NCBI RefSeq assembly: GCF_026167525.1
Contig: NZ_CP110679.1
Coordinates: forward strand, 868,001-932,000
Source: Sphingomonas sp. M1-B02
GTDB taxonomy: Bacteria > Pseudomonadota > Alphaproteobacteria > Sphingomonadales > Sphingomonadaceae
Length of the DNA stretch: 64,000 bases
Reading direction: 5' to 3'
This document shows positions 1 to 64,000 of the stretch, piece after piece. The notes beneath the pieces were generated by a model. That model saw nothing but the letters and a program-made list of their open reading frames with translations. It was not told where the DNA came from and did no database searches. Made by a program: the position numbers and the translations under genes. How positions within the stretch are numbered: position 1 is the stretch's first letter; each line of letters opens with the position of its first letter.

Positions 1-1001
1 GCAAGCGCGAAGGCGGCGACGCTCACGACCGCCACCGGCGCGGTCGCGAGAAGTAGCAGGCCTGCCACCGCCAGGCTGCACACCGCGATCGAAAGCTGCG
101 CCCGGAGCGAAGGGCCGCTGCGCCAGTGCGGTAGGACAAAGGCACCGATCAGGCTTCCGAGCGCGGCCCAGATATAGATGCCTGTCACGCTGCCTGCCCA
201 TCCCGTCACGCTATCGCTCCCGCTCTGATGCAGAAAGACAGGAAGCCAGTAGAGAAACACCCACCAGAGCTGATCGGTCAGTCCCTTGGCGGCGATCAGC
301 AGCCACGTGGCGGGCCTGCGGAGCACAGCATCGTCATGCCGCGCGATACCCGGCTCCGGCATGACCGGCGCTGGATCGGCGGGGGCGACCCGAAGCCACC
401 AGAGGACCCACAGCAGCCCCAGCCCACCCATGGCGAGCGCCGCCCACCGCCAGCCGAACGACCAGGCGAGCAGCGGGACCACCACCGGGCCGATCATCGC
501 GCCAAGGCTTGGCGCCATGTTAAAAAGTCCGAGTGCGAACGCCCGCCGTCGCGCGGGGGCGAGCCTGCCCAGCATCTTCAGTGCCGCCGGCGTACCGATC
601 GCTTCGGCACCGGTGAGCGAGACGCGGACGATCAGCATGGACTGCATGCCGGACGCCATCGCCTGCGCCGCGGTCAGCGCGCTCCAGGCTGCGACGCCCC
701 ATGCCAGGCAATGGCGTGCCGACACCTTGTCGGCGATCCAGCCCATCAAGGGCAAGCACAGTGCGGCGGATATCTGCGACGCCGCAGTGATCCGACTATA
801 GGTGCCGCCGGGCCAGCCGAACTCTTGATCGAGCAGCGGTTTGATCAAGCCCAGCATCTGGCGATCGATGTTGTTGAGCATGATTGCCGCGACGATCGCC
901 GCGATTACGCTAGCACCCGCGACGGGACCTCCAACGCGCCCTAGCCCCCTGCCCGCCCGCGGCGACGGCGCGCGCTTCGCTTCATCGCCAACATGGTCCA
1001 T
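1..1001 (-). CDS. MFS transporter, hexuronate (ExuT-like), 3' end cut by window edge
   Basis: The reading frame is open from an ATG at 1001 down to base 1 without a stop, so about 333 residues of a protein of roughly 420 are visible. Hydrophobic segments recur throughout, and the first helix carries NNIDRQMLGLIKPLLDQEFG, which closely matches the N-terminal signature of the ExuT/anion-cation symporter branch of the major facilitator family. Family members import hexuronates or related sugar acids by proton symport across the inner membrane. It is divergent from the GntR regulator gene at 1120, with a 118-base gap that should hold both promoters. Together with the sulfatase and glycosidase nearby it probably takes up the uronic acid released by them. 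The substrate is inferred; the family is clear. Confidence 0.85.
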   Translation of the reverse strand, partial: MDHVGDEAKRAPSPRAGRGLGRVGGPVAGASVIAAIVAAIMLNNIDRQMLGLIKPLLDQEFGWPGGTYSRITAASQISAALCLPLMGWIADKVSARHCLAWGVAAWSALTAAQAMASGMQSMLIVRVSLTGAEAIGTPAALKMLGRLAPARRRAFALGLFNMAPSLGAMIGPVVVPLLAWSFGWRWAALAMGGLGLLWVLWWLRVAPADPAPVMPEPGIARHDDAVLRRPATWLLIAAKGLTDQLWWVFLYWLPVFLHQSGSDSVTGWAGSVTGIYIWAALGSLIGAFVLPHWRSGPSLRAQLSIAVCSLAVAGLLLLATAPVAVVSVAAFAL

Positions 1002-1119
1002 GTGCGCCCCATAGGCTTGCAAACTAGCGCCGTCACCGTCCGCGGGCGTTGTTCATCGACGCCGTTTTCCGCTAGCAACGATGCCGCGCTCGGCGGCATG
1101 GCGCTAAACGGGAAAGAGC

Positions 1120-1857
1120 ATGAAGATGGCGACCAAGCCGATCGACGAATTGGATGGCGTAAGTCAGTTCGCCCAGACGCTGACTCGCAACCTGGTGGAT
1201 ACGGTTGGCGCAGCGATCGTTCGCGGCGAATATGAAGGGCAGCCTTTCCCGACCGAGGCGGAACTGAGCAAGACGCACGGCATCAGCCGCTCGGTGACGC
1301 GCGAAGCCATCAAGATGGTCACCGCCAAGGGGTTACTGATCGCGCGCCCGAAAGTCGGGACCTTCGTCCAGCCAGAGGAAAGCTGGAACCTGTTCGACGT
1401 CGATGTCCTGCGCTGGCTGATGGAACAGAAATTGTCCAACGCCTTGCTACGCGAGTTCAACGAATTGCGCATGACGGTCGAGCCCCACGCCGCGGCCCTG
1501 GCAGCGCGCCGCGCTACCCCTGCGCAGGTTACGGCGATCGGGTTGGGCCTCACCCACATGCGCGAAGCCGCCGAGGGAAATGGCAATCCGCTGAGCGCGG
1601 ACATCGATTTCCACGTCGCGGTGCTCCGCGCGTCCGGCAATCCGTTTCTGTCCCAATTCCGGGAAATCGTGACGATCGCTTTGCGAACCTCGATCCGAGT
1701 GACCAATCAGCAGGCGGGTGGCAAGGCGTGCATCGGCGACCATGAAGCGGTCTACATGGCCATCGCTGCCGGGAAGCCTGAACTGGCCAGAGAAGCCATG
1801 GCCAAGCTGATCGGCGACGTGCTCGATTTCATCAACCGCTCGCCGGCCCGAGACTGA
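1120..1857 (+). CDS. FadR-subfamily GntR transcriptional regulator
   Basis: This 245-residue protein has an N-terminal winged helix (about residues 20-85, with FPTEAELSKTHGISRSVTRE as the recognition region) and a C-terminal all-helical FCD effector domain (about 95-235). The stretch SWNLFDVDVLRWLME after the HTH is typical of the DgoR/ExuR-like branch that senses sugar acids. The start at 1120 is preceded by GGGAAAGAGC, an acceptable ribosome binding site; an in-frame second Met lies two codons on. It is divergent from the ExuT-like carrier, and the sulfatase, receptor and GH2 genes follow. It is probably the local repressor, released by a uronate or aldonate. The paired sites at 6409 and 6531 fit the general TNGTNNNACNA form of FCD-regulator operators, but direct binding is inferred. 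Confidence 0.88.
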   Translation: MKMATKPIDELDGVSQFAQTLTRNLVDTVGAAIVRGEYEGQPFPTEAELSKTHGISRSVTREAIKMVTAKGLLIARPKVGTFVQPEESWNLFDVDVLRWLMEQKLSNALLREFNELRMTVEPHAAALAARRATPAQVTAIGLGLTHMREAAEGNGNPLSADIDFHVAVLRASGNPFLSQFREIVTIALRTSIRVTNQQAGGKACIGDHEAVYMAIAAGKPELAREAMAKLIGDVLDFINRSPARD

Positions 1858-1880
1858 ATATCGTCAGATAAGCCTTGGCG

Positions 1881-3458
1881 TCAGCGGCGAGACGCTTGCG
1901 ATGCCTTTACCGATACAGGCTTGGGCTGCGCATCGAGAAATGCGTCGAGCTGCGCCTTCATTTGCGGTGCTTCGCTGGCGATATTGCGGGTCTCGAGCGG
2001 ATCCTCGACCATGTCGTACAACTCATAGGCGCGTTCGCCGGTCTGCTCCCGGGTCCAGCGGACCAGACGGTATCGCTCGGTGCGGATCGCCTGGCCGATG
2101 CGGCCGCCTGGCCGGCCATAAGCGTGATAGGCATATCCGCGCACGCGCTTGGCCGGATCCTGCAGCACGGGCGTTAGATCGATACCGTCAATGGGCTGCG
2201 GTCCAGTCGGCTTCGACAGTCCCGCCAGCCTGGCAAGGGTCGGATAGATATCTACCGTCTCGGCCGGCTGTGCCGTCGTCTTGCCGACGCTGACGCCCGG
2301 TCCGGCAAACAACAGCGGCAGGTGCGTAGCCTGTTCGTAATTGGTGTGCTTGGTCCACATTGCGTGGTCGCCAAGATGATAGCCATGATCGCCCCACAGG
2401 ACGACGATCGTATTCTTCGCAAGCCCCGAACGGTCGAGCTCGTCGAGCAGCTTGCCGATCTGCGCGTCGACATAGCTTACCCCGGCATAATAGCCGTGGA
2501 TCAGCGTGCGCTTCAGCGCCTCGGGATAGTCCGCCTCGCGCACCTTGTCGTCGATTGGGGCGTAGGCGTTGATCTCGCCGCCTACCTTGCCGGCGAAGGA
2601 CGGCGCTCCCTCGGGCATTCGCTCGAAGCTCGGCATCGGCAGCTTGGCGCGGTCATATTTGTCCCAGTATTTTTTGGGCACCGAGAAAGGCAGATGCGGC
2701 CGCGCGAAGCCGACCGCGAGGAAGAAGGGCTGGCCGCTTGCCTTCAGCTCGTCCATCCGCGCCACCGCCTTTGCAGCGACGCGGCCATCGGCATAGGCTT
2801 CGTCGGGCACGTGGGGCGATTCCCATGCGACGCCGCGCTTGAGCGTGCGGGCATATTCCCAAACGTCGCCGCTGGGTATTTCGAACTCGTTGAACAGCGC
2901 CGCCTCGCGCGTTTTTCCCGCTGCCTTGCCCTCGGGCGAGACATATTCGATCACATGATCCTTATAGGGCGGCGCCGACCAGCTTTGCGGATCCCCCACG
3001 GTATTGTGACCGATGTGAAACGTCTTGCCCAGGCTCTCGGCACGATATCCGTTCGCCATGAAATATTGCGGTAGGGTCACGGCATTCGGCAAATACTCGC
3101 GCAGGTTCTGGCCGAAATCATAGATGCCGGTGGAGGTGGATCGCGCCCCCGTCATCAGGTTCATCCGGCTTGGTGCGCACACTGCCTGATTGGCATAAGC
3201 CAGGTTGAACTGCGTGCCGCGCGCTGCCAGCCGATCGATGTTGGGGGTCACCGCGATCGAATCGCCATAGGCATGGATCGCGGGCTTCAGATCATCGACC
3301 AGGATCAGCAATATGTTCGGCCGCGACGCCTGCGTCCGGGCAGGCGGCGCAAGAGCCCGCGGCGCTATGCCCCCCGCCGTCGTGCAGGCGGAGGACAGCA
3401 ACAGCGAGGTCAGCGCGCAGACCGCGCCGACCGCCCTGCTTTTGCGCTGCATGTTCAT
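1881..3458 (-). CDS. sulfatase lipoprotein (iduronate-2-sulfatase-like)
   Basis: This 525-residue type I sulfatase has a lipoprotein signal ending in LLSSAC (Cys25), so it should be anchored in the periplasm or outer membrane. The mature part opens with NILLILVDDLK, whose two Asp residues bind the metal. It then shows CAPSR at residues 94-98, the CxPSR motif whose Cys is converted to formylglycine. Overall order and length resemble iduronate-2-sulfatase-like enzymes, which remove sulfate esters from glycans. No formylglycine-generating enzyme is seen in this window, so it must be encoded elsewhere. The ATG at 3458 has AGGAG upstream; a second Met two codons on is possible. It lies 11 bases downstream of the TonB receptor on the same strand, so the two are probably one transcript. 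The exact sulfated sugar is unknown. Confidence 0.9.
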   Translation of the reverse strand: MNMQRKSRAVGAVCALTSLLLSSACTTAGGIAPRALAPPARTQASRPNILLILVDDLKPAIHAYGDSIAVTPNIDRLAARGTQFNLAYANQAVCAPSRMNLMTGARSTSTGIYDFGQNLREYLPNAVTLPQYFMANGYRAESLGKTFHIGHNTVGDPQSWSAPPYKDHVIEYVSPEGKAAGKTREAALFNEFEIPSGDVWEYARTLKRGVAWESPHVPDEAYADGRVAAKAVARMDELKASGQPFFLAVGFARPHLPFSVPKKYWDKYDRAKLPMPSFERMPEGAPSFAGKVGGEINAYAPIDDKVREADYPEALKRTLIHGYYAGVSYVDAQIGKLLDELDRSGLAKNTIVVLWGDHGYHLGDHAMWTKHTNYEQATHLPLLFAGPGVSVGKTTAQPAETVDIYPTLARLAGLSKPTGPQPIDGIDLTPVLQDPAKRVRGYAYHAYGRPGGRIGQAIRTERYRLVRWTREQTGERAYELYDMVEDPLETRNIASEAPQMKAQLDAFLDAQPKPVSVKASQASRR

Positions 3459-3469
3459 GGTCTCACTCC

Positions 3470-6313
3470 TCAGAACAGGCCACGGAACCCGAGTACGAAG
3501 CGACGATCCGCCGCGCGATACTGGCCGATCGGCCCGTCGGCAAAGATCGCCCGTTCGATGCTGGGCGCATTGGTCAGGTTGATCCCCGAGAGCGTGACCG
3601 CAAATTTCGGGTTCACGTCATAGGAGATGCTGGCATTCACCTGGGCACGATCGTCCTGATACCAGGGCAGATTGTTGCTGAGATCGGTCGCTTCTGTGCG
3701 CAGGAACGGATCTCGGCTAGTGTAGCGGACGCGCGCGCTGATCCCGTATTTTTCATAGAACAACGTGATGTTGTAATTGTTTCTGGAAAGGTCGCGCAGC
3801 GGCAGCTCGAACTGCACCGGAGCGCCGCCGCCGGACACGATCCCCGGCACCGTGAAGGTCGCGTCCCGGTCTCCTTCCTGGAAGGTATAATTGGCGATGA
3901 TGCCGAACCCGTCGAGGAAGCCGGGCAGATAGGTGAAGCTGTGCTGGAAGGCGACCTCAACGCCTTTGAGCGTTGCGCTGCCGGCATTCTGCGGCTGGTT
4001 CGTGCCGACGCAGACGCCTCGATTGCCGGTCAGATCGACCGCCACGGGATTGAAGATGCCCGTCGCGCAATTGTTCGGATCGAAGCGGCTGCCCGCCGGA
4101 TTGATCAGCGTCGGTGCGATCGAGACCGTCGTCACCAGATCCTGATACTTCTTGTAGAAGCCGCCGACCGAGAAGAGGCTGTTTCGATCGAAATACCATT
4201 CCACCGCCGCATCGAACTGATCGACGGTCTGGGGACGCAGATCGGGATTGCCGGTGCCGACATAGACGTCGCCGACCAAGGGAAAGTTCACCGAGGGCGA
4301 GAGCTGGGCAAAATCGGGCCTGCGCATCGAGCGGCCATAGGAGGCGCGAAGCGCGACATCGCGCATCGGCTCCAGCGTCAGCATCGCGCTGGGCAGCCAG
4401 AAGCGATAGCGGCCCTCCTGCGTCACGGCGCTCACCACGCCGCTGCTGATCGCGTTGCCGATCGTCGTCTGGTCGGTCTGCACATAGCGAACGCCGGCAT
4501 TGCCGCGCAGCCCCATGCCGCCGATCTCGGTCTCGATATTGACCCGGGCATAAGCGGCGAGCGAGCGCTCCTCGACGCGGAAGGCTGCCGCCGCGTCGAG
4601 CGGCGCTTCGGGCAACAGCCTGAACGCCGCACGCGTCTCAGCCGGGTTGAGCGTCACCGACGCGGGTGCGACGAAGCCGCCGAAATATTGACGCCCCGTA
4701 TCCGCGAACACGTCATCGGGCGCGAGCGAGAATAGATTGGGCCGCGCCGCCGCGGTGAAGCCTGGGAACGTCGCCGACGCCTGGGTGTAACGATCGCGCA
4801 CGGAGTCGGTCTGGTTCAGTCGAATGCCGGCCTGGATCGACTGGATCGGGCCCAGCCCCGCCTTCCATTCGAGATCGAGCCGCTGCGCGTTCTCGGTGTT
4901 GCGAAACTTGGTCTCGTTATCGCGCGCGATGAACGCCTGATAATAAGCCGGATTGGCGATGTTGGCGGAAAGCGGGCTCGAACGGTCGGGCGCGAAGAAG
5001 AGCTCGTCGTCGGTCAGGTCGAAGAAGACCGGCGGACTGATTTTGCCGCGCTCGTTGCCGAAATTGGGGCTGGCGGGATCGCTATATTGCGCGACGATCT
5101 CGAGTCCGGCTTCGCGGCTGGTCGAGCCCGCGCGGCTCACTTCGAACTTCGCGACCAGGTCGCCCATCGACCATTCGCCACCACCGGCGGCCAGATAGGT
5201 CTCCGTGAAGCGCGCCGGGCTGTTATTCCGCGGGCGCAATCGCGTGTCGGCGATCAGTCCGCTCATCATCTGGCGATAGGTGAAGCCACTCGACGTGCGT
5301 TGCTGGATGTCGGCCTGCGCGAGATAGGGAAGCTCGGAAATGTCGTTCGGCTGGTGGAAGAAGACGCCATATTCGCTGCCCGTCACCGACTGGTCGATAT
5401 AGGTACCGTCGACGAACAGCTTCAGGTTCGGCGTCGGCTGCCATTCGGCCGATCCGGTCAGCGATTTATTCTCGCGCTCGCGCACGGTCATGAACTGCTG
5501 CGCATAATTGGGGCGCAGATAGGGGTCCGGGGTTCCATCGCCGGTAAGATCGACATTGGTGCGCGCGGCATAGCGAACGTTAAGCGCATCTTCGCGGACG
5601 GTCTGGTTGCTATAGCCGCCTGAGAGCACCACCCCGATCTCGCCAATCCCAGTGTCGAAACTCTTGCCGAATACGGCCGAGATGCGCGGATTGAAGCTGT
5701 TGGAATATTCGGCATATTCCATCTCGGCGCGGATTGAGGCGATCGGGGCCTTCAGGCCCAGACCGCGATAGGTGCGCAGGTCGACAATGCCGCCCACCGA
5801 TCCTTCGAGCTGGTCTGCGGTCGCCACCTTGGTGACGACCACCGAGGCGATCAGCTCTGCGGGCACGTCGCCAAAACTCACGCCGCCACGCGCGTCGCCC
5901 GCCGGTGTCGTTGCGCGACCGTTGATCAATACCAGATTCTGCGAGGAGCCACGGATCGAGACGTTGCTGCCAACCCCCTGCGCGCGATCGACCTGGATGC
6001 CGGAAATGTTCTCGAGGACGTCGGCAAGGTTCTGATCGGGCAGCTTGCCGACGTCTTCGGCGTTGATGACATCGACAATGTTGGTGGAACTGCGCTTTTC
6101 GTTGAGCGCCGCCGCAAGGCTGCCGCGAATACCGGTGACGACAATATCGTCCGCTGTGCCATCGAGACCTGCCTGATCCTGCGGCACATCGAGCTGGGCG
6201 GGGTCCGAAGCAGAAACTTGCGCAAATGCCGCCGCTGGGAGAAGTAGTGCGAGGCTGGCCGTTCCACACAACGCCAAAGCCCGAAACCCAACCGTGGTGC
6301 CGAAAGTCCCCAT
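3470..6313 (-). CDS. TonB-dependent receptor
   Basis: This outer-membrane receptor of 947 residues has a signal peptide (about residues 1-31, ending AAAFAQ), a TonB-box-like DDIVVTGIRGSL, a plug domain with LPDQNLADVLENISGIQVDR, and a long C-terminal beta-barrel ending in the aromatic terminus GLF. It lacks an N-terminal STN signalling domain, so it should act as a transporter rather than a transducer. The frame is open further upstream, but the ATG at 6313 was chosen because GGAGAGGGAAT sits just before it and the signal peptide starts there. It is followed closely by the sulfatase and is divergent from the GH2 gene. That suggests import of an oligosaccharide that the sulfatase and glycosidase then process. 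Receptors of this type do occur with siderophores too, but the neighbours argue for glycan. Confidence 0.93.
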   Translation of the reverse strand: MGTFGTTVGFRALALCGTASLALLLPAAAFAQVSASDPAQLDVPQDQAGLDGTADDIVVTGIRGSLAAALNEKRSSTNIVDVINAEDVGKLPDQNLADVLENISGIQVDRAQGVGSNVSIRGSSQNLVLINGRATTPAGDARGGVSFGDVPAELIASVVVTKVATADQLEGSVGGIVDLRTYRGLGLKAPIASIRAEMEYAEYSNSFNPRISAVFGKSFDTGIGEIGVVLSGGYSNQTVREDALNVRYAARTNVDLTGDGTPDPYLRPNYAQQFMTVRERENKSLTGSAEWQPTPNLKLFVDGTYIDQSVTGSEYGVFFHQPNDISELPYLAQADIQQRTSSGFTYRQMMSGLIADTRLRPRNNSPARFTETYLAAGGGEWSMGDLVAKFEVSRAGSTSREAGLEIVAQYSDPASPNFGNERGKISPPVFFDLTDDELFFAPDRSSPLSANIANPAYYQAFIARDNETKFRNTENAQRLDLEWKAGLGPIQSIQAGIRLNQTDSVRDRYTQASATFPGFTAAARPNLFSLAPDDVFADTGRQYFGGFVAPASVTLNPAETRAAFRLLPEAPLDAAAAFRVEERSLAAYARVNIETEIGGMGLRGNAGVRYVQTDQTTIGNAISSGVVSAVTQEGRYRFWLPSAMLTLEPMRDVALRASYGRSMRRPDFAQLSPSVNFPLVGDVYVGTGNPDLRPQTVDQFDAAVEWYFDRNSLFSVGGFYKKYQDLVTTVSIAPTLINPAGSRFDPNNCATGIFNPVAVDLTGNRGVCVGTNQPQNAGSATLKGVEVAFQHSFTYLPGFLDGFGIIANYTFQEGDRDATFTVPGIVSGGGAPVQFELPLRDLSRNNYNITLFYEKYGISARVRYTSRDPFLRTEATDLSNNLPWYQDDRAQVNASISYDVNPKFAVTLSGINLTNAPSIERAIFADGPIGQYRAADRRFVLGFRGLF

Positions 6314-6408
6314 ATTCCCTCTCCAGATCGTGACAATGCGCCGCGGCCGGCGTCTTGGCGAAACCGCCATTCGCCGCCTCTCTACATCGATACAGCCCTT
6401 GTCAACTG

Positions 6409-6420
6409 TAGTATGATAAA
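6409..6420. promoter_or_regulatory. putative operator, TAGTATGATAAA copy 1
   Basis: TAGTATGATAA is an imperfect 11-base dyad. It recurs almost exactly 120 bases to the right, in the same 324-base divergent gap between the TonB receptor (ATG at 6313) and the GH2 gene (ATG at 6638). A consensus-like TTGACA on the minus strand at 6405-6400 directly abuts this copy, so a bound repressor could block the receptor promoter. The FadR-type regulator at 1120 is the natural candidate to bind here. This is inference from position and symmetry. Confidence 0.45.
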
Positions 6421-6528
6421 TAGGCTTTGCCGCGGCCCGGCCTAGGAGCCATGAGCTAGGCGACCCTGCTAGCAACCCTTGGAAACCTGCCATTCGCCAG
6501 CACAGCAACGCTCCGCGCGAACCATATC

Positions 6529-6541
6529 TTGTATGATAACC
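6529..6541. promoter_or_regulatory. putative operator, TTGTATGATAACC copy 2
   Basis: This second copy of the T(A/T)GTATGATAA element lies about 100 bases upstream of the GH2 start. It contains TATGAT, which could itself serve as a -10 hexamer on the plus strand, so operator and promoter may overlap. The rest of the gap between 6314 and 6637 shows no open frame with a plausible start and ribosome binding site. Confidence 0.45.
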
Positions 6542-6637
6542 AACTGTCTGTCTCCGAGCCCGCTTGCGATTAAATCAATTTGTCTTATAGATAGGACAAG
6601 CCGCAACGAGATCGGTCGGACACGCTGGGGAGGATAT

Positions 6638-8602
6638 ATGGCCAGGTATTTGCTGCATTCGTTGTTCTTGATATCGGCTGCCATTCCGGCCGGAGCGATT
6701 GCGCAACCCGGCCCTACCGCCCCGCAAAACGACAGGGTCTATACGAGTGACCTGATCACGCGCTGGGGCAAACGCGTTACCGCCGAAAATGCCTGGCGGA
6801 GCTATCCGCGACCCCAGTTGAAGCGCGATCAATGGATCAACCTCAACGGCAAATGGGATTATGCCATCCGCCCGAAAGCCGCGGGGCGGCCCGAAGCGAT
6901 GGACGGCCAGATCCTGGTGCCCTTCGCCGTCGAATCCAAGCTGTCCGGCGTCGCGCGCAAGGTCTCTCCCGACGACCGCCTCTGGTACCGCCGCAGCTTC
7001 GAGGTCCCCGCCGCCTGGAACGGCCAGCGCGTGATGCTGAACTTCGGTGCGGTCGATTTCGAAGCGCATGTGATGGTCAACGGCGCGATGGTAGGTTCGC
7101 ATCGCGGTGGATCGGACACGTTCGCTTTCGACGTCACCGAATATCTGAAACCCGGACAGAATGAGCTGGTGGTACAGGTCACCGATCCCACATCGGACGG
7201 CGCGCAACCGCGGGGCAAGCAGACGCTAAAGCCCAACAGCATCTGGTACACACCGGTGAGCGGCATCTGGCAGACCGTCTGGCTCGAACCCGTGCCCGAT
7301 CTGCACATTATCGACGCCAAGATCACCCCGAACATCGACGCGGGCACGCTTGCCGTCGACGTGGCGCTCAATCGCAGCGCGAGCGACGAGGATGCCGTGC
7401 GCATCACGGCCTCCTCGGCCGGCCGCAAGATCTCGAGCGTGGTGGTGCGCGGCAATCGACCCGCTTCGCTGTCGGTGCCCAATGCGCGGCTCTGGTCGCC
7501 CGACGATCCCTTCCTTTACGACCTGAAGATCGAGCTCGTGAAGGTGCGCAACCCGATGCCCACCATGCCCGACAAGAGCCCGCACCGCACGCGCGGCGAC
7601 ATGATGCTCAACGGACGGGAAGCGCAGCTCTACACCAGCGCCCAGGTCCAGGGCCGTGCCCGCGATACCGTCGACAGCTATTTCGCCATGCGCAAGAGTT
7701 CGATCGGCCCCGGCACCGTGACGGGTCAGCCCCCTTTGCTGCTCAACAACAAGCCGGTTTTCCAGAACGGCACGCTCGATCAGGGCTGGTGGCCCGACGG
7801 TTTGCTGACCCCGCCGTCCGAAGAGGCGATCCGCTTCGAAATCGACTTCCTCAAGAAAGCCGGCTTCAACATGTTGCGCAAGCATATCAAGGTCGAGCCG
7901 GCCCAATATTATTATGAGGCCGACCGGATGGGCATCCTGATCTGGCAGGACATGCCGTCGGGCGAGGAGGATGAAAGCCTCGACCAGTTCATTCGCCCGA
8001 AATCGACCTCCGAGGCAGTGATGCCGCAATCGGTGACCGACGAATTCGAATATGAGCTGCTGCGCATGATCAGCGACTTGCGCAACCATCCTTCGATCGT
8101 CAGCTGGGTGGTAAACAACGAAGGGTGGGGCCAATATGCGTCCACCCGCCTCGGCAAGATGGTGAAGGACCTGGACCCGAGCCGCGTCGTCAACAAGGTC
8201 AGCGGCTGGCTCGATACGGGAGACGCCGGATCGGACGTATTCGACATCCACACCTACGAAGATGTCCCCAACGCCCCCATCTATCAGCCCCACCGTGCGA
8301 TCGTGCTCGGCGAGTTCGGCGGCATCGGCCTACCGGTCGAGGGTCATCTATGGTTCTCGGACAAACGTAATTGGGGCTATCAGGCCGCAAAGGACAAAGC
8401 GGACTATGCCGCACGCTATAAGCGCAAATATGACGAAGTGATCCGCCAGGCGCGCGACCTGGGCCTCAGCGCTGCGGTCTACACCCAGACCAGCGACGTT
8501 GAGGGCGAAATAAACGGCCTGCTCACCTATGATCGCGAGGTTAGCAAGATCCCGATCGAAGACTATAACAGGATGCACGCGCCGCTTTTTTCGAAGAAGT
8601 AG
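6638..8602 (+). CDS. glycoside hydrolase family 2 protein (beta-galactosidase/beta-glucuronidase type), secreted
   Basis: This 654-residue exo-glycosidase has a signal peptide (MARYLLHSLFLISAAIPAGA) and the GH2 order of sugar-binding jelly roll (about 60-190), immunoglobulin-like domain (about 200-300) and TIM barrel. The acid/base is Glu495 in VVNNEGWG and the nucleophile is Glu559 in VLGEFGG, so both catalytic residues are present. The frame is open 53 codons upstream, but ATG 6638 follows GGGGAGGATAT, a strong ribosome binding site, and begins the signal peptide. GH2 enzymes cleave non-reducing beta-galactosides, beta-glucuronides or beta-mannosides. The uronate-type carrier next door makes a beta-glucuronidase-like role attractive. 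It is divergent from the receptor-sulfatase pair and shares their regulatory gap. Activity is not fixed by the sequence. Confidence 0.9.
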   Translation: MARYLLHSLFLISAAIPAGAIAQPGPTAPQNDRVYTSDLITRWGKRVTAENAWRSYPRPQLKRDQWINLNGKWDYAIRPKAAGRPEAMDGQILVPFAVESKLSGVARKVSPDDRLWYRRSFEVPAAWNGQRVMLNFGAVDFEAHVMVNGAMVGSHRGGSDTFAFDVTEYLKPGQNELVVQVTDPTSDGAQPRGKQTLKPNSIWYTPVSGIWQTVWLEPVPDLHIIDAKITPNIDAGTLAVDVALNRSASDEDAVRITASSAGRKISSVVVRGNRPASLSVPNARLWSPDDPFLYDLKIELVKVRNPMPTMPDKSPHRTRGDMMLNGREAQLYTSAQVQGRARDTVDSYFAMRKSSIGPGTVTGQPPLLLNNKPVFQNGTLDQGWWPDGLLTPPSEEAIRFEIDFLKKAGFNMLRKHIKVEPAQYYYEADRMGILIWQDMPSGEEDESLDQFIRPKSTSEAVMPQSVTDEFEYELLRMISDLRNHPSIVSWVVNNEGWGQYASTRLGKMVKDLDPSRVVNKVSGWLDTGDAGSDVFDIHTYEDVPNAPIYQPHRAIVLGEFGGIGLPVEGHLWFSDKRNWGYQAAKDKADYAARYKRKYDEVIRQARDLGLSAAVYTQTSDVEGEINGLLTYDREVSKIPIEDYNRMHAPLFSKK

Positions 8603-8964
8603 TAGCAACTGCAGGGAGCTTTGCCCAACCGGTACGAAAGAGCGACGGCTTGTATCCGTCGATAACGTATCGCGGGCAGACCGGGCGAATGACCGAGATC
8701 GGGGCAAATCAGCCCTTCCAGGTCGTCATGGTAGCTACAATCAATTGTAAGTGAGGAGCTACAAGGATCCGGTGCTCGGCTCGCGGACTGCGGTCATGTG
8801 GCCCGCAAGCCGGGGCGCGCCAGCGCCGAGCAGGACGCCTGCTTGTGGACAGGCGCGGAACCGCGGGGATGCAGCCTCGTTCGCTTAATTGCGGGGCCAC
8901 AATTCTGGGCGTATCGCGCTTCTCGCGGGAGGGTAAAGTCGCGCCAAAAAGTCCCTACTGCGGC
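8603..8964. other. intergenic region, no gene seen
   Basis: These 362 bases separate the GH2 gene from the oxidase cluster. The only structure I notice is the palindrome ACAATCAATTGT at 8737-8748, flanked by GTAGCT (8731) and AGCTAC (8758), which could be a promoter operator or weak hairpin for the cluster on the right. No tRNA-like fold and no frame with a good start is visible. Confidence 0.4.
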
Positions 8965-9663
8965 ATGGCTCCAGATCCCACGGAGCTTCTCTCCCGCTGG
9001 AATCTGGATCCCTGGCTGCTGGCGGCGCTTGCCGCGGTCGTACTGCTGCTTGCGGTCCTGATACGGCGCGACCAGCGCGCGGTCGCCGCGCTTGCCGTCG
9101 CGCTACTGGTCGTGGCGTTCGTCTCACCTCTGTGTGCGCTCAGCAGTGCGCTATTCTCTGCGCGCACGGTGCATCACGTCCTGCTCGTCGCCTGCGCGGC
9201 ACCACTCTTCGCCCTGCTGGGGCAGCGCGAACGCGCGATCGCTATCGCCCTGCCTTTCGTCGTTTCGACGATTACGCTGTGGTTCTGGCACATCCCGGCT
9301 TTCTACACAGCAGCGCTCGATCATCACGCGCTCTATTGGCTGATGCAGGCCTCGCTCCTCGGCACCGCGATCTGGTTCTGGCGATCGATCTTTTCGGCGC
9401 GTGCGGCGCTTCCCGCGGCGATGGTCGCGCTGGCCGCGGCGGTCGGGCAAATGGGGCTGCTCGGGGCGCTGCTCACCTTCGCGCCATCCCCGCTGTACCC
9501 GCATCACATGATCCCGCCCCTGGCCTACGGGATCGGCCCGCTCCAGGATCAGCAACTTGCCGGGCTGATCATGTGGGTTCCGGCGATGATCCCCTACGGA
9601 TTAATCGCCGCGTTGCTCGCGCGCCGCGCCTGGAGTTCCGGCTGGCTGCGGCAAGCCGCATGA
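8965..9663 (+). CDS. CtaG-like cytochrome c oxidase assembly membrane protein
   Basis: This 232-residue polytopic membrane protein of the caa3_CtaG family has about seven hydrophobic helices. It carries the family's conserved His-rich loops, seen here in TVHHVLL, LWFWHIPAFYTAALDHHALYW and the region around LYPHHMIPP. Members help assemble the copper centres of heme-copper oxidases. The start MAPDPTELLSRWNLDPW was chosen because family proteins begin this way; the ribosome binding site there is weak and the frame is open further upstream. Its stop overlaps the next start (ATGA), so it is translationally coupled to the CopD-family gene and belongs to the oxidase cluster. It is unrelated in sequence to the single-span CtaG/Cox11 family. 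Confidence 0.82.
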   Translation: MAPDPTELLSRWNLDPWLLAALAAVVLLLAVLIRRDQRAVAALAVALLVVAFVSPLCALSSALFSARTVHHVLLVACAAPLFALLGQRERAIAIALPFVVSTITLWFWHIPAFYTAALDHHALYWLMQASLLGTAIWFWRSIFSARAALPAAMVALAAAVGQMGLLGALLTFAPSPLYPHHMIPPLAYGIGPLQDQQLAGLIMWVPAMIPYGLIAALLARRAWSSGWLRQAA

Positions 9664-10160
9664 CCATCGTCATCGCGATCATAAAGGGCGTGCACATCGC
9701 GGCCATCGCGCTTTGGGCCGCAGGCCTTATTGCGCTGCCTTTGCTGCTGTCGGAACACAGGCGTGGACATGGGCAGAGCGAATATCAGCGCGTGCGACGG
9801 TTCACCCATTATGGCTATACCCATCTGCTCACCCCGGCGGCGGTGATCGCAGTGGCCGCGGGGACCGCCCTGCTGTTTCTGCGCGAAATGTTCGTGCCCT
9901 GGATGTTCGCCAAGCTGGTCCTGGTGGGCGCGCTGGTGACGCTGCATGCCTGGATTGGGGGGCTGGTGGTCCGCATGGGCGAACATGCCAACAAGCGCCA
10001 GCCGTCACCGGTCATGCCTCTGTTGTTCCTGGCGATAGCGCTTAGCGCCGGTATCCTTTTCATCGTGCTGGCGAAACCCGATTATGTTGTGCTGTTCCCC
10101 GAATGGATGACCAGCCCCCGCGATCGTCAATTGCCGGTCGAGGAGGTACCGATTTGGTAA
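9660..10160 (+). CDS. CopD-family membrane protein
   Basis: This 166-residue protein has four predicted membrane helices and begins IIKGVHIAAIALWAAGLIALP, the CopD/HemJ-like first helix with its conserved His. A second His-containing segment, RFTHYGYTHLLTPAA, follows. Some family members are copper-handling proteins and HemJ is a protoporphyrinogen oxidase, so a role in copper or heme supply to the neighbouring oxidase is plausible. The start overlaps the ctaG-like stop by four bases. The 3' end overlaps the convergent DUF2231 gene by 34 bases. The precise role is not shown by sequence. Confidence 0.72.
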   Translation: MTIVIAIIKGVHIAAIALWAAGLIALPLLLSEHRRGHGQSEYQRVRRFTHYGYTHLLTPAAVIAVAAGTALLFLREMFVPWMFAKLVLVGALVTLHAWIGGLVVRMGEHANKRQPSPVMPLLFLAIALSAGILFIVLAKPDYVVLFPEWMTSPRDRQLPVEEVPIW

Positions 10161-10639
10161 TCGAACACCAGTTTGCCGCCGTGCCAGCCCGCAAAGCCGA
10201 CAAAGAGCGCGGAGAGCATCGACAGCAACAAACCATATGGAAGTACCGCCGTCTCGTAGCCCGTGAGACGATAGCCCCAGTTGGCGCCGAGGATCGACAG
10301 CAGCGCCATCGCGATGATGAAGTGCGTCCAGCTAGCGGCGCGCGCGCGGATGCCGGGCACGCTGAGCAGTTCGACCGTGCCCGAAAGGCCCGCGAGGAGG
10401 CCCATGAGGAACGCCATGCCGGTGCTCCAAAGCGCCGCGCGCGCCCAGAAGCTGTCGCCCGTCCACCAATAAAAGAGATCTGCTCCCAGCGCGCAGGCGG
10501 TCAGGCCGATGGGAAAGGAAACGAGCATCGCGTGCACCGGATGCCCCGCTACCGCGATCTTCGATTCGGCGCGATTGAACGCGGGCCGGGCGCTGATCGG
10601 ATCGGTAAGCTCGTTTTCACGCTGCTCGGTATTTGGCAT
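10127..10639 (-). CDS. DUF2231 membrane protein (first of two)
   Basis: This 170-residue protein has four membrane helices and the DUF2231 hallmark GHPVHAMLVSFPIGL (about residues 32-46). A further conserved His lies in WTHFIIAM of the third helix. The paired His residues in membrane helices resemble heme ligation in small b-type cytochromes, but no function is established that I can name. It is the only gene of the oxidase cluster on the minus strand, wedged between the CopD-family gene (overlapping its 3' end) and coxB. A homologue lies at 15413-15844, also on the minus strand. The recurrence beside an oxidase suggests an electron-transfer or assembly link. Confidence 0.78.
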   Translation of the reverse strand: MPNTEQRENELTDPISARPAFNRAESKIAVAGHPVHAMLVSFPIGLTACALGADLFYWWTGDSFWARAALWSTGMAFLMGLLAGLSGTVELLSVPGIRARAASWTHFIIAMALLSILGANWGYRLTGYETAVLPYGLLLSMLSALFVGFAGWHGGKLVFDYQIGTSSTGN

Positions 10640-11329
10640 CGCCGTACCCCTCGAAATCGAACCGTAGCCTGTCTAACGCCCGGTGCGACGTTTCTTTCAA
10701 CGGCCTGTTCCGGAGACTATTCGACGCTCGCCCCCGCGGGGCCGGCGGCGGGGGCAATCGCGCCCTTATGGTGGGTGATGCTGGCAGGCGCGGCAGCTAT
10801 CTTGCTCCTGGTCTGTGCACTGCTGGCGCTGGCATTCCGCCGCCGCCACAGCGACGGAGCGTCGGTGCGTATCTGGATCATCGGCGGCGGCATCTTATTC
10901 CCCGCCCTGGTGCTTGTCGCCCTGCTCGGCTTCGGCCTCGTCGTGGGAGAAAGACTGTTACCGCGCGAGGATCCGCGAACCCTTCGCGTCGTTGCCGAGG
11001 CGCGCCAATGGGAGTGGAGCTTCACCCAGCCGGGAACCGCGGGTGCAATCCGCACGCGAAATGTGCTGCACATTCCCGCCAATCGACCAATAGATGTCGA
11101 GCTTGCCACGCTCGATGTGATCCACGCCTTCTGGGTGCCGAGGCTCGCCGGGAAGATGGACGCAATACCCGGTCGCCGCAATGTGCTGCGCATCGAGGCG
11201 AGCCAGCCGGGCGTCTATTATGGGCTGTGCGCCGAGTTTTGCGGAGTCGGCCATTCGCAACACGGCTATCGTGTGGTCGCGCATGACGCCGCCGGCTGGG
11301 CGCGCTTCCAGGCAGGCGAAACACAGTGA
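10622..11329 (+). CDS. coxB: cytochrome c oxidase subunit II, start uncertain
   Basis: This subunit II is a lipoprotein: FLSTAC places the lipobox Cys at 10706-10708. Two membrane helices (about 10763-10840 and 10866-10955) lead to a periplasmic cupredoxin domain. The CuA loop reads CAEFCGVGHSQH: both Cys, the Glu and the His are present, as is the upstream His in DVIHAFWVP. The usual Met ligand position, three residues after the loop His, is His (codon 11261-11263). No ATG, GTG or TTG occurs in frame between the divergent DUF2231 start and the lipobox. I give the CTG at 10622, which would make a 235-residue precursor. The stop overlaps the GTG start of the next gene. The identity of the subunit is secure; the first codon is not. 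Confidence 0.85.
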   Translation: MLGIWHRRTPRNRTVACLTPGATFLSTACSGDYSTLAPAGPAAGAIAPLWWVMLAGAAAILLLVCALLALAFRRRHSDGASVRIWIIGGGILFPALVLVALLGFGLVVGERLLPREDPRTLRVVAEARQWEWSFTQPGTAGAIRTRNVLHIPANRPIDVELATLDVIHAFWVPRLAGKMDAIPGRRNVLRIEASQPGVYYGLCAEFCGVGHSQHGYRVVAHDAAGWARFQAGETQ

Positions 11330-13779
11330 AGGCACTTCAGCTCCACCGCGCGTTCGAGGCGATCTGGGGAACCCCGCCCGGCTGGCGGGGCACCTTCTCG
11401 AGCGTCAATCACAGCACGATGGGCATCCGGCTGATGCTGACGGCCTTCATCTTCTTTCTGATCGGTGGCGTGCTGGCGATGCTGATCCGGGCGCAGCTAG
11501 CGACGCCAGGCAGCGCCTTTGCCGGGCCCGAAATCTACAACCAGCTTTTCACGATGCACGGCAGCATCATGATGTTCCTGTTCGCGATCCCGATGTTCGA
11601 AGGATTTGCGATCTATATGCTGCCCAAGATGCTGGGCGCGCGCGACCTCGCCTTCCCGCGCCTCACGGCGTACGGTTGGTGGTGCTATCTGTTCGGCGGG
11701 TCGATGCTAATCGTGGCGATGTTGCTCGGCATCGCGCCCGATAGCGGCTGGTTCATGTATACGCCGCTGTCGTCGAAGCCCTATTCGCCGGGGATCAATT
11801 CCGATTTCTGGCTGCTCGGCATTACGTTCGTCGAGATCTCTGCGATCATCACCGCGGTTGATATCGTCGTGTCGATCCTGAAGCTTCGCGCCCCTGGCAT
11901 GTCGCTCGACAAGATGCCCTTGTTCGCCTGGTACATGCTGGTGACGGCGATGATGATGCTCATCGGCTTTCCCCCGCTAATCCTCGGCTCGATCCTGCTA
12001 GAGCTAGAACGGGCATTCGGCTGGCCCTTCTTCGACGCCGCGCGCGGCGGGGATCCACTACTCTGGCAGCATCTGTTCTGGCTGTTCGGGCACCCGGAGG
12101 TGTACATCATCTTCCTGCCCGCCGCGGGGGCGGTTTCGACGATATTGCCGGTGATGGCGCGGACCCGGATCCTTGGATACGGCTGGATCGTCGCCGCGAT
12201 CCTGGCACTCGGTTTCCTGAGTTTCGGCCTGTGGGTGCATCACATGTTCACCGTCGGCATCCCGCACATGGCGCTCGCCTTCTTCTCGGCGGCATCGACC
12301 TTGGTCGCAGTTCCGACCGGAGTGCAGATCTTCGCCTGGCTCGGAACGTTGTGGGCGGGACGGCCGCAGATGAAGCTGCCGATGCTGTACCTGATCGGCT
12401 TCTTCGTCACCTTCGTGATGGGCGGTTTGACAGGCGTGATGGTGGCGATGGTCCCGTTCGACTGGCAGGCGCACGACAGCGCCTTCGTCACCGCACATCT
12501 CCATTATGTGTTGTTCGGCGGCTTCGTCTTCCCGATGCTCGCCGCCGCCTATTACTGGCTCGGGCATTTCACCGGCCGGCAATATAGCTACACGCTGGGC
12601 AAGGCGGCGTTCTGGCTGATCTTTATCGGTTTCCACCTCACCTTCCTCTTGATGCATCTGGTCGGGCTGCTCGGCCAGCCGCGCCGGATCTACACCTATC
12701 CGGAAGAGATCGGCTGGACGGCGTATAATCTGCTCTCGTCGATCGGCGGGTTCGTGATGGCGATCGGCATCGCCTTGTTCATCATCGATATCGCGCTGCA
12801 GTTCTTCCACGCGCCGCGAACGCGCCGCAATCCGTGGAGGGCGGGCACCCTAGAATGGACGATGATGCTGCCTCCGCCGTCGTACAATATCGCCAGCCTG
12901 CCGCATGTCGACGATCGGGAGCCGCTCGAAAAGACGCCCGATCTGGCCCTCGCGCTCGCGCGCGGCGAGGGATATCTCGCCGAGCCGCGCAATGGCTGGC
13001 GCGAGACGCTGGCCGTGGAAACGGCGAGCGGGCGTATCGAACATATCGTCGTGCTTCCCGGCAACACGTTCCTGCCGCTTTGGACCGCGCTGGTGACCGG
13101 CAGCTTCTTCGTTCTGATGCTCCTGAAGCTCTATTTCTGGGCGCCGCTGCCGCTCGTCATCCTGGCCGTACTGGGCTGGCGCTGGGGGTGGGTGCTGGGG
13201 GGCAAACGCGCGTATGGAAAGCTTTCCATCGGGCACGGGATCGAAGTCCCGGTCCATGCCGAAGTGCGTCGATCGCTGGGCTGGTGGGGGAGCGTGTTCC
13301 TGCTAAGCGCAAACGGCACCTTATTCGCCTCGCTGCTGTTCGGGCACGCGTTTCTTTGGACCATCGCGCCGAACTGGCCGCCGCCGGCACTGGTGACGCC
13401 GTCTATCCCGATAGTGGTCGCGGGGATTCTAGGCGCCGCTATCGCCGCGCTGTTCGCGCGCCCGACGCGCGGCACCGGCATCGCCGGTATCGGCCTGGCG
13501 GTCCTGCTCGCCGCACTAATCGCGACGGCTTGGTTTCTAGCACCGTCCCCTCGAGTGCACGCCTATGGCGCAGTGGTGGCCGTGCTGCTCGGCTATGCCA
13601 CATTGCACCTCACGCTTGCTTTGCTGATCGGCCTATTCGCCGCGTATAGACGGCGCGCGGGCTATGTCGCAGCGACCCGGGGGGCCGAACCGCATATCGC
13701 GCGGCTGTGGGCCGACTATGCGATAGCGGTCGGCGCAATCGCCTTGATCTGCACGCATTTGCCGGGCTTGTCGGCATGA
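11326..13779 (+). CDS. fused cytochrome c oxidase subunit I-III
   Basis: This is an 817-residue heme-copper oxidase catalytic subunit with a subunit III-like C-terminal extension. The metal ligands are complete: His78 and His393 for the low-spin heme, His391 for the active-site heme, and His256, His305 and His306 for CuB, with Tyr260 in GHPEVY. Glu258 of the A1-type motif is present. The D-channel entry Asp107 is kept (ARDLAFPR), but the following canonical MNN is LTA. The K-channel position in VPTGVQ is Gln334 where Lys is usual. After about residue 530 comes a linker, then roughly seven helices with the subunit III-like RSLGWWGSVFL. It starts with GTG overlapping the coxB stop and its own stop overlaps the next ATG, so this is a tight operon. 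Confidence 0.92.
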   Translation: MKALQLHRAFEAIWGTPPGWRGTFSSVNHSTMGIRLMLTAFIFFLIGGVLAMLIRAQLATPGSAFAGPEIYNQLFTMHGSIMMFLFAIPMFEGFAIYMLPKMLGARDLAFPRLTAYGWWCYLFGGSMLIVAMLLGIAPDSGWFMYTPLSSKPYSPGINSDFWLLGITFVEISAIITAVDIVVSILKLRAPGMSLDKMPLFAWYMLVTAMMMLIGFPPLILGSILLELERAFGWPFFDAARGGDPLLWQHLFWLFGHPEVYIIFLPAAGAVSTILPVMARTRILGYGWIVAAILALGFLSFGLWVHHMFTVGIPHMALAFFSAASTLVAVPTGVQIFAWLGTLWAGRPQMKLPMLYLIGFFVTFVMGGLTGVMVAMVPFDWQAHDSAFVTAHLHYVLFGGFVFPMLAAAYYWLGHFTGRQYSYTLGKAAFWLIFIGFHLTFLLMHLVGLLGQPRRIYTYPEEIGWTAYNLLSSIGGFVMAIGIALFIIDIALQFFHAPRTRRNPWRAGTLEWTMMLPPPSYNIASLPHVDDREPLEKTPDLALALARGEGYLAEPRNGWRETLAVETASGRIEHIVVLPGNTFLPLWTALVTGSFFVLMLLKLYFWAPLPLVILAVLGWRWGWVLGGKRAYGKLSIGHGIEVPVHAEVRRSLGWWGSVFLLSANGTLFASLLFGHAFLWTIAPNWPPPALVTPSIPIVVAGILGAAIAALFARPTRGTGIAGIGLAVLLAALIATAWFLAPSPRVHAYGAVVAVLLGYATLHLTLALLIGLFAAYRRRAGYVAATRGAEPHIARLWADYAIAVGAIALICTHLPGLSA

Positions 13780-14093
13780 TCGCGCTGCTGCGGGCAGTGG
13801 CCGGCCTGATCGGATGGGCGGCTGCCTTCTCGATGCTTTACGCCGTACAGGGATTTTCCTGCGCACGCGGCTGGGGCGATGAACCGCTCCTCGGGATCAG
13901 CGCCGCGCGGCTGCTCCTGATCCTGGTCTACATGGCGTGGGTCGGCGCCCTCGGATGGCTCTGCTGGTATTTCCGTCCGCACACCAATCGAACCGACCTG
14001 CTGGCGTCGCTCGCGTTGATAAACGCGGTCATCGGACTGGTAAGCACGGTCTATACCGGCATGCCGGTATTGGCCACGACGACCTGCGTTTAG
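13776..14093 (+). CDS. small membrane protein of the oxidase operon
   Basis: This 105-residue protein of unknown family has three hydrophobic helices (roughly residues 5-25, 43-66 and 75-97). Its ATG overlaps the stop of the fused oxidase gene, so it is the last cistron of the same operon. The position and size suggest a small accessory subunit, comparable to subunit IV of other bacterial oxidases, but I see no motif that proves this. Three Cys residues are present, one of them in the C-terminal TTCV. Confidence 0.6.
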   Translation: MIALLRAVAGLIGWAAAFSMLYAVQGFSCARGWGDEPLLGISAARLLLILVYMAWVGALGWLCWYFRPHTNRTDLLASLALINAVIGLVSTVYTGMPVLATTTCV

Positions 14094-14111
14094 GGCCCGT
14101 TGACCCCGCTG

Positions 14112-15416
14112 CTATCGTGGGACAGCCGTCGGAGACACCCGCCAGACCGTGTTCGACAAGTCATCGGCGATGTAGAGCGCCTTCTTCTGAGGGTCGAATG
14201 TGACGCCGACAGGCCTGCCGCGTGCCTTGCCATCAACCAGAAAGCCGGTGACAAAGTCTCGCTGGGGGCCGGCAGGCCGACCGCTTGCAAACGGCACGAA
14301 GCTGACCTTGTATCCCGATGGGTCGGGGCGGTTCCAGCTGCCATGCTGGCCGACGAACGCGCCATCGCCATAGCCGGCTTTGAATTGCCCGTTTCGGACG
14401 AAGGTGAGCCCGAGCGCCGCTACATGCGCGCCCAGCGCATAATCGGGCGCGATCGAACGGGCGACCATATCGGGTCGGGCCGGCCGGACGCGCGGATCGA
14501 CATTCTTGCCCCAATATGCCCAGGGCCAGCCATAAAAGGCGCCAGGCTGGACCGAAGTCAGGTAATCGGGGACAAGGTGCGGGCCGATTTCGTCGCGCTC
14601 GTTGGCTACCGCCCAGACACCGTTAGTCCAGGGATTGATCGCCAGCGCAGTGGGATTACGGATGCCGCTGGCATAGGTGCGTCGCGCGCCGGTCGCCCGG
14701 TCGATCTCCCAGATAACCGCGCGCTGTTCCTCGATTTCGAGTCCGCGCTCGCCGACATTGCTGTTCGAGCCGATGCCGACATAGAGTTTGGTGCCGTCCA
14801 GACTAGCAGTGAGCGACTTAGTCCAGTGGTGATTGACCTGCGACGGCAGCTTGGTCACCTCGACCCCCGCCGAACGCGGCACCGCCGTTTGGCCATTGCG
14901 GTAGGGGAAACGCAGCAGCGCATCCTGATTGGCGACATAGATCTGCCCGTCGACGAAGGCGAGACCGTACGGCGCGTCCAGACCGTCTATGAACACGGTG
15001 CGCACCTCCGCGCGACCATCGCCATCGGCGTCGCGCACCAGCGTCAGCCGGTTGCCGCTCTCAACGGTCGTATTGCCGAGCGCCTTGATATAGCCAGCGA
15101 TTACATCCTTCGGGCGGAGCTTCGGGGCGTGGCCGCCGCGCCCCTCCGCGATGAGCAGGTCGCCATTGGGAAGCACCAGCATCTGACGCGGGATACGCAG
15201 ATCGGTCGCGAGCGGGACGATCGTGAACCCTTCGGGAACGGTCGGCAACGCACCCTCCCAGCCCCGTGGCGATGCGACCTTGATCGTGGGAACCAACTGT
15301 TGCTGGACAGCGGGCAATTCAGGATTGGGGCCGGTGTCGCGTACCTCGGTGGCACCCCCGCAGGCGGCCAACGAAAGTGATAGAGCGGCGATGCCGGACT
15401 GGCGCAACGCGGTCAT
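14112..15416 (-). CDS. PQQ-dependent sugar dehydrogenase-like lipoprotein
   Basis: This 434-residue beta-propeller of the glucose/sorbosone dehydrogenase family has a lipoprotein signal (ALSLSLAAC). Conserved blocks include TDLRIPRQMLVLPNGDLLIA, the DADGDGRAEVRTVF calcium-like loop, SQVNHHWTKSLTAS, YASGIRNPTALA and VGQHGSWNRPDPSGY. Members oxidise aldoses or sorbosone in the periplasm and pass electrons to the respiratory chain, although some sequences of the family lack measured activity. The start at 15416 overlaps the stop of the upstream DUF2231 gene (ATGA), so they are one operon. It converges on the oxidase operon with only an 18-base gap. That arrangement suggests its electrons may reach this oxidase. 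Confidence 0.86.
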   Translation of the reverse strand: MTALRQSGIAALSLSLAACGGATEVRDTGPNPELPAVQQQLVPTIKVASPRGWEGALPTVPEGFTIVPLATDLRIPRQMLVLPNGDLLIAEGRGGHAPKLRPKDVIAGYIKALGNTTVESGNRLTLVRDADGDGRAEVRTVFIDGLDAPYGLAFVDGQIYVANQDALLRFPYRNGQTAVPRSAGVEVTKLPSQVNHHWTKSLTASLDGTKLYVGIGSNSNVGERGLEIEEQRAVIWEIDRATGARRTYASGIRNPTALAINPWTNGVWAVANERDEIGPHLVPDYLTSVQPGAFYGWPWAYWGKNVDPRVRPARPDMVARSIAPDYALGAHVAALGLTFVRNGQFKAGYGDGAFVGQHGSWNRPDPSGYKVSFVPFASGRPAGPQRDFVTGFLVDGKARGRPVGVTFDPQKKALYIADDLSNTVWRVSPTAVPR

Positions 15417-15844
15417 ACCCTTGCCCCCGCTGCGAGCCGGGCATGGGCGACCCACCCCGCCGCAAGTGCAAGGGCGCTGCACAGCGCCGAGAGCAGCACG
15501 CCCGTGGTACCCACAGAACTCCACGCATCCTGGCTATGCTTGAAGGCGTTGATCAACCCCAACACCCACATTGCCGTGACCAAGCCGAGATATAGGCTGA
15601 GCGGACGGCGCGTCGAGGAGCGATCACTGCGGATTCGCATCAGGATCGCCCAGACCACGACCGGCGCGCCAAAGATCAGTGCACCCGTGATCGCCCACTG
15701 CGAAAGGTTGGACCATTGGATCTCGCTGCTGTTCAAATATGTGATGTCCGACGCAAATGCCGAAGGGAACAGTGCAATCGGAAATGCCAGCAAGATGGCA
15801 TGAATAGGGTGCAAGTGCGGACCAACCGCCGGCGCAGATGACAT
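15413..15844 (-). CDS. DUF2231 membrane protein (second of two)
   Basis: This 143-residue protein has four helices and the DUF2231 signature HPIHAILLAFPIALFPSAF near its N-terminus, matching the HPVHAMLVSFPIGL of the protein at 10127-10639. The start at 15844 has GGAGAGCCCG just upstream; the longer open frame has no better start. Its stop overlaps the sugar dehydrogenase start, making a two-gene operon. Two members of an uncharacterised membrane family bracketing an oxidase and a quinoprotein dehydrogenase suggest a shared respiratory role. Confidence 0.77.
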   Translation of the reverse strand: MSSAPAVGPHLHPIHAILLAFPIALFPSAFASDITYLNSSEIQWSNLSQWAITGALIFGAPVVVWAILMRIRSDRSSTRRPLSLYLGLVTAMWVLGLINAFKHSQDAWSSVGTTGVLLSALCSALALAAGWVAHARLAAGARV

Positions 15845-16105
15845 CGGGCTCTCCGTTCGCCCGCCCGGAAAGGACCGACCTCGATAATGGGATAATGAGC
15901 AAGAGCAGGGATGGTTGCACCCCCGCGGGTCGGAACCGACGCAAGGCACGGCTCCGGTCAAGGCGATCGCCGCCAGTTCGAGCGGATTCCCGCGAAGCAA
16001 CCTGCACGTCGATCCGGATTTCGTGGAAAGCTGTGGGCGGACCACCCCACTGTTACGGCAAACCGTTGCCAGGCCGACAGTTTAGATACGCAGAGCGCCG
16101 ATAAG

Positions 16106-17197
16106 CTATTGACCTGCTTGAGACCCTCCTGCCGGGTCCGCCCGGTCATTCGGCGGAACAGCGGCGGTGGATTGCCGCTTGACGATCATGTGCGCGAGCA
16201 CGCGATCGGGCCGCGATTCGAGTGGGTGCTGAGTGGATGCGATTTCTGCGATTAGAAAGCGGAGCGCCTCCGACGCCAATTTGCGAACAGGTTGATGGAC
16301 CGTCGTCAGCGGCGGCCAAAGCATCACCGCCGCCGGGGTATCGTCGAAGCCCACGACGGTCAGGGCTTGCGGCACCTCGATCTGTCGCCGGTGCGCGACC
16401 GAGACGACGGCGGCCGCCATGTCGTCGTTGCTGGCGAAAATCGCCGACGGCATCGGGTCGGCATCTAGCAATTGTTCGGCTGCAGTCAGCCCAGAGGCAA
16501 AGCTGAAGTCCCCCTGCGCGACCGCGGTGCGGACCTCCACCACTTCTTGCACCGCTGCCTGAAAGCCCGCGAGTCTCTCTGCGCTGGCAACCTGGTCCTG
16601 GTTGCCGGTAACGAATCCCAGGCGTCTATGCCCCAGCTCTATCAGGTGCCGTGTCATCTCATAGGCGGCGCGGCGATCGTCGATGCGGACGCAGATGGCG
16701 TTCTCCACGGCGTGCGCGCCGACCGCGGCGATCGGCAGCCCCGTTTCGCCGAGTAACTCGATCATGGCGGGTGACTCGCCCAGCGGCGGTGTCACGATGA
16801 ATCCCGCGACCCCGGATGCGGCAAATTCTCTTAACCGTGCCTCCGGCGGCGGCTTCCCGCCCTCGCCTCGCAGCAGGACGAGGCGAACCCCCCTGGCCGA
16901 CGCCTCCTCGAATACGCCGATCAGGAAGTCGCTCATGAACGCCGCGCTGGCATTGGAATAGATCACGCCGATCTTGGGCTCCGCTGCGGTCACAAGGCTG
17001 CGCGCGGCGACATTGGGCGTGTAGTCGAGCGCGCTTATAGCGGCCTGGACGGCGGCGCGGGTTTCCGCTCCCACACCATATTGACCATTTATCACGCGCG
17101 ACACGGTCATCGAAGACACGCCGACCCTCGCTGCGACGTCCTTTATCGTGGCGCTGCGCGGGCGCCGGCTCATATCCTTAGCTCTACTTCGATCCAT
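16106..17197 (-). CDS. LacI-family transcriptional regulator
   Basis: This 363-residue regulator has a LacI helix-turn-helix and hinge helix at residues 17-70 (ATIKDVAARVGVSSMTVSRV, then a YTPNVAARSL hinge) and a periplasmic-binding-protein-like sensor domain to the end. The hinge residues follow the family pattern for minor-groove insertion, so a palindrome with a central CG is expected as its operator. Such sites occur at 27421-27438 and 23457-23468. A second start at 17173 (MSRRPRS) has AAGGAT before it and is a fair alternative to 17197. It sits next to the beta-helix/receptor genes and close to gluconokinase, so the ligand is probably a sugar acid or its phosphate. Confidence 0.88.
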   Translation of the reverse strand: MDRSRAKDMSRRPRSATIKDVAARVGVSSMTVSRVINGQYGVGAETRAAVQAAISALDYTPNVAARSLVTAAEPKIGVIYSNASAAFMSDFLIGVFEEASARGVRLVLLRGEGGKPPPEARLREFAASGVAGFIVTPPLGESPAMIELLGETGLPIAAVGAHAVENAICVRIDDRRAAYEMTRHLIELGHRRLGFVTGNQDQVASAERLAGFQAAVQEVVEVRTAVAQGDFSFASGLTAAEQLLDADPMPSAIFASNDDMAAAVVSVAHRRQIEVPQALTVVGFDDTPAAVMLWPPLTTVHQPVRKLASEALRFLIAEIASTQHPLESRPDRVLAHMIVKRQSTAAVPPNDRADPAGGSQAGQ

Positions 17198-17296
17198 GCG
17201 GCGCTCTTCACCTGGTCCGTTTCACCCCGCACAGATGGCAACACCGGATTTGCCGGGCAAGCAGACGATATCAAGTCAGAGCCTTGAAACGGGAGC

Positions 17297-20200
17297 TCAG
17301 CGCAGCGCAAGTCCATACAGAGCCTGGTGCGTCAGAATGTACAGGGTCTCGCGTTCCTTGCCGCCGATGACGAGCTGGAGCGGACGATCAGGCACATCGA
17401 TCCTGCCGACTTCGCGGCCATCCCGACCATAGACGAATATCTGCCCGTTCGCGACGAACACCCGGCCCTTGCGGTCGGTCGTCACGCTTTCACCCCCGCG
17501 ATCGGCAAAAAGCTCGAGTTTCGTAAGCTCGCCACCTGCACCGACAAGGGCGGAATAGGTTCGGTTTTCCGATCCATTGGTCAGGAAAACGCGCTCGCCA
17601 GGCCTGGCCTGGATGAAGCCATAGCTGTCCAGCGAATCCGAGAAGCGCAGGCCGCGGTGATCCGGCGGCCCCTGTTGAAACACGCGCGACGCGGGGAGTC
17701 GAACGCTGCCGTCCGGCGAGACATATTCCTGCGTCTTCGGCACGGCGACGTCGCGCGCGAACATCTCGGCCAGCGTTGTGAACCGATAGGTTTCGGGATC
17801 GAGCTGGTCACGGAATTCGCCATTGTTCCACCAGTTGACCGGCAGCACTATCGCCGCCTCGGGCCGAGCGATCACGGGCGTTGCCGGGATCACTGTCAGT
17901 TGGTGGTCGGGCGCATCCGGCTTCAGGCTATAGACCGTGCCGTTTCGCCCAAGCGAGGAGAGCACCAGCAGGTTGCCCGATCGGTCCACCGTCAGGTTGA
18001 CCGGATCGAGCGCAGCATCGCGCACGATCTCGAGGCCGCCGACGTCCGACCAGCGCCAGATGCGCCGAAAGAAGCGATCGACAAAATAGAGCCTCCCCTG
18101 CCCGTCCGCCGCCGCTCCGCCCAGCGAGTGGAAGCCCTCGCCAAGCTTTTCGAGCTTTACCCCGTCGAGGGTCGAAGGCTTTATCGGCTCGGGCCGCGCA
18201 GGCACGTCGAGCACGGCGAACTGGCGTTCGCGCACGTCGATCCCGTGCGTCACATGGCGTATCGCATTGTCGAAGGGAAACTTTGTCAGCCGCAGGAAGG
18301 TCGCGCAGCCATTCTCGTCGCAGGTACCGAGGCCACTTTCGCCATTTACGTGCATGTTGCGGAAGCGGATATCGTGCGAATTGTAGAGCGTGACCGCGGC
18401 GGGCGCAGGCTTGCGCGTTCGCGTGACGCGGTAGCCGTGGAAATTGGCGACGAGGATATTGCGCGAGTTTCGGATCTCCAGCGCGACGGCGTCGCCGCTT
18501 TCGCCGGCTTCCCCCTCGGTCTGTGCCGCGAGCAATTCCCAATTGGCGACTCGGTTGAGCCCGATCTCGGTGCGGACATGATGCTCGACCGATGCCTGGA
18601 TGATCCGCCCGGGCGTCTCGGTGTCCGAAATGAGAATGCCGGGATGGGCGAAGGTGCTCGGGCTCCAGATGTTGGCGAAGGTGCCCCCGCCGCCCGCAGT
18701 CACCCACAGGCTGGCATATTGGCCGTCCCAGCGCCGTGCCGCGTCGGGATCGGCAGTCGCGTTGTTGTTGTAGGGAAGGACCCGGCTGCCGTCGGAGCGA
18801 TTGGTGCCGTGGCCGCCTTGGAACTTCACGTCGTTGACCATCGAGTTCGCGCCGGCCATCCATAGCAAGGCAGTGGCGCGGGGGTTGGCGCCGTTGGTGT
18901 CGAGGCCGAGCCCCGCCACGATCGCATCGCCGCCGCGGGCGCTTTCGACCAGGGCCTTGGGCGCGCCGACGCCTTGATAGCCGGGGGCACCGTCGGGCAG
19001 CACGATCTGGGTCAGGCTGGGGTGCAGCCCGAGCAGCACCGTGTCGGGGCGCAGCCGCAGCGTGTCGCTGACGCGGTAGAAGCCGGTGGGCAGATAGACG
19101 ACGCGATGCGTATCGATCGCCTTCTGGATCGCTGCAGTATCGTCGCTTTTGTCGTCGCCCTTGGCGCCCATCCGCCGGACGCTCACCCAATCGGACACCG
19201 GCGGCAGCGGCCGGATCGCCGGCGCCGAGCGCGCGGGCAGCGCCGCGATTGCTTCGGCCTGCATATGGGTCTTGAATGTGCCCATCCGCCCCATGGCGGG
19301 CAAGGTCAGTCCATGGCTGAACGACGCGACCCTATAGGCAGGCGCGAGGCCCTTCACGATCTTTCCGCTGTCGCGGAAGCGCGCGAAGACCGGCGTGTTG
19401 GCGGCGACCACGTTCTGGAAGCCCACCTGGGTGTAGACATTGTTCTCGTTGGAGATGACGACGGCCGCCTTCGAGACATTCTCGAAGCGCACATCCTGGC
19501 CCCACAGCCAATCGCCATAACCGCGATCGATCTCGATCCCGACGGGCACGTTGCGGAAGGCGACGTTGACCAGCGTCAGCCCCGCCTCATGCTCGCGGAT
19601 CGCCGCGTCGCGCTGCCCTTCAAAGGTCGAATCGACCAGGGCGAAGGGCCAGGCGGGCGAAGTCTTCTCGGCGAGGATGCCGTATCGACCGCCGCTGAAA
19701 TGCAGGTCCTCGGCTTCGTTGGCGACGTGGTAGAGGCCGGCCAGACCCGAGCCGATGTCGAACCGGGCATGGCTGACGAAGCTGTGCTGGGCGGCATGGA
19801 AGCGGATCGCGGTCGCCGCCGCATTGCCGTCGAGGATGCGGAAGTCGATATTGCCGAGCGCGGAATAGAAGGTGCCCGGATTGGCATCGGGCACCTCCTT
19901 GTTAAACGGCACGCTGCCCGGCGGCGGGAAGGCGACCGGACCGCGGGGCGCCGGCGCGCTTCCGGAGCGCGATGGAGGCCCGCTGCCGGGCCGCGCGCCG
20001 GCGAAGATCAGCATATGCGCGACGCCGCGCTGGAAGCCGGGCGTATTTGCGCCGAGTAGGATGACGGGCCGCCTTGCGCCCACGCCGAAGATGCGCACCC
20101 CCGGCCATAGATAGAGCGTGCGGGTGATCCGCCAATTGCCTGCGGGCAGGAAGACGATGCCGCCGCCACCCTTGTCCGCCGCCTTGTCGATCGCCTGCTG

Positions 20201-20359
20201 GAGCGCAACGCTGTCGTCCGCTTTGCCATCGCCGACGCCGGACACCCTGATCGCGCCGGGCTCATCAGGCTGGCTGATATATACCGACTGCGCCGCGGCC
20301 GGCTGGAACGCGAAGAGCGCCAGCAATGCCACGCACGCTCCGATCAGTCGCTGGGACAT
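17297..20359 (-). CDS. double beta-helix plus beta-propeller protein, secreted (copy A)
   Basis: This exported protein has 1020 residues, with a signal peptide at 1-23 (ending PAAAQ). Two pectin-lyase-like beta-helix domains of the GH28-related (Pect-lyase_RHGA_epim) type begin at about residue 38 (GVGDGKADDSVALQQAID) and residue 385 (MGAKGDDKSDDTAAIQKAID). Each runs through a PAGNWRITRTL or PTGFYRVSDTL strand block. The last ~280 residues read like an NHL/SMP-30 propeller (DPVNLTVDRSGNLLVLSSLG, PVNWWNNGEFRDQLD). The fold suggests a polysaccharide lyase or hydrolase, but I cannot identify catalytic residues or substrate. It follows the TonB receptor after a strong terminator hairpin and is a clear paralogue of the protein at 23548-26568. 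Confidence 0.82.
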   Translation of the reverse strand: MSQRLIGACVALLALFAFQPAAAQSVYISQPDEPGAIRVSGVGDGKADDSVALQQAIDKAADKGGGGIVFLPAGNWRITRTLYLWPGVRIFGVGARRPVILLGANTPGFQRGVAHMLIFAGARPGSGPPSRSGSAPAPRGPVAFPPPGSVPFNKEVPDANPGTFYSALGNIDFRILDGNAAATAIRFHAAQHSFVSHARFDIGSGLAGLYHVANEAEDLHFSGGRYGILAEKTSPAWPFALVDSTFEGQRDAAIREHEAGLTLVNVAFRNVPVGIEIDRGYGDWLWGQDVRFENVSKAAVVISNENNVYTQVGFQNVVAANTPVFARFRDSGKIVKGLAPAYRVASFSHGLTLPAMGRMGTFKTHMQAEAIAALPARSAPAIRPLPPVSDWVSVRRMGAKGDDKSDDTAAIQKAIDTHRVVYLPTGFYRVSDTLRLRPDTVLLGLHPSLTQIVLPDGAPGYQGVGAPKALVESARGGDAIVAGLGLDTNGANPRATALLWMAGANSMVNDVKFQGGHGTNRSDGSRVLPYNNNATADPDAARRWDGQYASLWVTAGGGGTFANIWSPSTFAHPGILISDTETPGRIIQASVEHHVRTEIGLNRVANWELLAAQTEGEAGESGDAVALEIRNSRNILVANFHGYRVTRTRKPAPAAVTLYNSHDIRFRNMHVNGESGLGTCDENGCATFLRLTKFPFDNAIRHVTHGIDVRERQFAVLDVPARPEPIKPSTLDGVKLEKLGEGFHSLGGAAADGQGRLYFVDRFFRRIWRWSDVGGLEIVRDAALDPVNLTVDRSGNLLVLSSLGRNGTVYSLKPDAPDHQLTVIPATPVIARPEAAIVLPVNWWNNGEFRDQLDPETYRFTTLAEMFARDVAVPKTQEYVSPDGSVRLPASRVFQQGPPDHRGLRFSDSLDSYGFIQARPGERVFLTNGSENRTYSALVGAGGELTKLELFADRGGESVTTDRKGRVFVANGQIFVYGRDGREVGRIDVPDRPLQLVIGGKERETLYILTHQALYGLALR

Positions 20360-20379
20360 GACGCAATTGCTCCAGAACG

Positions 20380-20408
20380 AAAAAGGGTCCCGGCCTTTCG
20401 GCCGGGAC
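20380..20408 (-). terminator. intrinsic terminator/attenuator between receptor and copy A
   Basis: A perfect nine-base stem GTCCCGGCC (20387-20395) and GGCCGGGAC (20400-20408) with a TTTC loop is followed, reading on the minus strand, by CCTTTT. It lies 27 bases after the receptor stop and only about 20 bases before the copy A start. Copy A is therefore probably expressed by read-through. Confidence 0.8.
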
Positions 20409-20434
20409 GAGTCTTCAGGGGACGTGGGTGAAGA

Positions 20435-23416
20435 TCAGAAATTGAAGCGGAAACCGGCACGATAGGTTCGCCCGATCGTATCGTAGAGCGCCGGATTCAC
20501 ATCGAGGCCGGTATTGGTCTGCGGCGATGGATCGGGATCATGATCAAACAGATTGTCGACCTTGAAATAGAGTTTGACCGCCGAGGTCACGTTGTAGGAG
20601 CCGCCGACATCGACATAGAAGGCGCCCTTCATGAAGTTACGGTCGATGGTGGGGTGGTTTCCGGTGGAGGCCGGACAGCCCGAACTGCAGACGACATATT
20701 GGTTGCCGATCACGCCGTCGGAGAACCAGCGCTCCTGGACGGTCAGCGCGAAACTGTCATTCTCGTAGCTCTGGATCGCCAGCCACTTCCAGTCGGGGGT
20801 GTTGCCGCTATTCGCCCCCGCCTGGTCGACGCGATCGACCCCGGCGATACCCGCATCGACCAGGAATTCGCGGATATGCGTGCCGAGCGCGCGCAGCGTG
20901 AAGCTGCCCGGCAGTCCCAGCGGCCTGGTCCAGCGATAGCTCGCTTCGATGTCGAACCCGCTGGTTTTCCATGAGGCGAGGTTGAACGGCTGGACATTGA
21001 TGAAATTGCCGCCCTGCACCGGGCTGTTCAGCACGAAGCCGCCGCAAAAGGCCTGGTTACCCTCGAAACAGAAGCGGACGATCTGATCCGCGGACAAAGT
21101 CGAAACCACGCTGTCCAGCTTGATGCTGTAATAGTCGAACGACAGGCTCAGCCCGGGCAACCAGGAAGGATTGGCGAGCGCCGCGCCGATTTCGGTATTG
21201 CGCGCGATTTCCGGTCTTAGATTCGGGTTGCCGATCGTGTTCTGGAATGCCTGCACCGCGCCGGCGGGCGGAAAGGGATTGGCGAAGCTCGGCAGCGTCG
21301 TCACCGTGGGCGCGGCGAACAGCTCCGAGAGATTGGGCGCGCGCACGTCGCGCGAGGTCACCGCCCGCAGCCGGAACCCGTCGAGCGGAGTCTCCCAGGT
21401 GCCGCCGATCTTCCACGCCCAGACGGTGCCCGACGTGCTGTAATGCGTGACGCGGGCGGCGCCGTTAAAGTTCGCGCGGCCCGCGCCGCCGCCGTCGAAC
21501 AGCGGCAGATTGAATTCAGCCGAGCCTTCATAGACGTCGTAGGCACCTTGCCCGTTCTTGTAGTTGCCGGCCGCCCAGTTGCTGCCCAAGGGGGCGTTGA
21601 GCAGCGGATCCGCCGGGTAGGCCTCGCTGTTCGGGCTCAGCGTGCTGACGCCTGCGCCATAGGGATCGCCGTTCACGCGATAATATTCGTGGCGATATTC
21701 CCCGCCGAACGCCAGCGAGAGCGGCCCCGCCCACAGGTCGAGCAGATTGCCCGAGAAATTGACGCTGGCGACGTCCTGAGTAAGCTTGGTGTGCTGGAAC
21801 GGCCCGTTCTGGGGCATGACGTAGGCGAGCGCGGCGGTCGATGGAGCGGCGCCGCCGAAAACGTTGATCGGCTGGCATCCCGCTGCGCGCGCTCCCACAT
21901 CGGCGCAGACGATGGCGCCGTTCAGGGTGATCGCGTTGGTCGCGGCGACATAGCGATTTTGCAGGACGATATTGTTGACGTCGATATCGGAAATGGTCGT
22001 GCCGTGCGCATAATAAGCGTCGTAGTTCCAATCGCCCCCGCCGACGCCGAACTGGCCTTTCAGCCCCGCGACGAAGCGATACTGGCGTCGGTCGGTGTAG
22101 ACCCGCGTATCGGGCAGCGATCCGTTGCTCGAGCCGAAGTTGAAGCTGGTGATCCCAGCCGTCGCGCAGCGATCTCGCACCAGTTGCGGCAGATACGGAT
22201 TGGCGCATTGGACCGTCAGATTGGGCCGGTTATAGCCCGGGCTCGGCTGGTTGTTGGTCTTCACCTGCGCCACGCCTACGGTCAGGTAGATTTCGTTGTT
22301 GGGCGCGAAATCGTAGCCGATCCGACCGAAACCGTTGACCCGCTGAAGCGCCGAGACCAGCGACGCGCCCGAGCCGGGTGCGCCCGTCAGATCGCCGCCG
22401 ACGCAAAAGCTGTTGCCGGGATAGCAATTGGAAACGCGGCCATTGCCCAGCGGGGCGCCGCCCGAGCCGTAGTTGAAGTTGTAGGGCGCACCGTTCACGT
22501 CGAAGGCAATGCCTTGCAGCGGGCCGTTGTTGATCAGTCCGTAGCGGGCATATTGATAAGGCTGCGCATAATCGCTGTAGACGAACTGCGGCAGGCCGTT
22601 GTTGGTCTGGCCGGTGTTCAGCAAGGTGGTGGCGCGGTACCAGTCGCGCTTGCCGGCCAGATCGACGCCGAAATCACCGGGGCCGACGCCCTCATCATGG
22701 GCATATTCGCCGCTCACCACGAGGTGCACCTTGTCGTCGAACAAGGCGGTTCCCCACGCGGCCTGGGCGAGGATCTGCTCGTTGTCGCCATAGGTGGTGA
22801 CGCCACCCAGGACATTGCCCTTGAAACCCTTGAAGCGCGTATCGGTGATGAAGTTGACGACACCGCCGACCGCGTCCGAGCCGTAGGTGGCCGAAGCGCC
22901 GCCGTTGACCACGTCGACACGCTTGACCAGCAATTGCGGAAACAGGCTGATGTCGGGCACGCCCGTGACGTTAGCGCCGACGACGCGCTGGCCATCGAGC
23001 AGCGTGAGCGTCCGGATCGCGCCTAGGCCCCGCAGCGAGAAGGAGCTCAACCCCTGCTGTCCGCTCGACGTGCTGAAGGTGCCGGTCGATGTGCCGGTCG
23101 AGCCCTGCAGCGACGGTAGCTGCGCGATCGTGTTGAAGATGTTGGGCTGCGCATTGGCGGCGATCTGCTCTTCGCCGATCACCGTGGTCGGGGTCGGCGC
23201 GGTGAAGCCGCTGGCGACGATGCGCGAGCCGGTGACGATGATATCGCGCTCGCGCTCCTGGCTTGAATCGGGCGTCGGTTCGATCTGCGCTGCCGGTTCC
23301 GCCTCCTGAGCCGCCGGGGCGGTCTGTGCGTGCGCAGTGCCAGCGATTGCCATGGCGACGAGCGCGGTCAGGCTTACGCCGCAACGCTGCTGACGGAGTG
23401 CGAAAATCCCCTTCAT
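20435..23416 (-). CDS. TonB-dependent receptor
   Basis: This outer-membrane receptor has 993 residues, with a signal peptide (about 1-31, ending GTAHAQ) and an N-terminal spacer. A TonB box-like IIVTGSRI, a plug domain (SFSLRGLGAIRTLTLLDGQR, GGASATYGSDAVGGVVNF) and a large beta-barrel ending in FRFNF follow. The plug belongs to the group common in sphingomonads and Caulobacter for plant-derived compounds and oligosaccharides. ATG 23416 was chosen for the GGAGGGATAGACCG before it and because the signal peptide begins there. It lies between two paralogous beta-helix proteins, with palindromes at 23457 and 23523 in its upstream region. It probably imports the oligosaccharide those proteins release. 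Confidence 0.93.
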   Translation of the reverse strand: MKGIFALRQQRCGVSLTALVAMAIAGTAHAQTAPAAQEAEPAAQIEPTPDSSQERERDIIVTGSRIVASGFTAPTPTTVIGEEQIAANAQPNIFNTIAQLPSLQGSTGTSTGTFSTSSGQQGLSSFSLRGLGAIRTLTLLDGQRVVGANVTGVPDISLFPQLLVKRVDVVNGGASATYGSDAVGGVVNFITDTRFKGFKGNVLGGVTTYGDNEQILAQAAWGTALFDDKVHLVVSGEYAHDEGVGPGDFGVDLAGKRDWYRATTLLNTGQTNNGLPQFVYSDYAQPYQYARYGLINNGPLQGIAFDVNGAPYNFNYGSGGAPLGNGRVSNCYPGNSFCVGGDLTGAPGSGASLVSALQRVNGFGRIGYDFAPNNEIYLTVGVAQVKTNNQPSPGYNRPNLTVQCANPYLPQLVRDRCATAGITSFNFGSSNGSLPDTRVYTDRRQYRFVAGLKGQFGVGGGDWNYDAYYAHGTTISDIDVNNIVLQNRYVAATNAITLNGAIVCADVGARAAGCQPINVFGGAAPSTAALAYVMPQNGPFQHTKLTQDVASVNFSGNLLDLWAGPLSLAFGGEYRHEYYRVNGDPYGAGVSTLSPNSEAYPADPLLNAPLGSNWAAGNYKNGQGAYDVYEGSAEFNLPLFDGGGAGRANFNGAARVTHYSTSGTVWAWKIGGTWETPLDGFRLRAVTSRDVRAPNLSELFAAPTVTTLPSFANPFPPAGAVQAFQNTIGNPNLRPEIARNTEIGAALANPSWLPGLSLSFDYYSIKLDSVVSTLSADQIVRFCFEGNQAFCGGFVLNSPVQGGNFINVQPFNLASWKTSGFDIEASYRWTRPLGLPGSFTLRALGTHIREFLVDAGIAGVDRVDQAGANSGNTPDWKWLAIQSYENDSFALTVQERWFSDGVIGNQYVVCSSGCPASTGNHPTIDRNFMKGAFYVDVGGSYNVTSAVKLYFKVDNLFDHDPDPSPQTNTGLDVNPALYDTIGRTYRAGFRFNF

Positions 23417-23456
23417 CGGTCTATCCCTCCCTAGAATTTTGTCGGTCTTGTTTTGA

Positions 23457-23468
23457 GGCGACGTCGCC
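23457..23468. promoter_or_regulatory. perfect palindrome GGCGACGTCGCC upstream of the receptor
   Basis: This 12-base perfect palindrome with a central CG lies 41 bases before the receptor ATG. LacI-family sites have a central CG, so it may bind the regulator encoded at 16106. In GC-rich DNA a 12-base palindrome can occur by chance, so support is modest. Confidence 0.35.
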
Positions 23469-23522
23469 CTTGCCCATCTCGGCCGCCGCTGAAGACTATC
23501 TCCCGCCTTTCCCCGCCGCACG

Positions 23523-23538
23523 TACGACATAGGTCGTA
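23523..23538. promoter_or_regulatory. putative operator TACGACATAGGTCGTA
   Basis: Perfect six-base arms TACGAC and GTCGTA surround a four-base centre. The site lies between the copy B stop and the receptor start, about 107 bases before the receptor ATG. A near-identical element lies at 26629-26644 upstream of copy B, so each transcription unit of the locus seems to carry one. Confidence 0.55.
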
Positions 23539-23547
23539 GCAAGCTGC

Positions 23548-26500
23548 TCAGGGCCGGGCGGCGTAGAGCGCATGATGCGTGAGGATGAACAGCGTCCGCC
23601 GGTCGGGCCCGCCGAACAGGATCTGCAGCGGCCGCTCGGGCACGTCGATCCGTCCCACTTCCTGGCCGTCGGCGGCGTAGACGAACACTTGCCCGTTCGC
23701 GACATAGATGCGGCCCTGGCCATCGACCGCGACGCTCTCGCCGCCGCGATTCGCGAACGGCTTGAGGTCGGTCAGTGTCCCCCCGGCTCCGATCGCGCCG
23801 CTATAGGTGACGTTCTCGGACCCGTTGGTGACGAAGAGCCGCTCGCCCGGACGGCCACCGACCAGCCCATTGGCGTTGAGGCCGTTCGACCAGCGCCACC
23901 CGACATGGTCGATCGGCCCCTGTTGCCAGACGCGGAACGCCGGGAGCGCGAGGCTCCCGTCGGGCGAGACATATTCCCGCGGCTTGGGCGTGCCGACGTC
24001 GCGCGCGAACATCTCCGCGAGCGTGGTGAACTGATAGCTTTGGTGATCGAGCTGGTCGCGAAACTCGCCATTGTTCCACCAATTGACCGGCAGAAGAGTC
24101 GTACGCCTGGCATCGCTGCGCACAGGAGTCGGTTCGATCCGCTTCAGACGATCGGGCGGGCCATCGGGATCGATCGAATATACCGCGCCCTTGGGTCCGA
24201 GCGACGAGAGCACGAGCAAATGGCCCGATGCGTCGACCGCCAGGTTGACCGGATCGAGCGCCTGATCGCGGACGACCTCCAGCCCCTTGGCCTCGCTCCA
24301 GCGATGGATGCGCTGGAAGCGGCGGTCGACGAAGTATAGCGCGCCCCTCGCATCCACCGTCGCGCCCGAGATCGACCAGAAGCCGTCCGCAACCTTCTCG
24401 ACGCTCGCCATGCTCGGCGCCGGAGCGGCGATGCTGCGATCCGCCGGGCCGATGTCGAGCTTCGCGAATTCGCGTTCGCGGACCAGCAGCTTGCGCGAGA
24501 CATCCTCGATCGCATTGTCGAACGGATATTTGCTGGCGCGCAGGAAGGTCCCGCAGCCCTCGTCGTCGCAGCTGGCATAGCCGCTCTCGGCGTTTACGTG
24601 GACGTTGCGGAAGCGGATGTCGCTCGAATTGTAGAGCTTCACGGCGCTGCGTTGCGGGGCGTAGCTGCGGGTCACGCGATAGCCGTGATAATTGGCGAAC
24701 AGCAGGTCGCGCGAGTTGCGGATCTCGAGTCCCACAGCATTCGGTCCGTCGCTGACCTCCTGCTCGGTCTGGGGCGCGAGGAACTCCCAGTTTCGGACAT
24801 TGTCGAGCACGAATTCGTTGCGGGCATGATGCTCGACCGACATCTCGTAGACATGGCCGGGCGTGCTGGTGTTGGTCACCGTGAACCCTGCAGCCGCGAA
24901 GGTGTTGGGGCTCCATATATTGGCGAAGGTCCCCCCGCCGCCGTCGGTCACCCAGATGCTTGGATATTGCGCGTCCATCCGCCCGTCGGTCACCGGATCG
25001 CCGCTGCGGGCGGACAAGCTGCCGAGCGGCTTGCCGTCCGGGGTGGGGGTGCCACCGCCGCCCATGATCTTGACGTCCTCGACCAGGCTATCCTCGCCCG
25101 AGCGCCATAGCAGGTTGGCGGCGCGCGGATTCACCCGGCCGGTGAACAGCCCGAGCCCGGAGAGGATATTGTCCCCGCCCCGCGGCGTCGCGAGGATCGG
25201 CAGCACCGCGCCCAAGCCGGCGTGGCGGGGATTGTTGTCGGGGATGTAGAGCTGGGTGAGCGCTGGATGCAGCCCGATCAGGACGGTGTCGGGCCGCAAT
25301 TGGAGGCCGTCCGTCACCTTGTAGAAGCCGGCCGGGAAATAGAGGACGCGCCGGGTGTCGATCGCACGCTGGATCGCCGCGGTGTCGTCCGCCTCGCCAT
25401 CGCCGACCACGCCCCGCGTGCGGACATTCACCCAGTCCGCCATCCTCGGCAGGTCGCGGATCGCCGGCTTGCGCCGCTTCGGCATGCGCGGCAGCGGCTG
25501 GATGTCGGCCTCGGTTGCATAAGCGCCGCTATGCCCCAGTTCGGGCACGGCCAGTCCGTAGCTGAACGAGGCGACCTTATAGACCCTGCCCTTGCCTGCG
25601 ATGGTCCGCTTGCTCTCGCGGAACCGCGCGAACACCGGCGTGTCCACCGCGAGCGCATTTTCGAAGCCGATCTGGGTGAAGACCCTATCCTCGTTCGAGA
25701 CAAGCACCGCGGCGCTGCCGACCTTCTCGAAGCGGACATCCTTCCCCCACAGCGAATCGCTGTAGCCGCGATCGATCTCGATCCCGACCGGCGTATCGCG
25801 GATCGCGACGTTGACCATCGTGAGCCGCGCCTCATGCTCGCGGATGGCGGCGTCGCGCTGCCCCTCGAAGGTCGAATCGAGCAAGGTGAACTGCCAGGCG
25901 GGCGAGGTCTTTTCGGTGACGATGCCATAGCGGCCCCCCTTGAAATGGACGTTCTCCAGGACGTTGCCGGCCTGGTACACGCCGGCGAAGGCCGAGCCGA
26001 GGCGGAACTCCATATGGCTGAGGAAGGCGTGCTGGGCCATGCGGAAGCGCACTCCTGCCGCGGCCGGATTGCCCTCGCCAATCTCGATGTCGATATTGCT
26101 CATCGACGAGTAGAAGGTGCCCGAATGCGCGTCGCGGACGATCCTGTCGCGTGGCACGATCGTCGGCACGGGCACGGGTACCGCGCCGGGCTGATATTGC
26201 GGATCGCCGCCGAACACGATCATCGTCGAAACGCCTTGCTGGAAACCGGGGGTGTCGGCGCCGAGGCGAATGACCGGACGGGTCGCGCCGACGCCGTAGA
26301 CGCGCACGCCCGGCGGCACGATCAGGGTTCGGGTAATGCGATAGGTGCCCGAAGGCAGGAAGACGAGGCCGTGCCCGGTCTTGCCGCGGGCGCGGTCGAA
26401 CGCCTGCTGCAGCGCGTCGCCGTCGTCGGCGACGCCGTCGCCCTTGGCGCTCACCATCACGGCCTGGGGTTCGGCAGGCGCCGTAGGGAAAACCGACCTG

Positions 26501-26568
26501 CCCTGCGCCGCCGCGGACGTCGGCATCATAAGGGTCGCTGCAAGGAAGGCGATCAAAATGCCACGCAC
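23548..26568 (-). CDS. double beta-helix plus beta-propeller protein, secreted (copy B)
   Basis: This 1006-residue paralogue of the protein at 17297-20359 has the same order: signal peptide (about 1-22), first beta-helix starting at GDGVADDGDALQQAFD, second at VGDGEADDTAAIQRAID, and a C-terminal propeller with PVNWWNNGEFRDQLD and EYVSPDGS. Long identical blocks shared with copy A include STFEGQRDAAIREHEA and GGGGTFANIWSP, so the two arose by duplication of the whole gene. The start is GTG at 26568 with GCGGAGGACCGAGC upstream. The conserved blocks point to one substrate family; the differing loops (around residues 120-150) may set specificity. Function as a lyase or hydrolase is inferred from the fold only. 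Confidence 0.82.
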   Translation of the reverse strand: MRGILIAFLAATLMMPTSAAAQGRSVFPTAPAEPQAVMVSAKGDGVADDGDALQQAFDRARGKTGHGLVFLPSGTYRITRTLIVPPGVRVYGVGATRPVIRLGADTPGFQQGVSTMIVFGGDPQYQPGAVPVPVPTIVPRDRIVRDAHSGTFYSSMSNIDIEIGEGNPAAAGVRFRMAQHAFLSHMEFRLGSAFAGVYQAGNVLENVHFKGGRYGIVTEKTSPAWQFTLLDSTFEGQRDAAIREHEARLTMVNVAIRDTPVGIEIDRGYSDSLWGKDVRFEKVGSAAVLVSNEDRVFTQIGFENALAVDTPVFARFRESKRTIAGKGRVYKVASFSYGLAVPELGHSGAYATEADIQPLPRMPKRRKPAIRDLPRMADWVNVRTRGVVGDGEADDTAAIQRAIDTRRVLYFPAGFYKVTDGLQLRPDTVLIGLHPALTQLYIPDNNPRHAGLGAVLPILATPRGGDNILSGLGLFTGRVNPRAANLLWRSGEDSLVEDVKIMGGGGTPTPDGKPLGSLSARSGDPVTDGRMDAQYPSIWVTDGGGGTFANIWSPNTFAAAGFTVTNTSTPGHVYEMSVEHHARNEFVLDNVRNWEFLAPQTEQEVSDGPNAVGLEIRNSRDLLFANYHGYRVTRSYAPQRSAVKLYNSSDIRFRNVHVNAESGYASCDDEGCGTFLRASKYPFDNAIEDVSRKLLVREREFAKLDIGPADRSIAAPAPSMASVEKVADGFWSISGATVDARGALYFVDRRFQRIHRWSEAKGLEVVRDQALDPVNLAVDASGHLLVLSSLGPKGAVYSIDPDGPPDRLKRIEPTPVRSDARRTTLLPVNWWNNGEFRDQLDHQSYQFTTLAEMFARDVGTPKPREYVSPDGSLALPAFRVWQQGPIDHVGWRWSNGLNANGLVGGRPGERLFVTNGSENVTYSGAIGAGGTLTDLKPFANRGGESVAVDGQGRIYVANGQVFVYAADGQEVGRIDVPERPLQILFGGPDRRTLFILTHHALYAARP

Positions 26569-26628
26569 GCTCGGTCCTCCGCTTCGTCGTTCCTCCGCTG
26601 GCTAGCCCGGTCGCCAAGGCATCGCATC

Positions 26629-26644
26629 TGCGACCAAGGTCGTA
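26629..26644. promoter_or_regulatory. putative operator TGCGACCAAGGTCGTA
   Basis: This site matches the element at 23523 in 13 of 16 positions, with arms TGCGAC and GTCGTA. It is about 60 bases upstream of the copy B start and 90 bases upstream of the divergent gluconokinase start, so one protein could govern both directions. Its centre is not CG, which is unusual for a LacI site, so another regulator cannot be excluded. Confidence 0.55.
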
Positions 26645-26734
26645 GTTTCCAACGCATCGCTGCGGATCCAGAAACCGCTAGGCACCGATGACGGTGGAAG
26701 CTGCCTGGCACGACCAGCCTTGAAGGAGCGTCGA

Positions 26735-27277
26735 TTGCCGCTTTCCACGCGCGCCACCCCGCTTTTTGCCGTGATCGTCATGGGCGTGAGCGGATGCGGC
26801 AAATCGACGCTGGGCGCACTCCTCGCGGACGCGCTGCAGTGCCGATTCCTCGAGGGTGACGACTATCATTCGAACGCGGCGATCGAGAAGATGCGCGGCG
26901 GAGAGCCGCTAGACGACGCGGACCGCTGGCCCTGGATCGATCGGCTCGGCGACGCGACATCGCGCGCCGTTGCCGAAAAAGGCGTCGCGGTTACCGCCTG
27001 CTCGGCGCTGCGCCGCAGCTACCGCGATCGCCTGCGCGCGACGATCCGCTATCCAGTGCGCCTGATTCTGCTGGAGAATAGCCGCCAGCGCCTGATCGAG
27101 CGCCTGTCCACGCGCAGCGGGCATTTCATGCCGCTCGGACTGCTCGACAGCCAGCTCGCCACACTCGAGCGACCGCTTGCCGACGAGGATGCGCTCCGCC
27201 TCGTCAGCGAGGAGCCGGCCATGCGGTTGCGCGATCGCGCGCTTGCGGAACTGCCTCGGCCCCAGCGCCCTGAATAA
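26735..27277 (+). CDS. gntK: gluconokinase
   Basis: This 180-residue kinase phosphorylates gluconate to 6-phosphogluconate for the Entner-Doudoroff or pentose phosphate route. The Walker A motif GVSGCGKST lies at residues 17-25, followed by the family blocks FLEGDDYHS, PLDDADRWPWIDRL, ACSALRRSYRD and RSGHFMP. The start is TTG at 26735, six bases after AAGGAG; an upstream in-frame TTG would overlap that ribosome binding site. It is divergent from copy B of the beta-helix protein and lies 196 bases before the HTH-MFS pair. The placement suggests that the locus, or the imported sugar acid, ends in gluconate. Confidence 0.9.
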   Translation: MPLSTRATPLFAVIVMGVSGCGKSTLGALLADALQCRFLEGDDYHSNAAIEKMRGGEPLDDADRWPWIDRLGDATSRAVAEKGVAVTACSALRRSYRDRLRATIRYPVRLILLENSRQRLIERLSTRSGHFMPLGLLDSQLATLERPLADEDALRLVSEEPAMRLRDRALAELPRPQRPE

Positions 27278-27396
27278 GGCCCTGCGCGGTGAAACGCGCG
27301 ACAAAATCTGTTGGACAGGTTTCTGACGTGCAATCGCCGAGATCGCCGAAAACCTCCCTTTCGGGGCATCGAGTGGACATATCCGAGAAATATCAC

Positions 27397-27438
27397 TTGA
27401 AACTGTCCGACAAGTTCGCTTATGTTAGCGTTAACGTA
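27397..27438 (+). promoter_or_regulatory. promoter with overlapping LacI-type operator
   Basis: A -35 hexamer TTGAAA (27397-27402) is followed after 18 bases by TATGTT (27421-27426). The palindrome TATGTTAGCGTTAACGTA occupies 27421-27438 and has a central CG with only two mismatched base pairs. It has the general form of GntR/LacI-family operators and covers the -10 element, as expected for repression. The downstream unit is the LuxR-type HTH gene and the MFS gene. Confidence 0.65.
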
Positions 27439-27473
27439 TCCGCCACGACGGATCGACAGATGGGGAGGCAAGG

Positions 27474-27743
27474 ATGCTCGGCGCGACCGATTTGCATGGC
27501 GATCTCGGCCGTCCGGAGTTTGGAACTCCGGACATTTCTCCACCCTTGCCGCACCTCACCCCGACCCAGCTCGAAGTGTTGCGCTGCGTGCGGTGCGGCC
27601 TGCTGAACAAGCAGATCGCCTATCAACTCGGCATAGCCGAAGCGACGGTGAAGGTTCACATGACCGCCGTGATGCGCAAGCTGAACGTCCGCAATCGCAC
27701 GCAGGCCGCGATCGCGGCCGGGCAACTCCAGCTGGTCGCCTGA
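27474..27743 (+). CDS. orphan LuxR/GerE-type HTH protein
   Basis: This 89-residue protein is little more than a LuxR-type DNA-binding domain (about residues 28-85: LTPTQLEVLRCVRCGLLNKQ, then TVKVHMTAVMRKLNV). There is no receiver, PAS or autoinducer domain. The ATG at 27474 follows GGGGAGGCAAGG. A perfect ten-base inverted repeat at 27511-27533 lies in its 5' coding part, ahead of the HTH, so a downstream start such as TTG at 27547 is conceivable. It lies between gluconokinase and the MFS carrier, under a LacI-type operator. It may tune the carrier or the locus; partner and target are unknown. Confidence 0.78.
   Translation: MLGATDLHGDLGRPEFGTPDISPPLPHLTPTQLEVLRCVRCGLLNKQIAYQLGIAEATVKVHMTAVMRKLNVRNRTQAAIAAGQLQLVA
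27511..27533. repeat. perfect 10-base inverted repeat inside the LuxR-type gene
   Basis: GTCCGGAGTT and AACTCCGGAC flank a TGG loop, giving a perfect 10-base-pair stem 38 bases after the proposed start codon. In RNA it would be a strong early hairpin; in DNA it could be a regulator dyad. Confidence 0.7.
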
Positions 27744-27865
27744 GGCGAACGGAGCAACTTTCGCCGGCTGCCTTTAGCGGGCATCCTGGCTCAGTTGGAA
27801 CATCCGCTAACGAGTCGAGCAGCTGCCCGACTTCCGTCACGCGGCCGAATTCATAGGGGCGAAAC

Positions 27866-29182
27866 GTGCACGATCATCCGACTTCTGCCGGGGCGCCATC
27901 AATAACGCGGGAGGGCGAAGACACACTCCGTCGCATCAGCCGTCGCCTGATGCCCCTGCTCTGCCTGATGTATCTGATCGCCTATATCGATCGGCAGAAC
28001 GTCGCCTATGCCAAGCTCGAGATGGTGGGTGCGCTGGGCCTTTCCGAGGCGGCCTATGGCCTTGGCGCCAGCCTGTTCTTCCTCGGCTATTTCCTTTTCG
28101 AGGCGCCGGCGAACATGATCCTGGCGAAGGTCGGCGCGCGGCTCTGGTTCGCGCGCATCATGGGCACCTGGGGGGTGATCACACTCGCGCTCGGCTTCAC
28201 CCAGGACGCGACGATGTTCTATGTGCTGCGCTTCCTCCTGGGGGTCGCGGAAGCGGGCTTCTTCCCGGGCGTGCTCTACATTCTCACCTTGTGGTACCCT
28301 CAGGCGCGGCGTGCGCAGATGGTGGGCTGGTTCATGATCGCGAGCGCCGTGGCCAATGCGGTCGGCTCTTTGATTGGTGGCGCCTTGCTGGAGCTGGGTG
28401 GGGTTGGCGGCCTCGCCGGCTGGCAATGGGTGTTCCTGGCAACCGGTGCCCCGGCGGTCCTGCTGGTCCCCGTCGTCCTGTGGGCCCTGCCCAGCACGCC
28501 GCAGGACGCACGCTTTCTCAGCGCCGCCGACAAAGCCTGGCTCGCGGCGCAGCTCGCATCGGAGCCCAAGCAGGCGCTGGAAGGCTCGGCGTGGCGCGCG
28601 CTCCTCGATCCGCGCGTCCTGCTGCTCGCGGCACTCTATTTCGGGATGCCGCTCGGCGCCTACGGGCTGAGCTATTGGCTGCCGACGATCGTCAAGGGCT
28701 TCGGCGCTTCGAACTTGCAGAATGGAGTCATCAACGTGATCCCCTGGATCTGCGTCGCGATCGCGCTATGGGCGGTGCCGCGCCACGCCGCACGCTATGG
28801 CGCCACCCGCTGGCATATCGTGGCACCGATGCTCATCGCCGCGGCGGCGCTGCTCGGGAGCGTGGTGTTGCCGGGGGCCGCGGTGAAGTTCGCCTGCCTC
28901 TGCCTGGCGGCCGCCGCCGTTTTCGCGGGCCAGCCGATGTTCTGGAGCGTTCCGCAGCGGCTGCTGACCGGCGCGCACGCCGCCGCAGGCCTCGCGGTGA
29001 TCAACTCGGTCGGAAATCTGGGTGGCTTCGTCGCGCAAAACGCCGTTCCAGCGATCCGCGACGCCACGGGAAGCAATCTGGCGCCGATGGCCCTGCTGTC
29101 GGCCGCGCTGGCACTGTCCGCGCTCGGCTTCTTCCTGCTTCTTCCGACAATCACCAACCGCGATCGTGGGGTCGTCGCCTAG
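27866..29182 (+). CDS. MFS transporter, anion:cation symporter family
   Basis: This 438-residue carrier has twelve hydrophobic segments and the ACS-family N-terminus LMYLIAYIDRQNVAYAKLEM. The loop between helices four and five has RFLLGVAEAGFFPGVLY, typical of the phthalate/tartrate/galactonate-type branch that moves organic anions with protons. The start is GTG at 27866 with AGGGGCGAAAC upstream. It is probably co-transcribed with the small LuxR-type gene, 122 bases upstream. With the gluconokinase nearby, an aldonate or uronate is the likely cargo. The last four bases overlap the convergent PilZ gene. Confidence 0.88.
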   Translation: MHDHPTSAGAPSITREGEDTLRRISRRLMPLLCLMYLIAYIDRQNVAYAKLEMVGALGLSEAAYGLGASLFFLGYFLFEAPANMILAKVGARLWFARIMGTWGVITLALGFTQDATMFYVLRFLLGVAEAGFFPGVLYILTLWYPQARRAQMVGWFMIASAVANAVGSLIGGALLELGGVGGLAGWQWVFLATGAPAVLLVPVVLWALPSTPQDARFLSAADKAWLAAQLASEPKQALEGSAWRALLDPRVLLLAALYFGMPLGAYGLSYWLPTIVKGFGASNLQNGVINVIPWICVAIALWAVPRHAARYGATRWHIVAPMLIAAAALLGSVVLPGAAVKFACLCLAAAAVFAGQPMFWSVPQRLLTGAHAAAGLAVINSVGNLGGFVAQNAVPAIRDATGSNLAPMALLSAALALSALGFFLLLPTITNRDRGVVA

Positions 29183-29802
29183 AGGCTGCTCGCCGATCCC
29201 AGATCCTCGACACTGAACGGCTCCAGCAACATGACGCCGGCGATCATCTCGTGCGACCAGCGCACGATGCCGCGCCGTTCCTTCCCCGAAGGTAGCGTAA
29301 TCTTGACCCCCAGCCCTTCGGAGAAGCTGCCGTCATGCTTGAGCTTCATTCCGCGCTGCGAGATGTCCGCGATCTCCACAACCCGTGTCCCGGCCGCGCT
29401 GCGAGTCAGCGCTGGAGTGATGATCGGTAGCCTGAGCGGGCGCGAGGCCGCCTCTCGGGCCTGGGCCGCGAGCCGTGTGAGAAGCGCCGCGCTGTCGACT
29501 TCCTTCTGCAGGCGCAGTCCGCAATCCAGCCCGTCCGACCACACGACGTCGCCGTTGATCGATATTCCTTCGGCCAGTTCGAGTGCCAGCGTGTCTCCCA
29601 GGAGAACCGGCAGATGCACCCGCAGGCGCACGCCCTCGTCAGAGATATTCTGAACCCGCGCCAGTCCCTGATCGGTGTTGGTCACGACCCGGGCCACGCG
29701 AAAAACGGTCTGCACCCGATTTGAGGAGCGCCGTTCGTCGGCCATCGCGGGCGATGGCCGAGTTGGTTCCGGTTCGTAGCTGTTCCGCGTCTCGCTCTGC
29801 AT
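29179..29802 (-). CDS. tandem PilZ-domain protein
   Basis: This 207-residue protein has two PilZ-like beta-barrels. The first begins with ERRSSNRVQTVFRVARVV and contains NISDEGVRLRV; the second, after a short helical linker, contains DISQRGMKLKHDG. PilZ domains bind cyclic di-GMP through an RxxxR motif and a D/NxSxxG motif. Both halves carry the second motif, and the first has Arg residues suitable for the first. It should be a soluble cyclic di-GMP receiver, often controlling motility or polysaccharide. GGAGGTACGC precedes the ATG at 29802. The partner is unknown, and it converges on the MFS gene by a four-base overlap. Confidence 0.85.
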   Translation of the reverse strand: MQSETRNSYEPEPTRPSPAMADERRSSNRVQTVFRVARVVTNTDQGLARVQNISDEGVRLRVHLPVLLGDTLALELAEGISINGDVVWSDGLDCGLRLQKEVDSAALLTRLAAQAREAASRPLRLPIITPALTRSAAGTRVVEIADISQRGMKLKHDGSFSEGLGVKITLPSGKERRGIVRWSHEMIAGVMLLEPFSVEDLGSASSL

Positions 29803-29997
29803 GCGTACCTCCGAACCATCGGGAATCGCATAACCTGCGCAGGTCTGAAATCACGCGATAATACGGAAGCCTTGGTCACTTCTTGGTAAGAATTGCCAGG
29901 ATCGGGTCGCGCTTTGCGCATGGTCGGAAGGCGCTGCTCCTTTGCGAGTCGCGAGGGCGTGCCGGCGTGCGAGGTCCATTTTGTGCCCTAATGGAGG
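29803..29997. other. intergenic region, nothing recognised
   Basis: These 195 bases separate the PilZ gene start from the histidine kinase stop. I see no ribosome binding site with an open frame, no terminator hairpin with a T-run and no clear palindrome. Confidence 0.4.
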
Positions 29998-31623
29998 CTA
30001 GGCGGCCGAGCGCTTCCGCAGGATCGCGCCGCCGCTCATTGGATCCGCGGCAGAGCGAGGCGGACCTTCCACAAGTGCCTCCCTGCCTTGGCGGGTGGCG
30101 CGCCCGCTGCTCGCATGTACCGGCAACGAGAAGGAGAAGCGCGCGCCCTCCCCCCGGCTATCGCCGAGCCAGAGCTTACCGCCATGCGCCTCGACGATCG
30201 TGCGGCAGATCGACAATCCCATGCCCATGCCACGGGGTTTCGACGATTCTGCCCAGGTGAACAGCGTCTTCGATGCCTTGGGTGAAACGCCCTTGCCGCT
30301 ATCCGTGACCGAAATGATGACTTCGCCTTCGCGTACACAGGTCGTCACGCGCACTCTCCCCGAAAACGCAGCGACTGCTTCGCACGCGTTGCGGATGAGG
30401 TTCATCAGCACCTGCTGCACCTGAATCCGATCGGCCTCGAGGATGATGTGGGGCCGGCTCCGATCCTCGATCGTTATCCCTGCCCCGGTCCCGGCCCGGA
30501 CCAGCCGGAGCGACTCGCGAACCGCCTGCTTCAGGTCGAATTGTTCGCGTCGCGCCCTGCGTCGCATGGTCATATCGCGCAGTCGGCGGATGATCTCGCC
30601 GCCGCGGCGCGCGCTCTCGCCGATCTCGACCAGGTCCTGCGACAGTTTTTCGCTACCACCCTCCAACCGGTTCCGCTGATCGCACGCCGAGGCATAGTTC
30701 GAGATTGCGGCCAGCGGCTGCATCAACTCGTGCGCCAGTGTGCCCGCCATCGTTCCCATCGCACTCACGCGCGCTAGATGGATCAGCTTTGCCTGAAGCA
30801 CTTCGATCTGCTCGGCACCGCGCATCTGCTCGGTAACGTCATGGCCCTCCCAGAACATTCCGGCGATCTGGCCGTCCAGTTCGCGCACCGGCTGGCAGAT
30901 GAAATCCAGATAGCGGGTCTCCGGCTCGGCGCCCGGCTCGCGCAGCAGGCGGATCGGCATCGCGGCGCCGGAAAAGGACTCGCCCGTCCGATACACGGCG
31001 TCGAGTTGCATGAATATCTCCTGCCCCTTCAGCTCGGGAAACACCTCCTCCACGGGTCGTCCGATCAGGTCCCGCGCGCCCACCAGCCGGTGATAGGCGG
31101 CGTTGGCGAAGGTGAAGCGATGATCCGGACCCTCGGTCAGCGCGATAAAGCCCGGCGTATGTTCGTATAATATGTGGAGCGCCATCCGCTCGCGCCGCAT
31201 GCGCTTCATCTGCGCGCTGAGATCGACGAACGACACGCAATGCTGCACCACGTCGCCGCGTTGATCGTGAACCGGGTTGAAGCTGAGGGCGAGCCACAGG
31301 AGACATCCGTCCGCGCGCCGAAACTCGACATCGAGCGTATCGAGGCTTTGCACGAAGCGGTCGCGGACCGCCGCCCGCGCATCTGGGTCCGAGGTCGCCT
31401 TCATCAGGAAATCGAACGGTTCCCCGATCACCTCATAGCGCTTGTAGCCGACAAGATTGAGGAAACTGTCGTTCGCGAAGATGATCGGATGGCCGATCTC
31501 GAGCGCATTCGTGAAAACAAACGCCATGCGCGCGGTCTCTGCGGCCACTACAAAGGGGCCCAACGCTTCTTTGAAAGCGTTAATCTCTTGTTCAGCTCGC
31601 AATTGTTTGTGTGAGATGTTCAT
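29998..31623 (-). CDS. PAS-domain sensor histidine kinase (FixL/DctB-type core)
   Basis: This soluble kinase of 541 residues has a LOV-like PAS domain (about 35-138), a second PAS domain (about 145-268), a HisKA domain with the phosphorylated His298 in LAHELMQPLAAISNYA, and an ATPase domain with LMNLIRNACEAV, DSGKGV and GMGMGLSI. In the first PAS the LOV signature position reads GEPFDFLM: the flavin-adduct Cys is Phe70, so it should not form the photoadduct. ATG 31623 was chosen because GAGGA lies nine bases upstream. The open frame continues 166 codons further without domain content. No response regulator lies beside it. It is divergent from the DUF6356 gene. Confidence 0.87.
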   Translation of the reverse strand: MNISHKQLRAEQEINAFKEALGPFVVAAETARMAFVFTNALEIGHPIIFANDSFLNLVGYKRYEVIGEPFDFLMKATSDPDARAAVRDRFVQSLDTLDVEFRRADGCLLWLALSFNPVHDQRGDVVQHCVSFVDLSAQMKRMRRERMALHILYEHTPGFIALTEGPDHRFTFANAAYHRLVGARDLIGRPVEEVFPELKGQEIFMQLDAVYRTGESFSGAAMPIRLLREPGAEPETRYLDFICQPVRELDGQIAGMFWEGHDVTEQMRGAEQIEVLQAKLIHLARVSAMGTMAGTLAHELMQPLAAISNYASACDQRNRLEGGSEKLSQDLVEIGESARRGGEIIRRLRDMTMRRRARREQFDLKQAVRESLRLVRAGTGAGITIEDRSRPHIILEADRIQVQQVLMNLIRNACEAVAAFSGRVRVTTCVREGEVIISVTDSGKGVSPKASKTLFTWAESSKPRGMGMGLSICRTIVEAHGGKLWLGDSRGEGARFSFSLPVHASSGRATRQGREALVEGPPRSAADPMSGGAILRKRSAA

Positions 31624-31809
31624 TGCAACCGTCCTCAAGACGAAGTAACCATCACAGGTTCTGAAACTTTGTTTAGTGCATAATTCGGTTTCGAAGTGCA
31701 CATAGGTCAAGCTAGCGAGCTTTTTTTGTAAGTATTCTTCGTTCCAAGTAGCGGCGACACTCGCCTCTGGGCGCTTCACAGCGAGAGCGCGCAGGCGTAA
31801 GGAGCGCAG

Positions 31810-32076
31810 ATGATCGAACGCCATTTCCTGTCCCACCCGCGAAGCGTCGGCGAAAGCTATGCCGAGCATGCCGTTACCGCCGCGCGCTTCGGCTTCGCGA
31901 TGATCGTCGGCGGCGCCGCCTGCGTCGTCCATGCGATTCTGCCGTCGCTGTTCGCGCGCACCGCCAGCGATACCGTCAAGACGCTCTACGGGCAGATGAA
32001 GGCGCGCCAGCCTGCTTTCTCGCAGCAGCGCCCGGCGTTCCAGCAGCCCGAATGGCAGATCGACTACGAAATCTGA
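31810..32076 (+). CDS. DUF6356 family protein
   Basis: This 88-residue protein has one or two membrane segments in the region FGFAMIVGGAACVVHAILPSLF and the family N-terminus SHPRSVGESYAEH. The family is common in sphingomonads and has no known function. AAGGAGCGCAG precedes the ATG. The next gene begins one base after its stop, so the two are one operon. Confidence 0.82.
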   Translation: MIERHFLSHPRSVGESYAEHAVTAARFGFAMIVGGAACVVHAILPSLFARTASDTVKTLYGQMKARQPAFSQQRPAFQQPEWQIDYEI

Positions 32077-32077
32077 C

Positions 32078-33421
32078 GTGATCGAGCATGTCGCCATCAT
32101 CGGCGCAGGCTTTTCGGGCACGCTTCAGGCGATCAACCTGCTCCGTCACGATGGCCCGCGCGCAACGCTGATCGAGCGCGCGCCGGTGGCGGGCACCGGC
32201 CTGGCTTATGGCGCGGCGCATCCCAGCCATGTCCTCAACGTCCGCGCCGCCAACATGAGCGCATTTCCCGACGATCCCGGGCACTTCGTCCGCTGGCTCG
32301 AAGCGCGTGGCGTGGCCGATGCGCCTGCCGCCTTCATCCCGCGTGTCACCTATGGCGACTATCTGCGCGAACTGCTCGAGGCGGCGCTGCGTGATCCTGG
32401 CGGAAGACTGACGCTGGTGCGCGGCGAAGTCACCAATCTCGACTTCGCGGACAAGGTGATCGTCAGGCTCGCGGATCGCACGATCCAGGCCGACGCGGCG
32501 GTGCTCGCGGTGGGCAATCTGCCGCCGCACGATCCGCCCGGTCTCGATCCCGACAAGCTCTCGGATCGCTACAAGGGCGACCCGTGGGACGCGAGCGTGC
32601 CGGAGAATCTCGCGGACGACGACACCGTACTCATTGTCGGCACCGGCCTGACGATGATCGACGTCGTCCTGCTGCTCGACGCGCGCGGCTTTCGCGGGCG
32701 GATCGTGGCGCTGTCGCGGCGCGGGCTGCTTCCACGCCCTCACGCGCCGACCGAAGCCTGGGACAAGATCCGCGAACGGCCCGCGACGGCGGCCTCCCAA
32801 CTCCTTCAAGGCGTCCGAACCCGCGGCGAAGCGATCGGCTGGCGCAACGCGGTCGACGAGCTGCGCCCCTTCACCCAATCGATGTGGGGCAATGCCAGCG
32901 ACACCGAACGCGGCCGCTTCCTGCGCCATCTGCGCCCCTGGTGGGACGTGCATCGTCACCGCCTCGCCCCCGAGGTCCATGCGCGACTGGTGGCGGTGAT
33001 CGCGCGTGGCCAGCTCGACGTCATCGCAGGTAAGACGCTCGACGTGGCCGAACAGGCAGAGGGCATCCACGTCCAGTATCGCCGCCGCGGCAGCGACGCG
33101 AAGGAGACAATCCTTGCCCAGCGCATCGTCAATTGCACCGGGCCGCTGGGCGACCTCGCCCGCACCCAAGAGCCGCTGCTGCAAAAGCTCGTCGCCCAGA
33201 GCATGATCCGCCCCGACGCCGCGCATCTCGGCATCGACGTGGACAATCAGGGCCAGACCATCGCCGCCGACGGCACCCCCAACGCCAATCTCTACGCGCT
33301 CGGCCCGATGACGCGCGGGGCCTTTTGGGAGATCGTCGCGGTGCCCGACATCCGCAACCAAACCTGGAACGTCGCGCGCCGCCTTTCCAATGCGCATTGG
33401 GTCGGCGGCGAGGGGCTCTAG
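32078..33421 (+). CDS. FAD/NAD(P)-binding protein
   Basis: This 447-residue flavoprotein starts with a dinucleotide-binding fold (HVAIIGAGFSGTLQAINLL, residues 4-22). A second nucleotide-binding motif, VLIVGTGLTMIDVVLLL, lies near residue 185, and ALGPMTRGAFWEIVAVPDIR near the C-terminus closes the flavin site. This two-motif layout matches the NAD_binding_9 group of uncharacterised oxidoreductases, resembling hydroxylases or lysine N-monooxygenase relatives. The start is GTG at 32078, one base after the DUF6356 stop. The substrate is unknown. Confidence 0.8.
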   Translation: MIEHVAIIGAGFSGTLQAINLLRHDGPRATLIERAPVAGTGLAYGAAHPSHVLNVRAANMSAFPDDPGHFVRWLEARGVADAPAAFIPRVTYGDYLRELLEAALRDPGGRLTLVRGEVTNLDFADKVIVRLADRTIQADAAVLAVGNLPPHDPPGLDPDKLSDRYKGDPWDASVPENLADDDTVLIVGTGLTMIDVVLLLDARGFRGRIVALSRRGLLPRPHAPTEAWDKIRERPATAASQLLQGVRTRGEAIGWRNAVDELRPFTQSMWGNASDTERGRFLRHLRPWWDVHRHRLAPEVHARLVAVIARGQLDVIAGKTLDVAEQAEGIHVQYRRRGSDAKETILAQRIVNCTGPLGDLARTQEPLLQKLVAQSMIRPDAAHLGIDVDNQGQTIAADGTPNANLYALGPMTRGAFWEIVAVPDIRNQTWNVARRLSNAHWVGGEGL

Positions 33422-33555
33422 GTTTCGCGCAACGACGCGACGATGTCGTCCATGCCGCGCAGCGGCCCACCGTCCGAACCGTTGGCACATTCTCTGCGGT
33501 GGGCAGGGGGATGCCGTTAGCCACACGACCAACCTCGTAGCGTCGTCGCGCGAAC

Positions 33556-33573
33556 TAGTATCAATTGACACTA
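33556..33573. promoter_or_regulatory. palindromic operator with embedded -35 upstream of hppD
   Basis: TAGTATCAATTGACACTA is an 18-base dyad with a single mismatched pair. It contains TTGACA (33565-33570); a -10-like TATCGC lies 17 bases later at 33588. A repressor bound here would cover the -35 element. Transcription would then start at about 33600, right at the ATG, which suggests a leaderless mRNA. Confidence 0.6.
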
Positions 33574-33600
33574 AATCGCCGCCGCGGTATCGCAACCTCC

Positions 33601-34641
33601 ATGAACGATCCAGCAAATCCCCTCGGCCTGAACGGCTTCGAGTTCGTCGAATTCACCTCCCCCGATCCGGAGGCGATGGCGCGGCAGTTCGAGCAACTCG
33701 GCTTCGTGCCGTCGCACCGCCACCTCAGCAAGAACATCACCCGCTACAAGCAGGGCCGCATCAACCTGATGCTGAACCGCGATGCCGACGGTCGCGTCGC
33801 GCAGTTCCGCAACGAGCATGGCGCATCGGCCAGTGCAATGGCCTTCCGCGTCGCCGATCCCATCGCAGCGATGGAGTGGGCGCTCGAGCATGGTGCCAAG
33901 CGCACGCTCGAGGACGACACCGTCATCGAGGGAATCGGCGGTTCCTACCTCTATTTCATCCAGGACGGCATCGATCTCTATGCCGATTGGGCCGAAATCC
34001 CCGGCTGGCAGGAAGCCGAGGCGGCCAACAATGTCGGCCTCGATCTGCTCGATCACCTCACCCACAATGTCCGCCGCGGCCAGATGCGGGTCTGGTCGGA
34101 GTTCTACAAGACGCTGTTCGGTTTCAAGGAACAGAAATATTTCGATATCAAGGGCCAGGCGACCGGCCTGTTCAGCCAGGCGATGATCGCGCCCGACAAG
34201 GCGATCCGCATCCCCCTGAACGAGAGCCAGGACGACAAGAGCCAGATCGAGGAATTCATCCGCGAATATCAGGGCGAGGGCATCCAGCATCTCGCGCTGA
34301 CCACGGACGATATCTACGACACCGTCGAACGCCTCCGCGCGCGCGGCGTCCGCCTGCAGGATACGATCGAAACCTATTTCGAGCTCGTCGACAAGCGCGT
34401 GCCCGGCCATGGCGAGGATCTGGAACGACTGCGCAAGAACCGGATCCTCATCGACGGCAGCGTCGAGAATGGCGAAGGCCTGCTGCTCCAGATCTTCACC
34501 GAGAATATGTTCGGCCCGATCTTCTTCGAGATCATCCAGCGCAAGGGCAATGAAGGCTTCGGCAACGGCAATTTCCAGGCGCTGTTCGAGAGCATCGAGC
34601 TGGACCAGATCCGCCGCGGCGTGATCAAGGTCGACGCTTGA
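33601..34641 (+). CDS. hppD: 4-hydroxyphenylpyruvate dioxygenase
   Basis: This 346-residue non-heme iron enzyme converts 4-hydroxyphenylpyruvate to homogentisate in tyrosine breakdown. The N-terminal half is a degenerate barrel. The C-terminal half has the facial triad in [21 protein letters not shown] and the Glu of [11 protein letters not shown], with the conserved [10 protein letters not shown] before it. The ATG at 33601 has no visible ribosome binding site. An upstream in-frame TTG at 33565 coincides with the -35 hexamer, so ATG 33601 is preferred and a leaderless message is likely. It is followed by hmgA, separated by a hairpin repeat. Confidence 0.95.
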
Positions 34642-34651
34642 ACCCGTCCTT

Positions 34652-34787
34652 CCCCTCCCTGCAAGGGAGGGGCAAGGGGTGGGTCCAGCGGAAGGCGGGC
34701 TCGATGCTCGGCTTTCGCTTCCGCCGGAGCGTCGCGAGGCTCGCTGCGCTTGCCACCCACCCCCAGCCCCTCCCTTGCAGGGAGGGG
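34652..34787. repeat. two-hairpin intergenic repeat between hppD and hmgA
   Basis: CCCCTCCCT-GCA-AGGGAGGGG (34652-34672) and CCCCTCCCT-TGC-AGGGAGGGG (34767-34787) form hairpins at both ends, with GGGGTGGG and CCCACCCC just inside. The whole 136-base element is an inverted repeat. The right hairpin also supplies the purine-rich ribosome binding region of hmgA. Confidence 0.85.
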
Positions 34788-34801
34788 AGCAAGGCAGGGC
34801 A

Positions 34802-36079
34802 ATGACCGATTATTTCCCCGGCTTCGGCAACCATGTCTCGACCGAAGCCGTGCCGGGCGCGCTCCCGGTTGGGCGCAACTCTCCGCAGAAGCCCGCCTTC
34901 GGCCTTTATGCCGAGCAGCTCAGCGGCACGGCGTTCACCGCGCCGCGCCACGAGAATCGCCGCTCCTGGCTTTATCGCCTGCGCCCCACCGCCGAACATC
35001 CCCCCTTCGTCGCGTATGAAGGGGCAAGCCGCTTCATCGCCGGCACGATTGACGCCCCCCTACCCCCCAATCGCCTGCGCTGGGACCCGATCGCCGATGC
35101 CGCAGCCGGGACCGATCTGATCGACGGCATGACGACGATGCTCGTCAACCGCGACCCAGCCGACCTCGAAGGCGTCGCCGTGCATCTCTACGCGGCCAGC
35201 CGCGACATGGATTCCCGCATCTTCGCCAATTCGGACGGCGAAATGCTGTTGATCCCCCAGGCCGGCCGGCTGCAACTGCTCACCGAGCTGGGCCGGATCG
35301 ACGTGGCCCCCGGCCAGATCGCGCTCATCCCCCGCGGCGTCCGCTTCCGCGCGCTGCTGCCCGATGGCGCGGGGCGCGGTTATGTCGCCGAGAATCACGG
35401 CGCGCTCTTCCGCCTGCCCGATCTCGGCCCGATCGGCGCCAACGGCCTCGCCAACCCGCGCGACTTCGAGACGCCGGCCGCCTGGTTCGAGGATAGCGAT
35501 TCCCCGTTCGAGCTGATCCAGAAATATATGGGCAGCCTGTGGACCACCCAACTCGACCACAGCCCGCTCGACGTCGTCGCCTGGCATGGCAATCTTGCCC
35601 CGTGGCGCTATGATCTGGCGCGGTTCAACACGATCAACACGGTCAGCTTCGATCATCCCGATCCGTCGATCTTCACCGTGCTGACCTCGCCCAGCGACGT
35701 CCCCGGCCGTGCCAATGCCGATTTCGTGATCTTCCCGCCGCGCTGGATGGTCGGCGAAGACACGTTCCGCCCGCCCTGGTTCCATCGCAACGTGATGAGC
35801 GAGGCGATGGGGCTGATCGACGGCGCCTATGACGCCAAGGCCGAGGGCTTCGCGCCGGGTGGGCTCAGCCTCCACAATCTTATGGCGGGCCACGGGCCCG
35901 ATCTGGCGACGTGGCAAAGCGCGTCAAACGCCGAGCTGAAGCCGCACAAGATCGAAGGCACGATGGCGTTCATGGTCGAGAGCTGCTGGGCCTATCGCCC
36001 GACCCGCTACGCGCTCGAGCATAGCCAGCCCGATTACGACGCTGCCTGGAAGGGCTTCCCCAAGGCGCAATTGCCGTGA
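34802..36079 (+). CDS. hmgA: homogentisate 1,2-dioxygenase
   Basis: This 425-residue enzyme opens the aromatic ring of homogentisate to maleylacetoacetate. The N-terminus [20 protein letters not shown] is diagnostic, and iron-site blocks are seen in WFHRNVMSE (the HxxxxE-type pair) and in [12 protein letters not shown]. The length is slightly under the usual 430-440. ATG 34802 follows GGAGGGGAGCAAGGCAGGGCA, provided by the repeat. It is part of the tyrosine cluster with hppD. The next two enzymes of the route, maleylacetoacetate isomerase and fumarylacetoacetase, are not in this window. Confidence 0.95.
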
Positions 36080-36083
36080 AAAT

Positions 36084-36225
36084 CCTCCCCGAGCTGGTCT
36101 CGGGGAGGGGGACCGCCGGCCGCAGGCCGGTGGTGGAGGGGCCGCCGACGCAGTCGGCGGGCTACGCCCGCCGCCCCTCCACCATGCTTTGCATGGTTCC
36201 CCTCCCCCGGCGAAGCTGGGGGAGG
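36084..36225. repeat. two-hairpin intergenic repeat after hmgA
   Basis: The outer hairpins are CCTCCCCGAG/CTCGGGGAGG (36084-36108) and CCTCCCCC/GGGGGAGG (36201-36225). Between them lie the inner arms GGTGGAGGGGCCG and a matching CCCCTCCACC. This is the same mosaic plan as at 41700 and 59699. Confidence 0.85.
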
Positions 36226-36232
36226 AATTAGA

Positions 36233-36586
36233 ATGGAACGCCTGACCACGACGCCCCCAAACGTCACGCTCGGCCCGCTCGACCTCGTCGTCGACGGCCG
36301 CGCGCGCGGATTCGTGCTCGAAATGCGCGCAGGCCGCTTTCACGGCTTCGTCGTCCGCCAGGGCGAGCAGGTCCATGGTTATGTCGATCGCTGCCCGCAT
36401 ATGGGCCTACCCCTCGCGCGCGATCTCGACGAATATGTCACTCCGAACGGCGATTTGCTGATGTGCTCCTGGCACGGCGCGATGTTTCGGATCGACGATG
36501 GCTATTGCGTGGGTGGCCCCTGCGGAGGGGCTTCGCTAAGCCCCTGGCCGATCGCGGTACGCGACGGGATGATCGTGACCGCCTGA
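36233..36586 (+). CDS. Rieske [2Fe-2S] protein
   Basis: This 117-residue soluble protein is a single Rieske domain. The cluster ligands are Cys54 and His56 (CPH) and Cys78 and His81 (CSWH), with glycine-rich support in GYCVGGPCGGASLSPWPI. It resembles ferredoxin components of ring-hydroxylating or nitrite reductase NirD-like systems and has no membrane anchor. GGAGGAATTAGA upstream, partly from the repeat, gives the ribosome binding site. It ends six bases before the ivd ribosome binding region and is probably co-transcribed with it. No oxygenase or reductase partner lies beside it, so its electron partner is unknown. Confidence 0.86.
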   Translation: MERLTTTPPNVTLGPLDLVVDGRARGFVLEMRAGRFHGFVVRQGEQVHGYVDRCPHMGLPLARDLDEYVTPNGDLLMCSWHGAMFRIDDGYCVGGPCGGASLSPWPIAVRDGMIVTA

Positions 36587-36598
36587 GAGGAAATGGAT

Positions 36599-37747
36599 AT
36601 GGACCAGAATCTGGATTTCGGGCTCGGCGAAAACGCCGACATGATCCGCGAGACGACGCAGCGCTTCGCCAAGGAGCAGATCGAGCCCCTCGCCGCGCGC
36701 ATCGACGCCGAGGACTGGTTCCCGCTCGAACTCTGGCCGGCGATGGGCGAGCTCGGGCTGCATGGCATCACCGTCGCCGAGGAAGATGGCGGCCTCGGGC
36801 TCGGCTATCTCGAACATGTCATCGCCTGCGAGGAGGTCTCGCGCGCGTCGGCCTCGATCGGCCTGAGCTACGGCGCGCATTCGAATCTGTGCGTCAACCA
36901 GATCAGCCGCTGGGGAAATCCGGAACAGAAGGCCAAATATCTGCCCAAGCTGATTTCCGGCGAGCATGTCGGCAGCCTGGCGATGTCGGAGGCGGGCGCC
37001 GGCTCGGACGTCGTCAGCATGAAGCTCCGCGCCGAGAAGACCGCCAACGGCTATCGCCTCAACGGCACCAAATTCTGGATCACCAACGCGGCCTATGCCG
37101 ATACGCTGGTGGTCTACGCCAAGACCGGAGACGGCAGCCGCGGCATCACAACCTTCCTGATCGAGAAGGACATGCCGGGCTTCTCGATCGGCCAGAAGAT
37201 CGACAAGATGGGCATGCGCGGCTCGCCCACCGCCGAACTGGTCTTCGACGATTGCGAAGTGTCCGACGAGAATGTCATGGGTCCGCTAAACGGCGGCGTC
37301 GGCGTGCTGATGTCCGGCCTTGATTATGAGCGCACCGTCCTCGCGGGAATCCAGCTCGGCATCATGCAGGCCTGCCTCGACGTGGTCCTCCCCTATCTGC
37401 GCGAGCGCAAGCAGTTCGGCCAGCCGATCGGCGCCTTCCAGCTGATGCAGGCCAAGGTTGCCGACATGTATGTCGCGCTCAATTCCGCGCGGGCCTATGT
37501 CTACACGGTCGCCAAGAATTGCGACGCGGGCCGCACCACCCGCTTCGACGCCGCGGGCGCGATCCTGCTGGCGTCTGAAAATGCCGTGAAGGTTTCGCTC
37601 GAGGCGATCCAGGCGCTGGGCGGTGCCGGCTATACCAAGGACTGGCCGGTCGAACGCTTCGCCCGCGACGCCAAACTGCTCGATATCGGCGCGGGGACCA
37701 ACGAGATCCGCCGCATGCTGATCGGGCGCGAGCTGATCGGGGCATAG
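36599..37747 (+). CDS. ivd: isovaleryl-CoA dehydrogenase
   Basis: This 382-residue acyl-CoA dehydrogenase oxidises isovaleryl-CoA to 3-methylcrotonyl-CoA in leucine degradation. The substrate-specific catalytic base is Glu244 in [12 protein letters not shown], the position typical of isovaleryl-CoA dehydrogenase. FAD contacts appear in [16 protein letters not shown] and in the C-terminal [20 protein letters not shown]. Two in-frame ATGs occur, at 36593 and 36599. The second is eight bases from GAGAGG and is preferred. The methylcrotonyl-CoA carboxylase genes follow after a divergent peptidase. Confidence 0.93.
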
Positions 37748-37751
37748 AACT

Positions 37752-37873
37752 CCCTCTCCCTTTGGGAGAGGGAAGGGCCCCGCGCCGAAGGCGTGGGAAG
37801 GGTGAGGTCGATGTCCGATCACCCTCACCCTCCCGCCGCTACGCGGCTCCTTCCCTCTCCCGCTGGGAGAGGG
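37752..37873. repeat. two-hairpin intergenic repeat between ivd and the M13 peptidase
   Basis: CCCTCTCCC-TTT-GGGAGAGGG (37752-37772) and CCCTCTCCC-GCT-GGGAGAGGG (37853-37873) are joined by GGAAGGGTGAGG and its complement. It sits between two convergent genes and could terminate both. Confidence 0.85.
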
Positions 37874-37879
37874 ACTGTA

Positions 37880-39952
37880 TCACCAGACCTTCACCCGCGC
37901 CTCGGGCGCCAGAAACAGTTTCTGCCCGGGCTTCACCGAAAAGGCCGGATACCAGGCATCGAGGTTGCGCACCGTCAGCGCCCGCCAGCGCCCCGGCGCA
38001 TGTGCCCCGGTCGCCACGCGACCGCGCAGGGCCTGCTCGCGCATCTTCTCGCGCCAGGCCTGGGCATAGGCCAGGAAGAAGCGCTGATCGCCGCTCAGCC
38101 CATCGATCACCGGCGCTTCCTTGCCGTTCAGCGACGCACGATATGCCTCATGCGCCGCGGCCAGTCCGGCGACGTCGGCGATATTCTCGCTCAGCGTCTG
38201 CTGACCGTTCAGATTCAGCCCTGGCAGCGCCTCATAGGCATTATACTGCGCGACCAGCGCCTGCCCGCTCGCCTTGAAGCGCGCCATGTCCGCCGCGGTC
38301 CACCAGTTGCGCAACCGCCCGCTCGCATCGAAACCGGCGCCGAGATCGTCGAAGCCGTGGCTGATCTCATGCCCGATTACCGCGCCGATCGCGCCATAAT
38401 TGGCCGCGGCATCCGCGCCCGCATCATAGAAAGGCGCCTGGAGGATCGCCGCCGGGAAGTTGAGCGCATTCTGAAGCGGCAGGTTGACCGCGTTCACCGT
38501 CTGCGGCGTCATCCACCATTCGCCGCGATCGGGCGCCTTGCCGATCTTGGCGAGTTGGTGCCGCGTCTCGGCCAGTTCGGCGCGGCGGCGATTGCCGACC
38601 GGATCGTCGGCCTTCACCTCCAGACCGGAATAGTCGCGCCACGCATCGGGATAGCCGACGCCGACCTGCATCGTCGCGATCTTCTTGCGTGCCTCGGCCT
38701 TGGTCGCCTCTGCCATCCACGGCAAAGCGGCGACCCGCTTGTCGAACGCGGCGAGGATATTCTTCACCATCGCCTGGATGTCCGTCTTCGACGATGCCGG
38801 GAAATAGCCCTTCGCATAGAGCTGCCCCATCGCATCGCCGAGATGCTCGTTGATGCTGCCGATCGCCCGCTTGTCGCGCGGCCGGGCGCTCTGCGTGCCC
38901 GCGAGCGTCTTGGCGTAGAAGTCGAAATGCGCCTGGTCAAATTCGGCGGGGAGCACGTCGGTCACGTCGTCGATCCGGTGGAAGGTCAGCCAGTCCTGCC
39001 AGGTCTGCAGCGACTCGCTGGCTACGAGACTGGCGATGCCGATCACGGCATCAGGCTGCCATACGATGAAATCGTCCTGCTGGCCCAAGCCTGCGGCGCT
39101 CCAGAAGGCGGCCCAGTCGATCCCGGGACCCTTGGCCGCGAAATCCGCTTTCTTCCATGGATTGTTCGCCTTCTTGGCATCCTGGCTCGTGACGATGTCG
39201 GCATGGACCCGGGCAATCTTGGCCTCCAGGTCGAACACGCGCTGCGCACGCGTATCGGGCTCGGTGATGTTCGCCAGGCTGAGCAACTTGCCGATATAAG
39301 CGCGATACTGGCGCCGGATCGTCGCCATTTCGGGCCTTTCGGACAGATAATAGTCGCGATCCGGCAGCCCGAGTCCGCCCTGCAACACATAGGGCACAGT
39401 CGTATCCGGCCGATCGAACGCCTGCGATACGAACAGGCCGAAAAGATTGGTCGTCTCGAAATCGGTGGCGTTGAGCGGATCCACGTCAGCGCGGACATTG
39501 CCGCCCAGCATCGCCGAAAGCGCCTTCTTGTCGGCCAGACCCTGGATCGCATCCATCTCCGCACCAAGTGGCGCGAGCCCGCGCTGTTCGATGCCGGCGC
39601 TGTCGGTATAGGCCTTGTACCAATCGGCAATCCGGCGTTGGTCGCTGCCCGCCGCGGCGTTCGCCTCCAGCGCAGCCTTTACGATCGCCGCATTGTTCGC
39701 CTCGGCCTTGTTGAACACTTCGAGGAAAATGCCGGTGCTAGATCGATCGGCCGGAATCTGCGCGCGCGCGCGCCAGCCGCCGTTGGCATATTCTTCGAAA
39801 TCGTCGCCCGGCTGGACCTGCTTGTTTAGCCCCGCCAGGTCGATGCCGATGCCGCCGCCCACCGATACGGAACTCTTATTCCCTCCCGGATCGGCCGCTG
39901 TGCATGCAGCGGTTGCGAGAAGGGCGGCAACGATCAAGGCGCGACAATTCAC
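37880..39952 (-). CDS. M13-family zinc metallopeptidase lipoprotein (PepO/neprilysin-like)
   Basis: This 690-residue endopeptidase has a lipoprotein signal ending in LLATAAC. The zinc site is HEISH near residue 520 with the third ligand in ENIAD about 60 residues later, and the M13 terminal block GRWRALTVRNLDAWYPAFSV is present. M13 enzymes cut short peptides outside the cytoplasm. The start is GTG at 39952, nine bases after GGAGAG; the longer open frame lacks a signal peptide at its own start. It is transcribed against its neighbours and interrupts the leucine genes. Regulation is not visible. Confidence 0.9.
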   Translation of the reverse strand: MNCRALIVAALLATAACTAADPGGNKSSVSVGGGIGIDLAGLNKQVQPGDDFEEYANGGWRARAQIPADRSSTGIFLEVFNKAEANNAAIVKAALEANAAAGSDQRRIADWYKAYTDSAGIEQRGLAPLGAEMDAIQGLADKKALSAMLGGNVRADVDPLNATDFETTNLFGLFVSQAFDRPDTTVPYVLQGGLGLPDRDYYLSERPEMATIRRQYRAYIGKLLSLANITEPDTRAQRVFDLEAKIARVHADIVTSQDAKKANNPWKKADFAAKGPGIDWAAFWSAAGLGQQDDFIVWQPDAVIGIASLVASESLQTWQDWLTFHRIDDVTDVLPAEFDQAHFDFYAKTLAGTQSARPRDKRAIGSINEHLGDAMGQLYAKGYFPASSKTDIQAMVKNILAAFDKRVAALPWMAEATKAEARKKIATMQVGVGYPDAWRDYSGLEVKADDPVGNRRRAELAETRHQLAKIGKAPDRGEWWMTPQTVNAVNLPLQNALNFPAAILQAPFYDAGADAAANYGAIGAVIGHEISHGFDDLGAGFDASGRLRNWWTAADMARFKASGQALVAQYNAYEALPGLNLNGQQTLSENIADVAGLAAAHEAYRASLNGKEAPVIDGLSGDQRFFLAYAQAWREKMREQALRGRVATGAHAPGRWRALTVRNLDAWYPAFSVKPGQKLFLAPEARVKVW

Positions 39953-40072
39953 TTGGGCTACTCTCCGGCGTTTTGCGTCTGCTACACTCGCGCAGGCCCC
40001 CGCGCCAGTGCCTTCCCAAGCGCGTCCGGCAAGTGTAGGCAGGGTCAAAACTAGGACAGGAAGGATGCCCTA

Positions 40073-41674
40073 ATGAGTGCCCCGGTGCTCGACACCAAGA
40101 TGGTGGGCGATAGCGAGGCCTTCCGCGCCAACGCCGCGCACAACCGCGCCTTGGCCGAGCGGCTTCGCGCCGACGTGGCCCGCGCCGCGCTGGGCGGATC
40201 GCAGGCCTCGCGCGAGCGACACGAGGGTCGGGGCAAGCTGCTCCCGCGCGATCGCGTCGAGCGGCTGCTCGATCCCGGTTCGCCCTTTCTCGAGATCGGC
40301 CAACTCGCCGCGCACGACCTGTATGAGGGCGAAGTCCCCGGCGCCGGCCTGATCTGCGGCATAGGCCGCGTATCGGGCCGCCAGGTAATGATCGTCTGCA
40401 ACGACGCCACGGTGAAGGGCGGGACCTATTATCCGATGACGGTCAAGAAGCATCTCCGCGCGCAGGAGATCGCCGAGGCCAACCGACTGCCCTGCATCTA
40501 TCTGGTCGACAGCGGCGGCGCGAACCTCCCGCACCAGGCCGAAGTCTTCCCCGATCGCGATCATTTCGGCCGTATCTTCTTCAACCAGGCCAATATGTCC
40601 GCGCTCGGCATCCCGCAGATCGCCTGCGTGATGGGAAGCTGCACGGCGGGCGGCGCCTATGTCCCCGCGATGAGCGACGAGAGCATCATCGTCCGCAACC
40701 AAGGCACGATCTTCCTCGCCGGCCCGCCGCTGGTGAAGGCGGCAACGGGCGAGGAAATCAGCGCCGAGGATCTGGGCGGCGGCGATCTTCACGCGCGCAA
40801 ATCGGGCGTGGTCGATCATCTCGCGGAGAATGACGAACATGCGCTGACGATCGTACGCGACATCGTCAGCCACCTGCCCGCCGACCGCACGCCGGACACC
40901 AAGCTGCTCGATCCGCGCGCGCCCAAATATCCCGCCGACGACCTCTACGGCATCATCCCCCAGGACGTTCGCGCGCCCTACGACGTCCACGAAGTCATCG
41001 CCCGGCTGGTCGACGGCAGCGAGTTTCACGAGTTCAAGGCGCTGTACGGTTCGAGCCTTGTCTGCGGCTTCGCGCATATCTGGGGCATGCCGGTCGGAAT
41101 CATCGCCAACAACGGCATCTTGTTCAGCGAGAGCGCCCAGAAAGGCGCGCATTTCATCGAACTCGCCTGCCAGCGGCGCATTCCGCTGCTTTTCCTCCAG
41201 AACATTTCGGGCTTCATGGTCGGCGGCAGATATGAGGCCGAGGGCATCGCCAAGCACGGCGCCAAGCTGGTCACTGCAGTCGCCACGGCCACGGTGCCCA
41301 AGATCACCATACTCATCGGCGGCAGCTTCGGCGCGGGCAATTACGGCATGTGCGGCCGGGCTTACTCTCCACGGTTCCTGTTCAGTTGGCCCAACAGCCG
41401 GATCAGCGTGATGGGCGGCGAGCAGGCGGCGAGCGTGCTGGCGACGGTCCACCGCGACGCCGACAAATGGAGCGACCAGGAGGCCGAGGCCTTCAAGGCG
41501 CCGATCCGTCAGAAATATGAGGATGAAGGCAATCCCTGGCACGCGACGGCGCGGCTATGGGACGACGGGATCATCGATCCGGCGCAGACGCGGGATGTTC
41601 TAGGCCTGGCGCTGGCGACGACGCTGAACGCGCCGATCCCCGAACGCCCTGCGTTCGGGGTGTTCCGGATGTGA
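40073..41674 (+). CDS. mccB: methylcrotonyl-CoA carboxylase carboxyltransferase (beta) subunit
   Basis: This 533-residue biotin-dependent carboxyltransferase makes 3-methylglutaconyl-CoA from 3-methylcrotonyl-CoA together with the biotin subunit at 42734. Family blocks include [20 protein letters not shown], the acyl-CoA loop [33 protein letters not shown] and the C-terminal oxyanion region [20 protein letters not shown]. The [12 protein letters not shown] stretch is characteristic of the methylcrotonyl rather than propionyl branch. AGGAAGGATGCCCTA precedes the ATG. It is the head of a plus-strand run with the biotin subunit, interrupted by two small genes. Confidence 0.93.
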
Positions 41675-41699
41675 TGCGAGGCGATGGCCCCTTCTTAAT

Positions 41700-41914
41700 C
41701 CTCCCCCAGCTCCGCTGGGGGAGGGGGACCATCCGAAGGATGGTGGAGGGGCGCGCGTTCGCGCGCATGCTCGGTTGCCGCGCGAAGCCTCTTGGAGCGG
41801 CGGTACGATTTACCCGTCCCTTTGATCATGGCTCCAGCCCCGCCCCCGCGCCTCCGGCGCGGCCCCTCCACCATGCTCCGCATGGTCCCCCTCCCCGAGA
41901 CAAGCTCGGGGAGG
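41700..41914. repeat. two-hairpin intergenic repeat, long variant
   Basis: The outer hairpins are CCTCCCCCAGC/GCTGGGGGAGG (41700-41724) and CCTCCCCGAG/CTCGGGGAGG (41890-41914). Inner arms GGTGGAGGGGCGC and CCCCTCCACC flank a roughly 90-base centre that is longer than in the sister elements. The right hairpin abuts the ribosome binding region of the next gene. Confidence 0.8.
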
Positions 41915-41931
41915 AAATGAAAGGCTCTTTC

Positions 41932-42432
41932 ATGCGCCACCTTCTCTTCCCCTTGGCCCTCCTCGCGCCCCTCCCGGCGCTAGCGCAAACCACTCCGGTC
42001 ACCCCGATCCAGAAGGGCACCGCCCTCCCCCCGCCCAGCAGCGACGAGGCGGCCGTGTTGGCGCCGATCAATGCCCTGTTCGCCTCGCTCGAGCGAGGCG
42101 ACGGCGCGGCGATCGCGCAGCATGTTTTCCCGGAAGGCCGTGTCACCGCCGTGGGCAAGGCGACCGACGGGACGCCGCGCATCCGGCAGGAAAGCTGGGC
42201 CCAGTTCAGCGCGCGCCTGCAGCCCGGCAAAGGCTTTCGCGAGCGCATCTGGAACCCCGCGATCGAGATAGACGACGATATCGCGATGGTGTGGGCGCCA
42301 TATGACGTCCAGGTCGACGGCAAAACCAGCAATTGCGGGATCGACCATTTCGATCTGGTCCGAGAAGCAGGGCGCTGGAAGTTGCTGAACATCACCTTCT
42401 CGTCCCGCACCACCGGGTGCGAGCGCCCGTGA
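41932..42432 (+). CDS. secreted NTF2/SnoaL-like protein
   Basis: This 166-residue protein has a signal peptide (MRHLLFPLALLAPLPALAQ) and one NTF2-like cone fold (about residues 40-160, with INALFASLERGDGAAIAQHV and the strand pair AMVWAPYDVQVDGKTSNCGI). Such proteins often bind a small ligand or act as steroid-isomerase-like enzymes; no catalytic set is evident. A Met five codons upstream (41917) is two bases from GGAGGAA, too close, so 41932 is preferred. Its stop overlaps the GTG start of the DUF3088 gene, coupling it to the carboxylase operon. Confidence 0.7.
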   Translation: MRHLLFPLALLAPLPALAQTTPVTPIQKGTALPPPSSDEAAVLAPINALFASLERGDGAAIAQHVFPEGRVTAVGKATDGTPRIRQESWAQFSARLQPGKGFRERIWNPAIEIDDDIAMVWAPYDVQVDGKTSNCGIDHFDLVREAGRWKLLNITFSSRTTGCERP

Positions 42433-42737
42433 CCCGCGACACGCTCTTCCTGCTCGATCCCAGCTTCGAGGACCCCGCGCTGCCGGGGCGCACTTTCTAT
42501 TGCACCGATTGCATCACCTTGGAGGGTCTGCTTGCCGCCTTCCCGGAGCTCGCCGCGAAGCTCGACATCGTCCGCATCGCCTATCCGCGGCCCCGCGCGG
42601 CGGTGGTCGCGGCACTGGGCGAGGCGAACCAGAACCTGCCCGCGCTGGCCTTTGCCGAAGGCGGCTTCGTCAATGACCAGCCGGGCCTCCTGCGCGCGCT
42701 GCATGCGCGCCACGGCTTTCCGGAACCGCATCCATGA
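42429..42737 (+). CDS. DUF3088 protein
   Basis: This 102-residue protein has the DUF3088 pattern DTLFLLDPSFEDPALPGRTF followed by CTDCITLEGLLAAFPELA. The CxxC resembles the active site of a thioredoxin-like fold. The family has no assigned function that I know. It starts with GTG overlapping the previous stop and its own stop overlaps the biotin subunit start, so it is fully embedded in the carboxylase operon. Confidence 0.78.
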   Translation: MTRDTLFLLDPSFEDPALPGRTFYCTDCITLEGLLAAFPELAAKLDIVRIAYPRPRAAVVAALGEANQNLPALAFAEGGFVNDQPGLLRALHARHGFPEPHP

Positions 42738-44599
42738 TCCAGTCATTGCTCATTGCCAATCGCGGCGAGATCGCGTGCCGCATCATCCGCACCGCGCGGG
42801 CGATGGGGATCCGCACGATCGCGGTCTATTCGGATGCCGACGCGCAAGCGCTCCACGTTCGCCAGGCCGACGAGGCGGTGCACATCGGCCCCTCGCCGGC
42901 GCGCGAATCCTATCTTGTTGGCGAGCGCATCATTGCCGCAGCAAATTCGACGGATGCCGCAGCAATTCATCCGGGCTATGGCTTCCTCTCGGAAAATGCC
43001 GATTTCGCCCAGGCGGTGCTCGATGCGGGCCTGATCTGGGTCGGCCCCCATCCCGACAGCATCCGCGCGATGGGACTCAAGGACGCCGCAAAGGCACGGA
43101 TGATCGCGGCCGGAGTCCCCGTCACCCCCGGCTATCTCGGTGAGGATCAGTCGCCCGATCGGCTCCAGCAGGAGGCAGATGCGATTGGCTATCCGGTGCT
43201 GATCAAGGCCGTGGCCGGCGGCGGCGGCAAGGGCATGCGCCGCGTCGATGCTGCGCAGCAATTTGCCGAAATGCTGCAGTCGTGCAAGCGCGAGGCCGCC
43301 TCCTCGTTCGGCGACGACCGCGTGCTGATCGAGAAGTACATCCTCTCCCCGCGCCACATCGAAGTGCAGGTGTTCGGCGACAGCCACGGTAACGTCGTCC
43401 ACTTGTTCGAGCGCGACTGCTCACTCCAGCGCCGCCACCAAAAGGTGATCGAGGAAGCCCCGGCACCCGGGATGACCGAATATACGCGCAACATCGTTTG
43501 TGCGGCCGCAGTCCGCGCTGCAAAGGCGGTCGACTATGTCGGCGCGGGCACGATCGAGTTCATCGCCGACGGCTCGCTGGGTCATATTCACCCCGATCGC
43601 ATCTGGTTCATGGAGATGAACACCCGCCTCCAGGTCGAGCATCCGGTGACCGAGGAAATCACCGGGGTCGATCTGGTGGAATGGCAGCTGCGCGTCGCCA
43701 GCGGCGAACCGCTGCCCAAGACGCAAGACGAGTTGCGGATCAACGGTCACGCCATCGAAGCGCGGCTCTACGCCGAGGATCCCGCCAAGGGCTTCCTTCC
43801 CTCCACGGGAAAACTCGAACAGTTCCTGCTCGATGGCAGCGTTCGGATCGACAAGGGCGTCTATCAGGGCGCGGCGATATCGCCTTTCTACGATCCGATG
43901 ATCGCCAAGATGATCTCGCACGCGAGCGACCGCGAGGAGGCTCGCGAACGCCTGAGCTGGGCGCTGAACGAAAGCATTATCTGGCCGGTCCGAACCAATG
44001 CCGGCTTCCTGATCCGCTGCCTCGAACAGTCCGACTTCATTGCCGGCCAGATGGACACCGGCCTCATCGCGCGCGAAGGCGAGGCGTTGATCCCGCCGCT
44101 GATGCCGCCGGATCACGAGCTCGAAGCGGTCGCTGAAACCTATTCTCGCCAGTCCCTGGCCGGTTTCAGGCTCAACGCGCCGTTGCGGCGCGAAATGGTC
44201 CTGGCGGTCAACGGCCAGCCCGTCCCCGTCCGCATGTCGATCCACGATTATGTCGATCAGCGGCGCCTGGCCGGCTCACAAGATGCGCCCGCCTCATTGT
44301 GGCTCACCGATGGCGGACAGACCTGGCAAGTCCAGCCGGTCCGGACGGTGCAGGCAGGCGCCGCGGCAGCCAGCGACGGCGCCATCCTCTCCCCCATGCC
44401 CGGCCGCATCACTGCGGTGGAAATCGTCCCCGGCGACACCGTCACCAAGGGCCAGCGCCTGGTCACGCTCGAGGCGATGAAGATGGAGCACAGCCTGATC
44501 GCGCCGTTCGACGGCGTCGTCGCCGAGCTTAACGCCGAGCCCGGCGCGCAGGTCAGCGAAGGCACATTGCTGGTGCGGATCGAACGGTTGGAAGATTAA
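42734..44599 (+). CDS. mccA: methylcrotonyl-CoA carboxylase biotin (alpha) subunit
   Basis: This 621-residue protein has a biotin carboxylase half (residues 1-450: LIANRGEIACRIIRTARAMG, AVAGGGGKGMRR glycine-rich ATP loop, and EMNTRLQVEHPVTE). A C-terminal biotinyl domain has the carrier Lys583 in EAMKMEH. It carboxylates its own biotin with bicarbonate and ATP and hands the carboxyl to the subunit at 40073. The ATG overlaps the DUF3088 stop by four bases. Genomic pairing with ivd and the beta subunit favours methylcrotonyl-CoA over propionyl-CoA as substrate. Confidence 0.93.
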   Translation: MIQSLLIANRGEIACRIIRTARAMGIRTIAVYSDADAQALHVRQADEAVHIGPSPARESYLVGERIIAAANSTDAAAIHPGYGFLSENADFAQAVLDAGLIWVGPHPDSIRAMGLKDAAKARMIAAGVPVTPGYLGEDQSPDRLQQEADAIGYPVLIKAVAGGGGKGMRRVDAAQQFAEMLQSCKREAASSFGDDRVLIEKYILSPRHIEVQVFGDSHGNVVHLFERDCSLQRRHQKVIEEAPAPGMTEYTRNIVCAAAVRAAKAVDYVGAGTIEFIADGSLGHIHPDRIWFMEMNTRLQVEHPVTEEITGVDLVEWQLRVASGEPLPKTQDELRINGHAIEARLYAEDPAKGFLPSTGKLEQFLLDGSVRIDKGVYQGAAISPFYDPMIAKMISHASDREEARERLSWALNESIIWPVRTNAGFLIRCLEQSDFIAGQMDTGLIAREGEALIPPLMPPDHELEAVAETYSRQSLAGFRLNAPLRREMVLAVNGQPVPVRMSIHDYVDQRRLAGSQDAPASLWLTDGGQTWQVQPVRTVQAGAAAASDGAILSPMPGRITAVEIVPGDTVTKGQRLVTLEAMKMEHSLIAPFDGVVAELNAEPGAQVSEGTLLVRIERLED

Positions 44600-44603
44600 T
44601 TCG

Positions 44604-44694
44604 CCCTCACCCTTCCCACCGCCTTGCGGCGGCGGGCCCATTCCCTCTCCCAACGGGAGAGGGAGGGAGGCGCGAAGCGCCGGAAGGGTGAGGG
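44604..44694. repeat. intergenic hairpin repeat, short variant
   Basis: CCCTCACCCTTCC (44604-44616) pairs with GGAAGGGTGAGGG (44682-44694) and encloses CCCTCTCCC-AAC-GGGAGAGGG (44643-44663). It uses the same modules as the element at 37752, but as a nested stem with one apical hairpin. Confidence 0.85.
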
Positions 44695-44713
44695 TGATAG
44701 AGGAGACAAGGCA

Positions 44714-45166
44714 ATGCCCGGAAAATATTACGACGAATGGCAGATCGGCGACCGAATCGAGCACGACCTGCGCCGCACCGTCACCGAGACCGACAATCTG
44801 CTCTTCTCGACCCTCACCCACAACAGCCAGCCGCTCCACCTCGACGCCGAGGCCGCGCGCGCGTCGGAGTTCGGACAGATCCTCGTCAACGGCACCTTCA
44901 CCTTCAGCCTGATGGTCGGCATCACCGTGGGGGACACCACCGCGGGCACGCTCGTCGCCAATCTGGGCTATGACAAGCTGGTCATGCCCAAGCCGGTGTT
45001 CCTCGGCGATACGCTCCACGCCTCGAGCGAAGTCGTCGACCTGCGCCCGAGCAAGTCGCGCCCCAACCAGGGCATCGTCACCTGGCGGCACCAGATGCAC
45101 AACCAGCGCGACGAGCTGGTCTGCGAATGCCTGCGCTCGGCGCTTCTGCGAAGCCGCGCGGCCTAA
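44714..45166 (+). CDS. MaoC-family (R)-specific enoyl-CoA hydratase-like protein
   Basis: This 150-residue hot-dog-fold protein has the hydratase-2 catalytic pattern in HNSQPLHLDAEAARASEFGQ, where Asp and His would act. The structural block VNGTFTFSLMVGITV follows. It has the length of a single-domain MaoC dehydratase. ATG 44714 sits after GAGGAGACAAGGCA. It follows the biotin subunit after a hairpin repeat. The cluster has no crotonase-type methylglutaconyl-CoA hydratase, so this protein may take that role, but mesaconyl-CoA-type hydration is an alternative. Its stop overlaps that of the convergent monooxygenase. Confidence 0.85.
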   Translation: MPGKYYDEWQIGDRIEHDLRRTVTETDNLLFSTLTHNSQPLHLDAEAARASEFGQILVNGTFTFSLMVGITVGDTTAGTLVANLGYDKLVMPKPVFLGDTLHASSEVVDLRPSKSRPNQGIVTWRHQMHNQRDELVCECLRSALLRSRAA

Positions 45167-46629
45167 GCGGCCTTTTCGCGCGCCGGCACGGGATTGGAGA
45201 ATTCCATCTCCTCGTCGATCCCGCCATATTTGAGCGCCATCACGTCGAGCGTGTAATTCTGGTGAACCCGCCACGGCTTGCGAGTGCCCTGTCGCGGCAG
45301 CTGCTGTGCCGCCCGCTGGATATAGCCCGAGGTGAAGTCGAGGAACGGCGCCTCCTCCACCGGGCCCGCCAGCCGCGGCGTCACCTGGCGCATCCCGCGC
45401 TTGCGCATCGCGTTGAGCAGCCGCGTGACATAATAAGCGGTCAGGTCCGATTTCAGCGTCCAGCTGGCATTGGTATAGCCGAACGAGATCGCGAAATTGG
45501 GCACGTCCGAAAACATCATGCCCTTGTAGGTCAGATGCTCGACCGGCGCGAACGGCGCCCCGTCCACCGTCACCGGGATCCCGCCCAGCAGCCGGATCTC
45601 GAGCCCCGTCGCGGTGACGATCAGATCGGCCTCGATCTCGCGCCCCGAACCCAGCTTCAGCCCAGTCGGGGTGAAGCGTTCGATCGTGTCGGTGACCACC
45701 TCCGCCTTGCCCTCGCGGATCGCCGCGAACAGATCGGCGTCGGGCACCAGGCACAGCCTTTGGTCCCACGGATCGTAGCGCGGCGTGAAATGCGTGCCGA
45801 CATCATACGCGTCGCCCAGCTGCTCGCGCACCATTGCGACGAGCCGCTCCTTCGACTTGGCGGGATGCTTGCGCATCAGCCGATAGAAATATTGCGTGAC
45901 CAGCACGTTTCGCCACCGCGTGATCGCATAGGCGATCCGGGCGTTCAGTGTCCGCCGCAACCAGTTCGCAAACCTGTCTTCCGAAGGCCGGGCGACGATA
46001 TAGCTCGGTGAGCGCTGCAGCATCGTTACATGCGCCGCCTCGCGCGCGAGTTCTGGTACCAGCGTCACCGCGGTCGCCCCGCTGCCGATCACGACGACCT
46101 TCTTGCCGGCATAGTCCACATCGGGCGTCCAGAATTGCGGGTGCACGATCCGCCCCCCGAAATCGGCCGCACCCGCGAAATCGGGGAGATATCCCCGCTC
46201 GTAATTATAATAGCCGCTGCACATGAAGAGGAAGGAGCAAGTGAAGCATCGTTCTTCGCCGCCCTGATCCGCGGTCACCGTCCACAGCGAGTCCGCGCTC
46301 GACCAGGAGGCGCTCGTCACCTTGTGGGACAGCCGGATATGCGCGTCGAGGCCATGCTCGCGCGCCGTCTCGTCGAGATAGTTGAGGATCGCCGGCCCGT
46401 CGGCGATCGCTTTCGCCTCGGTCCACGGCCGGAACGAGAAGCCTAGGGTGTACATGTCCGAATCCGAGCGGATGCCCGGATAGCGAAACAGGTCCCAGGT
46501 GCCGCCGAGCCGCTCGCGACCCTCCAGGATCACGAAGCTGCGGTCGGGGCTGTTCGCCTGCAGGTAATGGGCCGCGCCGATGCCCGAAATGCCGGCGCCC
46601 ACCACCACGACGTCGAAATGCTCGATCAT
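45163..46629 (-). CDS. flavin-containing Baeyer-Villiger-type monooxygenase (EthA-like)
   Basis: This 488-residue flavoprotein has an FAD motif (VVVVGAGISGIGAAHYLQ), the Baeyer-Villiger fingerprint FGGRIVHPQFW (FxGxxxHxxxW) and an NADPH motif VVVIGSGATAVTLVPELA. The sequence context is closest to the EthA branch, whose members oxidise ketones and thioamides. ATG 46629 is preferred because GGAGGGCAGA lies directly before it; a GTG four codons upstream overlaps that site. A 16-base palindrome 21 bases upstream looks like a TetR-type operator. It follows tamB by 44 bases but probably has its own promoter. The physiological substrate is unknown. Confidence 0.9.
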   Translation of the reverse strand: MIEHFDVVVVGAGISGIGAAHYLQANSPDRSFVILEGRERLGGTWDLFRYPGIRSDSDMYTLGFSFRPWTEAKAIADGPAILNYLDETAREHGLDAHIRLSHKVTSASWSSADSLWTVTADQGGEERCFTCSFLFMCSGYYNYERGYLPDFAGAADFGGRIVHPQFWTPDVDYAGKKVVVIGSGATAVTLVPELAREAAHVTMLQRSPSYIVARPSEDRFANWLRRTLNARIAYAITRWRNVLVTQYFYRLMRKHPAKSKERLVAMVREQLGDAYDVGTHFTPRYDPWDQRLCLVPDADLFAAIREGKAEVVTDTIERFTPTGLKLGSGREIEADLIVTATGLEIRLLGGIPVTVDGAPFAPVEHLTYKGMMFSDVPNFAISFGYTNASWTLKSDLTAYYVTRLLNAMRKRGMRQVTPRLAGPVEEAPFLDFTSGYIQRAAQQLPRQGTRKPWRVHQNYTLDVMALKYGGIDEEMEFSNPVPAREKAA

Positions 46630-46649
46630 TCTGCCCTCCACCGCAATTG

Positions 46650-46665
46650 CTTACAGCGATGTAAG
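46650..46665. promoter_or_regulatory. palindromic operator CTTACAGCGATGTAAG
   Basis: Perfect six-base arms CTTACA and TGTAAG flank a four-base centre. On the minus strand TTGACC (46677-46672) lies 16 bases before TGTAAG, so the operator would cover the -10 region of the monooxygenase promoter. TetR-family repressors commonly control monooxygenases of this type through such sites; no TetR gene lies in this window. Confidence 0.65.
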
Positions 46666-46673
46666 TAACAGGG

Positions 46674-49600
46674 TCAATAATCGCGCGAGTAACGCAGGCT
46701 CACGCTCGAACCGCCGAACGATCCGGTCTGCGAGAGCAGGCTGAGCGCGCGGGTCAGCGCGATCTCGATCTGCGTCGCGGTAAACCCTTCGGCGTCGGTG
46801 ATGATCTCCACATAGATATCGTCGGTGATATATTTGCCCGCCGCCAGCGACGTGCCCCGGCCGCTCGCATCGTCGGCGCCGAGGATGCGGAGCCGATCAA
46901 TCCCGGTCGCCGATTTGAGCTTGCCGAGCGGATTGAGCCCGCCGCCGGTGCCGCGCAACGAGTTCACCGCCGCCGCCAGCTGGATCGCCTCGGTCGCGGA
47001 GAGATTGGTGACGTTGGTCCCGAAGAACAGTCGCGCCAGCACTTCCTCCTGCGGCAGCGCCGGCGACGAGGAGAAGGCGATCTGGGGAAGCTGCGCCGTC
47101 CCGGTGACGTTCAGGATCGCGGTCACGCCCTCGGCCGTGGTGGTCGCGGAAATGTCGATCCCCGGATTGGAGAGCGCCGATCCCTGGAAGGTAATGTTGC
47201 CGCGCGTCACTTCGAAGCGGCGGCTGGCGAAGCTATAGGTGCCGCGGATGATCTGCATCGATCCGCGTACCTGCGGCGCGACGTTGGTGCCCGTCACGTT
47301 GATCCGCGCGCTCCACTCCGATTCGAGCCCCATCCCGCTCACGAAAAGGCGATTGTTGGCGCGGATCCGCAGGTCGAGGTCGAAGATGCCATACGCGCGC
47401 CGCGGGGGCGCCGCCGGCTCGTTGCCCGCCGCGACCAGCTGGCTTTTCCGGCGGATGCCGGTCAGTTCGGGTACTTCCGCCGCGCCCTGGCGGATGATCT
47501 CGTAATTGGCCTCGGGAATCGTCAGCTCGCCTTCGATCTTCGAGAGTTCGTTGGTCTTGGTGATCGTGATCCTGCCCGTGGCAGTCGCGCCCAGCGACTC
47601 GCTGCGCGCCAGCCGGGCGTTAGTGAATTCGGCTGCGATCGTTATCGGATAGCCTGCCTCGGACGAAAGCCCGATCCGGCCCTGCGCGGTGATCGTGCCG
47701 TCGCCGGCGCGTCCGCTGGCCTGGGTCAGGATGAATTCGTCGTTCGAGAAGCGCCCGTCAATCTTCAGATTGGTGACCTGCGTGCCATAGGTCTCGTTGC
47801 CATAGGTCAGGTTCTCGCCGCGGACGATGCCCGCCAATTGCGGCGCGCTGACCCGTCCGGAAAAGTCGGCAGCGATGCCGATCCCGCCCGATAGATGCTG
47901 GTTGGTGAGCCCGGCGAGCGAGAAGGGCACCGCAGCCGGCCCGTTGTAGCGGATCCCGCCGGAAAGCGGCGCTTCCATCACCCGCTGCAACCACGAGCCG
48001 GCACCCGCGCTCAGCGGTCGCATCGTTGCGACCAAGCGGCCGATCGTGGTGGTCCCGCGCTTGATGATCGCGCGGGCATCGCCGCCATCCGGCAGCAGGC
48101 GCCCGACGAAGCTGACATCGACCGGCGCCGATACCGTCGCGAGGCTCGAGCGCGTGAAATTGTCCACCTCGAGCCGCACGTCGGCGCTCGGGAAGGCGCC
48201 CGAACTGGCCTGCGCGAAGTCGATGCTTCCGGTCGCCGTTCCGTCGATGCCGATCCCCGGTACGAAGCCGTTGACCACCGCCAGGTCGAGCTTGTCGAGC
48301 CGTGCCTGCAGCGCCATTCCGTCGCCGTAGCTGCCCGCCAGCCGCACGCTTCCACGGTCGAAATCGACCTGCGTCGGCATCAGGCGATAGACGCCGTCCC
48401 GAATTGCGATCCGCGCCGGATTGATCGTGCGGAACTGGATCCCGCTCCCCTGCCCCTGCAGCGCCACCAGCCATTGCTCGGGCGCCAGCTGCGCGTTCGC
48501 GGCGATCTGGAAGGGCACGCCCGACGATCCCGTCGCGAACAGCTGCGCCGTACCGTTGCCGCCCTGATAATCGATCTTCGCCCGCGCGGTCTTGAGCACG
48601 AATTGCCCGCTGCGCATATTGGCGAGCTGAACATCGGCGAGCACCTGCGGCGTATCGGCCAATACGACGCTGGCCGAGATCAGCCCGCGGCCGATCGTCA
48701 GCCCGGCATTGCCGGGAATCGTCGCGTTCAGCGCCCGCGCCTGCACGTCGGCGCGCTGCAAGTCCCCCTGCGCACTCAGATCGGCGCTCCCGTTCACGCC
48801 CGACCCCACGAAGGTCAACCGCCCGGCAAAGGGCCCCGCACGGGTCTGCTGGACGCGCCCGCCGATATCCATGCCCGCGAAGCGCGCGCTTTCGATATCC
48901 ACTGCGAGCAGGGCGCCCGTGCGCACCACCACATCGGCGTTGAACGGACCATAATCGGTCTCTCCGCTGGCGATGACGGCGTAGGAGTCGCCGCGGCCCC
49001 GGATCTGCGCCTGAAGGCCGACCAATCCCACGCCAAGCCCGGGACGTTCCGCGCGTAGCAGGACGACCGGCGCAGTCAGCGTGCCCGTCACCCGAGCGGT
49101 CAACGGGCCATAAGCGGTGGACACCGCATCGGCGTTGATCAGGATCGGCCCTGCCGGGTCGTAGCGTCCGGAGCCGCGCAGGATACGGAATTGCGGCGCG
49201 CGCAGCCGCACGTCGCTGATCGCGATGATACCGCTCGGGTCCAGCGCCAGCCGCGCCGAAGCGACGGCATTGCCGCCCAGGAAATCGCGCGCCGCTTCGT
49301 TGGTGATACGGCGGGTCTCGGCACCCACCTGCCCGCGAATGCCCCAGCCGCCGCCGGGGGCGGCATAGAGCTCGGCGTCGGTGGTCAGATTGACCACGCC
49401 GACGCCGTTGATCGCATAATCGTTGACGCGGCCCTTGAGCGCCCCCGTGTAACGGCCGGTGCTCATGTCAGCGGCGATGATCGCGGTCGCATCGACTCGA
49501 TCCGAACGCAGCCTCAGATTGTCCGAAAGGATCTGCGAGCCCGAGATCGCCAGATCGCCGGCGATCGTCAGGTTGGTAACCAGGCCGCCCGCCGCAGCAT

Positions 49601-50894
49601 TGAGCCCGGTCACCCGCGCCGCGCGTGCCCGGACCGGCACCAGGATGCGATCCGAATCGACCCGTGCCCGACCCTCGGCATAAAAGCGCTCGACGACCGT
49701 CTCGCCGAAGCCGAGCGCCGCCGCCTGGATCTTGTAATCCGCCACCGGGGTCGCGAACGGCCCGTTCAGCGCCAGCGCCGCGCGCACCGATCGGCCGTTC
49801 AGATTGGGCGCGATCGAGCCCGGCGTGAGCAGCATCGCCTCGACTCGCACATCGCCGAAGCGATTGTTCGCGAGATCGATCAGCCCCTTCGCCTCGACCG
49901 AGAGCGCCTTCGACCGCACGAAGAGCGAACCCTTCGCGGTACGATCGGCCAGCACGGCATCCAGCGCGACGTCGAGCTGCGGCGAGGTGAGTCGCTCGAC
50001 CGATCCGGGCATGTAGATGCCCGGGCGGATCGGTCCGCGCACCTGGAAGCGGCCGTCCTGCGCGATCACATTGAGGTTCGCGATCTGTTGCCCGCCCAAG
50101 GTGCCCAGCGCACGCCCGGTCCAGCTTTTCCAGCTGCCCTTGCCGTTCACCGCCAGCGTCACCGGCGCCTCGAGCCCGGCGAGCCCGGTCACGAAGCCGT
50201 TGACCGGCGCGTTAAGCTGCATGTCGATATCGAGCTTGTTCTGCTCGGGCACGGCATCGAGCCGGAGCTTGAGCTGGTCCCCGCCCGCCACGCCGGGCGC
50301 CGCGACCGTCTGTGCGTCGGCGACGATCTGGGCGCGCCCACCGGCAAGATGCGCGCTGCCGCTCAGCCGGGCGATATGCCGCTGCCCGGTAACCGCCGGG
50401 GCGATGTCGATCCGCGCGATCGCCAGCTTGGCCACGTCGATGTTGAGATCGGGCAGCAACGGCGCATCGGGATCGCCCGAAGGCTTGAGCTCGGGCAGCC
50501 GCGCCAGCCGTACTTCGGGGCTCGTTAGGCTGCGGATATCGATATGCTTGTTGAAATAGCTGAACGGTCGCCAGTCGACCGCGATCCGGGGCGACGTGGC
50601 GAAGACGCCCTTATTGTCCCGCACCTCGACATCGTGGAGCACCATCGCGCCATAAAGCGAGCCCTCGATCCGCCCGACGCGGAAGTTGAGGCCCGAGGCG
50701 AGCGAGAAATTGTTGATCTGCTGGACGACGAAGCCACGCCCTGGGCCGGTGTTGATCCCGACGATCAGCAGCCCGGCCAGCAGCACCAGCGAGCCGAGTG
50801 CGATCGCGCTCCACTTGACGATCCGCTGCCAGACCGGCGGCTTCACGACCACGACCTGCTCGGTCGCATCCCCTGCGGGCGCTTCGCTCGCCAT
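46674..50894 (-). CDS. tamB: translocation and assembly module protein TamB
   Basis: This 1406-residue protein has one N-terminal membrane anchor (about residues 24-48, SAIALGSLVLLAGLLIVGIN). A long beta-taco body of repeated strands leads to the C-terminal DUF490/TamB domain (about 1080-1406), ending in SLRYSRDY. TamB spans the periplasm and works with TamA in moving proteins or lipids to the outer membrane. Its ATG overlaps the tamA stop by one base (TGATG), so the pair is translationally coupled. Length is within the usual range of 1200-1450. Nothing unusual is seen. Confidence 0.93.
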   Translation of the reverse strand: MASEAPAGDATEQVVVVKPPVWQRIVKWSAIALGSLVLLAGLLIVGINTGPGRGFVVQQINNFSLASGLNFRVGRIEGSLYGAMVLHDVEVRDNKGVFATSPRIAVDWRPFSYFNKHIDIRSLTSPEVRLARLPELKPSGDPDAPLLPDLNIDVAKLAIARIDIAPAVTGQRHIARLSGSAHLAGGRAQIVADAQTVAAPGVAGGDQLKLRLDAVPEQNKLDIDMQLNAPVNGFVTGLAGLEAPVTLAVNGKGSWKSWTGRALGTLGGQQIANLNVIAQDGRFQVRGPIRPGIYMPGSVERLTSPQLDVALDAVLADRTAKGSLFVRSKALSVEAKGLIDLANNRFGDVRVEAMLLTPGSIAPNLNGRSVRAALALNGPFATPVADYKIQAAALGFGETVVERFYAEGRARVDSDRILVPVRARAARVTGLNAAAGGLVTNLTIAGDLAISGSQILSDNLRLRSDRVDATAIIAADMSTGRYTGALKGRVNDYAINGVGVVNLTTDAELYAAPGGGWGIRGQVGAETRRITNEAARDFLGGNAVASARLALDPSGIIAISDVRLRAPQFRILRGSGRYDPAGPILINADAVSTAYGPLTARVTGTLTAPVVLLRAERPGLGVGLVGLQAQIRGRGDSYAVIASGETDYGPFNADVVVRTGALLAVDIESARFAGMDIGGRVQQTRAGPFAGRLTFVGSGVNGSADLSAQGDLQRADVQARALNATIPGNAGLTIGRGLISASVVLADTPQVLADVQLANMRSGQFVLKTARAKIDYQGGNGTAQLFATGSSGVPFQIAANAQLAPEQWLVALQGQGSGIQFRTINPARIAIRDGVYRLMPTQVDFDRGSVRLAGSYGDGMALQARLDKLDLAVVNGFVPGIGIDGTATGSIDFAQASSGAFPSADVRLEVDNFTRSSLATVSAPVDVSFVGRLLPDGGDARAIIKRGTTTIGRLVATMRPLSAGAGSWLQRVMEAPLSGGIRYNGPAAVPFSLAGLTNQHLSGGIGIAADFSGRVSAPQLAGIVRGENLTYGNETYGTQVTNLKIDGRFSNDEFILTQASGRAGDGTITAQGRIGLSSEAGYPITIAAEFTNARLARSESLGATATGRITITKTNELSKIEGELTIPEANYEIIRQGAAEVPELTGIRRKSQLVAAGNEPAAPPRRAYGIFDLDLRIRANNRLFVSGMGLESEWSARINVTGTNVAPQVRGSMQIIRGTYSFASRRFEVTRGNITFQGSALSNPGIDISATTTAEGVTAILNVTGTAQLPQIAFSSSPALPQEEVLARLFFGTNVTNLSATEAIQLAAAVNSLRGTGGGLNPLGKLKSATGIDRLRILGADDASGRGTSLAAGKYITDDIYVEIITDAEGFTATQIEIALTRALSLLSQTGSFGGSSVSLRYSRDY

Positions 50895-53038
50895 CAGAAG
50901 GCCTGGCCGATGGAGATGTACAAGGCGACCAGCGATTCACCCGGCTTGCGGCCGATCGGCGTGGCCACATCGACGCGCAGCGGCCCGAAATTGGTGTAGA
51001 TCCGTCCGCCGATTCCCGCGCCGAAGCGCATGTTCTTGCCGGTCGGGTACAGGCCTTCATACACCTGCCCGGCATCGATGAACGGCACGATCCCGAAATT
51101 GCCGAAGCGATAACGCGCCTCGATCGCGAACTCGTTCATGCTGCGCCCGCCCACGGGCCTGCCGTCCGGCGAGCGCGGGCCCAGTTCCTGATAGCCGAAG
51201 CCGCGTACCGAACCACCGCCGCCGGCATAATAGCGCCGCGAGGGCGGCAGATCGTCGCGGGCGATCCCCGGAATTGCGCCAACGCGCGCGCGCCCGGCAA
51301 TGACGATGTTGCGGGTCGCCGGGTAATATACGGTCCCCTCCAGCATCAGCCGCGCATAGGGCCGTATTTCGCCGCGGACCGAAGTCTCGGGGCTCACATT
51401 GGCCTTGATCCGGAAGCCGCGCACCGGGTTCAGCAGATTGTCCGACGCGTCATAGCCCAGGAAAAGCGGCAGCGCGCCGATCGCCCAGGTCCCGCGATCG
51501 CGCATCCCGCGATTGAAATTATAGCGGTCCTCGTTCGAACCGACGATCTCGGCGCCATAGAAATAGGTCCAGCGCTTCTGCCAGATCGGGGTCGAATCGC
51601 GCGACCAGCGCAGCGATAGCGTGCCGGTGTAGCTTTCGAACGCTGCATAGTCCGAATGGTTGATCGCGGCGATCGCCTGAAAAGTGCGATCGCGCTGGCC
51701 GGCGTTGGATCGGCGGAAGGTTCCCGAAATCGCCTGCTCCTGCGTGCCGAGCACGCCGCTTGCGATCAAAGCGCCTTCGGGGGGGAAGAAGTTGCGGTGC
51801 GTCCAGGTCGCCTCGGCACGGAATCCCTGCCCAGTGCTGTAGCCGACTTCGCCCGCCAGCGTGCGCGGGCGGCCGGCATTCTGCCGCACCAGCAAATCGA
51901 CCACTTCGGTGCCGTCAGGGCCCGTCACGCCGGTCTTCACCGGCTCCACCGCCACCGTCGAGAACAGGCTGGTCGCAATCAGCGCCTCGCGCAGATCGTC
52001 CACCTTGCGGCTGTCGTAGATCTGCCCCGGCTTGTAGCGGCGCAGCAGCTCGAGATGGTCGACCTCGAACACCGGACGCCGGCCCTCGGTGCGGATCGCG
52101 CCGAAGCTCGCGCGCGGTCCCAGCTCCACCGGCAGCGTATAATCGCCGAGATGGGTTTCCTCGTCGAGCAGGATGTCGCGCTCGCCTACCTTGGTAAAGG
52201 GATAGCCCTGCTGCGGCAGCCGCAGGCTGACATTGGCCTCGGCGCCCTGGATGCGCTCGGCCTGGATCGCGTCGCCCGGGTTGAGGTTGAGCTCGGCGTC
52301 GACCAGCCCGGCCGGCACGGTCGGATCGCTCACTATCTTGATTGTGCCCAGCCGATAGAGCGCGCCGGGCGTCGCGATGATCGTCGCCTTCACATTACCC
52401 GAGTTGCGCGGATTCTGCTCGAGCGTCGAGATCGCGCTGCCGTCGTAATAGCCGAGCGACTGCATCAACCGCAGCGCAAGGCCTTCATCTTCGCGAGCGC
52501 GCGCCGCGACCATCGCCGCATTGGCCGCCTTGCCGTCGCCATCCTCCAGCGCCGAGAGGCTGCGGAAGCGATCATCGAGCCCGACCGCATCGAGCCCCTC
52601 GACCGCCGTCGTATAGCGGATCTCGCCGACCTTCTCGTTGTCGATCCCCTCGATCGTCACCGTTTCCAGCTTGAACTCGCCGAGCGGCGGCAGCGGCTGC
52701 GCGAATTCGGGCGCTTCGGCGGCGGGCGGCGGAAAGCTTTCGATTTCGGCCGCCACCGCCTGCGGAGTCGCGGACTCGACCGGCGGCGGGGCGTTGGTGA
52801 TCGGCTCGAGCGGCGCGTTGATGTCATCGCTGATCCGCGGCATCGCCGCATCGAATTCGGCGTCAGAGACGATCGTCTCGTCATCGGCACTCGCGCCGGG
52901 TGTCGGTTCGGGGGCAGGCGCAGGTGCCGGCGCGCTCTGCTCGGGCGAAGGGTCGGCGATCTGCGCACACGCGATCGCCGGCAGAAACGCAGTTCCTGCC
53001 AGCGCGGCACACGCCAACGCCTTGACCCTTTTACTCAC
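50894..53038 (-). CDS. tamA: outer-membrane TamA (Omp85/BamA superfamily)
   Basis: This 714-residue protein has a signal peptide (about 1-24, ending AIACAQ) and a Pro/Ala/Glu-rich linker (about 27-110). Periplasmic POTRA domains (about 115-350) and an Omp85 beta-barrel follow, with the lid motif GGGGSVRGFGYQELGP and a final aromatic residue after SLVALYISIGQAF. It partners TamB. The start is GTG at 53038 with AAGGAGG in front; an ATG 22 codons upstream lacks a ribosome binding site and would spoil the signal peptide. The low-complexity linker is longer than in E. coli TamA. Confidence 0.9.
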   Translation of the reverse strand: MSKRVKALACAALAGTAFLPAIACAQIADPSPEQSAPAPAPAPEPTPGASADDETIVSDAEFDAAMPRISDDINAPLEPITNAPPPVESATPQAVAAEIESFPPPAAEAPEFAQPLPPLGEFKLETVTIEGIDNEKVGEIRYTTAVEGLDAVGLDDRFRSLSALEDGDGKAANAAMVAARAREDEGLALRLMQSLGYYDGSAISTLEQNPRNSGNVKATIIATPGALYRLGTIKIVSDPTVPAGLVDAELNLNPGDAIQAERIQGAEANVSLRLPQQGYPFTKVGERDILLDEETHLGDYTLPVELGPRASFGAIRTEGRRPVFEVDHLELLRRYKPGQIYDSRKVDDLREALIATSLFSTVAVEPVKTGVTGPDGTEVVDLLVRQNAGRPRTLAGEVGYSTGQGFRAEATWTHRNFFPPEGALIASGVLGTQEQAISGTFRRSNAGQRDRTFQAIAAINHSDYAAFESYTGTLSLRWSRDSTPIWQKRWTYFYGAEIVGSNEDRYNFNRGMRDRGTWAIGALPLFLGYDASDNLLNPVRGFRIKANVSPETSVRGEIRPYARLMLEGTVYYPATRNIVIAGRARVGAIPGIARDDLPPSRRYYAGGGGSVRGFGYQELGPRSPDGRPVGGRSMNEFAIEARYRFGNFGIVPFIDAGQVYEGLYPTGKNMRFGAGIGGRIYTNFGPLRVDVATPIGRKPGESLVALYISIGQAF

Positions 53039-53127
53039 GCGCCTCCTTCGGGCGCCACGACCCCGGCCCCCTGTTGGAACCCCCGAACCGTTGTTTCGCT
53101 CCATGTGCAAGCGAAAAACGCCTGATA

Positions 53128-55221
53128 TCAATATCTCGCTTTCGCCTCGGCGCGGAATCGGTGGAGCAAGGGCTCGGTATAGCCGCTCGGCTGGGTGACC
53201 CCCTCGAACACCAGCGCGCGTGCGGCGCGGAACGCCAGACTGGCCTCGGCATTGCCCGCCATCGGGCGATAGAGGGGATCGCCCGCATTCTGCGCATCCA
53301 CCTTCGCCGCCATCCGCAGCAGCGACGCGTCCACGTCCTCGGCGGTCGCCACACCGTGCAGCAGCCAGTTGGACATATGCTGCGAAGAGATGCGCAGCGT
53401 CGCGCGATCCTCCATCAGCCCGACATCGTGGATGTCGGGCACCTTCGAACAGCCCACGCCCTGGTCTATCCAGCGCACGACATAGCCGAGGATGCCCTGG
53501 GCATTGTTGTCGAGCTCGTCGGCAATCTCCTGCGCGCTCCAGTTGCGCCCCGCCGCCACCGGGATCGTCAGCAGCGGTGCCAGCCCCGGCACCGCCTCGG
53601 CGGCAATCGCGCGCTGCCGGGCGAACACGTCGACCTGATGATAGTGCATCGCGTGCAGCGTCGCCGCGGTCGGCGACGGGACCCAGGCGGTGTTCGTGCC
53701 CGATCGCGGATGCGCGGACTTCTGCGCGAGCATGTCCGCCATCCGATCCGGCGCCGCCCACATCCCCTTGCCGATCTGTGCCTTGCCCGAAAGCCCGCAC
53801 GCCAGCCCGATGCCGACATTGCGCGCTTCATAGGCCTGGATCCAGCTCGACGCCTTCATCTCGGCCTTGGGCACCATCGCCCCGGCGCGCATGCTGCTGT
53901 GGATCTCGTCGCCGGTGCGATCGAGGAAACCGGTGTTGATGAAGGCGATCCGGTGCCGCACCGCATGGATGCAGGCCGCAAGATTGGCCGACGTCCGCCG
54001 CTCCTCGTCCATTACCCCCAGCTTGATCGTGTGCCGCGCCAGCCCCAACAGATCCTCGACCGCGTCGAACAGCCGATCGGCGAAACCGCATTCCTCGGGC
54101 CCGTGCATCTTCGGCTTGACGATATAGATAGATCCCGCCCGGCTGTTGCGCCGCGCGCGGAGGTCGTAGCGCGCGATCAGGCTCGTCAGGATCGCGTCGA
54201 GAATGCCCTCGGGCGCCTCCTGACCGTCTTGCAGCAACAGCGCCGGCGTCGTCATCAGATGCCCGACATTGCGCACGAACAGCAAAGCGCGCCCCGGCAG
54301 GCTGATCTCCGCCGCCCCCGGCACCTGATAGACGCGGTCCTCGGCAAGCCGCCGCGTCATGCGCACGCCGCTTTTGTCGAAGCTCTCCTCCAGATCGCCC
54401 TGCATCAGCCCCAGCCAGTTGGCATAGGCCGCGACCTTGTCCTCGGCGTCCACCGCCGCGATCGAATCCTCGAGGTCGACGATCGTCGAGAGCGCCGCTT
54501 CCAGCACCACGTCTGCGATCCCGGCCGGATCGTCGCGCCCGATCGGATGCGTCCGGTCGATCGTGACTTCGATGTGCAGGCCATTGTGCCGGAACAGCAG
54601 CGAATCGCCGCGATGCCCGACGAACTGGCCGGGATCGGCGAGCGGCAAATCGCCCTTCGCAAACTCCGCCCAGCGCATGCCCGTGAGCGGCACCGCTTCG
54701 TCGAGAAAGGCCTTGGCAAAGGCGATCACCTGCGCCCCGCGCGCGCGATCATAGCCGCCGGGCTCGGCGGCACCCGGCAAGGCATCGGTCCCGTACAGCG
54801 CGTCGTACAGGCTCCCCCATCGCGCGTTGGCGGCATTGAGCACGAAGCGCGCGTTGAGCGCCGGCACCACCAGCTGCGGCCCGGCCATCCGGGCGACTTC
54901 GTCGTCCACGCCGCTTGTCATCACCGTGAAGGGCGCGGGCTCGGGCACCAGATAGCCGATCCCACGCAGGAACGCCTCCTGCGCCGAAGGATCGGTCGCA
55001 CGCCGGGGATCCTCTTCGCACCAGTGATCGATCTGCGCCTGCAGCAGCTCGCGCTTGGCCAGCAAGTCCCGATTCTCCGGCGCGAACCGGGCGAAGAGTT
55101 CCGCCGCACCAGTCCAGAAGCGCGCTGGCTCGAAACCGAGCCCCGGCAACACCCGGTCTTCGACGAAATGCGCGAGCACCTCCGCCACCTGCGAACCGGC
55201 GCGATCAACATAAGCGGACAT
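53128..55221 (-). CDS. glcB: malate synthase G
   Basis: This 697-residue enzyme of the G isoform (the A form is about 530) condenses glyoxylate and acetyl-CoA to malate. Hallmarks are [20 protein letters not shown], with the catalytic acidic pair and Mg site, [14 protein letters not shown], and the C-terminal [11 protein letters not shown] and [24 protein letters not shown] block. ATG 55221 follows AGGAGGGTATTCC. It is next to a MarR regulator on the same strand but has its own gap of 68 bases. It allows growth on acetate, fatty acids or glycolate when paired with isocitrate lyase, which is not seen here. Confidence 0.94.
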
Positions 55222-55289
55222 GGAATACCCTCCTGACACAAGGAAACGGCCTGGGGAGGACGGCACGCGATTAGTCCAGCAACGCCCGG

Positions 55290-55745
55290 CTAATCAACCC
55301 CGCTCTGCAATGCCCCCGCCGCCGCCTCGATCCGCTCGAGCATGGCGCGCAACTGCTCCTGCTCCGCGCGCGGGAGCACGTCGAAGATCCGCCGCTCGAA
55401 TTCCAGCGCCTTGGGCGCGATCTGTTCGTACAGCCCCCAGCCGTCGGGGGTCAGCGTCAGCAGGCGCGAGCGCTGGTCGCCCGGATTGGCCCCGCGCTGG
55501 ATGAGCCCGCGTTCGGCAAGGGCGATCGCCGCGCGGCTCACCGTCACCTTGTCCATCCGGGTGCGGCCGCATAGCGCCTGCTGGCTCATCGCCCCGCCCT
55601 CCGCCAGCACCGCCACCAGCCGCCACTCCGGAATGCGCAGCCCGAAAAGGTTGCGATAGGCCGATGCGACCGCATCCGAGACCGCATTGGAAGCGATCGA
55701 AAGCCGGTAGGGCAGAAATGCTTCAAGCTTGAGCGTCGTAGGCAT
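55290..55745 (-). CDS. MarR-family transcriptional regulator
   Basis: This 151-residue winged-helix regulator has its recognition region at [20 protein letters not shown] and the wing in [20 protein letters not shown], with helical dimer arms at both ends. ATG 55745 follows ACGGAGCTGCG. The upstream region to 55841 holds a nested set of inverted repeats built from TTGCAA, the likely autoregulatory operators. Neighbours on the same strand are aldehyde dehydrogenase (upstream) and malate synthase (downstream). A phenolic ligand would fit the former, but this is inference. Confidence 0.85.
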
Positions 55746-55773
55746 CGCAGCTCCGTTCCGGTCCATAGCGTCC

Positions 55774-55841
55774 GTTGCAAGTGACAACGTTGTACGATTG
55801 CAATTTATGCAATGCTACCGGTATCATTTCGCACTTGCAAC
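55774..55841. promoter_or_regulatory. TTGCAA-based inverted repeats upstream of the MarR gene
   Basis: GTTGCAAGTG (55774-55783) is exactly repeated in reverse as CACTTGCAAC (55832-55841). Between them ATTGCA (55797) and TGCAAT (55808) form a second dyad. On the minus strand TTGCAA, 17 bases, TAGCAT (55840 to 55813) reads as a promoter for the MarR gene, placing the dyads across it. This fits autoregulation by a dimeric repressor. Confidence 0.55.
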
Positions 55842-55932
55842 ATAAGCCCCCGGCACCCAATTAGCGGAGGCCTTTCAGGCATCCTCTCCTAAACCTTTCA
55901 AAGGGTCGCCCTCCGGGGCGGCCCCTTTTTTT
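55833..55932 (+). ncRNA. candidate small RNA ending in an intrinsic terminator
   Basis: No gene on the plus strand leads into this region, yet it ends in a strong plus-strand terminator. A plus-strand promoter may be TTGCAA (55798), 17 bases, GTATCA (55821). The transcript would be about 100 nt, with the exposed pyrimidine stretch ATCCTCTCCT (55881-55890), similar to anti-ribosome-binding-site loops of alphaproteobacterial sRNAs. No known family is recognised. Confidence 0.3.
55901..55932 (+). terminator. intrinsic terminator
   Basis: The GGGTCGCCC and GGGCGGCCC arms, with one G-T pair and a TCCG loop, are followed by seven T residues (55926-55932) on the plus strand. On the minus strand it lies just after the aldehyde dehydrogenase stop and could also act there, though with a weaker U-tract. 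Confidence 0.75.
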
Positions 55933-55940
55933 GTCTTTTT

Positions 55941-57347
55941 TCAGCCCATCTGTCGCTTGATCGTCGCCCGTGTTGCCTTTCCGTAAGGCGGCTTCATCCC
56001 GGCGAGCTTGGCCACATCGATCCGAGGCTGCTTGTAGACACTCCGAGCATGACTGAAGGTCCGGAACCCGGCCTCGCCATGATAAGCTCCCATTCCCGAC
56101 GGTCCGACTCCGCCGAACGGCAATTCCTCCTGGCTGACATGGAATATCACGTCGTCCAGCGTCACCCCGCCGGAGACGGTGCGGTCCATTACCTGCCGCC
56201 GCTCGGCGCCGTCCGAACCGAAATAATAAAGCGCGAGCGGACGATCGCGGCGATTCACTTCGTCGATCGCGCCGTCGATATGCTCGTAGCTGCGCACCGG
56301 CAGGATCGGCCCGAATATCTCCTCCTGCATCACGATCATGTCGTCGGTCGCGCCGCGAACGATGTGCAGCGGCATCTTCCGCGAATTGGAGGTCGCGAAA
56401 TCCTCGTTCGCCGGGTTTACCGCGATCACCTCGGCGCCCTTGGCGCGGGCGTCGTCGAGCCACTCGGTCAGCCGCTGATAATGGCGATCGTTGATCAGCG
56501 CGGTGTAATCGGGGTTGGAGAGCAGCGTCGGATACATCCGCGTCGCGGCGTCGACGAGCCCCGCGACGACCTCCGCCTCCTTCTCCGCCGGCACCAGCAT
56601 ATAATCGGGCGCAAGACAGATTTGGCCGGCGTTGAGCATCTTGCCTAGCGCCACCCGCTCGGTCGTTCGCGCAACGTCCGCCGATCGTCCCACCACCACG
56701 GGAGATTTGCCGCCCAGCTCGAGCGTAACCGGCGTCAGATTGTCGGCGGCGGCATGGAGGATATGCTTGGCGATGCCCGTCGCGCCGGTGAACAGCAGGT
56801 GATCGAAGGGCAGCGCGGCAAAGGCCTTCCCCACCTCTGGCCCGCCGCTGACGAAGGCCAGTTCCTCCACGTCGAAATACCCCGGCGCGAGTTGCTCGAA
56901 CAAGGCGGCGACGCAGGGCGTGAACTCGCTGGTCTTCACCATCGCCCGGTTGCCCGCTGCGAAAATCCCCGCCAGCGGGCTCATCACCAGGTTGACCGGG
57001 AAATTCCACGGCGCAATCACCCCGACCACACCCAGCGGTTGATATTCGATCCAGCCGCGCCCGCCGAGCAGGCCCAGCGGAAACATCACCGGCTTCTTGT
57101 CCGGCTTTGCCCAGCGCTCGACATGCTTGATCGCGTGGCGAAGCGGCGCCACCGAGGCGGCGATATCGGTGATCATCGATTGCTCGCGGCTGCGATGCCC
57201 GAAATCCTCGCTCAGGGCGTCGCAGAATTTCTCGGCATTGTCGGACAGCATCGCGATCGCGCGCTTGAGCCGATCCTTGCGCACCGCGATGGGGACGGGA
57301 AGCTCGGCCATATAGGCGGCGCGCTGGCGCTCCAATATCTGCTGCAT
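55941..57347 (-). CDS. calB: coniferyl-aldehyde-type dehydrogenase
   Basis: This 468-residue NAD-dependent aldehyde dehydrogenase has the catalytic Cys in NAGQIC, the general base Glu in LELGGKSP, and the C-terminal PFGGVGPSGMGAYHGEAGF. The region GWIEYQPLGVVGVIAPWNFP and the length match the coniferyl aldehyde dehydrogenase subgroup, which oxidises aromatic or medium-chain aldehydes to acids. ATG 57347 follows GGAGAGGGATGGG. It precedes the MarR gene on the same strand. The symbol is assigned from family resemblance; substrate range in this group is broad, so a general role in aldehyde detoxification is possible. Confidence 0.8.
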   Translation of the reverse strand: MQQILERQRAAYMAELPVPIAVRKDRLKRAIAMLSDNAEKFCDALSEDFGHRSREQSMITDIAASVAPLRHAIKHVERWAKPDKKPVMFPLGLLGGRGWIEYQPLGVVGVIAPWNFPVNLVMSPLAGIFAAGNRAMVKTSEFTPCVAALFEQLAPGYFDVEELAFVSGGPEVGKAFAALPFDHLLFTGATGIAKHILHAAADNLTPVTLELGGKSPVVVGRSADVARTTERVALGKMLNAGQICLAPDYMLVPAEKEAEVVAGLVDAATRMYPTLLSNPDYTALINDRHYQRLTEWLDDARAKGAEVIAVNPANEDFATSNSRKMPLHIVRGATDDMIVMQEEIFGPILPVRSYEHIDGAIDEVNRRDRPLALYYFGSDGAERRQVMDRTVSGGVTLDDVIFHVSQEELPFGGVGPSGMGAYHGEAGFRTFSHARSVYKQPRIDVAKLAGMKPPYGKATRATIKRQMG

Positions 57348-57424
57348 CCCATCCCTCTCCGGTCGCCTCAGCGGATCGCCGGGCCTTTGCCGTGAAGATG
57401 ACCAAAGAAGCCCGCTTGGACAAG

Positions 57425-58177
57425 CTAGACGTACATCCCTACCCACACCGCGAAGCCCGCTGCCCCCAGCATCACCCCGAAGGGCAGACGATCGGTCGCC
57501 ACCAGCTTTCGTCCGGCGCTACGCAGCCCGAGCACTGCCGCGAGCCCGATCAGGCAGGCGGCGAGCAGCACCATCGGCAACGCCTGCCAGCCCAGCCAGA
57601 AGCCGATCGCCCCGAACAATTTGGGATCCCCCCCGCCCAGCCCCTGCCGCCTGCGCAGCGCGCGATAGCCGGCGGAAACCGCCCAGAGCACGCCATAGCC
57701 GGCAACCCCGCCGATCGCCCGCGCCTCCAGCGGCACGCCGACCCCGACTGCGCCGGCCGCGAGCCCCGCCCCCGCCAGCGCACCCGTAAGCGCGTTCGGC
57801 AGCCAGAAGGCCGCCAGATCGAGCGCTGCCAGTGCCAGCAGCAGCCAGCCGAACACCGCCCCCGCCATGCCTTCCGCACCCGGCGCAACCCAGCCCGAGG
57901 TCGCGCCGATCGCTAGCCCCGCCAGCTCGGTCAGCAAATGGCTCGGATGAATCGCGCCCCCGCAGCCCCGGCAGCGCCCACGCTGCAGCACGAAGCTCGC
58001 CACCGGCACCAACTCGTGCGCCTTGAGCCCCTTGCCGCACGAATCGCATGCGGAACGACCTTTCAACGGCGAACGCCCCTCGGGCCAGCGCAGCGCCACC
58101 GTTGCGATGAAGCTGCCGAAGACCAGCCCCAGCACCCCCAGCAACACGGGCCAGAGCCAGGCCTCAGTCGTCGTCAC
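57425..58177 (-). CDS. pilD: prepilin peptidase (A24 family)
   Basis: This 250-residue polytopic protease has an N-terminal zinc-like four-Cys loop (Cys44, Cys47, Cys69 and Cys72) and two catalytic aspartates, Asp120 in ALDLAAFWLPN and Asp184 in GLGGGDPKLF. It cleaves and methylates type IV prepilins or type II secretion pseudopilins at the inner membrane. No pilin or secretion genes lie in the window. The start is GTG at 58177, overlapping the stop of the upstream small membrane gene by 14 bases, so the two are coupled. Confidence 0.92.
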   Translation of the reverse strand: MTTTEAWLWPVLLGVLGLVFGSFIATVALRWPEGRSPLKGRSACDSCGKGLKAHELVPVASFVLQRGRCRGCGGAIHPSHLLTELAGLAIGATSGWVAPGAEGMAGAVFGWLLLALAALDLAAFWLPNALTGALAGAGLAAGAVGVGVPLEARAIGGVAGYGVLWAVSAGYRALRRRQGLGGGDPKLFGAIGFWLGWQALPMVLLAACLIGLAAVLGLRSAGRKLVATDRLPFGVMLGAAGFAVWVGMYV

Positions 58178-58424
58178 GCGGCGGACGCTTGCGGATCAGA
58201 TAGCGATACACGCCAAACACGTTGATGAAGAAGAGCACGAGATTCTGCGACAGCAACGGATTGTCGTCGGTCAGGAAGGCGCCGGTGATCCAGCAGATGC
58301 TCGACGCCACAAACAGCGCGAACCCCCAGCCGGTCACCCGCCGCCCCGAATCGAGCGAGACCATCAGGCAGGCGATCACCCCGCTGATCGACGCGGCCCA
58401 TTTCAGGATTTCGACAAGCGGCAT
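58164..58424 (-). CDS. small conserved membrane protein
   Basis: This 86-residue protein has three hydrophobic helices (about 8-24, 32-50 and 58-78) and the features WAASISGVIACLMVSL and NLVLFFINVFGVYRYLIRKR. I recognise it only as a small sphingomonad-type membrane protein of unknown function. It is translationally coupled to the prepilin peptidase by a 14-base overlap, but a functional link is not evident. Confidence 0.65.
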   Translation of the reverse strand: MPLVEILKWAASISGVIACLMVSLDSGRRVTGWGFALFVASSICWITGAFLTDDNPLLSQNLVLFFINVFGVYRYLIRKRPPRDDD

Positions 58425-58507
58425 GCTGGCTCCTTGGAAGCGCCGCGCGGCTTTTGCAAACCGGGCTCGGGATCACTAGATCGCCCCCAACCCCCGAAAG
58501 GAACTTT

Positions 58508-59695
58508 ATGTCCGCCGACGACATCGTCATCGCTTCCTATGCCCGCACCCCGATGGGCAGCTTCCAGGGCTCCCTGACCGGCGCCTCGGCTACCGATCTG
58601 GGCGCCGCCGCCGTGGCCGCCGCGGTGCAGCGCGCCGGCGTGAGCGGTGAGGCGATCGAGCGCATCTATATGGGCTGCGTCCTCCCCGCCGGGCTCGGCC
58701 AAGCCCCCGCGCGCCAGGCTGCGCTCAACGCCGGGCTTCCCGAGCATATCGAGGCGACGACGATCAACAAGATGTGCGGATCGGGCATGCAGGCCGCGAT
58801 CATGGGCGCCGAGGCGCTCGCGGCGGGCTCGGTCGACCTGCTCGTCGCCGGCGGCATGGAGAGCATGACCAACGCCCCCTATCTGTCGCTGCGCCACCGC
58901 GCCGGCGCGCGGATCGGCCATGACGTGCTCAAGGATCATATGTATCTCGACGGGCTCGAGGACGCCTATGAACCCGGCAAGTTGATGGGCAATTTCGCCG
59001 AGGATACCGCGCAGGAATATCAGTTCACGCGTGCGGCGCAGGATGATTTCGCGATCCAGTCGCTCCAACGCGCGCAGGCTGCGCAAGCCTCGGGCGCGTT
59101 CGAGCGCGAGATCGTCGCGGTCGAAGTGAAGGGCCGCAAGGGCATCACCACCGTCATGCTCGACGAACAGCCCGCGCGCGGCGACATCGCCAAGATCCCG
59201 ACGCTCAAGCCTGCGTTCGCAAAGGAAGGCACGATCACCGCCGCCAACGCCTCGTCCATCTCCGACGGCGCCGCCGCGCTCGTCCTCACCCGGCGCAGCG
59301 TCGCCGACAAGCTCGGCCTCACCCCCGTCGCGCGCATCGTCGCGCATGCCGCCCACGCCCACGCCCCTGCCCGCTTCACCACCGCCCCGGTCTTCGCGAT
59401 GCGCAAGGCGCTGGAGAAAGCCGGCTGGCAGATCGGCGACGTCGACCTGTTCGAAGTCAACGAAGCCTTCGCAGTCGTTGCGATGATCGCGATGCGCGAT
59501 CTCGGCATTTCGCACGAGGTGCTCAACATCCACGGCGGCGCCTGCGCGCTCGGCCATCCGATCGGCGCCAGCGGCGCGCGCGTGATGGCGACTCTGCTTT
59601 CCGCGCTGGAAACCAGCGGCCAGAGGCGCGGCATGGCCTCGCTCTGCATCGGTGGCGGCGAGGCGACGGCGGTGGCGGTGGAGATGCTGAACTAA
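58508..59695 (+). CDS. acetyl-CoA C-acyltransferase (thiolase)
   Basis: This 395-residue biosynthetic/degradative type thiolase has the nucleophile Cys90 in NKMCGSGMQ. The His is in HGGACALGHPIGASGAR and the acid/base Cys in CIGGGEATA. It makes or splits acetoacetyl-CoA or longer 3-ketoacyl-CoA. ATG 58508 follows AAAGGAACTTT. It could use the acetoacetate made from tyrosine and leucine upstream in the window, but as a stand-alone gene its exact chain length preference is open. Confidence 0.9.
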   Translation: MSADDIVIASYARTPMGSFQGSLTGASATDLGAAAVAAAVQRAGVSGEAIERIYMGCVLPAGLGQAPARQAALNAGLPEHIEATTINKMCGSGMQAAIMGAEALAAGSVDLLVAGGMESMTNAPYLSLRHRAGARIGHDVLKDHMYLDGLEDAYEPGKLMGNFAEDTAQEYQFTRAAQDDFAIQSLQRAQAAQASGAFEREIVAVEVKGRKGITTVMLDEQPARGDIAKIPTLKPAFAKEGTITAANASSISDGAAALVLTRRSVADKLGLTPVARIVAHAAHAHAPARFTTAPVFAMRKALEKAGWQIGDVDLFEVNEAFAVVAMIAMRDLGISHEVLNIHGGACALGHPIGASGARVMATLLSALETSGQRRGMASLCIGGGEATAVAVEMLN

Positions 59696-59698
59696 ACT

Positions 59699-59826
59699 CC
59701 TCCCCGGCACGGGGAGGGGGACCGCCGCCGAAGGCGGTGGTGGAGGGGGCTCTCCGCGAGCGACAATCTCGTGGCACGCCCCCTCCACCAGCCTGCGGCT
59801 GGTCCCCCTCCCCGTGCCGGGGAGGA
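59699..59826. repeat. two-hairpin intergenic repeat after thiolase
   Basis: The outer hairpins are CCTCCCCG-GCA-CGGGGAGG (59699-59717) and CCTCCCCG-TGC-CGGGGAGG (59808-59826). The inner arms GGTGGTGGAGGGGGC and GCCCCCTCCACC sit on either side of a short centre. It lies between convergent genes. Confidence 0.85.
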
Positions 59827-59832
59827 TAAAGC

Positions 59833-60309
59833 TCAGTCCACCGCCTCGCCCGCATCCACGCCCCAGATGTGCGACAGCTCGACATAGCCCCCGCGCCCGC
59901 GCACATCGAGCCAGCACCAGCCGCTCGCGCATTTGCTGATCCGCCCGACCACGCCCGGCGCCGCACGGAAGTTGATCGGCGCGTCGAAGCGCGGCGCCGC
60001 GCGCATCTCGGCGATCGCGCCGCGCACGATCGCGCTACGCGTGTCGCTCAGCAGGTTTACCTGCATCCAGCCCTGCGTGCCGTCGGGATCCTCGACCTTG
60101 CGCCACTCGCCATAGATGTCGACCACCTTGATCGGCAGGTCGGCGCGCTGATAGAGCCAGCTCGCCGGATAGTTGCGCCCCGGCCCGGTCCGCATCCGCG
60201 CCTTGTCCGCCGAAATCGAGGCATAATAAGGCGGCTTGCGCTGCGCCAGCGCGGGCAAGGCGAGTCCCAGCGCGAACACGCCCAGCAACAACCAACTCCA
60301 AAATCGCAT
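59833..60309 (-). CDS. secreted SH3-domain protein
   Basis: This 158-residue exported protein has a signal peptide (1-22, ending ALPALA) and two bacterial SH3-like units (about 33-85, with KARMRTGPGRNYPASW, and 90-145, with FRAAPGVVGRISKCASGWCW). Such domains bind peptidoglycan or other proteins in the envelope. Conserved AIVRGAIAEMRAAP joins them. No partner is evident and it is a single-gene unit converging on the hairpin repeat. Confidence 0.85.
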   Translation of the reverse strand: MRFWSWLLLGVFALGLALPALAQRKPPYYASISADKARMRTGPGRNYPASWLYQRADLPIKVVDIYGEWRKVEDPDGTQGWMQVNLLSDTRSAIVRGAIAEMRAAPRFDAPINFRAAPGVVGRISKCASGWCWLDVRGRGGYVELSHIWGVDAGEAVD

Positions 60310-60400
60310 GTCATCCCCTTAGCTTCCGCCCCGCATACCGCGAGCGAGCCGCGCCCTTCAACCGTTGACTGGCGCGCTGGAGCCGTTCAATCCGCCCTTT

Positions 60401-61396
60401 ATGGCACAGCCGCGCCCCGCCCGACCTCGCGTCGCCGTCACGCGTTCGCTGCCCGACGGGGTCGAGGCGCGCATGGCCGAACTGTTCGACGTCATACTCA
60501 ATCCCGGCGATGCGCCGCTGAGCCGCGACGCGCTGGCCGCGGCAATGGCCGATTGCGACGTGTTCGTCCCCACCGTCACCGATCGCATCGACGCCGAGCT
60601 CATCGCCGCCGTGCCCGATCGGCTGCGGCTCATCGCCAATTACGGCGCCGGCGTGAACCATATCGACCTCGCGGCCGCCCGGGCGCGCGGCATCCCCGTC
60701 ACCAACACCCCCGGCGTGCTCACCGAAGACACCGCCGACATGACGATGGCGCTGGTCCTGTCGGTGCCGCGCCGGCTGGCCGAGGGCGAGAAACTGGTCC
60801 GCTCGGGCGAATGGAAGGGCTGGAGCCCCGGCGGGATGCTCGGTTACCGGATCGGCGGGAAGGCGCTGGGCATCGTCGGCATGGGAAGGATCGGCCAGGC
60901 CGTCGCCGCGCGCGCCCGCGCCTTCGGCCTATCGATCCATTATCATAATCGTCACCGTCTGCCCGCGGTGCTCGAGGCGCAACTCGCCGCCACCTGGCAC
61001 CCCGATCTCGACGCGATGCTTGCTACGATCGACATCCTGACGATCCACACCCCGCGCAATCCCGAGAGCGAAAATCTGATCGACGCCCGCCGCATCGCGC
61101 TGATGCGGCCGCATGCGCACCTCATCAACGCCTCGCGCGGCGGCATCGTCGACGAAGACGCGCTGGTCGAGGCGCTGGAAGGCGGCCGACTGGCCGGCGC
61201 CGGGCTCGACGTCTGGGCGCACGAGCCGAGCATCGACCCGCGCCTGCTGGCGCTGCCCAACGTCGTGATGACCCCGCATATGGGCTCGGCCACCTATGAG
61301 GGCCGCGCCGCGGCGGGCGAGCGGGTTATCCGCAACATCCGAATCTGGACGGGGGGCGATCGTCCGCCCGATCAGGTGCTGGAGGGGTGGTTGTAG
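60401..61396 (+). CDS. D-isomer 2-hydroxyacid dehydrogenase (glyoxylate/hydroxypyruvate reductase type)
   Basis: This 331-residue NAD(P)-dependent reductase has a Rossmann motif GIVGMGRIGQAVAARA and the catalytic set of Arg in NASRGGIVDE, Glu in AHEPS and His in TPHMGSAT. The region ANYGAGVNHIDLAAARARGI is that of glyoxylate reductase-like members. ATG 60401 has no clear ribosome binding site; an in-frame TTG at 60365 would add 12 residues. It may reduce glyoxylate, so a link to the malate synthase in the window is possible but not shown. Confidence 0.87.
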   Translation: MAQPRPARPRVAVTRSLPDGVEARMAELFDVILNPGDAPLSRDALAAAMADCDVFVPTVTDRIDAELIAAVPDRLRLIANYGAGVNHIDLAAARARGIPVTNTPGVLTEDTADMTMALVLSVPRRLAEGEKLVRSGEWKGWSPGGMLGYRIGGKALGIVGMGRIGQAVAARARAFGLSIHYHNRHRLPAVLEAQLAATWHPDLDAMLATIDILTIHTPRNPESENLIDARRIALMRPHAHLINASRGGIVDEDALVEALEGGRLAGAGLDVWAHEPSIDPRLLALPNVVMTPHMGSATYEGRAAAGERVIRNIRIWTGGDRPPDQVLEGWL

Positions 61397-61401
61397 CTAC
61401 T

Positions 61402-61423
61402 CCCTCTCCCCGGAGGGAGAGGG
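61402..61423. repeat. single hairpin, CCCTCTCCC type
   Basis: CCCTCTCCC-CGGA-GGGAGAGGG sits in the 33-base gap between two convergent genes. It is half of the element seen at 37752 and probably serves as a bidirectional terminator. Confidence 0.8.
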
Positions 61424-61429
61424 AAAGGA

Positions 61430-62833
61430 TCAATCCCCCGTGCGGATCCGATCGACGAGTTCCTTCACCGTCGGCACGAACCCGTTGGAATAAAAGGGAT
61501 CCTTCCGGAAATTATAGGCGCCGTGGCCCGCGAACATCAGGTTCTCGTCGGTCGGCCCGCCGTGGGCAATGTCCTGCAGTGTCTTCTGGATGCAGAAGCT
61601 GCGCGGATCGGCCAGCCGGCCGGTCGAGTTGGTCTCGCTGTCCGCCCAGCTCGAAAAGGCGCATTGGCTGAGGCAGCCCATGCAATCGGCCTGATCCTTG
61701 CGGATCAGCGCCTTCTCTTCCTCGCCGACATAGATGAGCGTGTTGTCCGGGGTCTTCAGCGCCGACGTATAGCCGAGCCCGACCCATTCGCGCGCGCGCA
61801 ACAGGTCGCCCCGCGTCACCCAGAAGTTGCGGCCCTTTACGCCCGCGTCGAGCTGGAAGACATGATCGCCAGCAGACTCGGTCGAGTAAGCGATCTGTCG
61901 CTCCGAACGCGCCTCGAGGCTGCGCAGGAAGGGATTGCGGACCGCCGACGAATAGAAACCGGTGGGCGAAAAGCGGTGGAGCAGCACGTCGCCGGGCTCG
62001 ATCTCCATCAGCTTGGTTTTCCACTCCTGCGGGATCGGGCTTTCCTGCGTCAGCAGCGGCCGCGTGCCGAACTGGAAGACGATCTGGCCGAGCTCGGGAT
62101 TGTCGATCCAGTCGTTCCAGTCGCGCAGATACCACACGCCGCCGGCCATCACGATCGGCACGCTGTCCGATATGCCGCCCTCGCGCATCACGTCGCGCAA
62201 TTCCTTGACGCGCGGATAGGGGTCCTGCGGCTTGAGCGGATCCTCGGCGTTCGACAGGCCGTTATGCCCGCCCGCCAGCCAGGGATCCTCATATACCACC
62301 GCCGAAAGCCATTCCGAAGCCTTCGAATATGCCCGCTTCCACAGCGCGCGGAATGCCCGGCCCGAACTCACGATCGGCAGATAGGTCACGCCGTAGGAAG
62401 CGCTGATCTCGCTGAGCTTGTAGGGCATGCCCGCGCCGCAGGTGACGCCCGACACCAGCCCGCGCGTCCGATCGAGCACGCCGTGCAGGATGCGCTGGGC
62501 GCCGCCCATTTCCCACAGCACGTTGATGTTGATCGCGCCCTTGCCGCCGGCAATGTCCCAGGCCTTCTTGACCTGGGTGACGGCGCCTTCGATCGCATAT
62601 TCGATCAGCTCTTCGTGGCGCTCGCGCCGCGTCAGCGCCTTATAGACTTGTGGGATGATCTTCCCTTCGGCGTCATAGCTGTCGGCATTCACGGCGCTGA
62701 CCGTGCCGATGCCGCCCGCCGCCGCCCAGGCGCCTGCGCTGGCGTGATTCGTCGCCGCTACGCCTTTTCCACCCTCGACCAGCGGCCAAACTTCGCGGCC
62801 ATTATATTGGATAGGCGCCAAACCCTTGAACAC
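61430..62833 (-). CDS. nitronate monooxygenase-like flavoprotein with C-terminal Cys cluster
   Basis: This 467-residue TIM-barrel protein of the 2-nitropropane dioxygenase/enoyl-reductase-like group has the FMN-binding blocks SGVTCGAGMPYKLSEISASY, IVMAGGVWYLRDW and VFQFGTRPLLTQE. Beyond the barrel it carries a C-terminal DCMGCLSQC (CxxCxxxC) with a later Cys in RSFCIQKT, unlike the compact enzymes of the family. The start is GTG at 62833, four bases after GGAGG; a GTG eight codons upstream is an alternative. The true reaction is unknown: nitronate oxidation is only the family label. It is divergent from nothing and is convergent with the hydroxyacid dehydrogenase. Confidence 0.8.
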   Translation of the reverse strand: MFKGLAPIQYNGREVWPLVEGGKGVAATNHASAGAWAAAGGIGTVSAVNADSYDAEGKIIPQVYKALTRRERHEELIEYAIEGAVTQVKKAWDIAGGKGAININVLWEMGGAQRILHGVLDRTRGLVSGVTCGAGMPYKLSEISASYGVTYLPIVSSGRAFRALWKRAYSKASEWLSAVVYEDPWLAGGHNGLSNAEDPLKPQDPYPRVKELRDVMREGGISDSVPIVMAGGVWYLRDWNDWIDNPELGQIVFQFGTRPLLTQESPIPQEWKTKLMEIEPGDVLLHRFSPTGFYSSAVRNPFLRSLEARSERQIAYSTESAGDHVFQLDAGVKGRNFWVTRGDLLRAREWVGLGYTSALKTPDNTLIYVGEEEKALIRKDQADCMGCLSQCAFSSWADSETNSTGRLADPRSFCIQKTLQDIAHGGPTDENLMFAGHGAYNFRKDPFYSNGFVPTVKELVDRIRTGD

Positions 62834-62899
62834 ATGACCTCCGGCAAGAAAAAACACCGCGTAGCTAGCGGCATCGACTCCAACATGCGAGCAACTTCG

Positions 62900-64000
62900 T
62901 TACCCCAATATGTCCGGTCGTCCCATCGCGTCGCCATAGAGCCGCGCATAAGCGGCGATCATTGCGGACTCGTCGAATAGTGAACGCGCGCGCTGCCGGT
63001 TCGTTTCGCCGATGTAGCGGCGCCCCTCGGGATGCTTGGCGATCGTATCCAGCCGATCTCGGATATCCACCTCGTGCCGACGCGGCGCAAGATAGGGCGC
63101 GTTCTGCTCGGAGACCATCAGCGGGATATCGCCGACCCGCGGCGCCACCACCGGCAGTCCCGCCGCCATCGCCTCGATCACCGAAATCGGCGCCTGCTCG
63201 CTCACCGACGAGAGCGCGAAGATATCGAACAGCCCCATATATTGGTGCGGATCGGGCAGGAATCCGGGCAGGATCACCTGGTCCTCGATCGCCATGCTCT
63301 CGGCCGCGTCGAGGATGTTCTGCCGCTCGGGGCCTTCCCCCACGATCACCAGCTTGAACCGCGCATTCATCCCCGCGCAGGCGCGCACCAGCATCGGCAG
63401 GTCCTTGACCGGCCGCAGCCCCGCCACGCAGCCGATGAACACCTCGCCCTCGCGCCGCGTCTGCAGCTGGGGGATGCGCGTCGGGTCCGGCGCTCCGGCA
63501 TAGAGCTTGGTTGGCACGCCATTGGCGATCCGGACGATCCGATCCGCTGGCTGGCGCCAGTGCTTGAGCGCGACCTGCTCCAATAGCCTGCTAGGCACCA
63601 CCAGCGCATTTGCGGCGGGCAGCGCGATCCGGCGATACATGTTGCGCACCGGGTTCAGCCGCTCGCCTTCGTCGGCGTTGAAGCCATCCTCGTGGTGGAT
63701 GATCGGCGGCAATCCCTTGCCGAAGACCCGCGCCGCCATCACCCCGTCGATCGCGCCCCAATTATAGGTAAGCACCAGGTCGAAACGCCGCATGAATCGC
63801 GCGATTTCCTCGTAGCGCCGCGCCGACGGACGCCCGGAGAGCGGTGGCGGGTTCTGGGCGATCTCATATTTGATCCCCGGCGCGATCGACTCGCGCGCCG
63901 CAAGCTGATCGGGCATCGCCGACACGATCGTATGGCGTGCCCGATCCCCGAACGCATTCATCAGCGCGACCGCGCGCGCTTCCTTGCCGCCCAGGTTGAA
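62900..64000 (-). CDS. GT4-type glycosyltransferase, 5' end cut by window edge
   Basis: The open frame continues through base 64000, so the start is outside. The upstream bases encode FNLGGKEARAVALMNAFGD, a typical substrate-binding N-terminus of this group. The visible ~366 residues include the acceptor half (DLVLTYNWGAIDGVMAARVF, IIHHEDGFNADEGERLNPVR) and the nucleotide-sugar half with GCVAGLRPVKDLPMLVRACA and EQAPISVIEAMAAGLPVVAP, the EX7E motif of GT-B retaining enzymes. It should transfer a sugar in envelope polysaccharide or glycolipid synthesis. The acceptor and donor are unknown. Confidence 0.87.
   Translation of the reverse strand, partial: FNLGGKEARAVALMNAFGDRARHTIVSAMPDQLAARESIAPGIKYEIAQNPPPLSGRPSARRYEEIARFMRRFDLVLTYNWGAIDGVMAARVFGKGLPPIIHHEDGFNADEGERLNPVRNMYRRIALPAANALVVPSRLLEQVALKHWRQPADRIVRIANGVPTKLYAGAPDPTRIPQLQTRREGEVFIGCVAGLRPVKDLPMLVRACAGMNARFKLVIVGEGPERQNILDAAESMAIEDQVILPGFLPDPHQYMGLFDIFALSSVSEQAPISVIEAMAAGLPVVAPRVGDIPLMVSEQNAPYLAPRRHEVDIRDRLDTIAKHPEGRRYIGETNRQRARSLFDESAMIAAYARLYGDAMGRPDILG

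Follow-up and report, generated by a model that had tools for sequence, protein, structure and literature searches.

A clade of fused oxidase subunits I+III with remodelling of both proton channels

Introduction

How would an oxidase move its protons when residues of both canonical channels have been replaced? The question is raised by a fused oxidase gene of Sphingomonas sp. M1-B02, which lies in a 64,000-nucleotide stretch of DNA, the whole of which is called the window here. In bacterial oxidases, chemical and pumped protons alike travel by the D path, and the K path is used in the reductive phase (PMC10194837). A sequence-only reading of the window had pointed to the loss of the K-channel Lys and of an Asn pair in the D channel, and had noted that mutations at such sites block activity and uncouple pumping, respectively. 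Both facts hold in the available literature. Mutation of the K-pathway Lys abolishes the reductive phase, as with Lys319Met in bovine numbering (PMC10194837). In the D channel, the Asn gate is made of N121 and N139 (PMC10341450, in part). The Rhodobacter N139D and N207D mutants are uncoupled, N139D with slightly raised activity, and the mammalian enzyme with equivalent mutations still pumps, as the relevant sections of PMC6934443 report. N98T and N98S, in bovine numbering of N139, are termed decoupled mutants (PMC10194837).

Results

A fused subunit I+III with its catalytic residues in place

11326..13779, + strand: fused oxidase subunit I+III, 817 aa, GTG start

The open reading frame has the position and strand that had been claimed for it. 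Its product scores 713.8 bits against TIGR02891 (CtaD/CoxA cytochrome c oxidase subunit I; curated cut-off 670.75) and falls below the cut-offs of the QoxB and CyoB models. Residues 17..813 of the predicted model share the fold of the Thermus thermophilus caa3 I+III chain (2yev_A) over 737 aligned residues at 30% identity, including the subunit III part, which supports a COX1-3 fusion with a subunit III fold C-terminal to subunit I. By sequence, the C-terminal part alone has no Pfam match, and its PDB matches reach only E 0.24 or worse. The pLDDT of the model is below 50 at residues 140-152, 300-302, 304-323, 379-385 and 454-459. The dN/dS values of the gene against three relatives are 0.12, 0.20 and 0.22, and by this measure it is under purifying selection.

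Residues were mapped to the Rhodobacter chain 1m56_A, the numbering of which is marked Rs below. On this mapping the window retains the six His ligands together with Glu258 (E286), Tyr260 (Y288), Ser271 (S299), Thr331 (T359) and Asp107 (D132), so that the metal ligands, Tyr260 and Glu258 are all present, as the sequence-only reading had it.

11644..11646, + strand: Asp107 (Rs D132), kept
12097..12099, + strand: Glu258 (Rs E286), kept
12103..12105, + strand: Tyr260 (Rs Y288), kept

The six His, D132, E286 and Y288 are retained in 92 of 92 fused rows, that is, the window, 80 named loci, ten further loci and one plasmid; T359 and S299 are each retained in 91. R481, R482 and W172 are invariant in the same 92 rows, and D407 is retained in 79 with Asn in the other 13. 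These four residues presumably sit near the heme propionates. A missing cross-linked Tyr is a mark of nitric oxide reductases (PMC3084760, in part); the window has it as Tyr260.

Loss of the K-channel lysine

12325..12327, + strand: Gln334 (Rs K362), codon CAG

The codon read earlier as Gln334 in place of the K-channel Lys is CAG and maps to K362. Gln occupies this position in all 92 fused rows and in all 121 of the closest sequences (the window's protein, its identical database entry P0002 and the next 119 best of 8000 candidates within the E-value limit); since this second set consists of the closest of the matches listed, it shows fixation in the near family only. Its uniformity rules out a sequencing error or a lone mutant.

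A derived acid stands on the K side of the protein.

12001..12003, + strand: Glu226 (Rs L254), derived acid, possible K-side substitute

Glu226, at a position that we take to adjoin the K-channel mouth, is invariant in the 92 fused rows and in the nine rows of the next fused group, and is a possible substitute for the Lys. The same position is Ile in all eight Rhizobium/Burkholderia rows, which carry Gln at the Lys site too. S365 is Ala in 81 of the 92 fused rows. The K-channel entrance Glu is Rs E101 (PMC10341450, in part). In this column of subunit II, where the alignment is loose, an acid is present in none of the 80 named loci (one gap) and Glu in five of six Lys-bearing rows, the exception being bo3. 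Family-A oxidases lacking the canonical K channel have been reported in PMC8239418, the available part of which cites Degli Esposti 2020 for channel variants. A search of the open-licence literature, made with a substitute Lys or Glu in a pumping relative in mind, found no characterised member and no measured H+/e- for any member.

A single origin in the rows sampled

Alignment and tree placement had been proposed as a check, and they bear out the channel departures as real and conserved. Besides the fused rows and Rhodobacter, the wider alignment comprises the next fused group (nine rows), the Rhizobium/Burkholderia group (eight), the odd rows L105-L107 and ten Lys-bearing rows. Two copies of the window gene (L002, L084) and four fragments or split frames (L041_2, L108, L108_2, L112) were left out of counts and trees. 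The main tree has 65 rows picked by us from the aligned rows, with the trait columns removed. On it a single branch (100/99; recovered in all 200 bootstrap trees) separates the 51 Lys-less rows from the rest, and the Lys site changes state a single time. The split recurs in a 59-row tree (48 rows without Lys; 100/100) and in a quick 122-row tree (112 without Lys; 99). By these trees, the Lys was lost once among the sampled rows. The comparison rows from outside Pseudomonadota are five (two actinobacteria, a haloarchaeon, Deinococcus and a cyanobacterium), three of them long branches, and the exact sister of the Lys-less clade is therefore unsure. The sole clade row from beyond Pseudomonadota, L018, is a Bacillus record that looks contaminated.

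Among 299 Pseudomonadota genomes, at least 25 have a gene that reads Gln, Ala or Thr at the K site, a minimum, since no more than three candidates were scored in any genome; one more has the fragment L112, which ends before the site. All 26 genomes carry two or more additional genes above the cut-off of PF00115, a family that also takes in nitric oxide reductases. In the genome of the window, the other two PF00115 genes (L001, L003) bear Lys.

Loss of the asparagine neck and gain of acids near D-channel positions

None of the three Asn that form the neck of the D channel survives in the window.

11611..11613, + strand: Ile96 (Rs N121); I/V/M/L in 92/92 fused rows
11665..11667, + strand: Thr114 (Rs N139), codon ACG; T48/S36/G8 of 92 fused rows
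11860..11862, + strand: Asp179 (Rs N207), codon GAT; E88/D4 of 92 fused rows

Among the 121 closest of the matches listed, 99 have Ser and 22 have Thr at position 114. The Asn pair had been described as changed to Thr-Ala; the first half of this stands, Thr114 being a conserved departure, and the second half is uninformative. Ala115 (N140) is not counted as a departure because Ala or Met is also found there in three of ten Lys-bearing comparison rows, and Ala in aligned actinobacterial chains. Further changes in the window are Y33 to Leu36, S142 to Gly117 and S201 to Ala173.

These six altered sites correspond, by our own Pd-to-Rs matching, to the D-channel sites Pd N113, N131, N199, Y35, S134 and S193 of the residue fingerprint by which PMC3084760, in its available part, defines type A1 heme-copper oxygen reductases. 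The fingerprint Asp and Glu (Pd D124, E278) are matched by Asp107 and Glu258, so that the window keeps two of eight D-channel residues. It keeps three of four in the K channel (Pd Lys354, Thr351, Ser291 and Tyr280), where Gln334 replaces Lys and Thr331, Ser271 and Tyr260 are present. Judged by sequence and tree, the oxidase is a family-A relative, yet it departs from the A1 fingerprint.

A scan of the stretch 20-540 looked for sites with a charged or amide residue that hardly varies among the fused rows and is uncommon where Lys is present. Twelve sites were obtained, including Glu92, Glu170, Asp/Glu179, Glu226, Glu228 (Rs D256), Arg106 and Gln334.

11599..11601, + strand: Glu92 (Rs G117), derived acid; 92/92 fused rows
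11833..11835, + strand: Glu170 (Rs G198), derived acid; 92/92 fused rows

Both acids are also present in nine of nine rows of the next fused group. On the 65-row tree Glu170 changes once, the N207 position three times and the Glu92 position ten times. The N121 position follows Glu92 by four residues, and Glu170 is flanked by positions 197 and 200; PMC10341450 counts N121, S197 and S200 as residues of the D channel. From these positions we infer that the two side chains probably face the D channel.

Asn is retained at N139 in the Rhizobium/Burkholderia group (8/8) and in L105-L107 (3/3). As these 11 rows are all Lys-less, the change of the gate is younger than, or separate from, the Lys loss. 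With a site list chosen by us, canonical polar invariants are lost at five of ten channel sites and at six of 35 others (Fisher p = 0.048), which weakly suggests a concentration of losses in the channels. At the level of the aligned proteins, the remodelling of both channels in the clade is shown.

Subunit II and the CuA site

10640..11329, + strand: oxidase subunit II, start codon not fixed; TIGR02866 151.2 bits against a cut-off of 147.7
11228..11263, + strand: CuA motif in subunit II; last ligand (11261-11263) His, not Met

The CuA motif is HX34CXEXCX3HX2M (PMC9145763, in part). In the window its ligands read His, Cys, Glu, Cys, His, His; the axial Met has become His and the motif is otherwise complete. 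Of the 80 named loci, 43 have lost CuA; the others have a full set of ligands, the last being Met in 17, His in 19 and Asn in one. Together with L085, and with no other row, these 43 constitute a clade of 44 in the 122-row tree (SH-aLRT 100). The CuA-less clade, the subclade of the window and L009 make up one group in the 59-row (88/95) and 65-row (100/98) trees, both of which were thinned to seven CuA-less rows.

Having retained Cys, Glu, Cys and His, the window does not belong with the quinol oxidases that lack CuA (bo3, aa3-600 type). A bo3-like quinol oxidase was considered for the window and the CuA-less clade and rejected: at R71 and D75, which together with H98 and Q101 we take to be the quinol residues of bo3 under their usual numbers, Arg and Asp are present in none of the 44 CuA-less rows and are absent from the window. 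The H98 column has His in eight of the 44 and Ile in the window, and the Q101 column is Gln in all 92 fused rows and hence uninformative. A quinol site of another kind could still be present in these enzymes.

Discussion

We suggest that the K pathway was abandoned once in this clade, that the D pathway was rebuilt afterwards, and that the enzyme of the window may be an additional family-A oxidase that reduces oxygen. Every chemical proton of the O2 cycle would reach Glu258 by the acid-lined D channel. Pumping would be low or absent, and energy would be conserved mainly by vectorial chemistry. A non-pumping oxidase yields about one charge per electron, compared with two for a pumping one. We regard this combined reading as having an even chance of being correct. 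Its last part, which the sequence-only reading had put as an enzyme that may not pump, is inferential: in bacterial enzymes one such change is enough to uncouple pumping, and on this basis the window's enzyme would pump little or not at all. For the clade at large we give a little less than an even chance to a single acid-lined channel without the Asn gate, either non-pumping or gated in another way, with the CuA Met changed to His near the window and CuA then lost once next door (44/44 rows).

Several observations go against low pumping. A pump-free enzyme might be expected to lose R481, R482 and W172, and the invariance of the two Arg argues for some pumping. The acids, being conserved as a set, could mean a re-coupled pump or a working gate. 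In Rhodobacter, N139D is reported to be re-coupled by a second change at D132. The indifference of the mammalian enzyme to equivalent mutations also counts here (PMC6934443). One rival is an enzyme with full or near-full pumping, in which the acids at 92, 170 and 179 are a new gate in place of the three Asn and the D channel carries all protons. The invariance of Glu92 and Glu170 across the fused rows and the next fused group, the one change of Glu170 on the tree, the conserved R481, R482 and W172, and mammalian mutants of this kind that pump (PMC6934443) are all consistent with it. However, the Asn gate is wholly gone, and N207D or substitutions of N139 alone uncouple bacterial enzymes (available parts of PMC6934443 and PMC10194837), so that we consider near-full pumping rather unlikely.

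Still less probable is a K-type route without Lys, running from the cytoplasmic-side Glu226 and Glu228 through water to Gln334, Thr331, Ser271 and Tyr260. It would give the invariant Glu226 a role, T359 and S299 are almost always retained, and the oxidases lacking a canonical K channel of PMC8239418 offer a precedent. Nevertheless, Gln does not carry a proton as Lys does, the entrance column of subunit II is without an acid, S365 is mostly Ala, and the Glu226 position is Ile in the Rhizobium/Burkholderia rows that bear Gln as well. An abnormal oxidase (a decaying copy, or one with another substrate such as NO or another electron donor), to which the CuA change to His and the CuA loss in 43 of 80 named relatives might point, is very improbable given the low dN/dS, the intact remaining CuA ligands and, in 92 of 92 rows, the Tyr that is missing from nitric oxide reductases (PMC3084760, in part).

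Returning to the D-channel reading, its nearest parallels are engineered. The uncoupled mutants carry Rhodobacter N139D or N207D, or else N139T/S, and in the window Thr naturally takes the place of N139 and Asp that of N207; unlike the mutants, it adds the loss of N121, two extra Glu and the absence of the K-channel Lys, and its changes are conserved across a clade. With the Rhodobacter and Paracoccus aa3 enzymes (1m56, 1ar1), the window shares the six His, D132, E286, Y288, S299 and T359, and it differs from them at K362, N121, N139, N207, Y33, S142 and S201. The Thermus caa3 subunit II carries a cytochrome c domain, whereas the subunit II of the window contains no CXXCH.

By architecture and the names of its relatives, the locus can be placed with the COX1-3 proteins of COX operon type a, with which it shares an alphaproteobacterial fused I+III beside subunit II. 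Such fusions, later called A1 subtype a, have already been named (PMC4013037, PMC6431628), fused COX proteins are known from some Sphingomonadales (PMC4013037), and long branches of proteobacterial COX1-3 proteins have been noted (PMC4013037 / PMC6431628). Nothing is said in the available sections of these accounts about the K-channel Lys, about an Asn gate or about altered CuA in this group. The family is thus already known, and for its channel pattern we found no description in the open-licence literature; such an absence proves little. Degli Esposti 2020 and a 2022 study of quinol oxidation in the heme-copper oxidase superfamily may describe the pattern. The caaA fusion of Burkholderia cenocepacia (PMC11742914, in part) may be a relative; this species is not among the 40 records listed of 524 from the plasmid search. 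A link to coxMNOP oxidases was set aside: in KF707 each coxMNOP subunit has a gene of its own, and subunit II carries two haems (PMC5492768).

Most of the evidence that the reductive half needs the K channel, and that the Asn gate makes the pump one-way, comes from point mutants in a handful of enzymes. The clade is a natural counterpart of such mutants, fixed and under selection, and is a natural test of proton movement. One measured member would show either that pumping can do without a K channel and an Asn gate, or that cells maintain a non-pumping heme-copper oxidase on purpose. In addition, the graded CuA change in the neighbouring clade provides a natural series for a shift in electron entry.

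Upstream of subunit II, three membrane or assembly protein genes are shared by most of the named loci.

8845..9663, + strand: Caa3_CtaG-type assembly protein (PF09678)
9660..10160, + strand: HemJ/UPF0093-like membrane protein (PF03653)
10127..10639, - strand: DUF2231 membrane protein (PF09990)

Matches to these families are present in 72, 78 and 79 of the 80 named loci, respectively.

CuA ligands in subunit II of the relatives

The CuA Cys pair and the second CuA His are substituted in the subunit II genes of 43 of the 80 named loci, among them L012, L014-L016, L020-L028 and L030-L034. The most frequent altered pattern, given in the ligand order His, Cys, Glu, Cys, His, Met, is H,S,E,S,Y,F (17/43). 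These altered genes fall in a single clade, close to that of the window, and they differ from the bo3 quinol oxidases in that the first His and the Glu of CuA are retained.

Channel and subunit III residues

Both channel landmarks (Rhodobacter numbering) are absent from nine related oxidases of Rhizobium, Mesorhizobium and Burkholderia relatives (L100-L104, L118, L119, L125 and L130), where D132 is replaced by Asn, Ser or His, and K362 by Gln. N207 is Glu in seven of the nine, and in two (L119 and L125) subunit III is annotated as a separate gene. A further three oxidases (L105-L107), two of them from the window's genus, have Trp at Glu286 (GHPWVY) and Ala or Thr for the K-channel Lys in subunit I, while D132, N121, N139 and N207 are all retained.

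In the window protein, the subunit III motif (13285-13383, residues 654-686) reads LLSANGTLF, where a conserved Glu would be expected.

Neighbouring gene

One further gene lies near the oxidase:

14112-16045, minus strand, sorbosone-dehydrogenase-like gene

Such a gene is found near these oxidases in 4 of the 80 named loci (L014, L037, L051 and L052), three of which also carry the DUF2231 gene, and on two plasmids (L115 and L116), again together with DUF2231. The gene may have some connection with the electron donor.

Anomalous sequences

The Bacillus sp. 2B10 sequence (L018) groups inside the Sphingomonas sequences in the tree with very short branches, and this assembly is probably contaminated. 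In another relative (L108, G050), the subunit I gene is broken across two frames.
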